A stretch of DNA of 44,572 nt from Pseudomonadota bacterium (GTDB taxonomy: Bacteria > Desulfobacterota > Binatia > UBA9968). Positions 1-44,572 of this stretch are shown here, piece by piece. The notes under the pieces were generated by a model, which was not told where the DNA came from, searched no databases, and saw only the letters and a list, made by a program, of their open reading frames with translations. A program made the translations under genes and the position numbers. The DNA is taken from contig JAJPJQ010000035.1 in the NCBI GenBank assembly GCA_021324155.1, positions 1 to 44,572 of the forward strand, in the 5' to 3' direction. Each line of letters opens with the position of its first letter. Position 1 is the first letter of the stretch.

Positions 1-3309
<3,309 letters not shown>

Positions 3310-3347
3310 TCAGCTGGTTTATTTTCCATTTTTCCGGCTCGTTAAAG

Positions 3348-3375
3348 GCGGCCTCCGACGGGGCCGCTTTTTTTT
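3348..3375 (+). terminator. Rho-independent terminator of the collagen-like gene
   Basis: GCGGCC (3348-3353) pairs with GGCCGC (3362-3367) across an 8-nt loop and is followed directly by eight T. It lies about 40 nt after the stop codon at 3309. Confidence 0.85.
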
Positions 3376-3499
3376 GCATAAAGCTCGGGCGAAAACGACG
3401 CAAAAATCTGGCGCAAAATCCGCGCCTATGGTATCATGCCGTCCGAACTGAGAAGCTCAGCACCCGATTGCCGCCACGGAAATTTCGGAGACGTATAGC

Positions 3500-5686
3500 T
3501 TGCCTCAGAACGGCCCCGCCCGTTGGAAAAACGCCGCGCTCGCGCTGCTCGTATTCGCTCCAATCGTTTTCAACGCGATTTATCTTTTTCCTGAAATCTC
3601 GCTGCCGGTTCCGAGCCTCAACGACGACGCGGTCCATTATCTCTTTATCCAGCGGGCGAGCGAGGCGCTGGCGCGCGGCGAAAACATCCTCGATCACTGG
3701 CTGCCGCAGCTCGAGCTCGGATTCCCCTTCTTTTTCTATTACCAGCACCTGCCGCATCTCGCCGTAGTCGCGCTTCACCGCGCGCTGCTCGAGCAGTTCG
3801 ACCTGCTGACGGTCTTCAATACCGTCCGCTACCTCCTGCTCGTCACTTTTCCTCTCACGGTGTTGTGGTCGATGCGGCGGCTCGGCTTTTCCGTCGTCGC
3901 GGCGTCCGTAGGCGCGGCGGCGGCGAGCCTGCTCTCCTCGAACCACCGCTACGGCTTCGAATACGACAGCTACGTCTGGCGCGGCCTCGGCCTGTACACC
4001 CAGATTTGGGCGATGCATTTGTCTCTGATCGTGCTCGTCAATCTCAAGCGCCTGATGGAAGACGGCACGGGATATTTTGTCACGGTTTTGTCGTGTGTCG
4101 TGCTCGCGGTTTCGCACCTGCTTTATTCGTACATGCTGGGGATCACGGTGTTCGTGATGTATCTCTGCGGCGCCGACCGGCGCAACTGGCGCGCCGGCAT
4201 CTCCCGCCTCGCGCTCGCCGGCGCTCTGACGCTGGTCGCGTGCTCCTACATGTGGCTGCCGTACATTCTCAACAGCGCTTACTTCGGCTGGAGCCCCTAT
4301 CTCCAGAGCTGGAAATACGATTCCTTCGGCGCGAGCGAAATTCTGAAATGGCTCGCCAACGGCGATTTTCTCGACTACGACCGCCTGCCGGTCCTGACGG
4401 TGCTGCTGGCGCTGGGGATCGCGGCGGCGCTCATGCGCCGCGATCCGTTATCGCGCCTTTCGCTCGCCCTCTTCGCCGTGTGGCTCGCGCTTTATTTCGG
4501 CCGTCCGACCTGGGGGCGGCTGATCGATTTTTTGCCGCTCCCGCACGGCATGCTGATCCATCGCTTTTCGGGAGGTCTCGACTTCCCGGTGATTTTCCTG
4601 ATCGGCCTCGGCGGCGAATGGCTTCATCAGAATGTTGAATTTCTAATTTCGAATTCTAAATTCAAGGTTCAAAACTCAAAATTTAACATTGCCTCGATCG
4701 CCGCCGTCGCGCTGCTCGTCGTCTTACTGCTGCCGGCACTCAGCGAGCGGCATCGTTTTTACTCTTTGAACACACAGTGGATCGAGCGGACGCGCACGGC
4801 GGTCGCCGAAGACGCCGACGCGCAGGCGATGATCGCGGCAGTGAAAGAGCTGCCGCCCGGCCGCGTCTACGCGGGACTGCGCGCGAACTGGGGCAAGGAT
4901 CTGGCCTTCGGCGATATTAAATTTTACGACCTGCTGACGTTCAACCGGATCGTCGCCTTCGCGCCGCCCTATTCCGACATGTCGCTGAGCGCCGACCTCA
5001 TCTGGCATTTCGACGAGCGCAGCAAGGCGCAGTACGATTTCTTCAACGTCCGCTACGTCGTGGCGCCGCGCGGCTGGCCCGCGGCGGATTTTTTAAAGCC
5101 GATCAAAGAGACGCCGCGCTACATTCTCTATCGCGCGGAGACGCCCGGCTACGCCGATTTCGTGAGCGTCGCCGATCGCCGCGCGCCCGCGTCGCAGGCG
5201 GTGCTGCTGCAGTACAATCTCGACTGGATGAAAAGCGGCGGCCCGGCCGATAAAAGCGTTCTTCGCTACGACTATCCGGCGCGTCGCGGCGCTACGCCGG
5301 CGTCGACGGGCGCCGCGCCGGCGGGCTGTCCCGCCGGGAAGATCGTCGAGCGGGCGGTCATGCCGGGAGAATTCGCTTTCGAGACCGATTGTCCCGCCGC
5401 GTCGACGGTTATTTTAAAGACGAACTATCATCCCAACTGGAGCATTCTCGTCGACGAGCGCGAGAGCCCGATCTTCATGCTCTCCCCGAGCTTCATCGGC
5501 TTCGATATCCCCGCGGGCGCGCATCGCGTGACCGCCGAGTACCGCGCGGCGCCGCTCAAGATGCCGCTGCTCTTTCTCGGCGCCGCGGCGCTCGCCGCGG
5601 CTTTCGCGCTGCGCCGCTTCGAGCCGCAGCGCGCGGCGTCGACGGCGGCGGTGACGGCGCCGAGCGCGGCGCGGGAGCGCACATGA
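3500..5686 (+). CDS. GT-C type integral membrane glycosyltransferase-like protein
   Basis: A 728-residue polytopic membrane protein. A first membrane segment lies at about residues 11-30, followed by an Asp-Asp pair (D42-D43, in LNDDAVHY). This matches the acidic motif in the first extracytoplasmic loop of GT-C enzymes that use polyprenyl-linked sugars. Roughly ten hydrophobic segments follow up to about residue 410, then a soluble C-terminal domain and a last membrane segment at about 690-712. The start is TTG at 3500 with GGAG 9 nt upstream; no ATG in frame suits better. The stop overlaps the next gene by ATGA, so translation is probably coupled to the GT2 enzyme. Residues about 378-397 are encoded by a low-GC inverted-repeat insertion (see 4631-4690). 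Substrate unknown; large polytopic hypothetical proteins with a 6-pyruvoyl-tetrahydropterin-synthase-related label look similar. Confidence 0.75.
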   Translation: MPQNGPARWKNAALALLVFAPIVFNAIYLFPEISLPVPSLNDDAVHYLFIQRASEALARGENILDHWLPQLELGFPFFFYYQHLPHLAVVALHRALLEQFDLLTVFNTVRYLLLVTFPLTVLWSMRRLGFSVVAASVGAAAASLLSSNHRYGFEYDSYVWRGLGLYTQIWAMHLSLIVLVNLKRLMEDGTGYFVTVLSCVVLAVSHLLYSYMLGITVFVMYLCGADRRNWRAGISRLALAGALTLVACSYMWLPYILNSAYFGWSPYLQSWKYDSFGASEILKWLANGDFLDYDRLPVLTVLLALGIAAALMRRDPLSRLSLALFAVWLALYFGRPTWGRLIDFLPLPHGMLIHRFSGGLDFPVIFLIGLGGEWLHQNVEFLISNSKFKVQNSKFNIASIAAVALLVVLLLPALSERHRFYSLNTQWIERTRTAVAEDADAQAMIAAVKELPPGRVYAGLRANWGKDLAFGDIKFYDLLTFNRIVAFAPPYSDMSLSADLIWHFDERSKAQYDFFNVRYVVAPRGWPAADFLKPIKETPRYILYRAETPGYADFVSVADRRAPASQAVLLQYNLDWMKSGGPADKSVLRYDYPARRGATPASTGAAPAGCPAGKIVERAVMPGEFAFETDCPAASTVILKTNYHPNWSILVDERESPIFMLSPSFIGFDIPAGAHRVTAEYRAAPLKMPLLFLGAAALAAAFALRRFEPQRAASTAAVTAPSAARERT
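4631..4690. repeat. 60-bp AT-rich inverted-repeat element inserted in frame in a coding gene
   Basis: The ends AATGTTGAATTT (4631-4642) and AAATTTAACATT (4679-4690) are inverted repeats with one mismatch. Inside is a second palindromic stretch centred on TTCGAA and a phased AATTCTAAATTC / AAAACTCAAAATT pattern. The segment is about 80% AT inside a gene that is about 60% GC. Its length is a multiple of three and it reads through as ISNSKFKVQNSKFN, leaving the frame open. It looks like a miniature repeat that tolerates insertion in genes. Confidence 0.7.
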
Positions 5687-6660
5687 GCGTTCAGAGCTTG
5701 AAGGTCGCCGTCGTCATTCCGGCCTATCGGGCGGCGGAAACCATTCAACGCGTGCTGGCGGGAATTCCCGCGTGGGTCGACGCGATCTACGTCGTCGAAG
5801 ACGCCAGCCCGGACGATACCGCGGACAAAACCGCCGCCGTGCGGGACCGGCGCGTCCGTCTGCTGCGCCATCGGGAAAATCGCGGGGTCGGCGGCGCGAC
5901 GGTCACCGGCTACCTGCAGGCGCTCGCCGACGGCGCGGACATCTGCGTCAAGATGGACTCCGACGGTCAGATGGATCCGGAGTATCTGCCGCAGCTGATT
6001 GAGCCGCTCGTCGCCGGCCGGGCGGACTACGCCAAGGGAAACCGCTTTCATGACGCCGCCGCGCTGCGGCGCATGCCCCTCGGGCGGCGCGTGGGCAACG
6101 CGGGGCTTTCGTTTCTCATCAAGGCTGCGAGCGGCCAATGGAATATTTTCGATCCGACGAACGGCTACACCGCGATCCACCGCTCGGCGCTCGACGGCCT
6201 CGATACCGCGCGGCTGCATCCGCGGTATTTCTTCGAGAGCTCGATGCTGATCCGCCTCCGCGAGATCGGCGCGCTCGTCGAGGACGTGCCGATGCCGGCG
6301 CTCTACAACGGCGAGACGAGCCATCTGAGCGCCGGGCGCGCGCTCGTCGAATTCCCCGCGCTGCTCTTGCGCGAGGGGATAAAGCGCGTGCTCTGGCAAT
6401 ACTTCGTCGCCGACTTCAACGCGGTGTCGCTCTTCCTCGTCTGCGGGATTCCGCTCGCGCTCTTCGGCTTCGTGTTCGGCGCTTATCAGTGGATCGTGAA
6501 CTCCCGCGCCGGCACGTTCGCTTCGACCGGCACGGTCATGCTTGCCGTGCTGCCTTTAATCTTGGGCTTTCAGCTCCTGCTCCAGGCGCTCGTGCTCGAC
6601 GTGCAGGACACGCCGCGTCGGCCGCTCCAGCTGCGGCGGGCGCCGGAAGTCCTTTCCTGA
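5683..6660 (+). CDS. Family 2 glycosyltransferase (polyprenol-phosphate sugar synthase-like)
   Basis: 325 residues. The N-terminal GT-A domain has VVIPAYRAAET (residues 10-20), the nucleotide-binding VVEDASPDDT and the metal-binding D-S-D triad at 92-94 in KMDSDGQMDPE. This resembles the dolichol-phosphate mannosyltransferase and undecaprenyl-phosphate glycosyltransferase branch. Two hydrophobic segments (about 245-270 and 283-305) anchor the C-terminus. ATG at 5683 was chosen because it overlaps the upstream stop as ATGA and gives the normal family N-terminus. It probably makes the lipid-linked sugar donor used by the GT-C protein encoded just upstream; that pairing is inference from the overlap. 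An in-frame extension upstream would read through the antisense-like end of the preceding gene and is unlikely. Confidence 0.88.
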   Translation: MSVQSLKVAVVIPAYRAAETIQRVLAGIPAWVDAIYVVEDASPDDTADKTAAVRDRRVRLLRHRENRGVGGATVTGYLQALADGADICVKMDSDGQMDPEYLPQLIEPLVAGRADYAKGNRFHDAAALRRMPLGRRVGNAGLSFLIKAASGQWNIFDPTNGYTAIHRSALDGLDTARLHPRYFFESSMLIRLREIGALVEDVPMPALYNGETSHLSAGRALVEFPALLLREGIKRVLWQYFVADFNAVSLFLVCGIPLALFGFVFGAYQWIVNSRAGTFASTGTVMLAVLPLILGFQLLLQALVLDVQDTPRRPLQLRRAPEVLS

Positions 6661-6662
6661 GC

Positions 6663-6678
6663 GCGCGCAATTGCGCGC
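6663..6678. repeat. 16-bp perfect palindrome between convergent genes
   Basis: GCGCGCAATTGCGCGC is perfectly self-complementary and sits between the convergent GT2 and TPR genes. No T-tract follows, so it is not an obvious intrinsic terminator. Confidence 0.5.
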
Positions 6679-6717
6679 TGCAATCGAGAAATTATTAAGC
6701 GGAAGCGGATAACCGGG

Positions 6718-7500
6718 CTATTTCGGCTGCGAGGTGAGCGCCGCGGCTTTCGTTTCGGCGTCGCGCGCGCGCGCATTGTCGCCGAGGGCGCGGTAGACTT
6801 TGATGAGCTCGAAGTACGACGGCGCGTGCTTCGGGTCGAGCGCAACCGCCTGCTCGAGCGCGGCGCGGGCATCCGCCGGCCGCCTGGCGCGCTCGTAAGC
6901 GAGGCCCAGGTAGTAATATGCGGAAGCGAATTTGGCGTTTTCACGCAAGGAGTCGTTCAGACGCGCGACAGCCTGATCCGTGTCCCCCAGCTCGTAGAGC
7001 GTAATGCCGAGATCGAAGAGCGCCTGCGCGTGGCGCGGCGAAATCCTGAGCGCTTCGCGGAACGTGTCGGCCGCCTCGGCGAAGCGCTGCTCCCGGTACT
7101 GCGCGACGCCCAGGTTCACCTGCGCGTCGACGAAGTCGGGCTTCGCCTTGAGCGCGGCACGGTACTCCGCCTGCGCGTCGGCGTATTTCCCCTGTTCGTT
7201 CAAGATCTGACCGATATTATAATGCGCGAAGGGGTTCTTCGGCTCGCGCTCGAGCGTCTTGCGGTAAAGCGCGAGCGCCTGATCGTAAGCGCCGACGCCG
7301 TGCGCCTCCATGCCGCGCGCGAGCAGGCTGCCGGCCGATTCGTCGCTCGTGACGACGCCGGCGGCGGGATGAATTTTAATCCAATACGAGACGAGCACGG
7401 TCCCGACGAGCAGAGCGGGAAAAACGAAGCCCGCCAGCGCCGGAGATTTTTTAAACGCCGCTGCGGGTGCGGGCTTGGACGGTTTCGATGCCTTAGCCAA
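6718..7500 (-). CDS. Membrane-anchored tetratricopeptide repeat protein
   Basis: 260 residues. A Lys/Pro-rich cytoplasmic N-terminus is followed by one membrane segment (about residues 23-41), then at least five TPR units from about residue 60 to 250. These carry the usual A-x-x-x-L/Y-G-x-A-x-x-x-Y spacing, for example HYNIGQILNEQGKYADAQ and YYYLGLAYERARRPADAR. The domain would face the periplasm and act as a protein-protein scaffold. The start is TTG at 7500, the only start codon between the upstream in-frame stop (7516-7518) and the membrane segment. The partner is not evident; it converges with the glycosyltransferase pair. Confidence 0.82.
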   Translation of the reverse strand: MAKASKPSKPAPAAAFKKSPALAGFVFPALLVGTVLVSYWIKIHPAAGVVTSDESAGSLLARGMEAHGVGAYDQALALYRKTLEREPKNPFAHYNIGQILNEQGKYADAQAEYRAALKAKPDFVDAQVNLGVAQYREQRFAEAADTFREALRISPRHAQALFDLGITLYELGDTDQAVARLNDSLRENAKFASAYYYLGLAYERARRPADARAALEQAVALDPKHAPSYFELIKVYRALGDNARARDAETKAAALTSQPK

Positions 7501-7575
7501 AGCGTTCGATGCGTACTAAAGTCGGCGCATTGTAACCCAGGGGGAAAAAAACGCCACGTTTTCTTCACGCGCCGG

Positions 7576-8541
7576 CTACTTCAGCTTGCTCACATACCCG
7601 GTCTTTCTGATCTCGTCGACGAAGCGGAGATCGACGAAATCCTCCGCTTTCGCCTTCGCGGCGCGCGCATCGGTGAGCGCCTGGATTTCCAGCGTCTGCT
7701 TGAGCCCTTCGAGCGTCGGATAGCCGTCGGCGACGATCAGCTCGGCGTTCGACGCCCACGCGCCTTCGAGCACGTCGCGGGCGACGCCGCGCGTGTATTT
7801 CTGCATGACGCGGATCGATTCCTCCTTGTGCGTCTTTAAGAAATGCACGGCTTCGGCCATCGCGAAGACGACGCCGCGCGCCTCGTCCGCGTGCTCGCGG
7901 ATGTATTTCCGCGTCGTCGCCGTGCAGTTGAACTGAAACGGTACTTTGAACTTGGCCATGTCGACGATCGTCTTGAGGCCGTTTTTCTCCGCCTGGATCT
8001 TTTCGCCCTCGGTCACGACGGTAAAATCGGTCTGGCCCGTCATCGTCGCGGTGAGGCGCGCGGGGCCGCCGCCGAGCGTCATCGCCTTGATGTCCTTGTA
8101 GGCGATGCCGATTTTGTTGAGCGCGAGCCTCAGCGCGAAGTCCGCCGACGTTCCGGGAATGTGCACGGCGGCGGTTCTGCCCTTGAGATCCTCGGGCGAC
8201 TTGATCTTCGCGCTGCCGACGATGAAGTACGGCAGCGTGTTCATCTGGCTCTGAATGATGGCGACGTCGCCGCCGGCGAGTTTGGCGTTGATCACCGCCG
8301 TGCCTACGGCGCCGCTATAGCCCAGATCGCCGGCGAGCAGGCTCTGGATGCCGCGCACGCTGCCGTCGATGAAGATAAGGTCGAGGTCGGCGCCGTGCTT
8401 CTTATAAATCGCGCGGTCCTTCGCGAGCCAATAGACGATCGACGAGCTCGTCGAATCGGAGATGTAAGCGATGTAATTCGCCGCTTCGCTACGCGGCGTG
8501 AGGATCAGCGTCAAAGCGAGGGCTAAAAGTAATCGGCGCAT
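7576..8541 (-). CDS. NMT1/THI5-like (SsuA/TauA-type) periplasmic solute-binding protein
   Basis: 321 residues with a Sec signal peptide (MRRLLLALALTLILTPRSEA). The mature part has the type II periplasmic-binding fold signatures of the NMT1/TauA family: YISDSTSSSIVYWLAKDRAIYKK, a GIQSLLAGDLGYSG segment, PEDLKGRTAAV and IPGTSADFALRLAL. The start at 8541 is preceded by GGAGG with 7-nt spacing; a longer frame from 8559 lacks this. Such proteins deliver sulfonates, nitrate-like anions, pyrimidine precursors or aromatic acids to ABC permeases, but no permease or ATPase gene lies beside it. The ligand cannot be told. Confidence 0.85.
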   Translation of the reverse strand: MRRLLLALALTLILTPRSEAANYIAYISDSTSSSIVYWLAKDRAIYKKHGADLDLIFIDGSVRGIQSLLAGDLGYSGAVGTAVINAKLAGGDVAIIQSQMNTLPYFIVGSAKIKSPEDLKGRTAAVHIPGTSADFALRLALNKIGIAYKDIKAMTLGGGPARLTATMTGQTDFTVVTEGEKIQAEKNGLKTIVDMAKFKVPFQFNCTATTRKYIREHADEARGVVFAMAEAVHFLKTHKEESIRVMQKYTRGVARDVLEGAWASNAELIVADGYPTLEGLKQTLEIQALTDARAAKAKAEDFVDLRFVDEIRKTGYVSKLK

Positions 8542-8659
8542 AGGACCTCCGTGGAGCATCCTTTAGCGCATCGTATCGCGGGCGACAAGCGAAGCGGAAG
8601 CCGGGCGCGCGGACGCGCGACCGAAATGAATCGACGGCTAGGGCGAGAGCTGCCGCCGT

Positions 8660-8794
8660 TTACTTGATGCGGATCATCACTTCGCCGGAGCGCCAGCCCA
8701 TGGTGCGGCAGATGGCGAGCACGCGGTCGCGCGAGCGGGCGACGATGGTGACGAGAGAGCGAGACGGCATGTGGAGTACGGTCCAGGAACGCAT
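8660..8794 (-). CDS. Small basic protein of 44 residues, unknown function
   Basis: ATG at 8794 is preceded by AGGAGGG with an 8-nt spacer, one of the strongest ribosome sites in the window. The frame runs 44 codons to TAA. The peptide starts MRSWTVLHMPSRSLVTI and ends GWRSGEVMIRIK; it is Arg-rich and moderately hydrophobic, with no membrane segment or Cys motif. It stands alone between a solute-binding protein and a radical SAM gene, both on the same strand. I recognise no family. The ribosome site and codon pattern argue for a real gene. Confidence 0.6.
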   Translation of the reverse strand: MRSWTVLHMPSRSLVTIVARSRDRVLAICRTMGWRSGEVMIRIK

Positions 8795-8950
8795 GTTGTT
8801 TTCCCTCCTGGCAGGGAGCTAACGCAATTAGCATGCCCGGGTAAAAATGCCCGGCATTGTTACGTTTTTGCCGATGCAGGTAGATGGACGGTCAGATTTA
8901 TTCCGACTGAAATTGTTCAGGTCGGCCTAAATTGTTCGAAAGCGAGCCGC

Positions 8951-10561
8951 TCAGGATGCGGCCATGAGCTCGGTGTGTGGCGCGGCCGCGGTTGCGATCG
9001 CATCCAGGACATCCCCTTCCGCAGGACCGGCGAGATAGCGCGCCAGCTCGCGCTCGATATATGCCGCGTGGCGTCTCAGGTGATCGAAGACCGAGGCGTC
9101 GAAGACGAAGGCTTCGAGCGCCGATGGATTTTTCCGCGCGAGCGCGATCAGCGCCTTCCAGAAATGGCGCCGCAGCGCCGCGTCGGCGATGCCGAAGTAA
9201 TAGATCTCCTTCGCGATCACCGCGACGACGTCGCGGAAGTTTCGCCGCAGCGCGGCTGCGGGAATGTTTCCGCGCAGATCGAGCAGCGCCGGGAGCGAGC
9301 GGCGGAAAAAAGCCTCGGGCGTGTAGAGATCGCGCACCAGCGCCGCGTAGCTCTCCAGGTACTCGCGCTTGGTGAGCGCGCCCTTGGGAATAAAATTGAT
9401 CCCCTCGCGCGTCGAGATGCCGTCGGCGGCGACCGGCTCGAGCAGCCGCCCCTCGGCGCGGAGCCGCCGCGCGAGCTGCGTGTGCGGGATCGCCTGGAGC
9501 AGTCCCACCATCGCGACGCCGATGCCGGACGCCTCGATGAATTTCCGCTGCGCGTCGAAGACGCCGCGCTCCTCGCCGTCGAAGCCGACGATGAAGCCCG
9601 CCGTGACGTGAATGCCGCGCGCGCGGATACGCCGGAGTTTCTCCAGCGGATTGCCCGGCACGTTCTGCATCTTCTGCGTCAGCTTGAGCAGCTTGGGGTC
9701 GGGCGTCTCGATGCCGATGAAAACGTGGAAGAAGCCCGCCTCCGCCATCGCGCGCATGAGGTCGTCGTCGTCCGCGAGGTTGATCGACGCCTCCGTGTAG
9801 TAGCGGAACGGATAACCCTCGGCGCGGTTCCACGCAGCGAGCTGCTCCAGCATCGCTTTCGCCTTGCGCCGGTTGCCGATGAAGTTGTCGTCGACCATGA
9901 AGATATAGCCGCGAAAGCCGAGGCGCTTGATCGCGGACAATTCGGCGGTGATCTGCCGCGCGCTTTTCGTGCGCGGCACGCGCCCGTAGATCTCGATGAT
10001 GTCGCAGAACTCGCAGCGGAACGGGCAGCCGCGCGAGAACTGCACGTCCATCGTGACGTAGTCGTTGATGTCCGGGAGCAGCTCGTAGCGCGGCAGCCGG
10101 ACCGTCTCCATGTCGGTCGACGCGCCGCCTTGATAATGTTTGCCGCGGCGGCCCGCGCGGAGGTCGTTGACGAGCTCGTCGATCACCGTCTCCGCCTCGC
10201 CATAGCAGACCCAGTCGCCGTCGGCCGCGGCCATGTCCGGCAGCGCGTGCGTCAGCGGGCCGCCGACCGCGACGGGCTTACCGCGCCGCTTCGCCGCGGC
10301 GACGCAGGCGCGGTAGTCTTCCCGCTGCGCGAGCATCGCGCTCAAAAACACCACGTCCGCCCATTCCCAGTCCGCCTCGCTCTCCTCGCCCACGTTGCGG
10401 TCGACGAGCCGGAGCGCGAAATCGTCCGGCAGGTAGCTCGCGATCGTGAGCAGCCCGAGCGGCGGCATGATCGCCGGCCGTCCCCAGAGGCGCTTTACCG
10501 AGCGCGCGGTGTTCCAGAAAGTCTCTTCGGGGAATTTGGGATAAAGCAACAGAACGTTCAT
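8951..10561 (-). CDS. Cobalamin-binding radical SAM protein (DUF4070-type C-terminus)
   Basis: 536 residues. The N-terminal half (about 1-150) is a B12-binding Rossmann domain (MNVLLLYPKF, MPPLGLLTIASYLP, VAVGGPLTHALPD). The radical SAM domain carries the [4Fe-4S] motif C179-x3-C183-x2-C186 in SRGCPFRCEFCD, followed by IEIYGRVPRTKS and the VDDNFIGN and IGIETPD strands. The C-terminal 150 residues fit the DUF4070-like extension seen with this class, which includes hopanoid methylases and other B12-dependent methyl or alkyl transferases acting on unactivated carbon. Substrate unknown; no hopanoid genes are in the window. ATG at 10561 gives the family N-terminus; a GTG at 10591 is possible. Neither has a good ribosome site. 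Confidence 0.85.
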   Translation of the reverse strand: MNVLLLYPKFPEETFWNTARSVKRLWGRPAIMPPLGLLTIASYLPDDFALRLVDRNVGEESEADWEWADVVFLSAMLAQREDYRACVAAAKRRGKPVAVGGPLTHALPDMAAADGDWVCYGEAETVIDELVNDLRAGRRGKHYQGGASTDMETVRLPRYELLPDINDYVTMDVQFSRGCPFRCEFCDIIEIYGRVPRTKSARQITAELSAIKRLGFRGYIFMVDDNFIGNRRKAKAMLEQLAAWNRAEGYPFRYYTEASINLADDDDLMRAMAEAGFFHVFIGIETPDPKLLKLTQKMQNVPGNPLEKLRRIRARGIHVTAGFIVGFDGEERGVFDAQRKFIEASGIGVAMVGLLQAIPHTQLARRLRAEGRLLEPVAADGISTREGINFIPKGALTKREYLESYAALVRDLYTPEAFFRRSLPALLDLRGNIPAAALRRNFRDVVAVIAKEIYYFGIADAALRRHFWKALIALARKNPSALEAFVFDASVFDHLRRHAAYIERELARYLAGPAEGDVLDAIATAAAPHTELMAAS

Positions 10562-10631
10562 GGCCGCGGAAAGAATTCTACTTCGTTCCACGCGGCGATG
10601 AAAGGCGGCAGCTGTTCGGAATTATAGCAAC

Positions 10632-10722
10632 GGTTTCAGGTTTCGAGTTTCACGTTAACAGGGCCATTGCGTCGCCCCGGCTCCATCCAGCCGATCCGAC
10701 TTGAAGCCTGAAACATGAAACC
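10632..10722. repeat. Imperfect 20-bp inverted repeat of TTTCA-phased sequence
   Basis: GGTTTCAGGTTTCGAGTTTC (10632-10651) pairs with 10703-10722 (ending ATGAAACC) with about four mismatches, across a loop of about 50 nt. The arms repeat GTTTCA/TGAAAC units, like many small intergenic repeat elements. It lies between the radical SAM gene and the end-to-start gap with the next binding-protein gene. Confidence 0.5.
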
Positions 10723-10742
10723 AAAGACGTCATTAAACTTCG

Positions 10743-11738
10743 TCACGGAAAGAGCTTTTTTAGGAAGCCCTCTTTCTCCAGCGCCTCGATATACTGGTTG
10801 TCGTAGTACGCCGTCACCGGCGTGCGTCCGGCGGCGCCGGCGTCGACCATCTTGAGGTCGACCATTTTCTCGGCCAGCCCCTTGAGCGCGTCGCCGGGCA
10901 CGCGCGTGTCCTTGACGAACGCGGCGGCGGCCCATTCGTAGCTGTCGTCGAGCAGCTTGGGATCGGTGATTTTGGTGTATTGCCCGAGGACTTTCATCGC
11001 ATAGGCGCGGTCGTCGAAGACGCGCTTCAATGCTTCGAGCGAAGCTTTGAGCATGCGCTTCACGAGATCGGGATTCTTGACCGCGAGCGAGCGGCGCACC
11101 GCGAGGCCGTTTTCGACGAACGGGATGTTGAGCTCGCGCAATTCTTTCAAGCCCACGAGCTCGCGATAACCCTTATCCTTGAGCATGAGGCTCTGCGGCG
11201 GCAGCACCGTCGCGGCCGCGACCGCTCCGGAAGCGACCGCCGCCGCGGACTCCGACACGCCGCCGGTCTGGACGATCGTCACGTCCTTGGCGATGCCGGC
11301 CTTCTGTAACACCGCGAGCGCGGTGATATGCGTGACCGCGCCGAAGCGGCTCACGCCGACCTTCTGTCCTTTGAGGTCGGCCAGCGTCTTGATCGAGGGC
11401 TGCGAGTAGATCGGGATCGTGAAGGTCTTCACCATCGCCGCGATCTGGATCACATCGCCGCCGGCGATCACGTTCGAGATGATCGCCGGTCCGCCGATCC
11501 CGGCGAACTGCGCGTCGCCCGCGAGCATCGCCTGGATGATCTCCGACGACGCGCCCTGGAAGAAGATCTCGGCGTCGATGCCGTATTTATCGTAGTACCC
11601 GGCGTCCTTGCCGATGTACCACGCGAGGCTCTCCCAGCCGATCGGCGAGTACGGCAGCCGGACTTTGTCGGCTGCGCGCGCGTCGACGGACAAAAGCGCA
11701 AAGGATAAAAAAGCGGCGGCGAGAAGGCGTAGGCGCAT
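10743..11738 (-). CDS. NMT1/THI5-like periplasmic solute-binding protein
   Basis: 331 residues with a signal peptide cleaved after about residue 22 (LLSVDARA|ADKVRL). Family landmarks are LPYSPIGWESLAWYIGKDAGYYDKYGIDAEI, AMLAGDAQFAGIG, LADLKGQKVGVSRFG and a Gly-rich TGGVSESAAAVASG turn. The ATG is preceded by GGAGGAG with 6-nt spacing. It is related to, but clearly diverged from, the binding proteins at 7576, 25798 and 34552. The ABC membrane components are not encoded nearby, so it either shares a permease elsewhere or works in another way. Confidence 0.86.
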   Translation of the reverse strand: MRLRLLAAAFLSFALLSVDARAADKVRLPYSPIGWESLAWYIGKDAGYYDKYGIDAEIFFQGASSEIIQAMLAGDAQFAGIGGPAIISNVIAGGDVIQIAAMVKTFTIPIYSQPSIKTLADLKGQKVGVSRFGAVTHITALAVLQKAGIAKDVTIVQTGGVSESAAAVASGAVAAATVLPPQSLMLKDKGYRELVGLKELRELNIPFVENGLAVRRSLAVKNPDLVKRMLKASLEALKRVFDDRAYAMKVLGQYTKITDPKLLDDSYEWAAAAFVKDTRVPGDALKGLAEKMVDLKMVDAGAAGRTPVTAYYDNQYIEALEKEGFLKKLFP

Positions 11739-11769
11739 GGCGGCTCCTCCTTCGGTACGCCGAAGTCCT

Positions 11770-11799
11770 AGTATAGAAATCGCCGCAGCGTCAAGTGAA
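11770..11799 (-). promoter_or_regulatory. Possible sigma-70 promoter of the 10743-11738 gene
   Basis: On the minus strand TTCACT (11799-11794) and TATACT (11775-11770) are separated by 18 nt, about 30 nt before the start codon. The -10 is a 5/6 match and the -35 a 4/6 match. Confidence 0.35.
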
Positions 11800-11836
11800 G
11801 AAAATAGGTATGGCGAATGAAAGCCGCGGGCGGGAG

Positions 11837-12328
11837 CTATCTTTTCCTATCGCCCCACATGTCTCTGCCGGTGCGCGCCGCGACCAACTGCTGCTGCGAC
11901 TGATGCATCGTCAGGCCGTAGCGCTCTTCGCAGCGGCGCGCGCCCGACGCGTCGACATATTCGAAGACGATCTTGCGCTCTTCCTTCACGAGTTTGACGA
12001 GGCGGCCGCGCTGCTCGTCGACGACGCCGCCGGCGATGCGCAACGCTTCCGGCAGCGTGCCGGCATCCGGCATCCTGGCCGCGCCGCTCTGATGTTCGCG
12101 TCCCCGGCGGTCGAGCTGGGCGACGTCCTCCACCGTGTATCGGCGCTCGAAGTTCGCGCTCTTGCCGTCGCCGGGCTTGACCGCGCGCGTGCCGCGCACG
12201 ACGTACAGGCCGTCTTGGACGGCGATCTCCAGGCTCAAAAGACGGTCGGCCGCCAGATCCTCGCCGATGGCGCGGAGCGCGGCGGCGTAGCGGAGACCGA
12301 GGCGAGCCGACGCCATTTGCAATTTCAT
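11837..12328 (-). CDS. Conserved-looking soluble protein of unknown function
   Basis: 163 residues, no signal peptide or membrane segment, charged throughout. An N-terminal helix (MASARLGLRYAAALRAIGEDL) precedes a beta-rich part (LEIAVQDGLYVVRGTRAVKPG, FERRYTVEDVAQLDRRGR) and a C-terminal part (RLVKLVKEERKIVFEYVD, YGLTMHQSQQQLVAART). I recognise no family. The ATG is only 8 nt after a near-perfect extended -10 element, so the mRNA should start almost at the start codon and no Shine-Dalgarno is seen. The next gene upstream on the same strand (12458-12955) ends 130 nt away and appears to be a separate unit. Confidence 0.65.
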   Translation of the reverse strand: MKLQMASARLGLRYAAALRAIGEDLAADRLLSLEIAVQDGLYVVRGTRAVKPGDGKSANFERRYTVEDVAQLDRRGREHQSGAARMPDAGTLPEALRIAGGVVDEQRGRLVKLVKEERKIVFEYVDASGARRCEERYGLTMHQSQQQLVAARTGRDMWGDRKR

Positions 12329-12336
12329 GGCGGCGG

Positions 12337-12345
12337 ATTATAGCA
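12337..12345 (-). promoter_or_regulatory. Extended -10 promoter element for an almost leaderless transcript
   Basis: The minus strand reads TGCTATAAT, a perfect TGn plus TATAAT extended -10. The -35 region (about 12360-12366) is not recognisable, as expected for extended -10 promoters. Eight bases separate it from the ATG at 12328, so the transcript would have a leader of only about 0-2 nt. Confidence 0.6.
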
Positions 12346-12457
12346 TAAATCGAATATTTTTCGAGCGAAAGCGGCAGGCTAAACGAAAAAATGCCCGGTC
12401 GAATGTAATGATTTGGCGCGCCTTGGAGCGATTTTTTCGACGCATCCGCCGACGCGC

Positions 12458-12955
12458 TTATAACAACTCGCGGACGAGCCAAACGATTGCGGCGATGGCG
12501 CCGACCGCGATGAGCAGCACGACCGCGACGACGCCGACGACGAACAGCCAATCGCCGGGCGACGCGCGCCGGCGCTCGGCCGCGGCGTAGCGCTCCAGCA
12601 GCGCCGCGTTCATCGCATTGCTGCGGAACCAGATCGAGAACGCGTCGCCGGCGAACGGCACCGCGCCGATCAGCGCGTTGATCGCCACGTTGAGCCCCAT
12701 GCGCGCGAGCACGACGCGCGGCACGTTCAATTGCGCGGCGATCACGAGAATCAGCGAGCCCGCGAGATTCGCGAGCAGGTCGCCGACGCCGGGAATCAGG
12801 CCGATGATCGGATCGAGGCCGATCCGGATGCCGGTGCCGGGAATCAGAAACCGCTGGTCGAGGAGATCGCCGAGAAAGCGCGCGAACTGGACGGCGCTTT
12901 GTCGGTCCAGCCGCGAAGACGACGCGCGCGCGCTGTATTCGTAAGTTGGGGACAT
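12458..12955 (-). CDS. DUF4112-type small membrane protein
   Basis: 165 residues. The pattern FLGDLLDQRFLIPGTGIRIGLDPIIGLIPGVGD, then LANLAGSLILVIAAQ and GLNVAINALIGAVPFAGDAFS, is the hallmark of the DUF4112 family of predicted inner-membrane proteins. The two IGLIPGVGD / IGAVPFAGD repeats are typical. A further membrane helix lies at the C-terminus (about 137-160, VVGVVAVVLLIAVGAIAAIV). Function is unknown in the family. Ribosome site weak. Confidence 0.8.
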   Translation of the reverse strand: MSPTYEYSARASSSRLDRQSAVQFARFLGDLLDQRFLIPGTGIRIGLDPIIGLIPGVGDLLANLAGSLILVIAAQLNVPRVVLARMGLNVAINALIGAVPFAGDAFSIWFRSNAMNAALLERYAAAERRRASPGDWLFVVGVVAVVLLIAVGAIAAIVWLVRELL

Positions 12956-13054
12956 GCGTTTAGTTTACCAGACGCCAGCGATGCGACAACATGCGCGCGG
13001 ATCGACATGGCGGCGGGCACATTTGCCGATTCTCAGCCCGCGGATGGGCAGGAA

Positions 13055-13375
13055 TTAGCTGTGGACCAGCACCTTACACTCGTTGCAAACCTGAGCGGCC
13101 GGCGGATAATCGAGCTCGACGTAATCATCGAGCGGCCAGTGCGAACACTACTGGCTGCAATGCCACACCTGACAGCCGGACTTCCTTCGATACGGCAGAT
13201 TGACGTTCTGGAGGTAGTTGACGCGATGCGGCTGCGCAGAATTCGGGACCGCCTTGCAATACGGACACGGCATTACAGCCACGGCCGCATTGGCGTCGGC
13301 GACGGTCACTCGGTTGATGATGAACTCTTTGCCGCAGCTAAAACAAGAAATGTGCGACGTCCATACGACAGGCAT
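13055..13375 (-). pseudogene. Cys-rich zinc-ribbon-like protein interrupted by an in-frame TAG
   Basis: ATG at 13375 opens a 75-codon frame with CFSCGKEF and CPYCKAV (two CxxC knuckles) ending ...GCQVWHCSQ at TAG 13150-13148. The same frame continues without another stop for 30 more codons as CSHWPLDDYVELDYPP followed by AAQVCNECKVLVHS to TAA at 13057-13055. The extension carries more Cys and a CNEC knuckle and reads like native protein. The simplest reading is a nonsense mutation or a base error in a gene of about 106 codons. Recoding of TAG is unlikely because neighbouring genes use TAG as a normal stop. It resembles in style the CxxC protein at 15430-15675. Confidence 0.5.
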
Positions 13376-13476
13376 CTCATCGTGATATAAGAATCGCGCA
13401 GGAAATGTCCAGTAGGTGTTTACCGAGGGCGTGTGAGTGGGATCGAGTAACGGGCAGGCGATGAATTCAGCGCAAC

Positions 13477-13800
13477 TTACAACGACGACGATACGTCGAG
13501 GCCGCCGATCTCCTTCAGCGCGCGGCCATAATATTTTTTCATCAGCTCGCCGACGTGGCGGCAGAACGTCGCGTCGTTGAAAAGAACCGCGCCGACGTAC
13601 TCTTTACCGCGATGCTCCATGAAGAGAAAAATCTGGGATATGCCGCCGTTAAACGGACTGCTACACGAGACGACGGCCTCCATCAGCACGCCTACCTCGC
13701 CCGAGATTTTCTCGCCGCCCGCATCCTTGCGCGGCAGCCACTGAGGCGGCCAGTTCGGGACGCCGCGATAGTTCATGAGCGGGTGATCGCGGAGAAACAT
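13477..13800 (-). CDS. Unknown protein of the MxLRDHPLMNYRG family, copy 1
   Basis: 107 residues, start ATG at 13800 with AGGAG about 7 nt upstream. It is a clear paralogue of the protein at 17354-17671: both begin M-x-LRDHPLMNYRG, then NWPPxW, and share a central FLFMEHxGxxYV segment and the C-terminal GGLDVS. The order suggests a small alpha/beta protein with an exposed Trp-Pro-Pro motif; Cys residues are not conserved between the copies. No family recognised. A 9-bp hairpin lies in its leader at 13822-13844. Confidence 0.72.
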   Translation of the reverse strand: MFLRDHPLMNYRGVPNWPPQWLPRKDAGGEKISGEVGVLMEAVVSCSSPFNGGISQIFLFMEHRGKEYVGAVLFNDATFCRHVGELMKKYYGRALKEIGGLDVSSSL

Positions 13801-13821
13801 TTCGGCTCCTTTTTGCCGGAA

Positions 13822-13844
13822 ATGAAAAACCGGTCGTTTTTCAT
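13822..13844 (-). promoter_or_regulatory. Perfect 9-bp hairpin in the leader of the 13477-13800 gene
   Basis: ATGAAAAAC (13822-13830) and GTTTTTCAT (13836-13844) are exact inverted repeats with a 5-nt loop. They end about 22 nt upstream of the start codon, just before its AGGAG. The symmetry would suit a dimeric repressor operator or an mRNA stem near the ribosome site. Confidence 0.4.
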
Positions 13845-14167
13845 GTCAATAAGGGTATTACCGGAGGAGTGCGCCTGCGTTCCGGCTGCATTTCTGAAAC
13901 GAGATCGACGGTCTCGACAAGCTGGGACAGCGCGAGAGCGGCGACCACGACGATACTCGTCGCATGACCTCTCAGCCGCCTGCCGACGATGCTCCGGAGA
14001 CGCGTCGATTCCGGTCGGCATCCGAGCTTCGCGAGCTCGGTGGCGACTGTTCCCTCGCCGCATCCATCGTGAACCCTTAATCTGCAAAGCGCGCTTATTC
14101 CCGATGGAGCAAAAGCGCTGCGGTGTCAAGGCGAGAAGCTGCCGCCTATCGTCGCGCCCGACACGAC
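13845..14167. other. Intergenic stretch without a recognised gene
   Basis: Only weak frames with arginine-rich translations occur on either strand. There is no ribosome site, tRNA or terminator that I can support; a short CGAGCT/AGCTCG inverted repeat lies near 14023-14040. Confidence 0.5.
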
Positions 14168-15292
14168 TCACTGGACGATATGGCGCGTGAGGTCGAGATT
14201 GGCGGAAAACGCCTCGGCGGGCGGCAGCGGCACGGAGGAGTTATAGATGATCAGCGGAATTCTCGACTCGTGCAGCGAGCCGTGCGAGCGATAGCTCGGC
14301 TCCAGCTCCTCCATCGGCGTCTCGAGCTCGCCGAAGACCGTCTCGGCGTCGCCGAAGACGGCGAGCTCGCCGATGCGCTCGGCCATGAGGCCGAACTTCT
14401 CGGCGGCCGCGCGCCGCGGCAGCACCGCCTCGATGCCCTTGAGATCCAATAAGGCGTGGGCGACGCGCTCCTCGTCTGCCGGCGACTTGAGCCAGACCCA
14501 GGCCGCGCCGCCGAAAGTGCGGTGATGCTTAACGTAGCGGTCCTTCTCCGCCGATAGCGCGAAGCGCACCTCGGCGCCCGACTCGCGGCAGGCTTTGAAC
14601 AGATCCCAACAGCGGCGTTTGTAATTCATGCCGTGATCGGCCGTGAGCAGGAAGGCCGCGTCCGGCGCGCCGGCGCGCGCTTCGGCGAGCAGGCCGTCGA
14701 GCGTCTCCATGTGCTCTTTCGACTCCTCCGCCGCCGGCGCCCACATGTGCATCGGATAATCCGTCGTGTGGACGTAAAGCAGCCCGATGTCGCGGCGGCG
14801 CCGCAGGATATCGGCGGCGACCCGCCACAGCCAGTAGTTGATCTCGCGACTGTAAATATCGGCCGGCTTGCCATAGAGCGCGACGAATTCGGGGGGCGGC
14901 GCCTCGGCGGCGACCGCGATCGCCGCGCCGCGCCCGAGCAGATGGATGGTTTTCACCTTGCAGGTCAGCAGCGCCGATTTGACGCCGCGCTCGGCAGCGC
15001 GCTGGATCACCGTCGGGATGCGGATGAAGTCCGCGCTCTCCATGTAATCGGCTTCGCCGGTGCGCTCGTTGAAATAGGAATTGCCGGTGATGCCGTGGTC
15101 CTTCGGCCATGCGCCGCAGCAGATCGAGGCGTTGTTGGCGTTCGTGACCGTGGGAAACACCGCGCTCACGGGCTTGAAAAAACCGTCGCGCGCCATCGAG
15201 CGAAAAGCCGGCAGCGGGCTCGCGTTGAAATAGTCCATGCCGAAGCCGTCGTACATGCCGATCACGATGCGCTGTTTGCCGATCAAACTCAT
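14168..15292 (-). CDS. Phosphonoacetate hydrolase-like enzyme of the alkaline phosphatase superfamily
   Basis: 374 residues. The order of motifs matches phosphonoacetate hydrolase (PhnA of pseudomonads) closely: D15 in MYDGFGMDYF; FPTVTNANNASICCG with the likely Thr nucleophile at 50; HGITGNSYF; HTTDYPMHMWAP with metal ligands D178 and H182; TADHGMN with D219 and H220; VKHHRTFGG; and RSHGS with H337. That is the full two-zinc set. The family splits C-P or phosphoester bonds of small substrates such as phosphonoacetate. The exact substrate is not proven, and no phosphonate uptake gene or LysR regulator typical of phnA loci is adjacent. The start gives an N-terminus of family length. Confidence 0.8.
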   Translation of the reverse strand: MSLIGKQRIVIGMYDGFGMDYFNASPLPAFRSMARDGFFKPVSAVFPTVTNANNASICCGAWPKDHGITGNSYFNERTGEADYMESADFIRIPTVIQRAAERGVKSALLTCKVKTIHLLGRGAAIAVAAEAPPPEFVALYGKPADIYSREINYWLWRVAADILRRRRDIGLLYVHTTDYPMHMWAPAAEESKEHMETLDGLLAEARAGAPDAAFLLTADHGMNYKRRCWDLFKACRESGAEVRFALSAEKDRYVKHHRTFGGAAWVWLKSPADEERVAHALLDLKGIEAVLPRRAAAEKFGLMAERIGELAVFGDAETVFGELETPMEELEPSYRSHGSLHESRIPLIIYNSSVPLPPAEAFSANLDLTRHIVQ

Positions 15293-15398
15293 GGATGACG
15301 ATGGTTATAGCGCGGCTCGAGCCCGCTCGCCAGCCCTTTCATGGGCGCAGATTTTATTTTTGCAACCCATTGACGATCCCCTAATTCGTGATACGGCC

Positions 15399-15410
15399 CG
15401 GTATATACCG
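15399..15410. promoter_or_regulatory. 12-bp perfect palindrome upstream of the CxxC protein gene
   Basis: CGGTATATACCG is exactly self-complementary. It ends 8 nt before the GGAGG ribosome site of the next gene, a suitable place for an operator or the -10 region. Confidence 0.4.
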
Positions 15411-15429
15411 CGAATTCCGGAGGTGGCGC

Positions 15430-15675
15430 ATGGAGACGGGAATTTGGAAACTCAAGTGCCAGAGCTGCAAAAAGCCCTTCAATCTACACATTACGAGCAA
15501 CACCCTGATCACGGATTTGATCGGATCGCAGCCCTGCCCGCATTGCTGGAAAAAGCCCGGCGATCACGACGGCCGCGCCGGCTTTGTCGAGGGACATGAG
15601 CTGCTCGCCTACGTGCCGCGAGCGAGCGCGAAGCCGCTTCTCGCCTCCGGCAAGAGCGACATCGTCACCGTTTAG
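15430..15675 (+). CDS. Small CxxC zinc-ribbon-like protein
   Basis: 81 residues; ATG at 15430 is preceded by GGAGGTG with good spacing. Two CxxC knuckles, CQSC (about residues 10-13) and CPHC (about 36-39), are separated by a 22-residue loop containing an IT-S/T-L-I segment. This suggests a single zinc ribbon followed by an extended tail (YVPRASAKPLLASGKSDIVTV). The layout resembles the interrupted Cys-rich protein at 13055-13375. Function unknown; proteins of this type often bind nucleic acid or protein. It stands alone on the plus strand. Confidence 0.7.
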   Translation: METGIWKLKCQSCKKPFNLHITSNTLITDLIGSQPCPHCWKKPGDHDGRAGFVEGHELLAYVPRASAKPLLASGKSDIVTV

Positions 15676-15846
15676 CCTCTTGCCGGGCGGCGGCGAACTA
15701 AAGAAGCGGCGCGCTTTCAGGTGGGTATCTTCTTCGCGGCGCCGCTGCGGCGGCCGCGCCCGCGCGTAAATAATGAAGCGCTCATTCAAGGAAAGTTTTT
15801 AGTGGCTGTTAAGGGCCGCGCGCGACGATGCCGCGGCTCGGAAGGG

Positions 15847-16233
15847 TCACATCTTCTTGCGCCAACCCTCCCCGTACCCTTCCCGCCTCAGGCGCGCGAG
15901 AAAGACCATCAGGCTTTCGTTGGATCGCGGCGCGCGGCCGGCGGCGCGCCAGACGTCGCCCTCGGCGGCGTCGGCGACCGCGAGCCTGGCGCGCTCGAAG
16001 GCGACGCGATACTCGGGGTCTTCGCGCAGCCAGCGGGAATGGCTGCTGCCGCCGCCGGCGGTTCGACGCGACCTCGACCAGTCGCCGCGCTCCTGCACGT
16101 ACGCGGCGAGATAGACCCGCTTGCGCGGGTGGGCGATGTCGGCGAACATCGCGAGATACTCCGGCGCGAGCGCGCCGGGATTCTTCGGCGGGCGCCCGAT
16201 GTAGCGCGGCGAGCGTCCATGACTGCCCCTCAC
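15847..16233 (-). CDS. Terminase-small-subunit-like HTH protein, shorter tandem copy
   Basis: 128 residues. It contains RVYLAAYVQERGDWSRSRRTAG, then SRWLREDPEYRVAFERARLAVADAAEGDVWRAA, the helix-turn-helix and following helix pattern of phage small terminase subunits. The C-terminal part (SNESLMVFLARLRREGYGEGW) matches the usual SDTLLIFLLKARRPxKY tail. Its ATG overlaps the stop of the longer homologue at 16230-16832 by 4 nt, so the two are co-translated. No large terminase, portal or other phage gene is present in the window. Confidence 0.7.
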   Translation of the reverse strand: MRGSHGRSPRYIGRPPKNPGALAPEYLAMFADIAHPRKRVYLAAYVQERGDWSRSRRTAGGGSSHSRWLREDPEYRVAFERARLAVADAAEGDVWRAAGRAPRSNESLMVFLARLRREGYGEGWRKKM

Positions 16234-16832
16234 GGCTTTTCTTTGACACTATCGAAGGTCTGCTGTTCGCCCGCCTGTGTAGAATCCGCGCCGCCGGGAA
16301 TCGAGATCGTCCGCACGGGCTGCGGCTCCTGCGCGGCCCTTGCTTCGGCCCGCGCCCCGGCGCTCTCTTCCGGCGACAAGATGCGGATCTCCATCGACAT
16401 CGGTCCCGTCGAGACATCGCCCTCGCCGTCGCGATAGACTCGCGGGCGCATGCCTTTGAGCAGAAACTGCGCGAGCGCGTCGGAGTAGCTCTTGTACCAG
16501 CCGGTGATCTTGCCGCCGTGGACGACCGGCTCGTCGTAGCCGACGAACGCGCGCCGGTAGGCCTCCTCCTCGGCCTCATCGGTGAGAATCGTCTTCGCGA
16601 GCTGGAAGCGCTCGCGGTAGTCCGCGTCTTTTTTCATCCACTGATAGTGGCACCAGCGCGAGACGTCGGAGAGCTCCTCGGCGCGCTTGAGCCCTTTGCC
16701 GGCGACGAAGCCGGCGAGAAAAGCGCGCTGCGCGCGATCGGCGAGATCGGCGAAGAGCGCGTGGAATGCCGCGATCTGTTTGTCGGCCGGCGCAGACGGC
16801 GCGGTTTGAATTTCGCTTGGCGATTCGGACAT
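16230..16832 (-). CDS. Terminase-small-subunit-like HTH protein, longer tandem copy
   Basis: 200 residues, start ATG preceded by AGGAGGT with 6-nt spacing. Residues about 22-135 follow the small-terminase template: RAFLAGFVAGKGLKRAEELSDV, WCHYQWMKKDADYRERFQLAK, DEAEEEAYRRAFVGYDEPVV, GGKITGWYKSYSDALAQFLLKG, MRPRVYRDG. The HTH would recognise DNA and the coiled part would oligomerise. The C-terminal 60 residues are disordered and Ala/Glu/Pro-rich. With no phage neighbour, a domesticated or regulatory DNA-binding role is possible (inference). The downstream gene is a diverged tandem copy. Confidence 0.75.
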   Translation of the reverse strand: MSESPSEIQTAPSAPADKQIAAFHALFADLADRAQRAFLAGFVAGKGLKRAEELSDVSRWCHYQWMKKDADYRERFQLAKTILTDEAEEEAYRRAFVGYDEPVVHGGKITGWYKSYSDALAQFLLKGMRPRVYRDGEGDVSTGPMSMEIRILSPEESAGARAEARAAQEPQPVRTISIPGGADSTQAGEQQTFDSVKEKP

Positions 16833-16876
16833 GAAAATACCTCCTGTGGGGGTTGATGGCTAAAAGAAGATTTTCG

Positions 16877-17048
16877 AGTCATTCCCGCGAACGCCGGAAT
16901 CCGCTCGTTCGTCTGCAAGAAAGACTTCCCGAAAAAGTCCTTACCGGATGCCAAGAGCGGCCGATCGCGGAACGATTTTCGAATGGAATTTAAATGCCTA
17001 GATTCCCGCCCTTCGACTAGCTCAGGACATGCTTGCGCGGGAATGACT
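16877..17048. repeat. 172-bp element with perfect 12-bp terminal inverted repeats
   Basis: AGTCATTCCCGC (16877-16888) and GCGGGAATGACT (17037-17048) are exact inverted repeats. Inside is a further ATTCCCGC unit at 17002-17009 and a CTTCGACTAGCTCAGGACAT stretch typical of dispersed intergenic repeats. There is no coding capacity. It looks like a non-autonomous mobile or REP-like element. Confidence 0.65.
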
Positions 17049-17353
17049 TGGGGGACAGTCCGCCGCGCAGCGGTCTAACCTGCGCGGTCGTTTGTTATCA
17101 TGGACCTTAATCGAAATCGAATCAAGAAAAATGTTCGAGAAAATGTCGCAGAATGTCGCGGTGTGACGCTTAAATTTGCCGAGACGCGTTTTATGGAGAG
17201 TCTATGAACAGGCGGGAACGGCGACCTCGAAATAGTCCGCGGCGCCTTCGACCATCACGAGGGCGACGCGCGCGGCGGCGATTCTCTTCGGCGGCATGAC
17301 GAATCGACGCACCCGGTGGCGATGGCGGCCGGCATGCCGAAGCGGCGAGGGAT
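17049..17353. other. Intergenic stretch with one hairpin and a weak short frame
   Basis: CCGCGCAG (17063-17070) and CTGCGCGG (17080-17087) form an exact 8-bp stem followed by a T-rich stretch. A 35-codon plus-strand frame starts at ATG 17100 (MDLNRNRIKKNVRENVAE...) and ends at 17207. It has no ribosome site and includes a short ATGTCGC-x-GAATGTCGC direct repeat. I do not call it a gene. Confidence 0.4.
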
Positions 17354-17671
17354 TTACAGAAGGCCGCTGACGTCCAGCCCGCCGATGTCCGCAAGCGTGC
17401 GTCCGTAATGATTCTTTAAAAGCATGCCGACCTGGCGGCAAAAAGTATCGTCGCTGAAAAGGATGGCCGCGACGTAATGGTGGCCGTGATGCTCCATGAA
17501 AAGGAAAAGCTGCGCGGATTGATGCGATGACGAGTGATAAGCAACCACTTCGGTCAGCACGCCGGTTTCGCCGGCGGCCGGCGGCGCGACGCCGTCGTCG
17601 AGCGCGTGCCACCGAGGCGGCCAGTTGGAAATCCCGCGGTAATTCATCAGCGGGTGATCGCGCAAAAGCAT
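17354..17671 (-). CDS. Unknown protein of the MxLRDHPLMNYRG family, copy 2
   Basis: 105 residues. ATG at 17671 was chosen because the N-terminus MLLRDHPLMNYRG then aligns with copy 1 at 13477-13800; a longer frame from 17794 runs back into the upstream gene. It shares NWPPRW, LFLFMEHHGHHYVAA and DIGGLDVSGLL with copy 1, and about half of all positions look identical by eye. The upstream coiled-coil gene (17697-17987) ends 25 nt away and is probably in the same transcript. Function unknown. Confidence 0.75.
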   Translation of the reverse strand: MLLRDHPLMNYRGISNWPPRWHALDDGVAPPAAGETGVLTEVVAYHSSSHQSAQLFLFMEHHGHHYVAAILFSDDTFCRQVGMLLKNHYGRTLADIGGLDVSGLL

Positions 17672-17696
17672 GGTTCCCGCCTTGCAGCGTTTCGCG

Positions 17697-17987
17697 TTAC
17701 GCCGCGTCGCGCCGATCGAACCAGCGCAATATCTCCACACGCAGCCGTTTTGCGGACGAGACGTTGAGTCTTTCGGCCGCTTCGAGCGCCGCAACGAAGC
17801 GCTCGAGCCGCGTTTCGATGCCCTCGATCCTGGCGCGTGAATTCCTGACGAGAAGCCGCGCGTGCTCGATCAAAACCCGCGAGTCGCTGACGAGCTCGCG
17901 CGCGAGCGAATTCTGCTGTGGGCGATTGGCACCGCCGCGTTCGTGCTCCACCGCGCCGCGCGTCCGATGGATGACTCGATCTGACAT
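17697..17987 (-). CDS. Small charged helical protein of unknown function
   Basis: 96 residues from ATG 17987; an in-frame ATG at 18035 would add 16 residues and neither start has a good ribosome site. The sequence is nearly all helical and Arg/Glu-rich, with a long amphipathic stretch (NSRARIEGIETRLERFVAAL, then EAAERLNVSS) that could form a coiled coil. It ends DRRDAA. No family recognised. It lies directly upstream of copy 2 of the MxLRDHPLMNYRG family and divergent from the VapBC-type pair. Confidence 0.5.
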   Translation of the reverse strand: MSDRVIHRTRGAVEHERGGANRPQQNSLARELVSDSRVLIEHARLLVRNSRARIEGIETRLERFVAALEAAERLNVSSAKRLRVEILRWFDRRDAA

Positions 17988-18086
17988 ACTCCGAACACCC
18001 GTCGCCGTCCCTCTGGCGGGACGAAACTTACACATTAATTTAGCCGGGGGGGGGCGACAAGCAAGAGGATCCCATACACGTTACCG

Positions 18087-18114
18087 TTGACAAGGATTAT
18101 ATCCTTGCTAAAGT
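18087..18114 (+). promoter_or_regulatory. Promoter with overlapping palindromic operator for the toxin-antitoxin pair
   Basis: TTGACA (18087-18092, perfect -35) and TAAAGT (18109-18114) are separated by 16 nt. A palindrome, CAAGGAT-TAT-ATCCTTG (18091-18107), overlaps the -35 and fills the spacer. This is the usual place for autorepression by an AbrB/VapB-type antitoxin. Confidence 0.6.
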
Positions 18115-18120
18115 AAGGAA

Positions 18121-18411
18121 ATGAGCAAGATCACGAGCAAACTTCAAGTTACGCTGCCGAAGGCGATCGCCGAGCTTTTTAACATCAAACCCGGAGATGA
18201 AATCGACTGGGAGGCGGCCGGCGAGGCCATCCGAGTGATCCCGGCCTCAAAACGGAAGAGAGCCCGCGCCCAGCCGCGCGACCGGGTGAAGTTTTTCGAC
18301 CAGGCCACCAAGCGGCAGCGCGAACGCGACACCGCGCGGGGACCGGTTCCTGCGGCGGCGGAGCGCGGCTGGAGCCGCGCGGGACTTTACGATCGTGACG
18401 GCGCTGATTGA
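18121..18411 (+). CDS. vapB: AbrB/SpoVT-type antitoxin of a VapBC pair
   Basis: 96 residues. The N-terminal SpoVT/AbrB swapped-hairpin domain (KITSKLQVTLPKAIAELFNIKPGDEIDWEAAGEAIRV pattern, residues about 3-40) binds DNA as a dimer. The Lys/Arg-rich C-terminal half (residues 42-96) is expected to be disordered until it wraps the toxin. The stop overlaps the toxin start by 17 nt, giving coupled translation. A palindrome in the promoter spacer is a likely autoregulatory site. The AAGGA near the ATG is spaced too tightly to be an ideal ribosome site. Confidence 0.85.
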   Translation: MSKITSKLQVTLPKAIAELFNIKPGDEIDWEAAGEAIRVIPASKRKRARAQPRDRVKFFDQATKRQRERDTARGPVPAAAERGWSRAGLYDRDGAD

Positions 18412-18820
18412 TACGAACGTCTTGGTGTACCGCTACGACCCGCGCTTTCCCGACAAGCAGCGGATCGCGACCGACTTGTTGCGCCGCGGCATCGGCGACG
18501 ACTCGATCCGCGTTCCGCACCAGGCGATCGTCGAATTCGTCGCCGTGGTTACGCGTCCGCTAATCGCCGGCAGTCCCCTTCTCGCCCCGGAGGAAGCTCG
18601 CCGCGAAGCCGAGGAATTCCTAAGCCAATTTTCCGTACTATATCCGACGGAAGGCGTTCTCCGCCTCGCGCTTCGCGGGACCGCGGCGTACAATCTCAGC
18701 TGGTTCGATGCGCATCTGTGGGCGTATGCCGAGCATCATAGCCTCGATGAAATTGTTTCCGAGGACTTCCAGCACGAGCGCCTTTACGGCAGCGTTCGCA
18801 CAATCAATCCATTCCTGTAA
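18395..18820 (+). CDS. vapC: PIN-domain ribonuclease toxin (VapC-type)
   Basis: 141 residues, GTG start at 18395. The PIN-domain acidic residues are all present: D6 in LIDTNVLVYRYD, E47 in AIVEFVAV, D105 in WFDAHLWAYAE and D124 in VSEDFQ. They would bind Mg/Mn for RNA cleavage. Length and motif spacing are normal for VapC toxins, which cleave tRNA or rRNA. It overlaps its antitoxin and is followed by a terminator. Confidence 0.88.
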   Translation: MTALIDTNVLVYRYDPRFPDKQRIATDLLRRGIGDDSIRVPHQAIVEFVAVVTRPLIAGSPLLAPEEARREAEEFLSQFSVLYPTEGVLRLALRGTAAYNLSWFDAHLWAYAEHHSLDEIVSEDFQHERLYGSVRTINPFL

Positions 18821-18835
18821 AAGCCGCGACGAGAC

Positions 18836-18871
18836 AAAAAAAGCCCGGGCTGTTTCCAGCGCGGGCCTTTT
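18836..18871. terminator. Bidirectional terminator between the toxin and mlaC
   Basis: GCCCG-G-GCTG (18843-18852) pairs with CAGC-G-CGGGC (18857-18866) with a single G-G mismatch and a TTTC loop. A seven-A run stands to the left and a T run to the right. It serves two convergent genes and belongs to the same general GCCCGGGC hairpin class as those at 27.9 and 37.7-43.9 kb. Confidence 0.8.
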
Positions 18872-18892
18872 ACGAGAAGTCGTTTGACGCGC

Positions 18893-19489
18893 TCAGCTGC
18901 TCGCGACCTGCGCCTTCGCGCGCAGTTTGGCCATCAGGCCGTCGATTGAATCGTTTCTCAATATCCGCGCGAACTGCGAGCGAAAGTTGGAAGTGAGGCT
19001 CACGTCGTCGATGACGACGTCGTAGACTTTCCAGTCGGCGCCGACACGGCGCATCATGTAGACGATCGGCGTCGCTTCGCCGCTCGAGCCGACGACCGCG
19101 GTGTGCACTTCGGCGGTATCGTTGTCGATGATCTCGCGCCCGTAGATCATCTTCTCGCCGCGGTAGGTGCCGAGCGCGTTGGTATAGGAGGCTTCAGCGA
19201 ACTGGATGAACGTATCGACGAACTCCTTCTCGCGCCCCGCGAGCCGGCTCCAGTCGGCGCCGAGCGATCGGCGCGCCATTTCGGTAAAGTCGAAGCGCGG
19301 AATGATGATCGCGCGCAGCTTGGGCTTGTTGTCGATGAAGTCCTGTTGGCTGTTAAACGTCCGCGTGACCGTTAGGACGCGATCGAGCGTGTCCTGGATC
19401 GCGGCCTTCGGCGAGGAAGCGGCATGGACGATGGAAGCGATAAAAAGCGCGGCAAGCGCGACCTTAATGCACACAAACGTACCCTTCAT
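18893..19489 (-). CDS. mlaC: MlaC/Ttg2D-family periplasmic phospholipid-binding protein
   Basis: 198 residues with a signal peptide cleaved after about residue 23 (IASIVHA|ASSPK). The body has the MlaC pattern: RFDFTEMARRSLGADWSRLAGREKEFVDTF, then YTNALGTYRGEKMIYGRE, IVYMMRRVGADWKVYDVVID and SLTSNFRSQFARIL. These proteins shuttle phospholipids across the periplasm between the outer membrane and the MlaFEDB transporter. No mlaD, E or F gene is adjacent, so here it is a single-gene unit. GGGAG precedes the ATG. It could equally be one of the many stand-alone Tol_Tol_Ttg2 proteins. Confidence 0.87.
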   Translation of the reverse strand: MKGTFVCIKVALAALFIASIVHAASSPKAAIQDTLDRVLTVTRTFNSQQDFIDNKPKLRAIIIPRFDFTEMARRSLGADWSRLAGREKEFVDTFIQFAEASYTNALGTYRGEKMIYGREIIDNDTAEVHTAVVGSSGEATPIVYMMRRVGADWKVYDVVIDDVSLTSNFRSQFARILRNDSIDGLMAKLRAKAQVASS

Positions 19490-19830
19490 TGCGCAAATCT
19501 CCCTTTCACGCGAAATTTCTTCGTATTTTCCTACCGTGACTGGGGATTAGACGCCGGCGGAAGGAAAAAGATGTACAATAAAGCCTAACAGTTTAAGAAA
19601 AAAACAAAAGGGCACCGAGGCACATAATCCAGGGCCTTTTAGGACTACCCGCTAGCCAGGCTCCGCGGCTCCCCCGCCGTCCCCAGTCGCAATGGCTGCA
19701 TGCGCAATCCTTATAGAACGTTTAGAACGACGCTGTTGGACCTTGGTCCAACGCCTTTGGGACAGTCTCGATAGACTCGTGCGCCAATCCGTCGCCGTGA
19801 AGGACGGCGGCACGTCTGCAAATCTTATGA
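19490..19830. other. Intergenic stretch without a convincing gene
   Basis: GTTGGAC (19735-19741) and GTCCAAC (19746-19752) form an exact stem with a CTTG loop. A weak AAAAGG/CCTTTT stem with a T run on the minus strand (about 19597-19640) may end the GT39 transcript. Translations of the region are arginine-rich and unconvincing. Confidence 0.45.
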
Positions 19831-21390
19831 TTAATGCGCGATTGCGCCGGCGGAACCGCTCGGCCCCGCCGCTCTCGCCGCCAGGCGCGCGGCTACGGCC
19901 GGCGATATGGCGGGGTCCACCACGAGGCCCGCGCTCATAGGCGCATTGCCCGTGCGGCCGTACGCGGGTAGATATACGGTTTCGAATGGCACACCCGCTA
20001 AGGCGGGATCGATTTCGCCGCGTATGAAGCCGGCGAGAACGGGCGGCGGCTCCTGCTTGCGCACTGGCTGCCAGACGACGACCAGCGCCTGACCCGCTTG
20101 CGCTTTGGCCAGGTCGTTCTCGTCGATGCCGGCCACCGCGACGACCGCGTCCGGAAAACGATAGCGGAGATTTCCCGCCATTTGTAGTTTGTCGGTAATC
20201 AAAATGGCGCGATCGAGGCGCCGCTCCTCGAGACGCTTTGCGAGCATGCCGAAAGGATAATGCGCGAGGCCGAGACGCGACGCGCCCAAGCCGCTGCGGT
20301 AGACGACCAGTCCGAGCGGGATCGTGACGAGGATGGCGCCCGCAACCACGGCGAAGCCTCTCCAGCGCCGGCCGGCGACCTCGTCCGGACGCACGCCGCC
20401 GAGAAAGTACAGAGGCGCGGCGAAAAGCGTCGGCGCGAGCCAGTGCTGCTGGATGCCCCAGATGTTCATCGCGATCACGAGGACGGCGACGATCGCGGTC
20501 GCGGCGACGAGATACGCGCCGGCGTCGAAGACTTTGCACGCGGATGGGCCGCCGCGCAGGCGCTTGAGCAGGCCGCGCGGCGCAAACCACAGCGCTACGA
20601 GCGCGGCCGGCGCGATCAGCTTGAACGTATTGGCGGCGAGCGAGAAAAGCGCGTGCCGATGGTAGGCGTCGAGCTTTCCCGTCTCCGACGCGTGCAGCAG
20701 TCCGGGGCGGTGCGCGAGCCACCAGAGCGCGTGCGGCAGCGCAACCGCGAGACCGGCCAAGAATGTCAAAGCGATGCGCCGGTCGAGCACGGCGCGGCGC
20801 GAATCGGCCCGGACGAGCGCCGCCACCGCCGCGGCGGCGGCGAAGCAGACGTAATTGTATTTGGACAGAAAGCCCAGGCCGAGCACTATCCCGAGCGCCG
20901 CGTAGCACCACGTCGCGCGCTCGCGCACGAGGCGAATCAGCACGTAGAGCGTGGCGGCCCCGACGGCCATCGCCATAATCGTATGGGTTTCGTCGCGCTG
21001 CGATTCCCACGCGATTTCCGGGACAAAAAAGAGCGACAGCGCCGCGACGGCCCCCAAGCGGGCGCTCTCGAAATAAACTCGCGCGGCGAGAAAGAAAAAC
21101 GCGTAGAAGAAAAATAGGACGCCGTTGTTCAAGACGGCGAGCGCCCAAAGATTGCTGCCGAGGGCGCGAAAGAAGACGACCTGCAGCCAGTTGTAAAGCG
21201 GCGGGTCCATGTAGTAGCCGAGGCGGAAGCCCGTCGCGATGAACACCTGCTCGGCTTCGTCGTTGCCGAGCGCGTCGCCCGAGAAGGCGCGCAGCAGCGT
21301 CTGCGCCGTAAAGTAGGCCGCCAGCACGAACAAAAATAGCAGCGCGGTCCGGCGCTCCTCGCGCGGCCGGCGCTCGGTGGGATTCATCAT
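19831..21390 (-). CDS. GT39-type (ArnT-like) membrane glycosyltransferase
   Basis: 519 residues. After a first membrane helix the acidic motif D44-E45 in GNDEAEQ matches the catalytic loop of ArnT and dolichyl-mannosyltransferase-like GT-C enzymes. MDPPLYNWLQ and SQRDETHTIMA follow the family pattern of HPPL.. and a second acidic loop, but the usual His before Pro-Pro is Asp here. About twelve hydrophobic segments run to about residue 375, then a soluble C-terminal domain (about 380-519). It would move a sugar from a polyprenyl phosphate donor to lipid or glycan on the outer face. The gene for a small membrane protein (21431-22135) lies 40 nt upstream and is likely co-transcribed. Confidence 0.82.
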   Translation of the reverse strand: MMNPTERRPREERRTALLFLFVLAAYFTAQTLLRAFSGDALGNDEAEQVFIATGFRLGYYMDPPLYNWLQVVFFRALGSNLWALAVLNNGVLFFFYAFFFLAARVYFESARLGAVAALSLFFVPEIAWESQRDETHTIMAMAVGAATLYVLIRLVRERATWCYAALGIVLGLGFLSKYNYVCFAAAAAVAALVRADSRRAVLDRRIALTFLAGLAVALPHALWWLAHRPGLLHASETGKLDAYHRHALFSLAANTFKLIAPAALVALWFAPRGLLKRLRGGPSACKVFDAGAYLVAATAIVAVLVIAMNIWGIQQHWLAPTLFAAPLYFLGGVRPDEVAGRRWRGFAVVAGAILVTIPLGLVVYRSGLGASRLGLAHYPFGMLAKRLEERRLDRAILITDKLQMAGNLRYRFPDAVVAVAGIDENDLAKAQAGQALVVVWQPVRKQEPPPVLAGFIRGEIDPALAGVPFETVYLPAYGRTGNAPMSAGLVVDPAISPAVAARLAARAAGPSGSAGAIAH

Positions 21391-21430
21391 GGGGCGGAAA
21401 ACTTCGTCGTGTCTATGCGCGCGCGAGCGC

Positions 21431-22135
21431 TCAACCTCGAGCCGTTCTGCGCAGCCGCTCCGGCGGACTTTCGACCGCTGCGACGGCGGGCTCGGGCTCC
21501 GCGCGCCCGAGGGCCGCGCGGGCGTCTTCTACGCTTCCGAGCAAAGCGCCGAGGTAGGCCAGCAGGAACGAGACGACGCCGAGGATCTTGAAGGATTCCT
21601 CGATCACGATTTGCAGCTGCGACTCGTTGCCCAGGTCCAAAACCGACGTCAGCACGAGGAAAATCCCGCCGAGAACGTAATAGATGAGACAGCTCCGGTA
21701 GCGCAGGACTTCCTTGCGGAAATAGTAGCAGACGCCTAAGGCGACGAAGCCGTATCCCAGCGTCGACAAGCCGTCGAAGCCGGCGTCGCTGCGCATGCCT
21801 TTGGCATGCCCAAGCCATTTGTCTAACCCCTCATGGATCTGAAAGCTCTCATCCAACATGAGGAAGAAAAATCCCATCGCGCAAAGCGGCCAGAAGAAAA
21901 CCGAAAGGTCTTTCCAGGGATCCCGTTTCAGGAGTTTACGCTGCACAAGATAGGTCGCCCACGCGAGCAGAGCGGTGCCGAAGAGCTGATTCGAAGAAAA
22001 GAAAGTCATCGCTTGTTTTTCTTCGAAACGATAGGCGAGTCTGCCGTGGTGAAAGCCGCTGATGATGCTCGAGCCGATGGCGATAAGATTGACTAAAAAG
22101 AAGATCAACGCGATCCTATGGAGCGTATGCTTCAT
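21431..22135 (-). CDS. Six-helix membrane protein of unknown function
   Basis: 234 residues with about six hydrophobic segments (residues about 7-27, 47-63, 79-95, 125-140, 150-166, 181-200). A conserved-looking acidic/His segment, MLDESFQIHEGLDKWLGH, falls between helices three and four and could bind a metal. The C-terminal 30 residues are polar and disordered. I recognise no family. It is 40 nt upstream of, and co-directional with, the GT39-type gene, hinting at a shared envelope-glycan role. Confidence 0.68.
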   Translation of the reverse strand: MKHTLHRIALIFFLVNLIAIGSSIISGFHHGRLAYRFEEKQAMTFFSSNQLFGTALLAWATYLVQRKLLKRDPWKDLSVFFWPLCAMGFFFLMLDESFQIHEGLDKWLGHAKGMRSDAGFDGLSTLGYGFVALGVCYYFRKEVLRYRSCLIYYVLGGIFLVLTSVLDLGNESQLQIVIEESFKILGVVSFLLAYLGALLGSVEDARAALGRAEPEPAVAAVESPPERLRRTARG

Positions 22136-22563
22136 GCCTGGAACCCCCCGGTTTTGTGATGTGACGGAATCTTTAGGAATGCGTCACGCAAATATAATAA
22201 TTGCCGGGGCGTTTTGACAAGCGAAAAATTGCCGATCCCAGCGGCGGCGCCAATTTTCCCTGCGTTTTCGCACAGATACCACGCATCAGGCATCCGTCAG
22301 CGACGGATCGAGACGACACTCGGCGCCCGCCGGCCGCAGGTAAAAATCGCCCGATATGCGTCGAGCATGCCGCGAGGGCGAGACGGATTGTTACGAATCG
22401 GAATAACGGCGGCGGCCGAACGTTGATTGCGAGGACTCGTCTACGGCCGCGACGGTTGTAGTGCCGCGCTCAAACAAACCCCTGAATGCCATTATTGGTT
22501 TGAACTCGTCATGGAAGAACGGCGAAACGCGGCAAAGCCTGCGTGCGGCGATGCGCTTCCGCG
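22136..22563. other. Intergenic stretch with no supported feature
   Basis: This is the gap between the start of the membrane-protein gene and the end of the IclR gene. AAAATTG/CAATTTT (about 22224-22256) and TCAAAC/GTTTGA (about 22471-22503) inverted repeats occur. No gene, tRNA or clear terminator is visible. Confidence 0.45.
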
Positions 22564-23400
22564 TCAGCTCGCGATGACGCTTTTCAGCTCAAGGTTGGAA
22601 AATTCCTGGTCGTCGATGCCGAGGCTTTCGATCTCGCGCGCGGCCTTTTGCAGACGCCGCGCGACTTTCGCGCGCTCCTCCGACCGCAATAAACGCGCCG
22701 GAAAAATGCACGACAGCGCCATCGCGGGCCTCCCGCCTCGGTCGTGCACGGGAACGGCGATCGCGAATACGCCGGGATTGCTCTCTTCGTCGTTGACGGC
22801 GTAGCCGCGGCTCCGGACGAGACGGATGTCGGCGAGCAGCTTCTCCACCGAAACGTGGGTCTTTTCCGTCTGCCGCTTGAAGCGCACGCCGCGGTAGCGG
22901 CGCAGGATCTCTTCGTCCGGCAAACCGGCGAGAATCGCCTTCCCCGAGGAGCTGGAATAGGCGACGCGCACCGATCCGATGTTGACGGTCACGCGGATCC
23001 GCGCCTTGCCGTCGACGCGCGCGATGTAGAGCACGGTAACTCCGCGCAGCACGCTGAGCGTGATCGTGTGCCCGTAATCCGCCGCGAGGTCGGTCATGAT
23101 GCGGCGGATATGCTCCGCGCGCTTGGGTATCGGCTGGAAGCAGCTGCCGACGACGAAGGCGTTCGCGCCGATGCGGTATTTCTGCGCTTCGTCTTTCTCG
23201 ACGAACTGGAAAAGCTCGAGCGTCGCGAGCAGGCGGTAGAGCGTCGGCTTTTTGATGCCGACGAGCCGGCTCATCTCGCTCAAGCCCACCGGCTGGGTGA
23301 AGTCCTTGAGCTTGAGCAGGATCGTCAGGCCCTTGGAGAGCGAGGTGAGCGGCAGCGCGCCGCGCGGCGTCTTTTTATTTCCGTTATTCCGCCCGGTCAC
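22564..23400 (-). CDS. IclR-family transcriptional regulator
   Basis: 278 residues. The N-terminal winged helix (SLSKGLTILLKLKDF, VGLSEMSRLVGIKKPTLYRL, LATLELFQFVEKDE; residues about 17-75) is followed by the GAF-like ligand domain with GHTITLSVLRG, VLYIARVDG, SSSGKAILAGLPDEE and RSRGYAVNDEESNPGVFAIAVPV, the standard IclR signature. GTG at 23400 was chosen because GAGGAG stands about 10 nt upstream and it leaves 14 nt to the amidohydrolase stop; an upstream frame to 23757 overlaps that gene. It is the last gene of cluster A and probably controls it in response to a small aromatic or keto acid (inference). Confidence 0.87.
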   Translation of the reverse strand: MTGRNNGNKKTPRGALPLTSLSKGLTILLKLKDFTQPVGLSEMSRLVGIKKPTLYRLLATLELFQFVEKDEAQKYRIGANAFVVGSCFQPIPKRAEHIRRIMTDLAADYGHTITLSVLRGVTVLYIARVDGKARIRVTVNIGSVRVAYSSSSGKAILAGLPDEEILRRYRGVRFKRQTEKTHVSVEKLLADIRLVRSRGYAVNDEESNPGVFAIAVPVHDRGGRPAMALSCIFPARLLRSEERAKVARRLQKAAREIESLGIDDQEFSNLELKSVIAS

Positions 23401-23414
23401 GGCGGCGCCGCTCC

Positions 23415-24608
23415 TCAGTTCGCGTTCAAGCGAAAAAACTCGACGCAGTTGCCCGTTTCCATCAAGCGCCGCTCCGGCTCGGGGACGCCGCGCATCATTT
23501 TTTCCAGCACCGCGCGCGAGCGCGGCCACTCGGACTCCTGGTGCGGGAAATCGGTCGACCACATGATGCGATCGACGCCGACGTGATGACGCATCTCGAC
23601 GCCGATGCGGTCGTGCACGATGCCCCAGTAGATGTGGCGCTTGATGTAGTCGCTCGGCAGGCCGTCCTTGAGCGGCTCCCAGCCGAACAGCTCCTGCGCC
23701 CAGCGGTAGTGGCGCTCGTAGCGCATGTCGGCGACCTCGAGGAACGACGGGATCCATCCCGCCTGGGTCTCGGCGAAATACACCTTGAGGTTCGGGAAGC
23801 GGTCGAACAGCCCGTCGAGAACCATCTGCATCGCGTTGAGCCCGCCGAGCTGATAGAAGCGCGCCACTTGGCGGCCGAAATCGGCGGCCTGCGCGCGCGC
23901 GGAGTCCCGGCGCAGCTCGGCCGGCTCCTTGGGATAGATCAGCATGGGGCCGTTGCGCTCGCCCGAGCGGTCGAGCTCGACGTGGATCGACACCGGCATT
24001 TCCAGGTCGAGAGATGCGGCCCAGAAGCGGTCGTCCTCGGGCGTGGGCCAGCCTTTATTGCTCGGGAAGGCGCGCAGCGCGACGCTCTTCAGGCCGAGCT
24101 TTTTGCAGTGCTCCATCTCGGCGACGGCGTCGGTGACGTTGCTCATCGGCAGCGCGCCCACGCCTATCAGCCGGTCGGGATCGACCGCGCAGTACTCCTC
24201 GGCGAGCCAGGCGTTGTAGCCCGCGATGACCGCCTTGTAGGCGTCGTCGTCCTTAATGTTGCGCCACCAGCGCGAGGCGGAGCTTTGAAACAACACTTCG
24301 GCGTCGAGCCCGTCCTGGTCCTGCTCGCGGATGCGCTGCTCGGCGGTGCCGGTGCCCGGCGTGTCTTCGTAGCGCTGGCCGAAAGGCGTCCAGCGGTCGT
24401 TGTCCGATTGCACACCCTTGCCGGCGTAGAGATCGAGGGGCACCTCGGTCGTGTACTGTCCCTCGACCATCCAGCGGTCGCCGCCGAGCTCGGTCCGCAC
24501 CATGCGCGGCACGCGGTCGCGATGCTTCTCGGCTACGCGGTCGCGCCAGTATTTCGTGTCGATCTCGAGATGGGAGTCGGCGGAAATCAATTTGTAATCG
24601 CGGGCCAT
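23415..24608 (-). CDS. Amidohydrolase 2 family metal-dependent hydrolase/decarboxylase
   Basis: 397 residues, start preceded by AGGAGG with 9-nt spacing. Motifs follow the ACMSD-like amidohydrolase 2 barrel: ISADSHLE (D11-x-H13), the central VSIHVEL His, the FAETQAGWIPSFLE segment and the metal-binding Asp in MWSTDFPHQESEWPRS. Relatives decarboxylate or hydrolyse aromatic acids such as 5-carboxyvanillate or 2-amino-3-carboxymuconate semialdehyde. It sits between a binding protein and an IclR regulator, fitting a catabolic operon. Substrate unknown. Confidence 0.87.
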   Translation of the reverse strand: MARDYKLISADSHLEIDTKYWRDRVAEKHRDRVPRMVRTELGGDRWMVEGQYTTEVPLDLYAGKGVQSDNDRWTPFGQRYEDTPGTGTAEQRIREQDQDGLDAEVLFQSSASRWWRNIKDDDAYKAVIAGYNAWLAEEYCAVDPDRLIGVGALPMSNVTDAVAEMEHCKKLGLKSVALRAFPSNKGWPTPEDDRFWAASLDLEMPVSIHVELDRSGERNGPMLIYPKEPAELRRDSARAQAADFGRQVARFYQLGGLNAMQMVLDGLFDRFPNLKVYFAETQAGWIPSFLEVADMRYERHYRWAQELFGWEPLKDGLPSDYIKRHIYWGIVHDRIGVEMRHHVGVDRIMWSTDFPHQESEWPRSRAVLEKMMRGVPEPERRLMETGNCVEFFRLNAN

Positions 24609-24635
24609 CGTTAAGAGCCTCCTGTCGGGTTGATG

Positions 24636-25634
24636 CTAGTCTAAGCCGAAAAATTTTCTAAAGCCGCTCGGGTCGAGCTTCTCAATTGAGATATTGACGG
24701 GGTGGAGCTTGAGCTTCCTGGGATTCAGGCGCTCGGTGACCGGCTCGACGTCGAGCCGCGCAGGGATGCGCTGCTGCTGCTTCAAGAGGTTGGCGCCGTC
24801 CGCCGACAAGATGAAATCGATGAATAATTTACCGGCGTTCGGATGCGGCGCGCGCGCGCTCAGCGCGATCGGCTGCGAGATCGCCGGCATCGGATCGATC
24901 GTCACCCACTCGAGCGGCGCCCCGCGCGCTTTCAGCTGCTCGGTCGTATGCGCGTACGTGATCGCCAGGGGAAACTCGCCGGCCGCGAGCAGCTGCCCGA
25001 TCAGCGAGTGCCCCTCGCGAAAGATCGGCTTCTGCTTGCGCAGCCGCTCCATGAACGCCGGCCCTGCGGCCGGCCCGAGGGCCTCGATCATGCCCGCGTA
25101 CCAGTCATTCAGCCGCGGGTCCATGCAGATTTTTCCGTCCGCCCACTGCGGCGACAAGAGATCCTGCCATTTGCGCGGCGCGCTCGCGGCCGGAACCAGC
25201 TTCGTGTTGTAGGCGATCGTATAATAGAGGTCGTAGGTGTCGGTCCAGTATCCGTCGGGATCGAAAAATCCGCGGCCGTAAGCCGATTGATGCGCGGACT
25301 TGTACGGCGCGAGCATCCGGCGCTCCTTCAGGCTGATAATGATCGGCGCTTTGATCGAGACGACGTCGAATAGATGCTGGTTCGCGCGCGCCTCGGTGAT
25401 CATTCGCTGAAAGAGCGGGTCGCTGCCCGCGCGGTAATAGCTCGCTTTGATAAAGGGATACTTTTTCATGAACGCGGCGGAAAGCTGGTTCGCGTCTTCC
25501 GCCCGCGTCGACACGTAGAAAAGAACCTCCGCTTCCTTCTTCGCCGCCTCTACGTTCGCCGGCTGCGCCCACAGCGCTTGCGCTTGGAGCGCGACGAGCG
25601 TGAGGAAAACGGCGCAGGCGGTTAATCTAATCAT
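24636..25634 (-). CDS. Periplasmic solute-binding protein of the iron/polyamine-like class
   Basis: 332 residues with a signal peptide (about residues 1-23, ending ALWA). The mature protein begins with the ANVEAAKKEAEVLFYVST pattern of the Fe3+/AfuA-type and related binding proteins: SAAFMKKYPFIKASYYRAGSD, QRMITEARANQHLFDVV, GYWTDTYDLYYTIAYNTKLV and FPLAITYAHTTEQLKARGAP. This class differs from the NMT1-type binding proteins next to it. The gene is 27 nt upstream of the amidohydrolase and 163 nt downstream of an NMT1-type gene. No permease gene is present. Ligand unknown; organic-acid ligands are common for orphan members. Confidence 0.84.
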   Translation of the reverse strand: MIRLTACAVFLTLVALQAQALWAQPANVEAAKKEAEVLFYVSTRAEDANQLSAAFMKKYPFIKASYYRAGSDPLFQRMITEARANQHLFDVVSIKAPIIISLKERRMLAPYKSAHQSAYGRGFFDPDGYWTDTYDLYYTIAYNTKLVPAASAPRKWQDLLSPQWADGKICMDPRLNDWYAGMIEALGPAAGPAFMERLRKQKPIFREGHSLIGQLLAAGEFPLAITYAHTTEQLKARGAPLEWVTIDPMPAISQPIALSARAPHPNAGKLFIDFILSADGANLLKQQQRIPARLDVEPVTERLNPRKLKLHPVNISIEKLDPSGFRKFFGLD

Positions 25635-25797
25635 ACAGGCCGCTTTGCATAGCTGCGTGGAGCCGCGTTCAGCAAGTCCGTGCGAACCGCCGGTCCACTA
25701 TAGTAAACGGCGATTCGCATCTCGAACTGCGCTACTTTTATGCCGCGGGCGGCGGTCTGTCAAGGAAGGTCTTTGAGGGGCGCATTGGGCCGCCGCC

Positions 25798-26784
25798 TCA
25801 CTTCATCAACCCGCTCTTCTCCAGCCGCTGCAGAATCGACAGGTCGACGAGGTCGTCGGGCTTGAGCTGCGCGATCTTGGGATTGCGCGAGCCCATGACC
25901 TGTATGGTCGCTTTGACCGCGTCCATGTTGGGATAAGGCCGGCGCTCCACTTTGCCGAGGAGATCGTCGTAGGTTTTGTCGGCGTCTTTCGGGTCGAGGC
26001 GAAGATTTTTCGCCAGAATGCTCATCACGCGCGTTTTGTTGGCGGGGTTGAGCATGAACGCGTTGCCCTCGACGAGCGAGCGCACGACCGCCTCGGCCGC
26101 GCGCGGGTTTTCTTTGACGAAGCGGCGCGTGCTCACGAGCGCGTTGTTGACGAACGGCACGCCGAGGTCCTGGAGATTGCCCAGGTAGGTGAATCCCTTG
26201 TCGCGCAGCGGCCCCGAGACCGACGGGTCGACGATGGTCGAGTCGATGCGGCCGGCGATCAGCGCCTGCGCGCGCGTCGGCTCGTCGCCGACGACGAGAA
26301 ACGTTATATGGTCGCGCTGCTCGTCGAGCTTGAAATGCTGGAGCATCAGAAAACAGGCGACGTGCGAGGAGCTGCCGAAGCCGCTGATCGCGATGGTCTT
26401 CCCGCGCAAGTCTTCGCCGCGCTTGATCTCCGGCTTCGCCCAGACGTCATAGGTGAGGCGGTTGGTGATGCCCGCGACCATGACCGAATCGGCGCCGCCG
26501 GCGACGGCGGAGGCGACGAGCACGGCGCCCGTCATGCCGAACGGCGCCGAGCCGGAGAGGATCGCCTGCGTCATGCGCACACCGCCGGTGATGAGGACGA
26601 TGCTCGGGTCCAGCCCGTTTTTGCGGAAAATGCCCAGCTCCTTCGGCACCCAGAACGCCGCCGTGTCGTTGCGGATGTTGGAATGGCCGATGACGATTTT
26701 TTCCAACTCCTGCGCGCGCAGCGCCCGAGGAAAAAACATCATGCACGCAACGGCAAGGATCAAATAAAGCGAGGGCTTCTTCAT
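25798..26784 (-). CDS. NMT1/THI5-like periplasmic solute-binding protein of cluster A
   Basis: 328 residues. ATG at 26784 follows GAGG and gives a proper signal peptide (MKKPSLYLILAVACMMFFPR, then ALRA); the longer frame overlaps the OCD gene. Landmarks are KIVIGHSNIRNDTAAFWVPKELGIFRKNG, MTQAILSGSAPFGMTGA, GEDLRGKTIAISGFGSSSH and the C-terminal LVDLSILQRLEKSGLM. That last segment closely resembles the end of the cluster B protein (34552-35583, MSLVKELDESGFI), so the two are near relatives. It lies 20 nt after an OCD-family gene. Confidence 0.87.
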   Translation of the reverse strand: MKKPSLYLILAVACMMFFPRALRAQELEKIVIGHSNIRNDTAAFWVPKELGIFRKNGLDPSIVLITGGVRMTQAILSGSAPFGMTGAVLVASAVAGGADSVMVAGITNRLTYDVWAKPEIKRGEDLRGKTIAISGFGSSSHVACFLMLQHFKLDEQRDHITFLVVGDEPTRAQALIAGRIDSTIVDPSVSGPLRDKGFTYLGNLQDLGVPFVNNALVSTRRFVKENPRAAEAVVRSLVEGNAFMLNPANKTRVMSILAKNLRLDPKDADKTYDDLLGKVERRPYPNMDAVKATIQVMGSRNPKIAQLKPDDLVDLSILQRLEKSGLMK

Positions 26785-26804
26785 TTTTCGCCTCGGCGCG
26801 CCAA

Positions 26805-27881
26805 TCACGAATTCACGTCCTGCTGGAACCATTCGAGCGGCAGCGGCCGGCCGGCGCCGCGCTCGGCGGCGAGATCGTAGATCAGCTTCGCCATCGCCGC
26901 GAACTGGATGCCGTACCCCGGCCCGCCGTCGTGGCCCCAGCCGTGGCCGCCGTTGGCGAAAATCGTGATCTCGTCGTCGCTGTTGCGGCCGGGATCCTTG
27001 CCCGAGACGAGGTCGGCGATCTCCGGCGCGTCTTTGAGCAGCTCGTTATGCGGCGGAATGTCGAGCGGGTCTTCTTCCGGACCGCGGTTGAGCGAATAGT
27101 CGCGGCCGTGCAGCCGGTTGAAGATGACGATGCGGTCGGCGCGGCGGTAGCAGTCGAGGTCGAACTCGTAGGGCAGCACGCCGGTCAAGTGCATCCCCTT
27201 CTCGATCCACGCGCCTTTGCACACCGCCTCGCGCGCGTTCGTCGCCGCCACGACCATGTCGGCGCCGCGCACGGCTTCTTCGGCGGTGCCGCAGTCGCGA
27301 ATCTCCATATCCTTATATATGCCGCGCATGCGGCGCACGAAATTATCCCGGTTCGCCGCGTTGCGGCTGAAGACGCTCACGGTCTCGATCGGCCGCACGA
27401 AGCGCATCGCCTCGATCGCGGCGGTCGCCTGCCACCCCGAGCCGATCAGCGCCATGACGCGGGTATCCTTCTTCGCCATCGTGCGCGCGGCGATCGCGTT
27501 GGTCGCCTGCACGCGCATTTTTTGCAGATAGCCGTCGTGGATAACGGCCAAAAGATCGCCGCTATGGATGTCGTAGAGCAGATCGAGCGAGCAGTTGAGC
27601 GCGCCGTGAAAATAATTCACGCGCGTGGGATCGACGCGCGGGTCGGGGCGGCTGTGCGTGACGATGCGGATGCTATAGACGCCCTGCCGCGACAGGATGC
27701 CTTCGTGCGTATTCGCGAGAAAGCGCCCGTCGCGCGTCGGCGAAAAAGTGAAAGTCCGCGGGCGGTTCGCGGTCTCGCCACGGTCGAGCTCGAGATAGGC
27801 GCGGTCGAGCGCCTTGACGGTCGCCTCCATCGTAAGAAGCTTCTCGACGTCGGCATTGTTTAAAAGGAGGACGGAGGACAT
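26805..27881 (-). CDS. Ornithine cyclodeaminase/mu-crystallin family protein of cluster A
   Basis: 358 residues. The NAD(P)-binding Rossmann motif is VMALIGSGWQATAAIEAM, and the N-terminal NNADVEKLLTMEATVKALDRAYLEL and VVAATNAREAVCKGAWIEKG fit the OCD/mu-crystallin/alanine dehydrogenase family. By eye the position of the catalytic Lys in characterised members appears to be Arg here (SIRIVTHS); the substrate-contact Arg seems kept (KMRVQATNA). It may therefore be a reductase or dehydrogenase on an imino or keto acid, not a cyclodeaminase. First gene of cluster A. GAGG precedes the ATG. Confidence 0.85.
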   Translation of the reverse strand: MSSVLLLNNADVEKLLTMEATVKALDRAYLELDRGETANRPRTFTFSPTRDGRFLANTHEGILSRQGVYSIRIVTHSRPDPRVDPTRVNYFHGALNCSLDLLYDIHSGDLLAVIHDGYLQKMRVQATNAIAARTMAKKDTRVMALIGSGWQATAAIEAMRFVRPIETVSVFSRNAANRDNFVRRMRGIYKDMEIRDCGTAEEAVRGADMVVAATNAREAVCKGAWIEKGMHLTGVLPYEFDLDCYRRADRIVIFNRLHGRDYSLNRGPEEDPLDIPPHNELLKDAPEIADLVSGKDPGRNSDDEITIFANGGHGWGHDGGPGYGIQFAAMAKLIYDLAAERGAGRPLPLEWFQQDVNS

Positions 27882-27920
27882 CTTTAAACCTCGTTGACGT
27901 AGCTTATACGGCGAAGCAGC

Positions 27921-27966
27921 GGATAAAAAAAGGCCCGGGCTCGGAGAGCCCGGACCTTTTTTATCC
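27921..27966. terminator. Strong long-stem terminator of the 28000-28488 gene
   Basis: 27921-27942 pairs with 27946-27966 almost perfectly (about 20 bp, 3-nt loop), with a GCCCGGGCTC core and an A/T-rich base. The minus strand gives a T run after the GC core, so it ends the leftward gene. It also works in the other direction. Confidence 0.8.
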
Positions 27967-27999
27967 GTAGTAAATGTCGGGGTCCTTTCGCGAGGGCGC

Positions 28000-28488
28000 T
28001 TACTTTTTCACCACTCTCGCCCTCAGCGTGCCGCTGAAGAGGGCGCCGTCAGGGCAGGAAATATGATTTGCCTGCAAGGTGATGTTGAGCGGCTTGTCGT
28101 AGAAATCTCCCGGCGAGTCGGCCTCGGCTTGGTCAATGTCGAGCCACCACACGCCCGAATTGGAGTTCGACGCATTGAACGCGTCGCTGGTCGGGACGAT
28201 ATAAGCCGCCACCAAATTCGCCGCGAAAAAATTCACGATCGGTGCCATCGGGACATGGCCCGTGCAGCCGAAGACCTGCCCGTGCCCTTCGATTTCCAAC
28301 ACGGTGCCGCGCTTGGCCTTGAGAATCGTTCCGTGAAGCTCGGCGATGCTGCCAGCGAACGTGACGTTGCCGGAGGTATAGACATTCGCCACGCCCGGCG
28401 AAGTCGTCGTCGTGAAATCCGCGGCCCGAGCCGCCGCCGCGCCGAAACAAAGCAACAAGAATGCTGCAAGAACCCAAAACGTCTTCAT
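28000..28488 (-). CDS. Secreted protein of unknown function
   Basis: 162 residues. ATG at 28488 is preceded by GGAGG with good spacing and gives a signal peptide cleaved after AAAARA (about residue 22). The mature part is beta-rich (TTTTSPGVANVYTSGNVTFAG, then LEIEGHGQVFGCTGH) with two Cys that could form a disulfide (C in FGCTGH and in ISCPDG). It ends SGTLRARVVKK. No family recognised; a periplasmic or extracellular all-beta protein is the best description. It is followed by a strong terminator and is monocistronic. Confidence 0.7.
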   Translation of the reverse strand: MKTFWVLAAFLLLCFGAAAARAADFTTTTSPGVANVYTSGNVTFAGSIAELHGTILKAKRGTVLEIEGHGQVFGCTGHVPMAPIVNFFAANLVAAYIVPTSDAFNASNSNSGVWWLDIDQAEADSPGDFYDKPLNITLQANHISCPDGALFSGTLRARVVKK

Positions 28489-28544
28489 CGAACAGCCTCC
28501 TAGTCGTCCGCGTAAACGGATATCTGCGGGGTTTACCAAGGGTG

Positions 28545-28579
28545 GGCGGCGCTGTCAATGAAAAGATTGTTGCGCCGCC
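28545..28579. repeat. Perfect 8-bp inverted repeat in an intergenic region
   Basis: GGCGGCGC (28545-28552) and GCGCCGCC (28572-28579) enclose a nested CAAT/ATTG stem. No T run follows on the minus strand, so it is a hairpin of unclear role between two leftward units. Confidence 0.45.
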
Positions 28580-28701
28580 ACTTTTACATGTCGGCAAGTT
28601 GAAAGAAATTCGCAGGTCTGAGCGGCGCTTAGCAGACGGACGGCAGGACAGCAGGCACGATGCCAAGTCTCTTGTAACGTGCTTGAGATTGAAATCAGCC
28701 G

Positions 28702-28938
28702 CTAGACTCGGCGGGGCTGAAGCTTATTATCGCCGGTCGGCTTGCGCGAAGCGGCGCGGGTGAGAATCAAATTCAAAAGGATGCCGACGCCGGCGCCGGC
28801 GACTCCGCCGACGATCGGCGCCGCGATGCTGCCAACGGCGATCCCGAGTCCCACGACGGAACCGAGCGCGGCGCCGCCGGCTGCGGCCGTCGCGGCATTT
28901 GCGCCGTTGCCCGCGTGATGTTCGTTTTGCGCGCTCAT
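28702..28938 (-). CDS. Small glycine-zipper-like membrane protein
   Basis: 78 residues from ATG 28938. After a polar start (MSAQNEHHAGNGANA) the sequence is a run of Ala/Gly/Val with GxxxG spacing (AAGGAALGSVVGLGIAVGSI, then IVGGVAGAGVGILLNLI), typical of glycine-zipper membrane helices. A short basic tail follows. The ATG overlaps the stop of the upstream membrane-protein gene (ATGA), so the two are co-translated. Function unknown. Confidence 0.7.
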   Translation of the reverse strand: MSAQNEHHAGNGANAATAAAGGAALGSVVGLGIAVGSIAAPIVGGVAGAGVGILLNLILTRAASRKPTGDNKLQPRRV

Positions 28939-29366
28939 CGGTGTTTCCCTTTTCGATAGCCAGTATAACACAGCCAGATCGAGATCAATAGGAGCGCGAG
29001 CGTAACGATGTAGACCGGCGCCCCGGGAGTGAAAGTGGGGTCATGGCGCCAGATCACCATGAAGCTCGCGTAAAGGGTGACGGCCATGGCGTTCAAGATC
29101 AAGCCGACGCCGAGCGCCGGATGCTCGCCGAGCTTCGCCCAAAATTCATTGAACGTCGAGCCGATCAGCGTGAGGCTGTAAAACGTCAGAGCCCATGGCG
29201 TCACATCGACGGCGATCTCGAGCCTCGGCGTAAACCTCGGATTGCCGGTCGCCCACGCGCCGACTACGACGAGCGAAATAATCACCGGGCCGAGCAGCGG
29301 AATGATCACCTGCCAAACGAACCAGGCTTTATCGAGGCTCTTCAAAAATTTCGTCAGCGGTGCCAC
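28935..29366 (-). CDS. Four-helix membrane protein of unknown function
   Basis: 143 residues, GTG start at 29366. Hydrophobic segments lie at about residues 20-42, 58-75, 84-104 and 118-135, separated by short loops; the C-terminus is basic (YTGYRKGKHR). No family recognised. It overlaps the downstream glycine-zipper gene by 4 nt, so the pair forms a small membrane-protein operon. Confidence 0.65.
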   Translation of the reverse strand: MAPLTKFLKSLDKAWFVWQVIIPLLGPVIISLVVVGAWATGNPRFTPRLEIAVDVTPWALTFYSLTLIGSTFNEFWAKLGEHPALGVGLILNAMAVTLYASFMVIWRHDPTFTPGAPVYIVTLALLLISIWLCYTGYRKGKHR

Positions 29367-29516
29367 GGCGAGTTTCTCTGAGGCGCGAATGCCGCCGCAA
29401 TATCCGTCAGCCCATACATTTTGTCAATATAGGACCGACCGGCATTCGCGAGCGCAGCGAAGCGAGGAAGATAAAGGCGTGCGCGGGAGTCTGTAGCATC
29501 ATGACAGCGCCGGGGG

Positions 29517-29795
29517 TCATTTAGCCGCCCGATTCCGCGGCACCTTGACCAGCTCGTATCCCCTCGCCTCCATGCAGCGGTTCCACAGCCGCTGCGAATC
29601 GTCGCGCTCGGCCATGCTCGTGCCGACGTCGTTCATCTCGTTCGTAAGCTCGGCAAAACCCGTGCGCGGCTCCGTCTCGCACGCGGCGCTGTCTTTCTTA
29701 TATTGCGCCGCCGTCGCGCCCTCCGGCCATTTGAGTTGATACGTATACGCGCCGCAGGCGGCAAGGAGAAGGCAGAGGAGGAGAAGCGGTTTCAT
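29517..29795 (-). CDS. Small lipoprotein of unknown function
   Basis: 92 residues with a classic lipobox, MKPLLLLCLLLAAC, lipidation predicted on Cys14. The mature part is charged (WPEGATAAQYKKDSAACETE) with two further Cys and a C-terminal RLWNRCMEARGYELVKVP segment. That Cys-M-x-A-x-GY ending is common among small outer-membrane-associated lipoproteins. GGGAAG precedes the ATG. Single-gene unit. Confidence 0.75.
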   Translation of the reverse strand: MKPLLLLCLLLAACGAYTYQLKWPEGATAAQYKKDSAACETEPRTGFAELTNEMNDVGTSMAERDDSQRLWNRCMEARGYELVKVPRNRAAK

Positions 29796-29948
29796 CTTCC
29801 CGTCTGTTAACGCAAGAAGATGGGAGAGTTCAAGTAAGGCACTTAGTCGAGCTTGACGGAAGCTTACGCAGCAAATAGGCTGCGCACAATACGATTGATT
29901 GATGAGTCCGAAAGTAGCTACTGATCGTAAGACTTCTTTGAGCGCAGC

Positions 29949-30755
29949 GTGAGCGGAACGTTCTTAATTCTTCTCATGGGCTTTCTTTCATTTCTCTTCA
30001 GTTCTTGCTCCAAAACCCCTTCCACGCCTCCCAAAGGTGTGCTCGGCCCGAGTCCTTGGGGTTTCCATGACCGGTCCTTCGTGATTGGTGACAACAGCTA
30101 TCGGTTCACTGAGACCGCCTCAGGCGGCAAACTCGATGGACTTATTTCTCTCCAAGACGCAAAGGGCATGACTTTGCTCGTTTTGGATTTTTACTGTTAC
30201 CTTCGAATACTCGAAGATGGCACAGTTATGTTGTGGAGAGAGGCAGGCGAGAAGTCAGCGAGGCGTATCGTGTTCGACAACTTCTCTCTTTCATCACTAC
30301 GTCCATTGTCCGACCCGCTCGTAACCGCTGCCAACATGCGCGAGGAGAAAGTTGGACTTGCATCCTTACCTGTGTCGCAGCATTGGGAGCTATCTCCCTA
30401 CTTGGTGGCGGGAGGACACTCAATATCAATACCATTTGATTGGTCGCGCTTCGAAGAAACGCTCGTGCTGGCGGACCATGCTGATACGGGTAATCCCGAC
30501 AAAATGGCGCGGGCGATCTTTGCGTTCAATTGGACCGAGCGAAAGGTGGAAGTTTTTCCACAGGATTGGTTCAATAACGGTAAATACGATTTCGGTTACC
30601 AGTGGATCACGCGTGTTGAACGACGCAGTGACGGGAGTATTACTGGACAAGGCATCCGGCTCGGAAGATTTGAGCTTGATGAGACGAATCGTCGAGTCAA
30701 GAAGTGGGTGATTGAAGATCGTTTCTATGGTTTCAGTGACGATGCGGCGAATTAA
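29949..30755 (+). CDS. Lipoprotein of unknown function with unusual base composition
   Basis: 268 residues from GTG 29949 (or 259 from ATG 29976; no ribosome site decides). The signal ends at a lipobox-like LFSSC, then a Pro/Lys-rich linker (SKTPSTPPKG) and a beta-rich body with WREAGEKSAR, SIPFDWSRFEETLVLADH and TERKVEVFPQDWFNNGKYDF. No family recognised. The gene is visibly more AT-rich and uses T-ending codons more than its neighbours, and it sits on the plus strand among minus-strand genes; both hint at recent acquisition. Confidence 0.65.
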   Translation: MSGTFLILLMGFLSFLFSSCSKTPSTPPKGVLGPSPWGFHDRSFVIGDNSYRFTETASGGKLDGLISLQDAKGMTLLVLDFYCYLRILEDGTVMLWREAGEKSARRIVFDNFSLSSLRPLSDPLVTAANMREEKVGLASLPVSQHWELSPYLVAGGHSISIPFDWSRFEETLVLADHADTGNPDKMARAIFAFNWTERKVEVFPQDWFNNGKYDFGYQWITRVERRSDGSITGQGIRLGRFELDETNRRVKKWVIEDRFYGFSDDAAN

Positions 30756-30869
30756 CTTGGGATGAAGTCTTCTAAGAAAAGCAGCTGAACTTTTTTCCCA
30801 AGCATCCGCACCTTGCACGCCGTGGTGTTTGTGATACTGCCTGCGTTATATCCTTTTTAGGAGGTCGGC

Positions 30870-31448
30870 ATGGCAGAGAACATTTCCATCCATCCGAAGA
30901 TCGATTCCGGCATTCAGCCCGCGGCGAAGAACTTCACCGGCGGCGTCCTCGTCTGCAAATGCGCGACAGAGCCGGTGGAGGTCGCCGTCAAGACGCAGTC
31001 CGCGCACAACCACGCCTGCGGCTGCACCAAGTGCTGGAAGCCGAAAGGCGCGTTGTTTTCAATGGTGGCGGTCGTGCCGCGCGACAAGCTGAGCGTCACC
31101 GCGAATGCGAATAAGCTCGCGGTGGTGGATTCCAACGCGGCGATTCAACGGCATGCCTGCAAAGCCTGCGGCGCGCATATGTACGGCCGCATCGAGAATC
31201 CCAAGCATCCCTTCTACGGCCTCGACTTCATCCATACCGAGCTGTCGCCGCAGTCCGGCTGGTCGCCGCCGGAATTCGCCGCCTTCGTATCGTCGATCAT
31301 CGAGAGCGGCACGAATCCGGCGCAAATGGGCGCCGTGCGCGCGCGCCTGCGCGAGCTCGGGCTCGAGCCGTACGATTGCCTGTCGCCGGCGCTTATGGAT
31401 TTCATCGCGACGCACGCCGCGAAAGCTTCCGGCGTATTGCGGGCGTAG
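30870..31448 (+). CDS. gfa: S-(hydroxymethyl)glutathione synthase (glutathione-dependent formaldehyde-activating enzyme)
   Basis: 192 residues, start ATG preceded by AGGAGG. It matches the Paracoccus-type Gfa along its whole length. The zinc Cys are C29 and C31 (CKC), C50, C52 and C55 (CGCTKC), and C97 and C100 (CKAC), plus [37 protein letters not shown] and [12 protein letters not shown]. It speeds formaldehyde addition to glutathione, feeding S-hydroxymethylglutathione dehydrogenase. That partner and esterase FghA are not in this window. Likely protects against formaldehyde from demethylation. Confidence 0.93.
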
Positions 31449-31507
31449 AGCCGCGGCCGGATCGGATCAGCCGAGGCCCACAAGTAGCGGCTAGACGGAA
31501 ATGCGAA

Positions 31508-32146
31508 TTATTTCGCGGAAACCAGGGTCGGCTTGAGGGATCGATACTCATGAGCCGACTCCTGCAGCACCATCCAGGCCGTCCGGAGAAATAGCCAGGC
31601 GATCACCGCGCCGACCAGCACGTCGGGCCAGAAAGAATGGAAATAGGCTACGCCCGCAGCCGCCGCCAAGACGGCGGCATTCGCGATGATATCATTGCGC
31701 GAACACAGCCACGTGGAGCGCATGTTCACATCATCCGAGCGATGACGCCACAAAAGCAAAAAACAGATTCCGTTTCCCGACAACACCAGCAGTCCGACAA
31801 TGCCCATCGTCTCCGCGCCGGGCACCACTCCGGCGACAAGCTTGGACGCCGCCTCAACCAACACTCCTAGGCCGAAGACCGCCATGAGAAGACCTTTGAC
31901 AAACGCAGCCTTCGCCTTCCATTCGGCGCTGCGCCATAGAACGTAAAGGCTAAAAGTGTAGACCAGCGAATCGCCCAGCATGTCGAGCGAGTCGGCGAGG
32001 AGCGCGGTCGAATGCGCGACCAACCCGGCCGTCGCCTCGACGACGAAGAGAGCCGCGTTGATAGCCAGCACAATCACGAGAACGTTTCGGTGGTCGGCTC
32101 GAAAGGTGCTTATTTCTTCCGCTTTGTGCTCGCAGCAATCGTCCAT
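31508..32146 (-). CDS. Cation diffusion facilitator-like transporter lacking the C-terminal domain
   Basis: 212 residues. ATG at 32146 gives MDDCCEHKAEE, a Cys/His-containing N-terminus, then six membrane helices. Helix 2 has H45-STALLAD-SLDMLGDS, matching the CDF metal site region. Helix 5 has SRNDIIANAAV in place of the canonical H-x3-D, and the cytoplasmic C-terminal domain is missing. Short CDF-like cation transporters with this N-D-x-x-x-N variation are known. Metal specificity (Zn, Co, Fe or Mn) is not inferable. Monocistronic on the minus strand. Confidence 0.78.
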   Translation of the reverse strand: MDDCCEHKAEEISTFRADHRNVLVIVLAINAALFVVEATAGLVAHSTALLADSLDMLGDSLVYTFSLYVLWRSAEWKAKAAFVKGLLMAVFGLGVLVEAASKLVAGVVPGAETMGIVGLLVLSGNGICFLLLWRHRSDDVNMRSTWLCSRNDIIANAAVLAAAAGVAYFHSFWPDVLVGAVIAWLFLRTAWMVLQESAHEYRSLKPTLVSAK

Positions 32147-32286
32147 CGAGTCATATTTTATCAAAGCGCTCGCCGCGGCGCCAGCAGAGCCGCCGGTGAA
32201 CAGCGGCAGCGGAGCGTCCGAGCGCGCAAGGGCGGCAGCTGAACAGGTCAACAGGAAGAAAATTCACGCGCAGATCGAGGAATCTA

Positions 32287-32718
32287 TTACTGCAAGGCGT
32301 GACCCTGAATCTCAGACAGCTTCGCGAATGAGCTGAGAATTAATTTTATGTCGTCGTCGCGGTTCACGAGGCAAAATCTTACGAGGCCGTTCAGGATCGC
32401 GGCGATATAAATTCCAGGCTCCAAAACTTTTGCGAATCGCTGTAACGTCGAAGCGGCAGGAAGGGCGTCGAGTTTTCCGAGCAACTGGACCGCCTCGCTA
32501 TCACTAATGCGATCGTCGGGTGTGCCGACCCGGCGAAAAACGATCCCGCACGTGCCGCAGGGACATGCGTACTCGAAAACCCGCTTGCCGCCGATCGTGA
32601 TGTGACAGTACCACCGAGAAGTGTCCTTCTCATATTCAGGACCGCTGGTGCGCCACGGCTCGAACGCCACCAGACCTTCGCCGCCTGGATTCGGAAACTC
32701 AAACAGCTCCATCGGCAT
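32287..32718 (-). CDS. CxC-x2-C protein ending cluster B, unknown function
   Basis: 143 residues; ATG at 32718 (or 32712) lies 7 nt after the stop of the upstream dihydroxyphthalate-decarboxylase-like gene. It contains YACPCGTCGIVFRR, three close Cys able to bind zinc or iron, after a beta-rich YCHITIGGKRVFE segment. The C-terminal half is helical (EAVQLLGKLDALPAASTLQR). No family recognised. It ends cluster B and could be an accessory or regulatory protein. Confidence 0.6.
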   Translation of the reverse strand: MPMELFEFPNPGGEGLVAFEPWRTSGPEYEKDTSRWYCHITIGGKRVFEYACPCGTCGIVFRRVGTPDDRISDSEAVQLLGKLDALPAASTLQRFAKVLEPGIYIAAILNGLVRFCLVNRDDDIKLILSSFAKLSEIQGHALQ

Positions 32719-32725
32719 TCCGTCT

Positions 32726-33682
32726 TTATGTCTTCCGCGTATTCTCCGTGAACAGCCCGTCCACATCGAGGCCCTTCGGCGCGAGGTGCTGCTCCTTGGC
32801 GAACTCGACCATGGTCTCGACGTCGTGGCGGTTCGCCTTGAGTCCCTGGACGAACGGGTCGCGGCCGAAGAACGCGCGCTCCTCCTCGACGTAGGCGCGC
32901 GCGAAGGCGAAGCTCAGCCGGTGCGGCTGCTGCATGAAGTCGTTGTAAATATTCTTCGCCTTGCAGAACGCCTCGTAGAGGCTAGTCGCCACCCACGGAT
33001 CGCGGTCGAGAATCTCCTTTTTGACGACGATCGGATGCATGATGGGAAAAATTTTCGTTTCTTGGTAATAGCGCTTCTCTTCGCTCGCGTAATCCGGGAA
33101 GAGGCGCTCGACCGGGCTTTTGCCCGCGAGCCAGCCGCGCGGCAGATCGGGCTCGACCTCGGCGTCGATCTCGCCGGCGGCGAGCAAATCTTCTAGCCTG
33201 CGCCCGTTCGCGTGCTCGACCTTGATATCGGGCGGCAGCTTGGAGCCGACGAGCTCGCGGTTGACGCACACCCAGGTGACGCCGTCGAGCGGCAGGCCGT
33301 AGTTGTGCATCAGCATGCCCTTCACCATGAAGGCGAGCGTGTTCTCGTAGGTGCGGATGCCGAAGCGCCGCCCGCGGAGATCGGCGGGCTTGTGAAATCC
33401 CGCGCCGGCGCGGACGAAGCAGAACTTGTGGCCGAACATGCGCCGGCTGAAAAACGGGATCGCCTGGAACCAATCGACGCCGTGGCCGCGCGCGGCGAGA
33501 TACGAGCACATCGAGAACTCGCACGCGTCGTACTCGCCGTAGTTGTAGAAGCGCTCGTGGCGGATGCCGCTCTCGACCGTGACGAGGTTGAGGTCGATGC
33601 CCTCGGGCTCGACCGTGCCGTCGCGCAGCGGCTGGAGATAATCGTATTTATCGAACGCCAGCGTGAGCTTGAGACGCGCCAT
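32726..33682 (-). CDS. 4,5-dihydroxyphthalate decarboxylase (Pht5)-like protein
   Basis: 318 residues, no signal peptide. It follows the Pht5-like pattern: LTLAFDKYDYLQPLRDGTVEPEGIDLNLV, then DACEFSMCSYLAARG, WFQAIPFFSRRMFGHKFCFVR, LRGRRFGIRTYENTLAF, VNRELVGSKLP, LFPDYASEEKRYYQETKIFPIMH and NIYNDFMQQPHRL. The family has a periplasmic-binding-protein fold but includes cytoplasmic decarboxylases of 4,5-dihydroxyphthalate. Whether this member is a decarboxylase or a cytoplasmic binding protein cannot be told; lack of a signal peptide favours a cytoplasmic role. AAGGGAAG precedes the ATG. Confidence 0.82.
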   Translation of the reverse strand: MARLKLTLAFDKYDYLQPLRDGTVEPEGIDLNLVTVESGIRHERFYNYGEYDACEFSMCSYLAARGHGVDWFQAIPFFSRRMFGHKFCFVRAGAGFHKPADLRGRRFGIRTYENTLAFMVKGMLMHNYGLPLDGVTWVCVNRELVGSKLPPDIKVEHANGRRLEDLLAAGEIDAEVEPDLPRGWLAGKSPVERLFPDYASEEKRYYQETKIFPIMHPIVVKKEILDRDPWVATSLYEAFCKAKNIYNDFMQQPHRLSFAFARAYVEEERAFFGRDPFVQGLKANRHDVETMVEFAKEQHLAPKGLDVDGLFTENTRKT

Positions 33683-33725
33683 ACTTCCCTTCTTTCTTTT
33701 CCCGACCGTGTTCCGATTGAAAAAG

Positions 33726-34520
33726 TTATGCGGCTTTTTCCCATTTGTCGATATCGACTTCCCAGCCTTTCGTCTGCGAGAGGTCGAGCGCGTTGCCTTC
33801 GATGTCGCGGAAGCGCAGCTCCGCGTAGATCCGATTGGAGGGCCGGCGCTCGATTTTCAGCACGGTCGCCAGCTCCGCCATCGTGGCTTCCATATTTTGC
33901 ACCAGAAAGCCGATGTGGTTGATGCCGAATCTCGCCTCGTGGCCCTCGACCGGACTGTAAAACGGATGAATCGCGAGATTGGTAAAGCCGTCGCCGCCGA
34001 AGCGATTGCCGAGGCCCTGCGTGCGGCGCACGTCGCTGGTCGGCAATTCGTGGACGCCGAGCACGCGGCGGTAGAACTGCAGCATCGTCTCGGGATCGAG
34101 CGCGTTGTAAGCGACGTGGCGCACGCGCGGAAATCGCTTCTCGGCCTTCGCGTCGACGCCGAAGCCGTCTTCGGAGAGCGCAATCGGATGGCACTCGGGA
34201 TCGTAAATGCGGATGCGGCCGTGATGGACATCCGCCGGCTCGTCGGCGACGACGCCGCGCGGATTGTATTCGAGGTAGCGCGCTTTGACTTCGTCGATGC
34301 TCTCGACCTGAAAGCCGACGTGATGGAGACCGGTCTCCGTGCCGGGCTCCATCAGCGACGGCCGCTTCTTCAGGAAAGTCAAATTATAAAATCCGTCCGT
34401 GATCGAAACGTCGCCGTCCGCCGACCGGCCGATCTCTTTCGTGCCGAGAAAGCGGTTGTAAAACGAAGCGATCTTCTCGGGGTCGTCGCTCAAGAACGCA
34501 ATGTAGCGCAGCGTCGGCAT
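33726..34520 (-). CDS. Two-domain VOC (glyoxalase/dioxygenase) family protein
   Basis: 264 residues; GGAGGAG precedes the ATG. Two vicinal-oxygen-chelate domains lie at about residues 3-125 and 131-255: LRYIAFLSDDPEKIASFYNRFLGTKE ... LHHVGFQVESIDEVKAR, and VRHVAYNALDPETMLQFYRRVLGVHE ... INHIGFLVQNMEATMAEL, with YAELRFRDIEGN at the end. Duplicated VOC modules in one chain are typical of extradiol ring-cleavage dioxygenases and glyoxalase-like isomerases. Candidate metal ligands are H in LHHVG, H in VRHVA and E in YAELRF. Third gene of cluster B. Confidence 0.85.
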   Translation of the reverse strand: MPTLRYIAFLSDDPEKIASFYNRFLGTKEIGRSADGDVSITDGFYNLTFLKKRPSLMEPGTETGLHHVGFQVESIDEVKARYLEYNPRGVVADEPADVHHGRIRIYDPECHPIALSEDGFGVDAKAEKRFPRVRHVAYNALDPETMLQFYRRVLGVHELPTSDVRRTQGLGNRFGGDGFTNLAIHPFYSPVEGHEARFGINHIGFLVQNMEATMAELATVLKIERRPSNRIYAELRFRDIEGNALDLSQTKGWEVDIDKWEKAA

Positions 34521-34551
34521 ATCGTCTCCTCCATGGGGTCAAATACCGCAG

Positions 34552-35583
34552 TCATTTCTTCACCTTATATAAGGCGTCGATGAAGCCGCTCTCGTCGAGC
34601 TCCTTCACCAGGCTCATGTCCGCGAACTCCTGGGGCTGAGCGGCGCGCGCCTTGGGATCGCCTTCGCTCAGCTCGAGCAGCGCCTCCTTGATGCCGTCGA
34701 GCGGCGGATAGGGCTTGGCCGGCACCAGGGGCGCGAAGAACTGATAGCTGTCCTCCAGGACGTCCGGATCGGTGACCTTGATATACTTGGCGTAAACTTT
34801 CTTGCTGAACTCTTTTTGCGTTTTGTAAACGTGAATGCCCTCGACCATTGCGCGCATGAATTTGGTCACCGTCTCGCGCCGCTGCTTGATGAAAGAAACG
34901 CGCGTCGAGACCGGCGTGGTCGGATAAGCCCCGCCGAAGTCCTCGGGCCGCGCGAGAATATTGAGATTGAATTTGCGCGCGAGATTGGTCACCGGCGGCT
35001 GCGCGACCATGCCGTGAATCTGCCTGCTCTGAACCGCCGCGAGCCGCGCCGGCTGGCCGCCGGGGATTTGCAGCACCGCGACGTCGATGTCGGGGCGCAG
35101 GCCCCATTTGAGGAGAATCTTGCGCGTCGCGTAGTCGGAGTTCGAGCCGAAGCGGCTGACGGATAATTTTTTCCCCTTGAGGTCCTCCGGCTTTTTGATC
35201 TCCGGCACGACGACGAGACTGTAGGCGAGGATGTTGGTGAGCCCCGCGATGATCGTCACGTCCGCGCCGCGGAGCCGCGCGACGATCGGCGCATTGCCGC
35301 CGATCTGCGCGATCGGCACGTCGCCCGAGAGCAGCGCCTGCGTCGCCTTCGAGCCGCCGTCGATATAGATCAGCGTCGCGTCCAGCCCGTTTTTCTCGAA
35401 CAACCCCGCTTCCTTCGTGATCCAGACCGGCGCCTGCGAACCGGCGATCGCGCTCCAGCCGATGATGATTTTTTCCAACGGCGCGCCCGCGCTCCAGGCA
35501 TTCATCGCGCTCGCGCCGAGCGCCGCGAGCGCGCAGATGGCGGCGGCGGCGCGCCGCATCATTTGTTGAAGACGATCGTTCAT
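34552..35583 (-). CDS. NMT1/THI5-like periplasmic solute-binding protein of cluster B
   Basis: 343 residues with a signal peptide (about residues 9-31, MRRAAAAICALAALGASAM). Landmarks: KIIIGWSAIAGSQAPVWITKEAGLFEKNG, TQALLSGDVPIAQIGGNAPIV, PEDLKGKKLSVSRFGSNSDYAT and the C-terminal FADMSLVKELDESGFI. It is the closest relative in this window of the cluster A protein at 25798. The ATG overlaps the OCD stop by 4 nt (ATGA), so the two are translationally coupled. Ligand unknown; no permease or ATPase gene nearby. Confidence 0.88.
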   Translation of the reverse strand: MNDRLQQMMRRAAAAICALAALGASAMNAWSAGAPLEKIIIGWSAIAGSQAPVWITKEAGLFEKNGLDATLIYIDGGSKATQALLSGDVPIAQIGGNAPIVARLRGADVTIIAGLTNILAYSLVVVPEIKKPEDLKGKKLSVSRFGSNSDYATRKILLKWGLRPDIDVAVLQIPGGQPARLAAVQSRQIHGMVAQPPVTNLARKFNLNILARPEDFGGAYPTTPVSTRVSFIKQRRETVTKFMRAMVEGIHVYKTQKEFSKKVYAKYIKVTDPDVLEDSYQFFAPLVPAKPYPPLDGIKEALLELSEGDPKARAAQPQEFADMSLVKELDESGFIDALYKVKK

Positions 35584-36671
35584 GGATGAACGTCCTGCGT
35601 GAACCAGTCGAGCGGGAGCTCGCGGCCGGCGCCCTGCGCGCGCGCCGCTTCGTAGACCTTGGCGCCGACCGCCGCGAACTGCGCGCCGACGCCGAGATTA
35701 TTGACGAAGCCGGTGATCTCAGCGTCGCTCTCCCGGCCCGGCGTGCGCCCGACGATCAAGTCGGGCAGCGTCGGCAGCGCTTTCCAGTCGATGCCGCGCT
35801 TGAGCGGATGATCTTTGAGCTCGAAGCCCGGGCGATCGTACTTCCTGAGATTGGAAGACGTCGCGTCGTTCTCGATCAGGTGCGTATGGACGATCAGCGG
35901 ATCGCAGCGTCTCAGCGCGTCGTCGTTCGCCTCGTCGCGCTGCATGCAGCTCAAGTGCACGCCTTCGCGGAGCGCTTCCGGGCCGAGAAACGGCGCGCGG
36001 CTGTTGGTGGACGTGATGACGATGTCGACGTCGCGCACCGCTTCGGCCTGCGAATCGACGGGAACGATCTCGACATTGACAAGACGGCTCGTCTCCGCAG
36101 CGAACTTCTCCCGATTGGCGCGCGTGGGGCTGTAGACCTTGATCGTCTTTATCCTGCGCGCCTCGCAGACCGCCATCACCTGCGCGCCGGCCTGCCAGCC
36201 GGAGCCGATCAGCCCGACCCGGCTCGCGTCCGCGCGCGCGAGCAATTTCGTCGCGACGCCGTTCGCGCCGCCGACGCGCATGCGCTGGAGCACGCCGTCG
36301 TTCATGATCGCCAAGAGCTCGCCGTTGCTCGAGCTGAATAACAGCACGAGCCCGAGCCAGCGGTTGCCCGGCATCGTCGGCAGCTTCTCGCGCCGCATGC
36401 CGCCGCCGGCGCTGCGCCAGGCGACGATGTCGGAAGAAAAACGAAGCGCGGCGGTGCCGAAATGCGGCGTCGCGCCGCTCATCGTCTTCAAATAGTGCGC
36501 CATCGGCGCTTCCGCCGTCCGCTCCGACGCGGTCTGCGTATGAATGTCCGAGCGCGGCGCGGCCACGGCCTTGCCTTCGCCGAGCTCGCGGTAAAGTATC
36601 TCGAGCGCCTCCATGCACGTCTTCATGCTGAGGAGCTGCTCGACATCGTGGTTGTCCAGGAAAAGCGGCAT
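35580..36671 (-). CDS. Ornithine cyclodeaminase/mu-crystallin family protein of cluster B
   Basis: 363 residues. The Rossmann motif is VGLIGSGWQAGAQVMAV, and DNHDVEQLLSMKTCMEALE, KVYSPTRANREKFA and DVDIVITSTNSRAPFLG are family landmarks. By eye the usual catalytic Lys region reads AALRFSSD (Arg), with RMRVGGANG at the substrate Arg position. This Lys-to-Arg pattern matches the cluster A homologue. GGAGA precedes the ATG. First gene of cluster B and coupled to the binding protein, as in cluster A. Confidence 0.85.
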   Translation of the reverse strand: MPLFLDNHDVEQLLSMKTCMEALEILYRELGEGKAVAAPRSDIHTQTASERTAEAPMAHYLKTMSGATPHFGTAALRFSSDIVAWRSAGGGMRREKLPTMPGNRWLGLVLLFSSSNGELLAIMNDGVLQRMRVGGANGVATKLLARADASRVGLIGSGWQAGAQVMAVCEARRIKTIKVYSPTRANREKFAAETSRLVNVEIVPVDSQAEAVRDVDIVITSTNSRAPFLGPEALREGVHLSCMQRDEANDDALRRCDPLIVHTHLIENDATSSNLRKYDRPGFELKDHPLKRGIDWKALPTLPDLIVGRTPGRESDAEITGFVNNLGVGAQFAAVGAKVYEAARAQGAGRELPLDWFTQDVHP

Positions 36672-36698
36672 AGGGTCTCCGTAGGATACAAACGGCAG

Positions 36699-36726
36699 TA
36701 AATATCTTTCACTCGGGCTTTGTCAA
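36699..36726 (-). promoter_or_regulatory. Likely promoter of cluster B
   Basis: On the minus strand TTGACA (36726-36721, perfect -35) is followed after 16 nt by TATTTA (36704-36699). Its 3' end is 28 nt upstream of the first gene of cluster B. The -10 is weak, so an activator may help. Confidence 0.45.
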
Positions 36727-36777
36727 CGCAACTCCGAGGCGCCATCCGCACCTCCCCTCAGGCAGCCGGCGTGAGAT

Positions 36778-37521
36778 TCAAAATCTGACTTTATATTGCG
36801 TGGTATCGGTGCCGACGGGGTAATTTGGCGGGGGGCGCTGAGATCTCACGGCGCGGAAATAGATGTAGCCGAAAACGAATCCCGTCACTAATCCGCCGAT
36901 ATGCGCGGCGTTGTCGAGGCCGAGCTGCCAGCCGAGGAAGAGATTGACGCCGATTAGAGTCAGCATGCTCGAGCGCATCTTTTTCGCATAATCTTCCGGG
37001 AAAAAATCGGTTGTAGCGACGGCGAGCTCGATGCCGAACAAGCCGAATATCGCGCCGGACGCGCCCGCGCTCACCGAGTTGTCGCTGTGGAACCACAGGC
37101 TGACGAGGCTCGCGGCGATGCCCGTTGCGAAGTAGGCGAAGAGATAGCGCCGTCTTCGGAGCAGCGGCTCGAGATACCTTCCGACCTGCAAGAGCGCGTA
37201 CATGTTGAACGCGAGATGGATCACGCCGAAATGCAGGAACATGGACGTGACGAGGCGCCACCACTGGCCGCTCGTCGTTAATGGCTTATAATTTCCGCCC
37301 CAGCGCACGGCATCCCAGCCGGTCGGCTTAAAAAAATCGACGCCGCTCGCAACCATCGCGAGAAACACGGCGATGTTTACGGCCATGAGCGCGAAAGTTA
37401 CATAGCTGCGCGGGCTGTTTACTGTGAAAGACTCCGCATCGTTCTCTTCTGATGGCGGCGTGTTAGCGGGATCATCCGCGGGGAGCGCCAAGCCGCCGTC
37501 GGCCAGATTTGGCATATTCAT
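36778..37521 (-). CDS. Rhomboid-family intramembrane serine protease
   Basis: 247 residues. The catalytic dyad is visible: S155 in SAGASGAIFG and H207 in AAHIGGLVTG, with the oxyanion-side HLAFNMYAL (H102, N106). Six membrane helices start at about residue 40. The cytoplasmic N-terminus (MNMPNLADGGLALPADDPAN) is acidic and disordered. Such proteases cut transmembrane helices of single-pass proteins. Monocistronic; the ribosome site is weak. Confidence 0.9.
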   Translation of the reverse strand: MNMPNLADGGLALPADDPANTPPSEENDAESFTVNSPRSYVTFALMAVNIAVFLAMVASGVDFFKPTGWDAVRWGGNYKPLTTSGQWWRLVTSMFLHFGVIHLAFNMYALLQVGRYLEPLLRRRRYLFAYFATGIAASLVSLWFHSDNSVSAGASGAIFGLFGIELAVATTDFFPEDYAKKMRSSMLTLIGVNLFLGWQLGLDNAAHIGGLVTGFVFGYIYFRAVRSQRPPPNYPVGTDTTQYKVRF

Positions 37522-37825
37522 TCCAAGTCTTTTCCGCTCAATTGCTTTCCACGCCGAACGGCCCCGAGCTCACCGAAGCGCTTCGGAAGAGTTTTTCATT
37601 ATCGCGCGGGCGCATTTTAGAACTACGAGCGCCCTTTTAACAAGAAGAAAATAGCCGGGATTTGTCATTCTTAGCATAGCGAAGAATCTCTCCGATCTTC
37701 ATTCACCGGGGAAGTAGAAGCAGCCTGCGCATAATAAAAAGGCCCGGGCTCTTGCGAGCTCCGGGCCTGGCCCTCTTTATCTCCGGCATCAAGCGGAGAC
37801 ACAGAGGGATCGCGGCGGTCACTCG
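37522..37825. other. Intergenic stretch, upstream of the rhomboid gene, holding one terminator
   Basis: Apart from the repeat-type terminator at 37736-37767, the stretch holds only sequence upstream of the rhomboid start and no gene that I can support. Confidence 0.5.
37736..37767 (-). terminator. rrn-type repeat terminator, copy 1
   Basis: GGCCCGGGCTC (37741-37751) pairs with 37756-37767 with one bulged T and a TTGC loop. Five A on the left give the minus strand a T run, ending the 37826-38275 gene. The 27-bp hairpin is identical to those at 40482 and 43087. Confidence 0.75.
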
Positions 37826-38275
37826 CTAAAAACTATTCGCGGCCTTCTCTTGCTGCATGAGCTTCACGATCACTTCGGCGCAATCCGAGATCGTAATGAG
37901 CTTTTGCCAATTCGGCAGCGCGCTCCCCGCCCGGTCGGTGATGATGATGTAGTCGTCGGCGACGTTCCATAGCGCTTCTCTGAGCGGCCCGCTGCGCAGC
38001 TCCGGCTCCTGGACCAATTTTTTATAGAGCGCGTCGCTAATCACCTGAGGCGTAAGCGTGACGGCCGGACGGCTGCGCATGCTCCAGCCGACGATCGACA
38101 GGATCTGCTCGATCCCGTTCAGATAGCCCAAAACGAATTCCTGGCGCGTAGCGCCGTTATAGCTCATCCAATCCTTGCCGGTGAGCTCCAGCGGCGCGGC
38201 TTTGATCGTGCCGGCGCCGAGAACGGTAAGGCAAAGCAATGCCAGGCAAACGATGGCGCTTTTTTTCCTCTTCAT
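37826..38275 (-). CDS. Secreted protein of unknown function
   Basis: 149 residues from ATG 38275, chosen because it starts a signal peptide (MKRKKSAIVCLALLCLTVLG, cleaved near residue 26). The mature part is helical: WMSYNGATRQEFVLGYLNGI, LTPQVISDALYKKLVQEPEL, and a single Cys near the end (ISDCAEVIVKLMQQ). The pattern of W/Y-N-G and 'FVLGYLNGIEQI' recalls Rap1a/Tai-like periplasmic proteins, but I am not sure. Ended by a repeat-type terminator 60 nt downstream. Confidence 0.68.
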   Translation of the reverse strand: MKRKKSAIVCLALLCLTVLGAGTIKAAPLELTGKDWMSYNGATRQEFVLGYLNGIEQILSIVGWSMRSRPAVTLTPQVISDALYKKLVQEPELRSGPLREALWNVADDYIIITDRAGSALPNWQKLITISDCAEVIVKLMQQEKAANSF

Positions 38276-38386
38276 GGGAACCCCCAATTCCAAGCGTCCG
38301 GGGGCGGAGATAATCACCCGGCCGCTACACCGTCAAGATGACGGGGGTCACGGAATGGGAATGGGGTTGGGACCCGGGGAGGCGAA

Positions 38387-38491
38387 TTATTTCGGCAGAA
38401 ATATGGAAAGCGCCGCGACGATGGCGAGCATCGCGATCATGTACCAGCGCCAAGAGGCGCGAGCGGTTGGACTTCTCGCGGGAAATCTCAC
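38387..38491 (-). CDS. Possible 34-residue single-helix membrane peptide
   Basis: GTG at 38491 opens a 34-codon frame ending at TAA 38389-38387. Residues 16-33 (WYMIAMLAIVAALSIFLP) form one strong membrane helix after a basic N-terminus. There is no ribosome site, so this is only a candidate, but a hydrophobic helix in a non-coding GC-rich region is not expected by chance. Confidence 0.25.
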   Translation of the reverse strand: MRFPARSPTARASWRWYMIAMLAIVAALSIFLPK

Positions 38492-38762
38492 GCAATCGCG
38501 CGCGCGGCGGCAGGTTAAAAGCGTCCGGCATGAAGGTTGATTAGCGCGGCGGCGGGAATGTCCAATCAGGAGCGAACGTCAAGATTCAAGACCTGACCTC
38601 GAATTTACGACTAAAGCCTTCGAAGAAGTGATTCGTAAATTCGAAAACGAAACTTAACTGTCTACTGTGAATTGAATCTATTATAATTCCCCATCTCGTA
38701 GGGACGTCTTAGGGTCAGGCTTGCATAGTAGATGGACGAGACGGAAGCTTTAACGATCATCC
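38492..38762. other. Intergenic stretch with an inverted repeat
   Basis: TCGAATTTACGA (38599-38610) and TCGTAAATTCGA (38633-38644) are exact 12-bp inverted repeats around a 22-nt loop with a central CTTCGAAG. The flanks are AT-rich. No gene is visible; it resembles a small palindromic repeat element. Confidence 0.55.
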
Positions 38763-39872
38763 TCACTCCCCGCGCCACTCCTCGTCGAAATATTCGAAAG
38801 GATCGAAATCGAGGACGACACCTTTCTTCTGCTCGCGCAGCTTGTCGTGGATGAGGCCGCCGATGGCGGCGGCGCCGACGCCCCAGGTGGCGGAGTTTTT
38901 GAAGTAGGTGATCTGCGCGTCCTGCGTGCGTCCCTTTCGTTCGCCGCGAATGACCTGGCCCGCGTCGACGATCTTGTCGGCGATGCGCGGCCGGTCGAGC
39001 GACATCTCCCAGAAGACCGCGGTCTTGTCGAGCTCCTCCTGGCCCCACGCGTTGGTCATCAAGACGTCGGCGCGCTCGAGCGTCGTATGGTCGATCTCGC
39101 GCCGCATCTGCCGCACGTGGCCGCGCTTGAGCAGGCCGATGTTGCTCGACACGATCGAGGTGACGTGCTGCCCCGGCGCGAGCCAGTTGCCGTCGAATAC
39201 CGGGACGTTGGAATTGGTCGCGCAGAGGATGACGTCGGCCGATTCGACGACTCGCTCGGGGCGATCGACGGCGGTGACTTCGATGCCCATGACGCCGGAC
39301 ATCTCGCGCGCGAATGCTTCGCGGGTCGCCGGCGTCGGACTATAAACCCGCGCTTTCTCGACCGTCGGGCGGATCGAGCGCAGAGCCAATAGATGATGCT
39401 TCGCCTGGTCGCCGGCGCCGAACACGCCGGCGGTGCGGCAATCCTTGCGCGCCAGCAGATCGGTGCCGATCATCGAGGCGCAGGCGGTCGGCATCGCGAC
39501 CACGCTGTTTGCGTCGGGCAATTCTTTCGGATGCATCTCGCCGACGAGGATGAGCTTGAGCGCCGCCGTGTCGGGATCGTAAATCACCAGCACGGGGCGG
39601 CCGCGCCGCGGGTAACGCTGCTTGTCGCCGAAGATGCGCACGTGCTCGGCGTGCGTCATGATGCCGGTGGCGCCGTAGGCCGGCGCGCCGCCCTGATGGA
39701 GCGTAATGCGCACGTTCTCGGGAGTGTGCGTGCGCCGGCGCAGCTCGCCGACCAGCGGATCGGCGGCCCAGTTGCGAAAGGCCGCGATCATCGCCTTGAC
39801 GGCCTCCTCCATGGCAAGCAGGCCGCGGTGGTCTTCGGGCCGCGCCAGAATGGCTTTTGCGTTTCTTTCCAT
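38763..39872 (-). CDS. Ornithine cyclodeaminase/mu-crystallin family protein, stand-alone
   Basis: 369 residues, AGAGGA before the ATG. The Rossmann motif is TAGVFGAGDQAKHHLLAL, with ARVYSPTPATREAFAREMSG and ADVILCATNSNVPVFDGNWL in the usual order. It diverges more than the two cluster copies: the Lys region reads YGATGIMTHAE and the Arg region DANSVVAMPTACAS, so neither catalytic residue of characterised enzymes is evident by eye. No binding protein follows. It may be a different functional class, or act as a binding or crystallin-like protein. Confidence 0.78.
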   Translation of the reverse strand: MERNAKAILARPEDHRGLLAMEEAVKAMIAAFRNWAADPLVGELRRRTHTPENVRITLHQGGAPAYGATGIMTHAEHVRIFGDKQRYPRRGRPVLVIYDPDTAALKLILVGEMHPKELPDANSVVAMPTACASMIGTDLLARKDCRTAGVFGAGDQAKHHLLALRSIRPTVEKARVYSPTPATREAFAREMSGVMGIEVTAVDRPERVVESADVILCATNSNVPVFDGNWLAPGQHVTSIVSSNIGLLKRGHVRQMRREIDHTTLERADVLMTNAWGQEELDKTAVFWEMSLDRPRIADKIVDAGQVIRGERKGRTQDAQITYFKNSATWGVGAAAIGGLIHDKLREQKKGVVLDFDPFEYFDEEWRGE

Positions 39873-40138
39873 GTTGTTCCTCTTCGCTGGACGGCGATCA
39901 TAGACCGCCGCGCAAATTTTTCAAGGAGGCGCGTCGAGAAAGAGTTTTGGCTTTCGAGTGTTCAACCGCAATCACCGGTCGATCACGAGCAACCCGGAAT
40001 TCCCGGCGAACCGCTTTAACGAGCCATAAATACCGGCGAGCGGCACGGGTGGAGAGCGGCGCTCGATGCCGGCGCATAATATTCGAGATCGATTAGCTTG
40101 ATCACCGGCGTCGCCTAGATTGCGTCCAGGGGCCGCGG

Positions 40139-40447
40139 CTATCTTTCAAAAGCGCCGATATCACACTGGGCGCCCTGCGGGCGCGAGACGCCCCGCTGGT
40201 CTTCGGACGGGCACTCGGCATCATTCGGCGCCGCGTCGATTGCAGGGCTGCCGGGTACGAGAGCGTGCGTAAGCGTCGGGTCGCCGTTATCGGCAAGCGG
40301 AGCGAGGATCCTGGTGATAGTTATGCCGGCAGCGGGAATAATGTCCGATGCTCCGGGAGAAAAGCCGTTAACGCCAGGATTGCCGTTGGTCCCCCGAGCT
40401 GCGGGTAGAGAATTGGGTTTGAAATGCGATGTGGCGAAACAAAACAC
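40139..40447 (-). pseudogene. Remnant of a choice-of-anchor Q / parallel beta-helix surface protein
   Basis: 102 codons. The C-terminal 70 residues are typical of the end of large secreted beta-helix proteins: TRILAPLADNGDPTLTHALV, PGSPAIDAAPNDAECPSEDQRGVSRPQGAQCDIGAFE, with the two conserved Cys. Such proteins are normally many hundreds of residues long; here the N-terminal bulk and signal peptide are missing and the frame starts in unrelated sequence. A repeat-type terminator and 5S remnant lie immediately upstream, which suggests a rearrangement cut the gene. Confidence 0.7.
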
Positions 40448-40472
40448 TAAATTGAATTTTGAATTCGGATTT

Positions 40473-40508
40473 AAAAAAAAAGGCCCGGGCTCTTGCGAGC
40501 TCCGGGCC
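40473..40508. terminator. rrn-type repeat terminator, copy 2
   Basis: Hairpin 40482-40508, identical in all 27 bases to copy 1, with nine A on the left (a T run on the minus strand) and TTT on the right. It ends the leftward DUF899 gene. Confidence 0.75.
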
Positions 40509-40520
40509 TTTCGATTTAAA

Positions 40521-40567
40521 TCCGGCGGCGGCCTACTATCCCGTACGGCTACGGCATAGTGCGAATC
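40521..40567 (-). pseudogene. Decayed 3' end of a 5S rRNA gene
   Basis: About 47 bases align, with roughly nine mismatches, to the 3' end of the intact 5S at 43875-43989 (shared TCCGGC-GCG-CCTACT and TCCCGTACGGC blocks). They keep the same position and orientation next to the terminator hairpin. The rest of the 5S is absent. Confidence 0.7.
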
Positions 40568-40656
40568 TATAAACCGGTCGATGGAGTCGAAAAAGATCCC
40601 ACCCCTTTCGTGTACTCCGTATTAAGGTTCAAGATCTCACGCCGAAGAACTTTCGC

Positions 40657-41445
40657 TCATCCCGCCTTGCGCTCATACTCGTCGTGGCGCCGCCACCAGA
40701 GGCCGGTCTCATTACGACCCTTCGGTGCGCGGTCGAGCCAGTGGTACACGCCGAAAAAGGGGTCTACGCCGCGCGCATAGGTGGAATAGGCGTGATAGAC
40801 GACGCCGTCTTCGAGCGCGAACGCGCTCATGCCCGGCCTGTCGCGATGGTACGAAGGCACGTCGGTTCCGGACATAGCCGCGAGCTTGGCCTCGACCGAA
40901 TCGCCGCCGCCCTCCTGACCCGCGCGCCAGCGGAACACGTCACTCGTCGGCGCCTCGCGGTGGTAATTGTACTCGAATCCCTGGCGCTGCTGCTCCTCCG
41001 TGAACGACACGTTGAAGTCGAAATTAAAATGGCCGCCGATGGGGGAGGCCCACGGAAACGTCCAGCCCATTCGCCGTTTATAGGCTTGCAGCTTCGCGAG
41101 CGGCGCCCGCGACACCGCCCAGAGCATCACGTCGTGGTTGGCGAGGTGTACGACGGAGCCGTTGAAGGCGTCGGCGATCATCGAGCAGGTGGGGCAGCCG
41201 GCAGCCCAGTCGGGCCCGAACATGAAGTGGTAGACGAGGAGCTGCGAGCGCCCGCGGAAGAGGTCCGGCAGCGAGGCGCTCCCCTCGTCGGTATCGAATC
41301 GATATTCCTTGCCGATGCGGACCCACGGCAGCTCTTGCCGCCGGCGCGCCAGCTCGTCGCCTTGCCGCGTGTAGTCCTTCTCCGCCTTGAGCAGCTCGAG
41401 CCGCGCTGCGATCCACTCTTCCCGTGTTCCGGTCTTATGTGTCAT
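40657..41445 (-). CDS. DUF899 thioredoxin-fold protein
   Basis: 262 residues, GGAGA before the ATG. The DUF899 hallmarks are all present: EWIAARLELLKAEKDYTRQGDELARRRQELPWV, LLVYHFMFGPDWAAGCPTCS with a C84-x2-C87 pair, GSVVHLANHDVMLWAVSRAP, GWTFPWAS, FNFDFNVSF and DPFFGVYHWLDRAPKGRNE. The fold resembles thioredoxin/peroxiredoxin, and a redox role is inferred. It is divergent from a MocR-type regulator 148 nt away, which may control it. Confidence 0.9.
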   Translation of the reverse strand: MTHKTGTREEWIAARLELLKAEKDYTRQGDELARRRQELPWVRIGKEYRFDTDEGSASLPDLFRGRSQLLVYHFMFGPDWAAGCPTCSMIADAFNGSVVHLANHDVMLWAVSRAPLAKLQAYKRRMGWTFPWASPIGGHFNFDFNVSFTEEQQRQGFEYNYHREAPTSDVFRWRAGQEGGGDSVEAKLAAMSGTDVPSYHRDRPGMSAFALEDGVVYHAYSTYARGVDPFFGVYHWLDRAPKGRNETGLWWRRHDEYERKAG

Positions 41446-41534
41446 CGCTTTGGTCTCCTTCCTTTTTTATGACTTGACGTTTTCCGCAACCCACGCAAAA
41501 ACGTTAGCAAGCGCGAAGGACCGGCGGTAGAGAG

Positions 41535-41565
41535 CCAATTCTTGCCATTTGCGCTAGACCAATTT
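41535..41565. promoter_or_regulatory. Direct repeat in the divergent DUF899-mocR intergenic region
   Basis: CCAATTC (41535-41541) and CCAATTTC (41559-41566) are direct repeats 24 bp apart, a little over two helical turns. MocR/PdxR regulators often bind directly repeated half-sites, so this is a candidate operator for both divergent genes. Confidence 0.4.
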
Positions 41566-41593
41566 CGGAGCGACAGCGTACAGTGAGCAGCTT

Positions 41594-43015
41594 ATGACTT
41601 TTCACGTCAGCCTGGTGGGACGCCAAAACCTCAGGACGGAGATTTACCGTCAGATGCGCGACGCGATATTGAACGGCCTGGTGTCTCCCGGCGATCCGCT
41701 GCCGCCCAGCCGCGAGCTTGCACGGACACTGAACGTGTCGCGCATGACTGTAACGGGCGCCTACGATCGGCTCAGAGTCGAAGGCTTCACGAACACTCGC
41801 ATCGGCGCCGGCACATTCGTTAGCGAGCAAGTTGCTGCTCGCGACCGAAGCACGCGAGATCACCCGGGCATGCTTAAAGCCCGCCGCGTGTGGCGTTCGG
41901 TCGAACTTTCTTCCGCGTTCGTCCATACGGCCGCGTATGATTTCCGCACCGGCATTCCCGATGCTTCTATGTTTCCGCACAGTCAGTGGCGCCGGCTGAT
42001 GACCCGGGCCTTGCGCAGTCATGCCCCGGGCGTTCTCTTGTACGGCCATCCGGCCGGTTGCCCGGAGCTGCGTGCGGCGATCGCGCGTCATATCGGCATC
42101 TCGCGTGGCGTTATCGCTTCCGCTGACGACGTGACGGTGACGAATGGAACCCAGCAAGCGCTCGACATTCTCGCCCGCGTGCTGCTTGCGCCGGGCGATC
42201 GCATTGTTGTGGAGGATCCCGGCTACCGGCCGCCGCGTCGTTTATTTGAATCGCTCGGCGTGCGCGTCATCGGTGTGCCAGTGGATCGTGAAGGAATCGC
42301 GGTCGACAAGATTCCGCGGAATGTCCGCGCGGTGTACGTGACGCCGTCGCATCAGTATCCACTCGGCCTCGCGATGACACTCGCTCGACGGCAAGCGCTG
42401 CTGGCCTGGGCGGAACGAAATGCCACAGCCATCATTGAAGACGATTACGATAGCGAATTTCGGTTTGGAGGACGACCTCTGGACCCGCTTTATACCCTCG
42501 ACAGGTCGGGCAGGGTGATCTACATCGGCTCGTTCTCCAAAACTTTACTTCCAAGCCTGCGGCTCGGCTTCGTCGTCGCGCCTCCATCTTTGCGAGCCGC
42601 CGTGCATAAGGCAAAGTTTGTCTGCGATTGGCATTCGCCCTCATTAGCGCAACTGGCGCTGGCCCATTTCTTAAATGACGGCGGATTTGTTCGCCACATC
42701 CGAAACGTCAATGCGGTTTACAAGGAGCGGCATGCGATTGTCACCGAGACGCTCAATCGAGACTTTGCCAATCATCTCGAATTGATTCCTGCCAACACCG
42801 GTCTGCACGTGACGGCCGTCGCGCGTAAGGCCTCCGCCGATCAAATCGCGGCAGTCGCGCGGCGAGCGGGTGAAGACGGCGTCGTCATTCAAGTACTGTC
42901 GTTCTTCGCCGTTGGCAAGGCAGAACTAGCAGGCGTCGTTCTGGGATACGGCGGAGTCGCCACGCATCGAATTGAAGAAGGTCTGCGCCGGCTGCGACGA
43001 TGCTTCCGAAATTGA
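41594..43015 (+). CDS. MocR/PdxR-type GntR regulator with PLP aminotransferase domain
   Basis: 473 residues. An N-terminal GntR winged helix (IYRQMRDAILNGLVSPGDPLPPSRELARTL, residues about 15-75) is joined to a class I aminotransferase fold: TNGTQQALDILARVLLAPGD, EDPGYRPPRRLFESLGV, IIEDDYDSEFRF and the PLP Lys316 in GSFSKTLLPSLRLGF. Such regulators sense PLP or amino-acid derivatives; some members control PLP synthesis or GABA use. Divergent to the DUF899 gene and followed by a terminator. ATG with a weak ribosome site. Confidence 0.9.
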   Translation: MTFHVSLVGRQNLRTEIYRQMRDAILNGLVSPGDPLPPSRELARTLNVSRMTVTGAYDRLRVEGFTNTRIGAGTFVSEQVAARDRSTRDHPGMLKARRVWRSVELSSAFVHTAAYDFRTGIPDASMFPHSQWRRLMTRALRSHAPGVLLYGHPAGCPELRAAIARHIGISRGVIASADDVTVTNGTQQALDILARVLLAPGDRIVVEDPGYRPPRRLFESLGVRVIGVPVDREGIAVDKIPRNVRAVYVTPSHQYPLGLAMTLARRQALLAWAERNATAIIEDDYDSEFRFGGRPLDPLYTLDRSGRVIYIGSFSKTLLPSLRLGFVVAPPSLRAAVHKAKFVCDWHSPSLAQLALAHFLNDGGFVRHIRNVNAVYKERHAIVTETLNRDFANHLELIPANTGLHVTAVARKASADQIAAVARRAGEDGVVIQVLSFFAVGKAELAGVVLGYGGVATHRIEEGLRRLRRCFRN

Positions 43016-43086
43016 CTGCCAACCCGCCGCGAATTGAGATCAGACTTTTATACTCCCGACAACCTTGCTTCCCCGACAATCTTCAA

Positions 43087-43117
43087 GGCCCGGGCTCTTG
43101 CGAGCTCCGGGCCTTTT
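43087..43117. terminator. rrn-type repeat terminator, copy 3
   Basis: Hairpin 43087-43113, identical in all 27 bases to copies 1 and 2, followed by TTTT on the plus strand. It ends the MocR-type gene rightwards and can end the convergent reductase gene. Confidence 0.75.
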
Positions 43118-43121
43118 CGAT

Positions 43122-43144
43122 TTTAAATCCGGCGGCGACCTACT
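43122..43144 (-). pseudogene. Very short remnant of a 5S rRNA 3' end
   Basis: TTTAAATCCGGCGGCGACCT plus ACT matches the stretch next to the intact 5S terminator (43868-43892) except for a few bases. It shares the GGCGGCG variant with the copy at 40521. The match ends abruptly 15 nt before the reductase gene stop. Confidence 0.55.
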
Positions 43145-43159
43145 TTTGAATTCGGCGCT

Positions 43160-43765
43160 TCACGGGGATTTCGGGCGCGCATAGCGGAGCATCACGTCGC
43201 CGGACTTGAGCGTCTTGGCTTCCAGTAATTCCAATCGCGAGCGCTGCGATACGCCGGCGATCAACGGCCGGCCGCTGCCGAGGAGGACCGGGCAGACTGC
43301 GAACTGATACTCGTCGATCAAACCGTGCTGCGTAAGCTGCGCGACGACCGAGCCGCCGAAGACGATGATGTCTTTGCCGGGTTGCTCCTTCAGGCGTTTG
43401 ATCTCACGCGGGTCGAGCTCGCGGAGGACGCGCGAGTTTCTCCAGTCAACACGGTCGAGGGTCCTGGAGAACACGAGCTTGGTCATCTTATTGAACGCGA
43501 TCGCAATCGCGCCGTGCTCCGGAGATCTGCGTCCGCAATTGTGCGGGTCCGGCACCGTGCCGGCCTCGTCGACGGCGATGCGGCCCCAGAACGCCGCGAA
43601 GATTTCGTAGGTCCGGCGGCCGAAGAGAATCGTGTCCATGCTCGAGACATCGCGCGCCGCCATTTGGGCCTGCTCTTGGTCGGGCACGACCCAGTCCAAG
43701 TCGCCGACGGGCCCCGCAAAATATCCGTCAGCCGACAGCCAATTAAACGTAACGATCCGCCGCAT
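43160..43765 (-). CDS. Dihydrofolate reductase-like (RibD C-terminal domain) protein
   Basis: 201 residues; ATG at 43765 gives the family N-terminus RRIVTFNWLSADGYFAGPVGD. Further landmarks are DTILFGRRTYEIFAAFWGR, NKMTKLVFSRTLDRVDWRNSRVL, GKDIIVFGGSVVAQLTQHGLIDEYQFAV, and PVLLGSGRPLIAGVSQRSRLELLE. This is the stand-alone RibD-C / YyaP-like reductase fold that binds NADPH. The substrate is unknown; it is not a classical folate enzyme. Convergent with the MocR-type gene. Confidence 0.88.
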   Translation of the reverse strand: MRRIVTFNWLSADGYFAGPVGDLDWVVPDQEQAQMAARDVSSMDTILFGRRTYEIFAAFWGRIAVDEAGTVPDPHNCGRRSPEHGAIAIAFNKMTKLVFSRTLDRVDWRNSRVLRELDPREIKRLKEQPGKDIIVFGGSVVAQLTQHGLIDEYQFAVCPVLLGSGRPLIAGVSQRSRLELLEAKTLKSGDVMLRYARPKSP

Positions 43766-43828
43766 CGGCTTCAGTCTAGCATTCGGGCGTCTGAGGGAAA
43801 ACGGCATAGCAGCATCGGCCGCGGGCGT

Positions 43829-43861
43829 AAAAAAGGCCCGGGCTCTTGCGAGCCCCGGGCC
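43829..43861 (-). terminator. rrn operon terminator (parent-like copy of the repeat)
   Basis: The hairpin at 43835-43861 lies 13 nt after the 5S 3' end, with six A on the left giving a T run on the minus strand. It differs from copies 1-3 at one base of the right arm, which makes its pairing better. Confidence 0.85.
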
Positions 43862-43874
43862 TTTTCAATTTAAA

Positions 43875-43989
43875 TCCGGCAGCGACCTACTCTCCCGTAC
43901 GGCAACCGCACAGTACCATCGGCGCTGGAGGGCTTAACGACCGAGTTCGGGATGGGATCGGGTGTGACACCTCCGCTATCGCCACCGGA
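43875..43989 (-). rRNA. rrf: 5S ribosomal RNA
   Basis: The minus strand reads CCGGUGGCGAUAGCGGAGGU at the 5' side, then the conserved CCCGAUCCCAUCCCGAACUC and GCGCCGAUGGUACUG blocks, and ends GGUCGCUGCCGG, whose end pairs with the 5' CCGGUGGCG. The length is about 113-115 nt. The ends are set by the terminal helix. Confidence 0.92.
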
Positions 43990-44204
43990 AAGCGTTTCGA
44001 CGGCCATAAATGCCCGCCTGCTGCGTTGCGCTCGCCGCGCTCGCTCGACGTACTGGACTTAAGTACGCCTGCGCTCACGCGACGTCGCGCGCCTTGCATG
44101 CAGAACATTTCTGACCGTCTCAAAGAGCAAGAGATTCTCTCACAACTGAATACGGGATTCGGAAAAGAATAGAACGTGTACGCGTGAAGTGGGAGTAGTA
44201 AATA
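43990..44204 (-). other. 23S-5S rRNA spacer with an inverted-repeat insert
   Basis: About 215 nt. The part at about 44005-44105 holds CGTACT (44049-44054) and AGTACG (44062-44067) around ACTTAAGT, flanked by GCGCTCGC-type repeats. It resembles a dispersed palindromic repeat element and lengthens the spacer. No tRNA is seen. Confidence 0.6.

Positions 44205-44572
<368 letters not shown>

Follow-up and report, generated by a model that had tools for sequence, protein, structure and literature searches.

Displaced 5S rRNA 3' ends with terminator hairpins look like joints between small inserted gene units downstream of an rRNA operon

The window, meaning the whole 44,572-nucleotide stretch of DNA that was analysed, raises the question of why the terminator hairpin of an rRNA operon recurs downstream of it after unrelated genes, in part still joined to the 3' end of a 5S rRNA gene. 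The hairpin GGCCCGGGCTCTTGCGAGCTCCGGGCC occurs in exact form at 37741 (copy 1), 40482 (copy 2) and 43087 (copy 3), and with C for T at 43835 beside the rrn operon, as described in the initial annotation. These four copies of the 27-bp sequence are the only ones in the genome (4.80 Mb, 53 contigs, 98.13% complete) when up to 3 mismatches are allowed, and no match was found at the same stringency in 100 dinucleotide shuffles. All four are on one strand, in the orientation of the 5S terminator, and fall in the 6.3 kb on the 3' side of the genome's single 5S gene. The exact hairpin had no match in named genomes.

The 5S tails of copies 2 and 3 were compared with shuffled sequence, the comparison on which the initial annotation had staked its 5S alignment at 40521. 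The tail of copy 2 (40509..40560, minus strand; 5S nt 76 to the 3' end plus linker) has a local score of 76 against a shuffle maximum of 32, and that of copy 3 (43114..43144, minus strand; 5S nt 99 to the 3' end plus linker) scores 47 against a maximum of 34, neither score being reached by any of 2000 shuffles. No 5S tail was detectable at copy 1, where the local score of 18 was equalled by 711 of 2000 shuffles. Sequence-profile E-values were 3.6e-17, 1e-9 and 3.3e-4 for copies 2, 3 and 1, respectively, the last coming mostly from the hairpin. Given these tails and the absence of hairpin matches in shuffles, copies 2 and 3 derive from the distal ends of rrn operons and did not arise by convergence, as first proposed.

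It had also been argued that the displaced copies share derived bases, and hence do not each stem from the adjacent operon. The A of GGAGCTC is also found in displaced terminators of three other loci (L054, L053 and L042), GCCGCCGG occurs in intact 5S genes of genomes G003, G007 and G019, and the displaced hairpin of the window is one base from its own rrn hairpin and one base from that of L054. The displaced copies need not stem from the current rrn terminator, and the bases taken as derived are not special to this locus.

Read from the rrn operon outwards, the array begins with the intact 5S rRNA gene (43874..43989, minus strand; Rfam RF00001, 101.3 bits) and its terminator hairpin (43835..43861, minus strand), the stretch including the T-run folding at -29.2 kcal/mol. 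The cargo of unit 1 is a RibD_C-type reductase gene (43160..43765, minus strand; PF01872, E 4.4e-20), and the profile match of copy 3 starts 4 bp past its end. The copy 3 hairpin (43087..43113, minus strand) no longer has a T-run when read in the rrn orientation (CCGGGCCTTGAAG) and has four T on the other strand, the side of the MocR-type gene retaining GGGCCTTTTC. Unit 2 carries that MocR-type (GntR-aminotransferase) gene in the opposite orientation (41594..43015, plus strand; PF00392 and PF00155) together with a DUF899 gene (40657..41445, minus strand; PF05988, E 2.5e-93), and is followed by the copy 2 hairpin (40482..40508, minus strand) with its long T-run. Unit 3 carries an ornithine cyclodeaminase/mu-crystallin family gene (38763..39872, minus strand; PF02423, E 1.1e-34). 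A further gene (37826..38317, minus strand), encoding a putative secreted protein according to the initial annotation, ends 36 bp before the match of copy 1; its 149-aa form, from the ATG at 38275, has no Pfam match. The copy 1 hairpin (37741..37767, minus strand) marks the distal end of the array. A GC-rich hairpin followed by a T-run is present at copies 1 and 2 and at rrn, and at copy 3 on the opposite strand only, and the hairpins are predicted to be Rho-independent terminators. In the rrn orientation copy 3 follows the RibD_C gene; the MocR-type gene, named in the initial annotation as the gene it ends, converges on it from the other side. Homologues of the RibD_C protein (E <= 1e-25) and the DUF899 protein (E <= 1e-40) are encoded in 2 and 5, respectively, of 25 genomes of the family, the present genome included, and no 5S fragment was found at these loci in the relatives (L176, L178-L182).

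In genomes of the same order, 5S genes truncated at the 5' end and followed by a terminator, often just 3' of a gene, make up a set of 49 fragments spread over 25 loci and 15 genomes. In this count, pieces split by inserts were merged, and profile matches with E > 0.01 (including one each in L040, L078 and L057), locus L081, which overlaps L057, and matches to one palindrome repeated on its opposite strand were excluded; it includes L066, the sole locus of genome G039, which starts at the very edge of its contig and could be a complete 5S gene truncated there. At one threshold (E <= 1e-4), and with genomes that have a 5S match as the denominator, more than one match was present in 6 of 22 genomes of the order versus 2 of 67 in the rest of the class. 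Genes near the fragments were called with a purpose-written script. For 33 of 44 fragments the closest gene upstream lies on the same strand, and in 20 of these 33 it ends at most 36 bp away, though the fragments lack independence and their loci were selected because of their matches. Displaced fragments are in line with an intact 5S gene on the same contig in the window, L042, L046 and, weakly, L043; no other joint shares a contig with an intact 5S gene, the joint array of G003 being on a different contig from its own. No displaced fragment (E <= 0.01) was found in 10 of 14 loci with an intact 5S gene, several of which are short. Hairpins similar to these, with no 5S fragment nearby, are present in G024 and G025. 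The best-preserved fragments come from three genera.

The fragments share a left edge. Among 29 anchored fragments, identity to 5S is 0.10-0.48 at nt 1-37, 0.31-0.52 at nt 38-43 and 0.55-0.86 at nt 44-49, i.e. no more than background through nt 37 and high once nt 44 is reached, placing the common edge near the hairpin loop of helix III, which comprises 7 nt (nt 35-41) between paired arms. When fragments at contig edges are set aside, 24 of 34 that start at or before nt 75 do so at nt 34-49 (binomial p 1e-9 versus uniform), four start at nt 15-32, the leftmost at nt 15, and six at nt 52-74; the edge at nt 38-44 is beside the loop, but the starts are spread and the fragments are non-independent. 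In the window, where the tails begin at nt 76 and nt 99, this edge is not visible. Large inserts within the aligned sites are at the tip of helix IV in 15 of 16 cases. Pairing is retained at 86.3% in the fragments versus 78.4% in a neutral simulation, a level reached by 0 of 2000 simulations (19 of 32 fragments used), but this is not taken as proof, since a structure model guided both the detection and the alignment of the fragments and changes could be older than the displacement. A suspected split of the 5S gene in L070 was rejected, the match to the 23S-5S spacer turning out to be a different repeat and not the 5' half of 5S.

Units bounded by such joints are only about 0.7-3 kb, and several recur in new contexts. 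A PIN module (toxin-antitoxin) is shared by L053 and L057, a YceI unit by L042, L067 and L075, and the unit of L068 and L072 recurs across two families. One filled/empty pair was found (L082/L077). Genes for DoxX and an FAD-dehydrogenase follow rrn in G004 (L041) and lie beyond the joint array in G003 (L057), in the same order and orientation and with 82% and 80% identity. For L053/L054 and L042/L067 the terminator after the common gene is also alike, which a simple definition of the unit does not predict. MlaC units (L053/L054/L040) were discounted as weak evidence of movement, a homologue being present at 18893-19489 in the window, away from the array.

In this family, the 5S end and its stop signal look like marks of the joints between small inserted gene units, as in a gene-capture system based on an rRNA gene, and not like mere decay of duplicated DNA. 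The reading preferred here, to which a probability of roughly 0.48 is given, is that the window holds, at the distal end of its rRNA operon, a short, old tandem array of gene cassettes that were inserted successively at the 5S gene and have the four hairpins as their joints. Each unit would comprise 5S sequence from about nt 38-44 to the 3' end, the rrn terminator, and one or a few genes. On entry it would recombine with the resident 5S gene in the hairpin loop of helix III and supply a new 3' part that completes this gene and keeps it functional, while the former 3' part and terminator end up downstream, beyond the newly arrived genes. Repeated entry would produce the order 5S-gene-joint-gene-joint, with the outer joints decaying and the hairpins retained because they terminate the cargo genes. 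The reaction would most likely be catalysed by a site-specific recombinase supplied in trans, in the way that tyrosine integrases act at tRNA genes. It is conceivable, though rather doubtful, that one bacterial family has a gene-cassette system with recombination sites derived from 5S, in which cassettes enter the rRNA operon without harm and the 5S 3' parts act like attC for a trans-acting recombinase that also moves cassettes elsewhere.

Plain homologous recombination is a serious rival, even if somewhat unlikely. DNA from relatives would enter via the 5S-terminator sequence, and unequal crossing-over would shuffle, insert and delete genes with no dedicated recombinase or site. The joints are indeed stretches of common sequence, up to about 130 bp; the L082/L077 pair fits a crossover anywhere in the repeat, the actual one being near the 5S 3' end and not at the loop; and L057 contains a 161-bp duplicate, 96% identical, that takes in one joint's 3' part together with the adjoining flank. 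Moreover, a profile search that recovered its two control loci, one of them also a seed source, found no tyrosine recombinase in 41 loci. However, neither the common left edge near nt 38-44 nor the closeness of the joints to stop codons is predicted by homologous recombination.

A dispersed element made up of the 5S 3' part and terminator, which inserts 3' of resident genes in the manner of a non-autonomous transposon while the genes stay put, is less probable. It would account for joints away from rrn in single genomes after genes recognised by eye as nuoN (L074 in G015) and tyrS (L071 in G022). Among the other loci fetched, none has a joint after nuoN, tyrS adjoins rrn in most fetched relatives, and empty sites at both genes were sought by aligning the flanks, which were too diverged to align. 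The junction in L064 is likewise within the last codons of a transporter-like gene that in a relative (L074) has another ending and no joint there, and not every YceI copy in L057 has a joint after it. However, whole gene-plus-joint units recur in other contexts, across families, and the L082/L077 pair gains or loses a gene and not a joint alone.

The idea that the distal end of rrn was duplicated locally in tandem and then decayed, one of two explanations in the initial annotation, is already disfavoured and appears quite improbable. The copies adjoin rrn in line and in one orientation, with their 5S tails shortened or lost, as it predicts, but the intervening genes are mutually unrelated, two being patchy among relatives, and the same kind of joint, with a common breakpoint, is found in other genera next to other genes. 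The other explanation, spread of a terminator cassette, came close, except that the moving unit appears to include a gene, the terminator and the 3' part of 5S; the original observation is confirmed and its interpretation, partly supported, needs replacing. Chance or convergent origin of a terminator sequence, in favour of which the tailless copy 1 could be cited, is refuted for copies 2 and 3 by their 5S tails and, with no hairpin matches expected, has a negligible probability.

Known carriers and recombination systems were also considered. The integron integrase IntI was above cut-off in 9 of 35 genomes of the order and in none of the 41 loci of the 5S search, and no 5S fragment save one borderline match was found near integron-integrase loci (L103-L122). 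Pairs of RYYYAAC and GTTRRRY boxes resembling attC were absent from L053, L057 and most IntI loci scanned, with one pair each in L104 and L116, by an unvalidated heuristic that covered L053 and L057 among the joint arrays. No attC-like repeat family was evident in L103 or L104, and an alignment of the regions upstream of five IntI genes revealed no 5S link by eye. An integron explanation was rejected given the negative scan in L053 and L057 and the absence of IntI beside the arrays. A phage or plasmid carrier of the 5S 3' part was rejected, the exact pattern having no match in viral contigs; 19 records of a phage collection match at least 80% of the query with 60-90% identity, and those annotated among the 15 listed are 5S rRNA. 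The 5S 3' part matches 210 plasmid records, and the 15 listed were read as ordinary 5S genes.

REP-like dispersed palindromic repeats and intrinsic terminators are also short hairpins 3' of genes, whereas the hairpins described here are tied to 5S 3' parts in fixed order and orientation. Integron cassettes with attC sites form arrays of small units with the site just past the stop codon, can bring toxin-antitoxin cargo and can carry an insert at the tip of the site hairpin, and all four features have counterparts in the present arrays. Unlike in integrons, the sites are 5S-derived, a terminator stands between units, no attC-like pair was detected by the heuristic in L053 or L057, and no IntI lies beside the arrays. 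The way in which integron cassettes originally obtain their sites is, to our knowledge, unsettled; if the preferred reading is correct, this would be integron-like gene gain with a traceable site origin, the ancestor of the site being known. An essential rRNA gene would then serve as both entry point and source of recombination sites for gene cassettes, truncated 5S matches in these genomes would be joints and not assembly noise, and 5S joints would provide a marker for accessory genes in this uncultured lineage.

The nearest parallel may be the genomic islands that tyrosine integrases insert at tRNA and tmRNA genes, as catalogued in Islander (PMC4383910). Judged by titles and the beginnings of abstracts, searches of the open-licence literature yielded no report of 5S-derived cassette joints or of 5S as an island target, and word searches of the main texts of PMC12884075 and PMC8371274 returned no rRNA term. 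The present arrays differ from such islands in that the target is 5S rRNA, the units are about 0.7-3 kb, many joints are away from an intact target gene, and the 41 loci lack a tyrosine integrase. The arrangement by which islands are recognised, a displaced 3' fragment in direct orientation to the restored gene, was found in the window, L042 and L046, and weakly in L043. As in such islands, an RNA gene is the target, its 3' part is displaced, the fragments keep the orientation of the target, and arrays of several fragments occur; the breakpoint may likewise lie beside an RNA hairpin loop, here one of 7 nt between paired arms.

The 23S end and the 5S rRNA gene (43874-43989, minus strand) lie at the right end of the window, contig C52 of the 53 that make up the 4,800,449-base genome G000. 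The terminator hairpin of this 5S gene (43835) was found repeated, in unchanged orientation, at 43087, 40482 and 37741, and no copy besides these four is present in any contig of G000 at up to 3 mismatches, with none expected in the window by chance. The initial annotation had claimed 5S 3' tails at the 40482 and 43087 copies, and both proved real; a tail was also sought at 37741 and none was detected there. A RibD_C gene lies between the rrn hairpin and 43087, a MocR gene on the opposite strand and a DUF899 gene between 43087 and 40482, and the interval from 40482 to 37741 holds one gene of ornithine cyclodeaminase type and one of unknown family. Both RibD_C and DUF899 have a patchy distribution within the family (with G000 counted, RibD_C in 2 of 25 genomes and DUF899 in 5), and no joint, i.e. 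a displaced 5S 3' part with the rrn terminator, was found at the relatives' RibD_C and DUF899 loci. Around the 40482 hairpin, the palindrome is lengthened by its flanks (CGGATTT...AAATCCG) into a longer inverted repeat (40466-40524). A separate repeat occupies the 23S-5S spacer (window near 44000-44110, L045 18123-18236) and also occurs in L070 (4075-4196), there away from rrn. The tails in the window begin at nt 76 and 99 of the 5S sequence, far inside the usual left edge of displaced fragments, and a cassette reading was therefore impossible from the window alone and relatives were needed.

When each of 14 intact-5S loci was compared with its own downstream DNA, two displaced 5S 3' parts in line with rrn were found in each of G006 (L042) and G019 (L046), besides the window. 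Of 39 genomes, G000 counted, 6 contain a hairpin resembling that of the window at up to 3 mismatches; in G024 and G025 no 5S fragment was found near this hairpin. A model built on the 3' part of 5S gave matches at E<=0.01 in 26 of 35 genomes from the order, a figure that counts intact genes, and revealed further pieces on other contigs. A sequence profile run on 41 loci (the window, L040-L059 and L063-L082; L081 was excluded as a duplicate) identified 14 intact 5S genes, and 49 displaced fragments that are spread over 25 loci and 15 genomes, a count that does not represent density as the loci were mostly chosen for having hits. Fourteen of the genomes with displaced fragments belong to the window's family and one (G023) to another family of the order, and no displaced fragment was detected at E<=0.01 in 10 of the 14 intact-5S loci. 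Class-wide, 89 of 148 genomes gave a match at E<=1e-4, with more than one match in 6 of 22 matching genomes of the order versus 2 of 67 outside it (G089 and G131), though the model was built from the window's order and used with strict filters, and fragments in other orders may be missed. Terminator-bearing 5S 3' fragments are thus a family-wide pattern, of which the window copies are a short, old example. The identity of the window hairpins beside decayed tails suggests that the terminators may have been retained for use or homogenised.

The leftmost start among the 49 displaced fragments is nt 15. Of 34 fragments clear of contig edges and starting at or before nt 75, the start lies at nt 34-49 in 24 (p 1e-9 in a binomial test with uniform starts as the null, which overstates the certainty because the fragments are related to each other), at nt 15-32 in 4 and at nt 52-74 in 6. 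In an ungapped walk leftward from an anchor at nt 50-64, where identity is high in part owing to the anchor, identity to 5S across 29 fragments fell from 0.55-0.86 over nt 44-49 through 0.31-0.52 over nt 38-43 to 0.10-0.48 over nt 1-37. In the three best-preserved fragments (L042, L046 and L053, from three genera) the match begins at positions 37, 34 and 34 of the profile. Of 16 large inserts inside joints, 15 fall at the helix IV tip; the structure model is biased toward putting inserts in loops, but where matches to the sequence profile are split, the break is mostly there too. The folded form may matter, or the tip may merely be a repeat's preferred target. REP-like stretches (e.g. GTTCGACTAAGCTCACGACAGG) are seen at this tip in fragments of L042, L053, L056, L057, L063, L067, L068 and others.

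Comparison of DNA between loci detected units, the gene or genes between joints, that are shared. A PIN/RHH toxin-antitoxin pair forms one unit with different neighbourhoods in G005 and G003 (74%), a YceI gene with its joint occurs three times within G006 in differing neighbourhoods, and one unit is common to G013 and G023, two genomes of different families (77%). From these comparisons, units appear to move between neighbourhoods. A MlaC gene common to G005, G022 and G003 (in G003 directly after rrn) counts little as evidence of movement, because it is also in the window outside the array. L082 (G014), where a unit is flanked by two joints, and L077 (G006, same genus), with a single joint, are, as read by eye, a filled and an empty site; the left part of the L077 joint resembles the left joint of L082 and its right part the right joint, with the crossover near the 5S 3' end. 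In L046/L079 and L077/L082 a terminator travels with the gene downstream of it, but L053/L054 and L042/L067 also have similar terminators 3' of the gene they share, so the boundaries given for a unit are provisional.

The account that fits best is one of repeated integration into the 5S gene, in which units would enter one after another and each entry would regenerate the 5S 3' part; we infer the enzyme step. Homologous recombination through the repeats, which needs no enzyme, accounts for the shuffling but leaves the common left edge unexplained. No tyrosine recombinase was found encoded in the 41 loci using a profile of local integron integrase (IntI) and Xer proteins that recovered both its control loci. 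IntI scored above the cut-off in 9 of 35 genomes of the order, but, though common, it was not near joints. The IntI genes (L103-L122) are often at contig ends; partial genes and multiple copies in one genome are frequent as well. A conserved stretch lies upstream of IntI in five loci, and the two IntI loci scanned for repeats showed no evident attC-like repeat family.

In 10 of 17 fetched loci, G000 counted, tyrS lies upstream of 16S, and in G004 and G023 an antisense DoxX-like gene follows 5S. In G003, a DoxX-like gene and the FAD dehydrogenase gene next to it, which share 82% and 80% identity with their G004 counterparts, are found ~4 kb beyond a 5S-joint array that sits mid-contig, with the intact 5S on a different contig; a search for rRNA upstream of the array found none. 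As joints also follow nuoN (G015) and tyrS (G022), genes recognised by eye, they are not limited to the present rrn. In L053, a group II intron domain (RF02001, 98.1 bits; 1-149, minus strand), cut by the contig end, starts ~80 bp beyond the terminator of the last joint.

The G003 array (L057:1-14000, contig C13) is rich in toxin-antitoxin genes, with Fic, Phd/PIN, MazE, RHH/PIN and TOTE-primase helicase genes between its 5S joints, and its cargo is defence-island-like. The hairpin loop of 5S helix III (nt 35-41 in the Rfam structure) has 7 bases and paired arms; in tRNA genes, PMC8371274 describes the anticodon loop, usually 7 bp with palindromic arms, as matching the integrase overlap region. 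For islands in tRNA genes, PMC4383910 describes restoration of the gene with a displaced fragment left behind, this being a 3' fragment in 3760 of 3919 cases.
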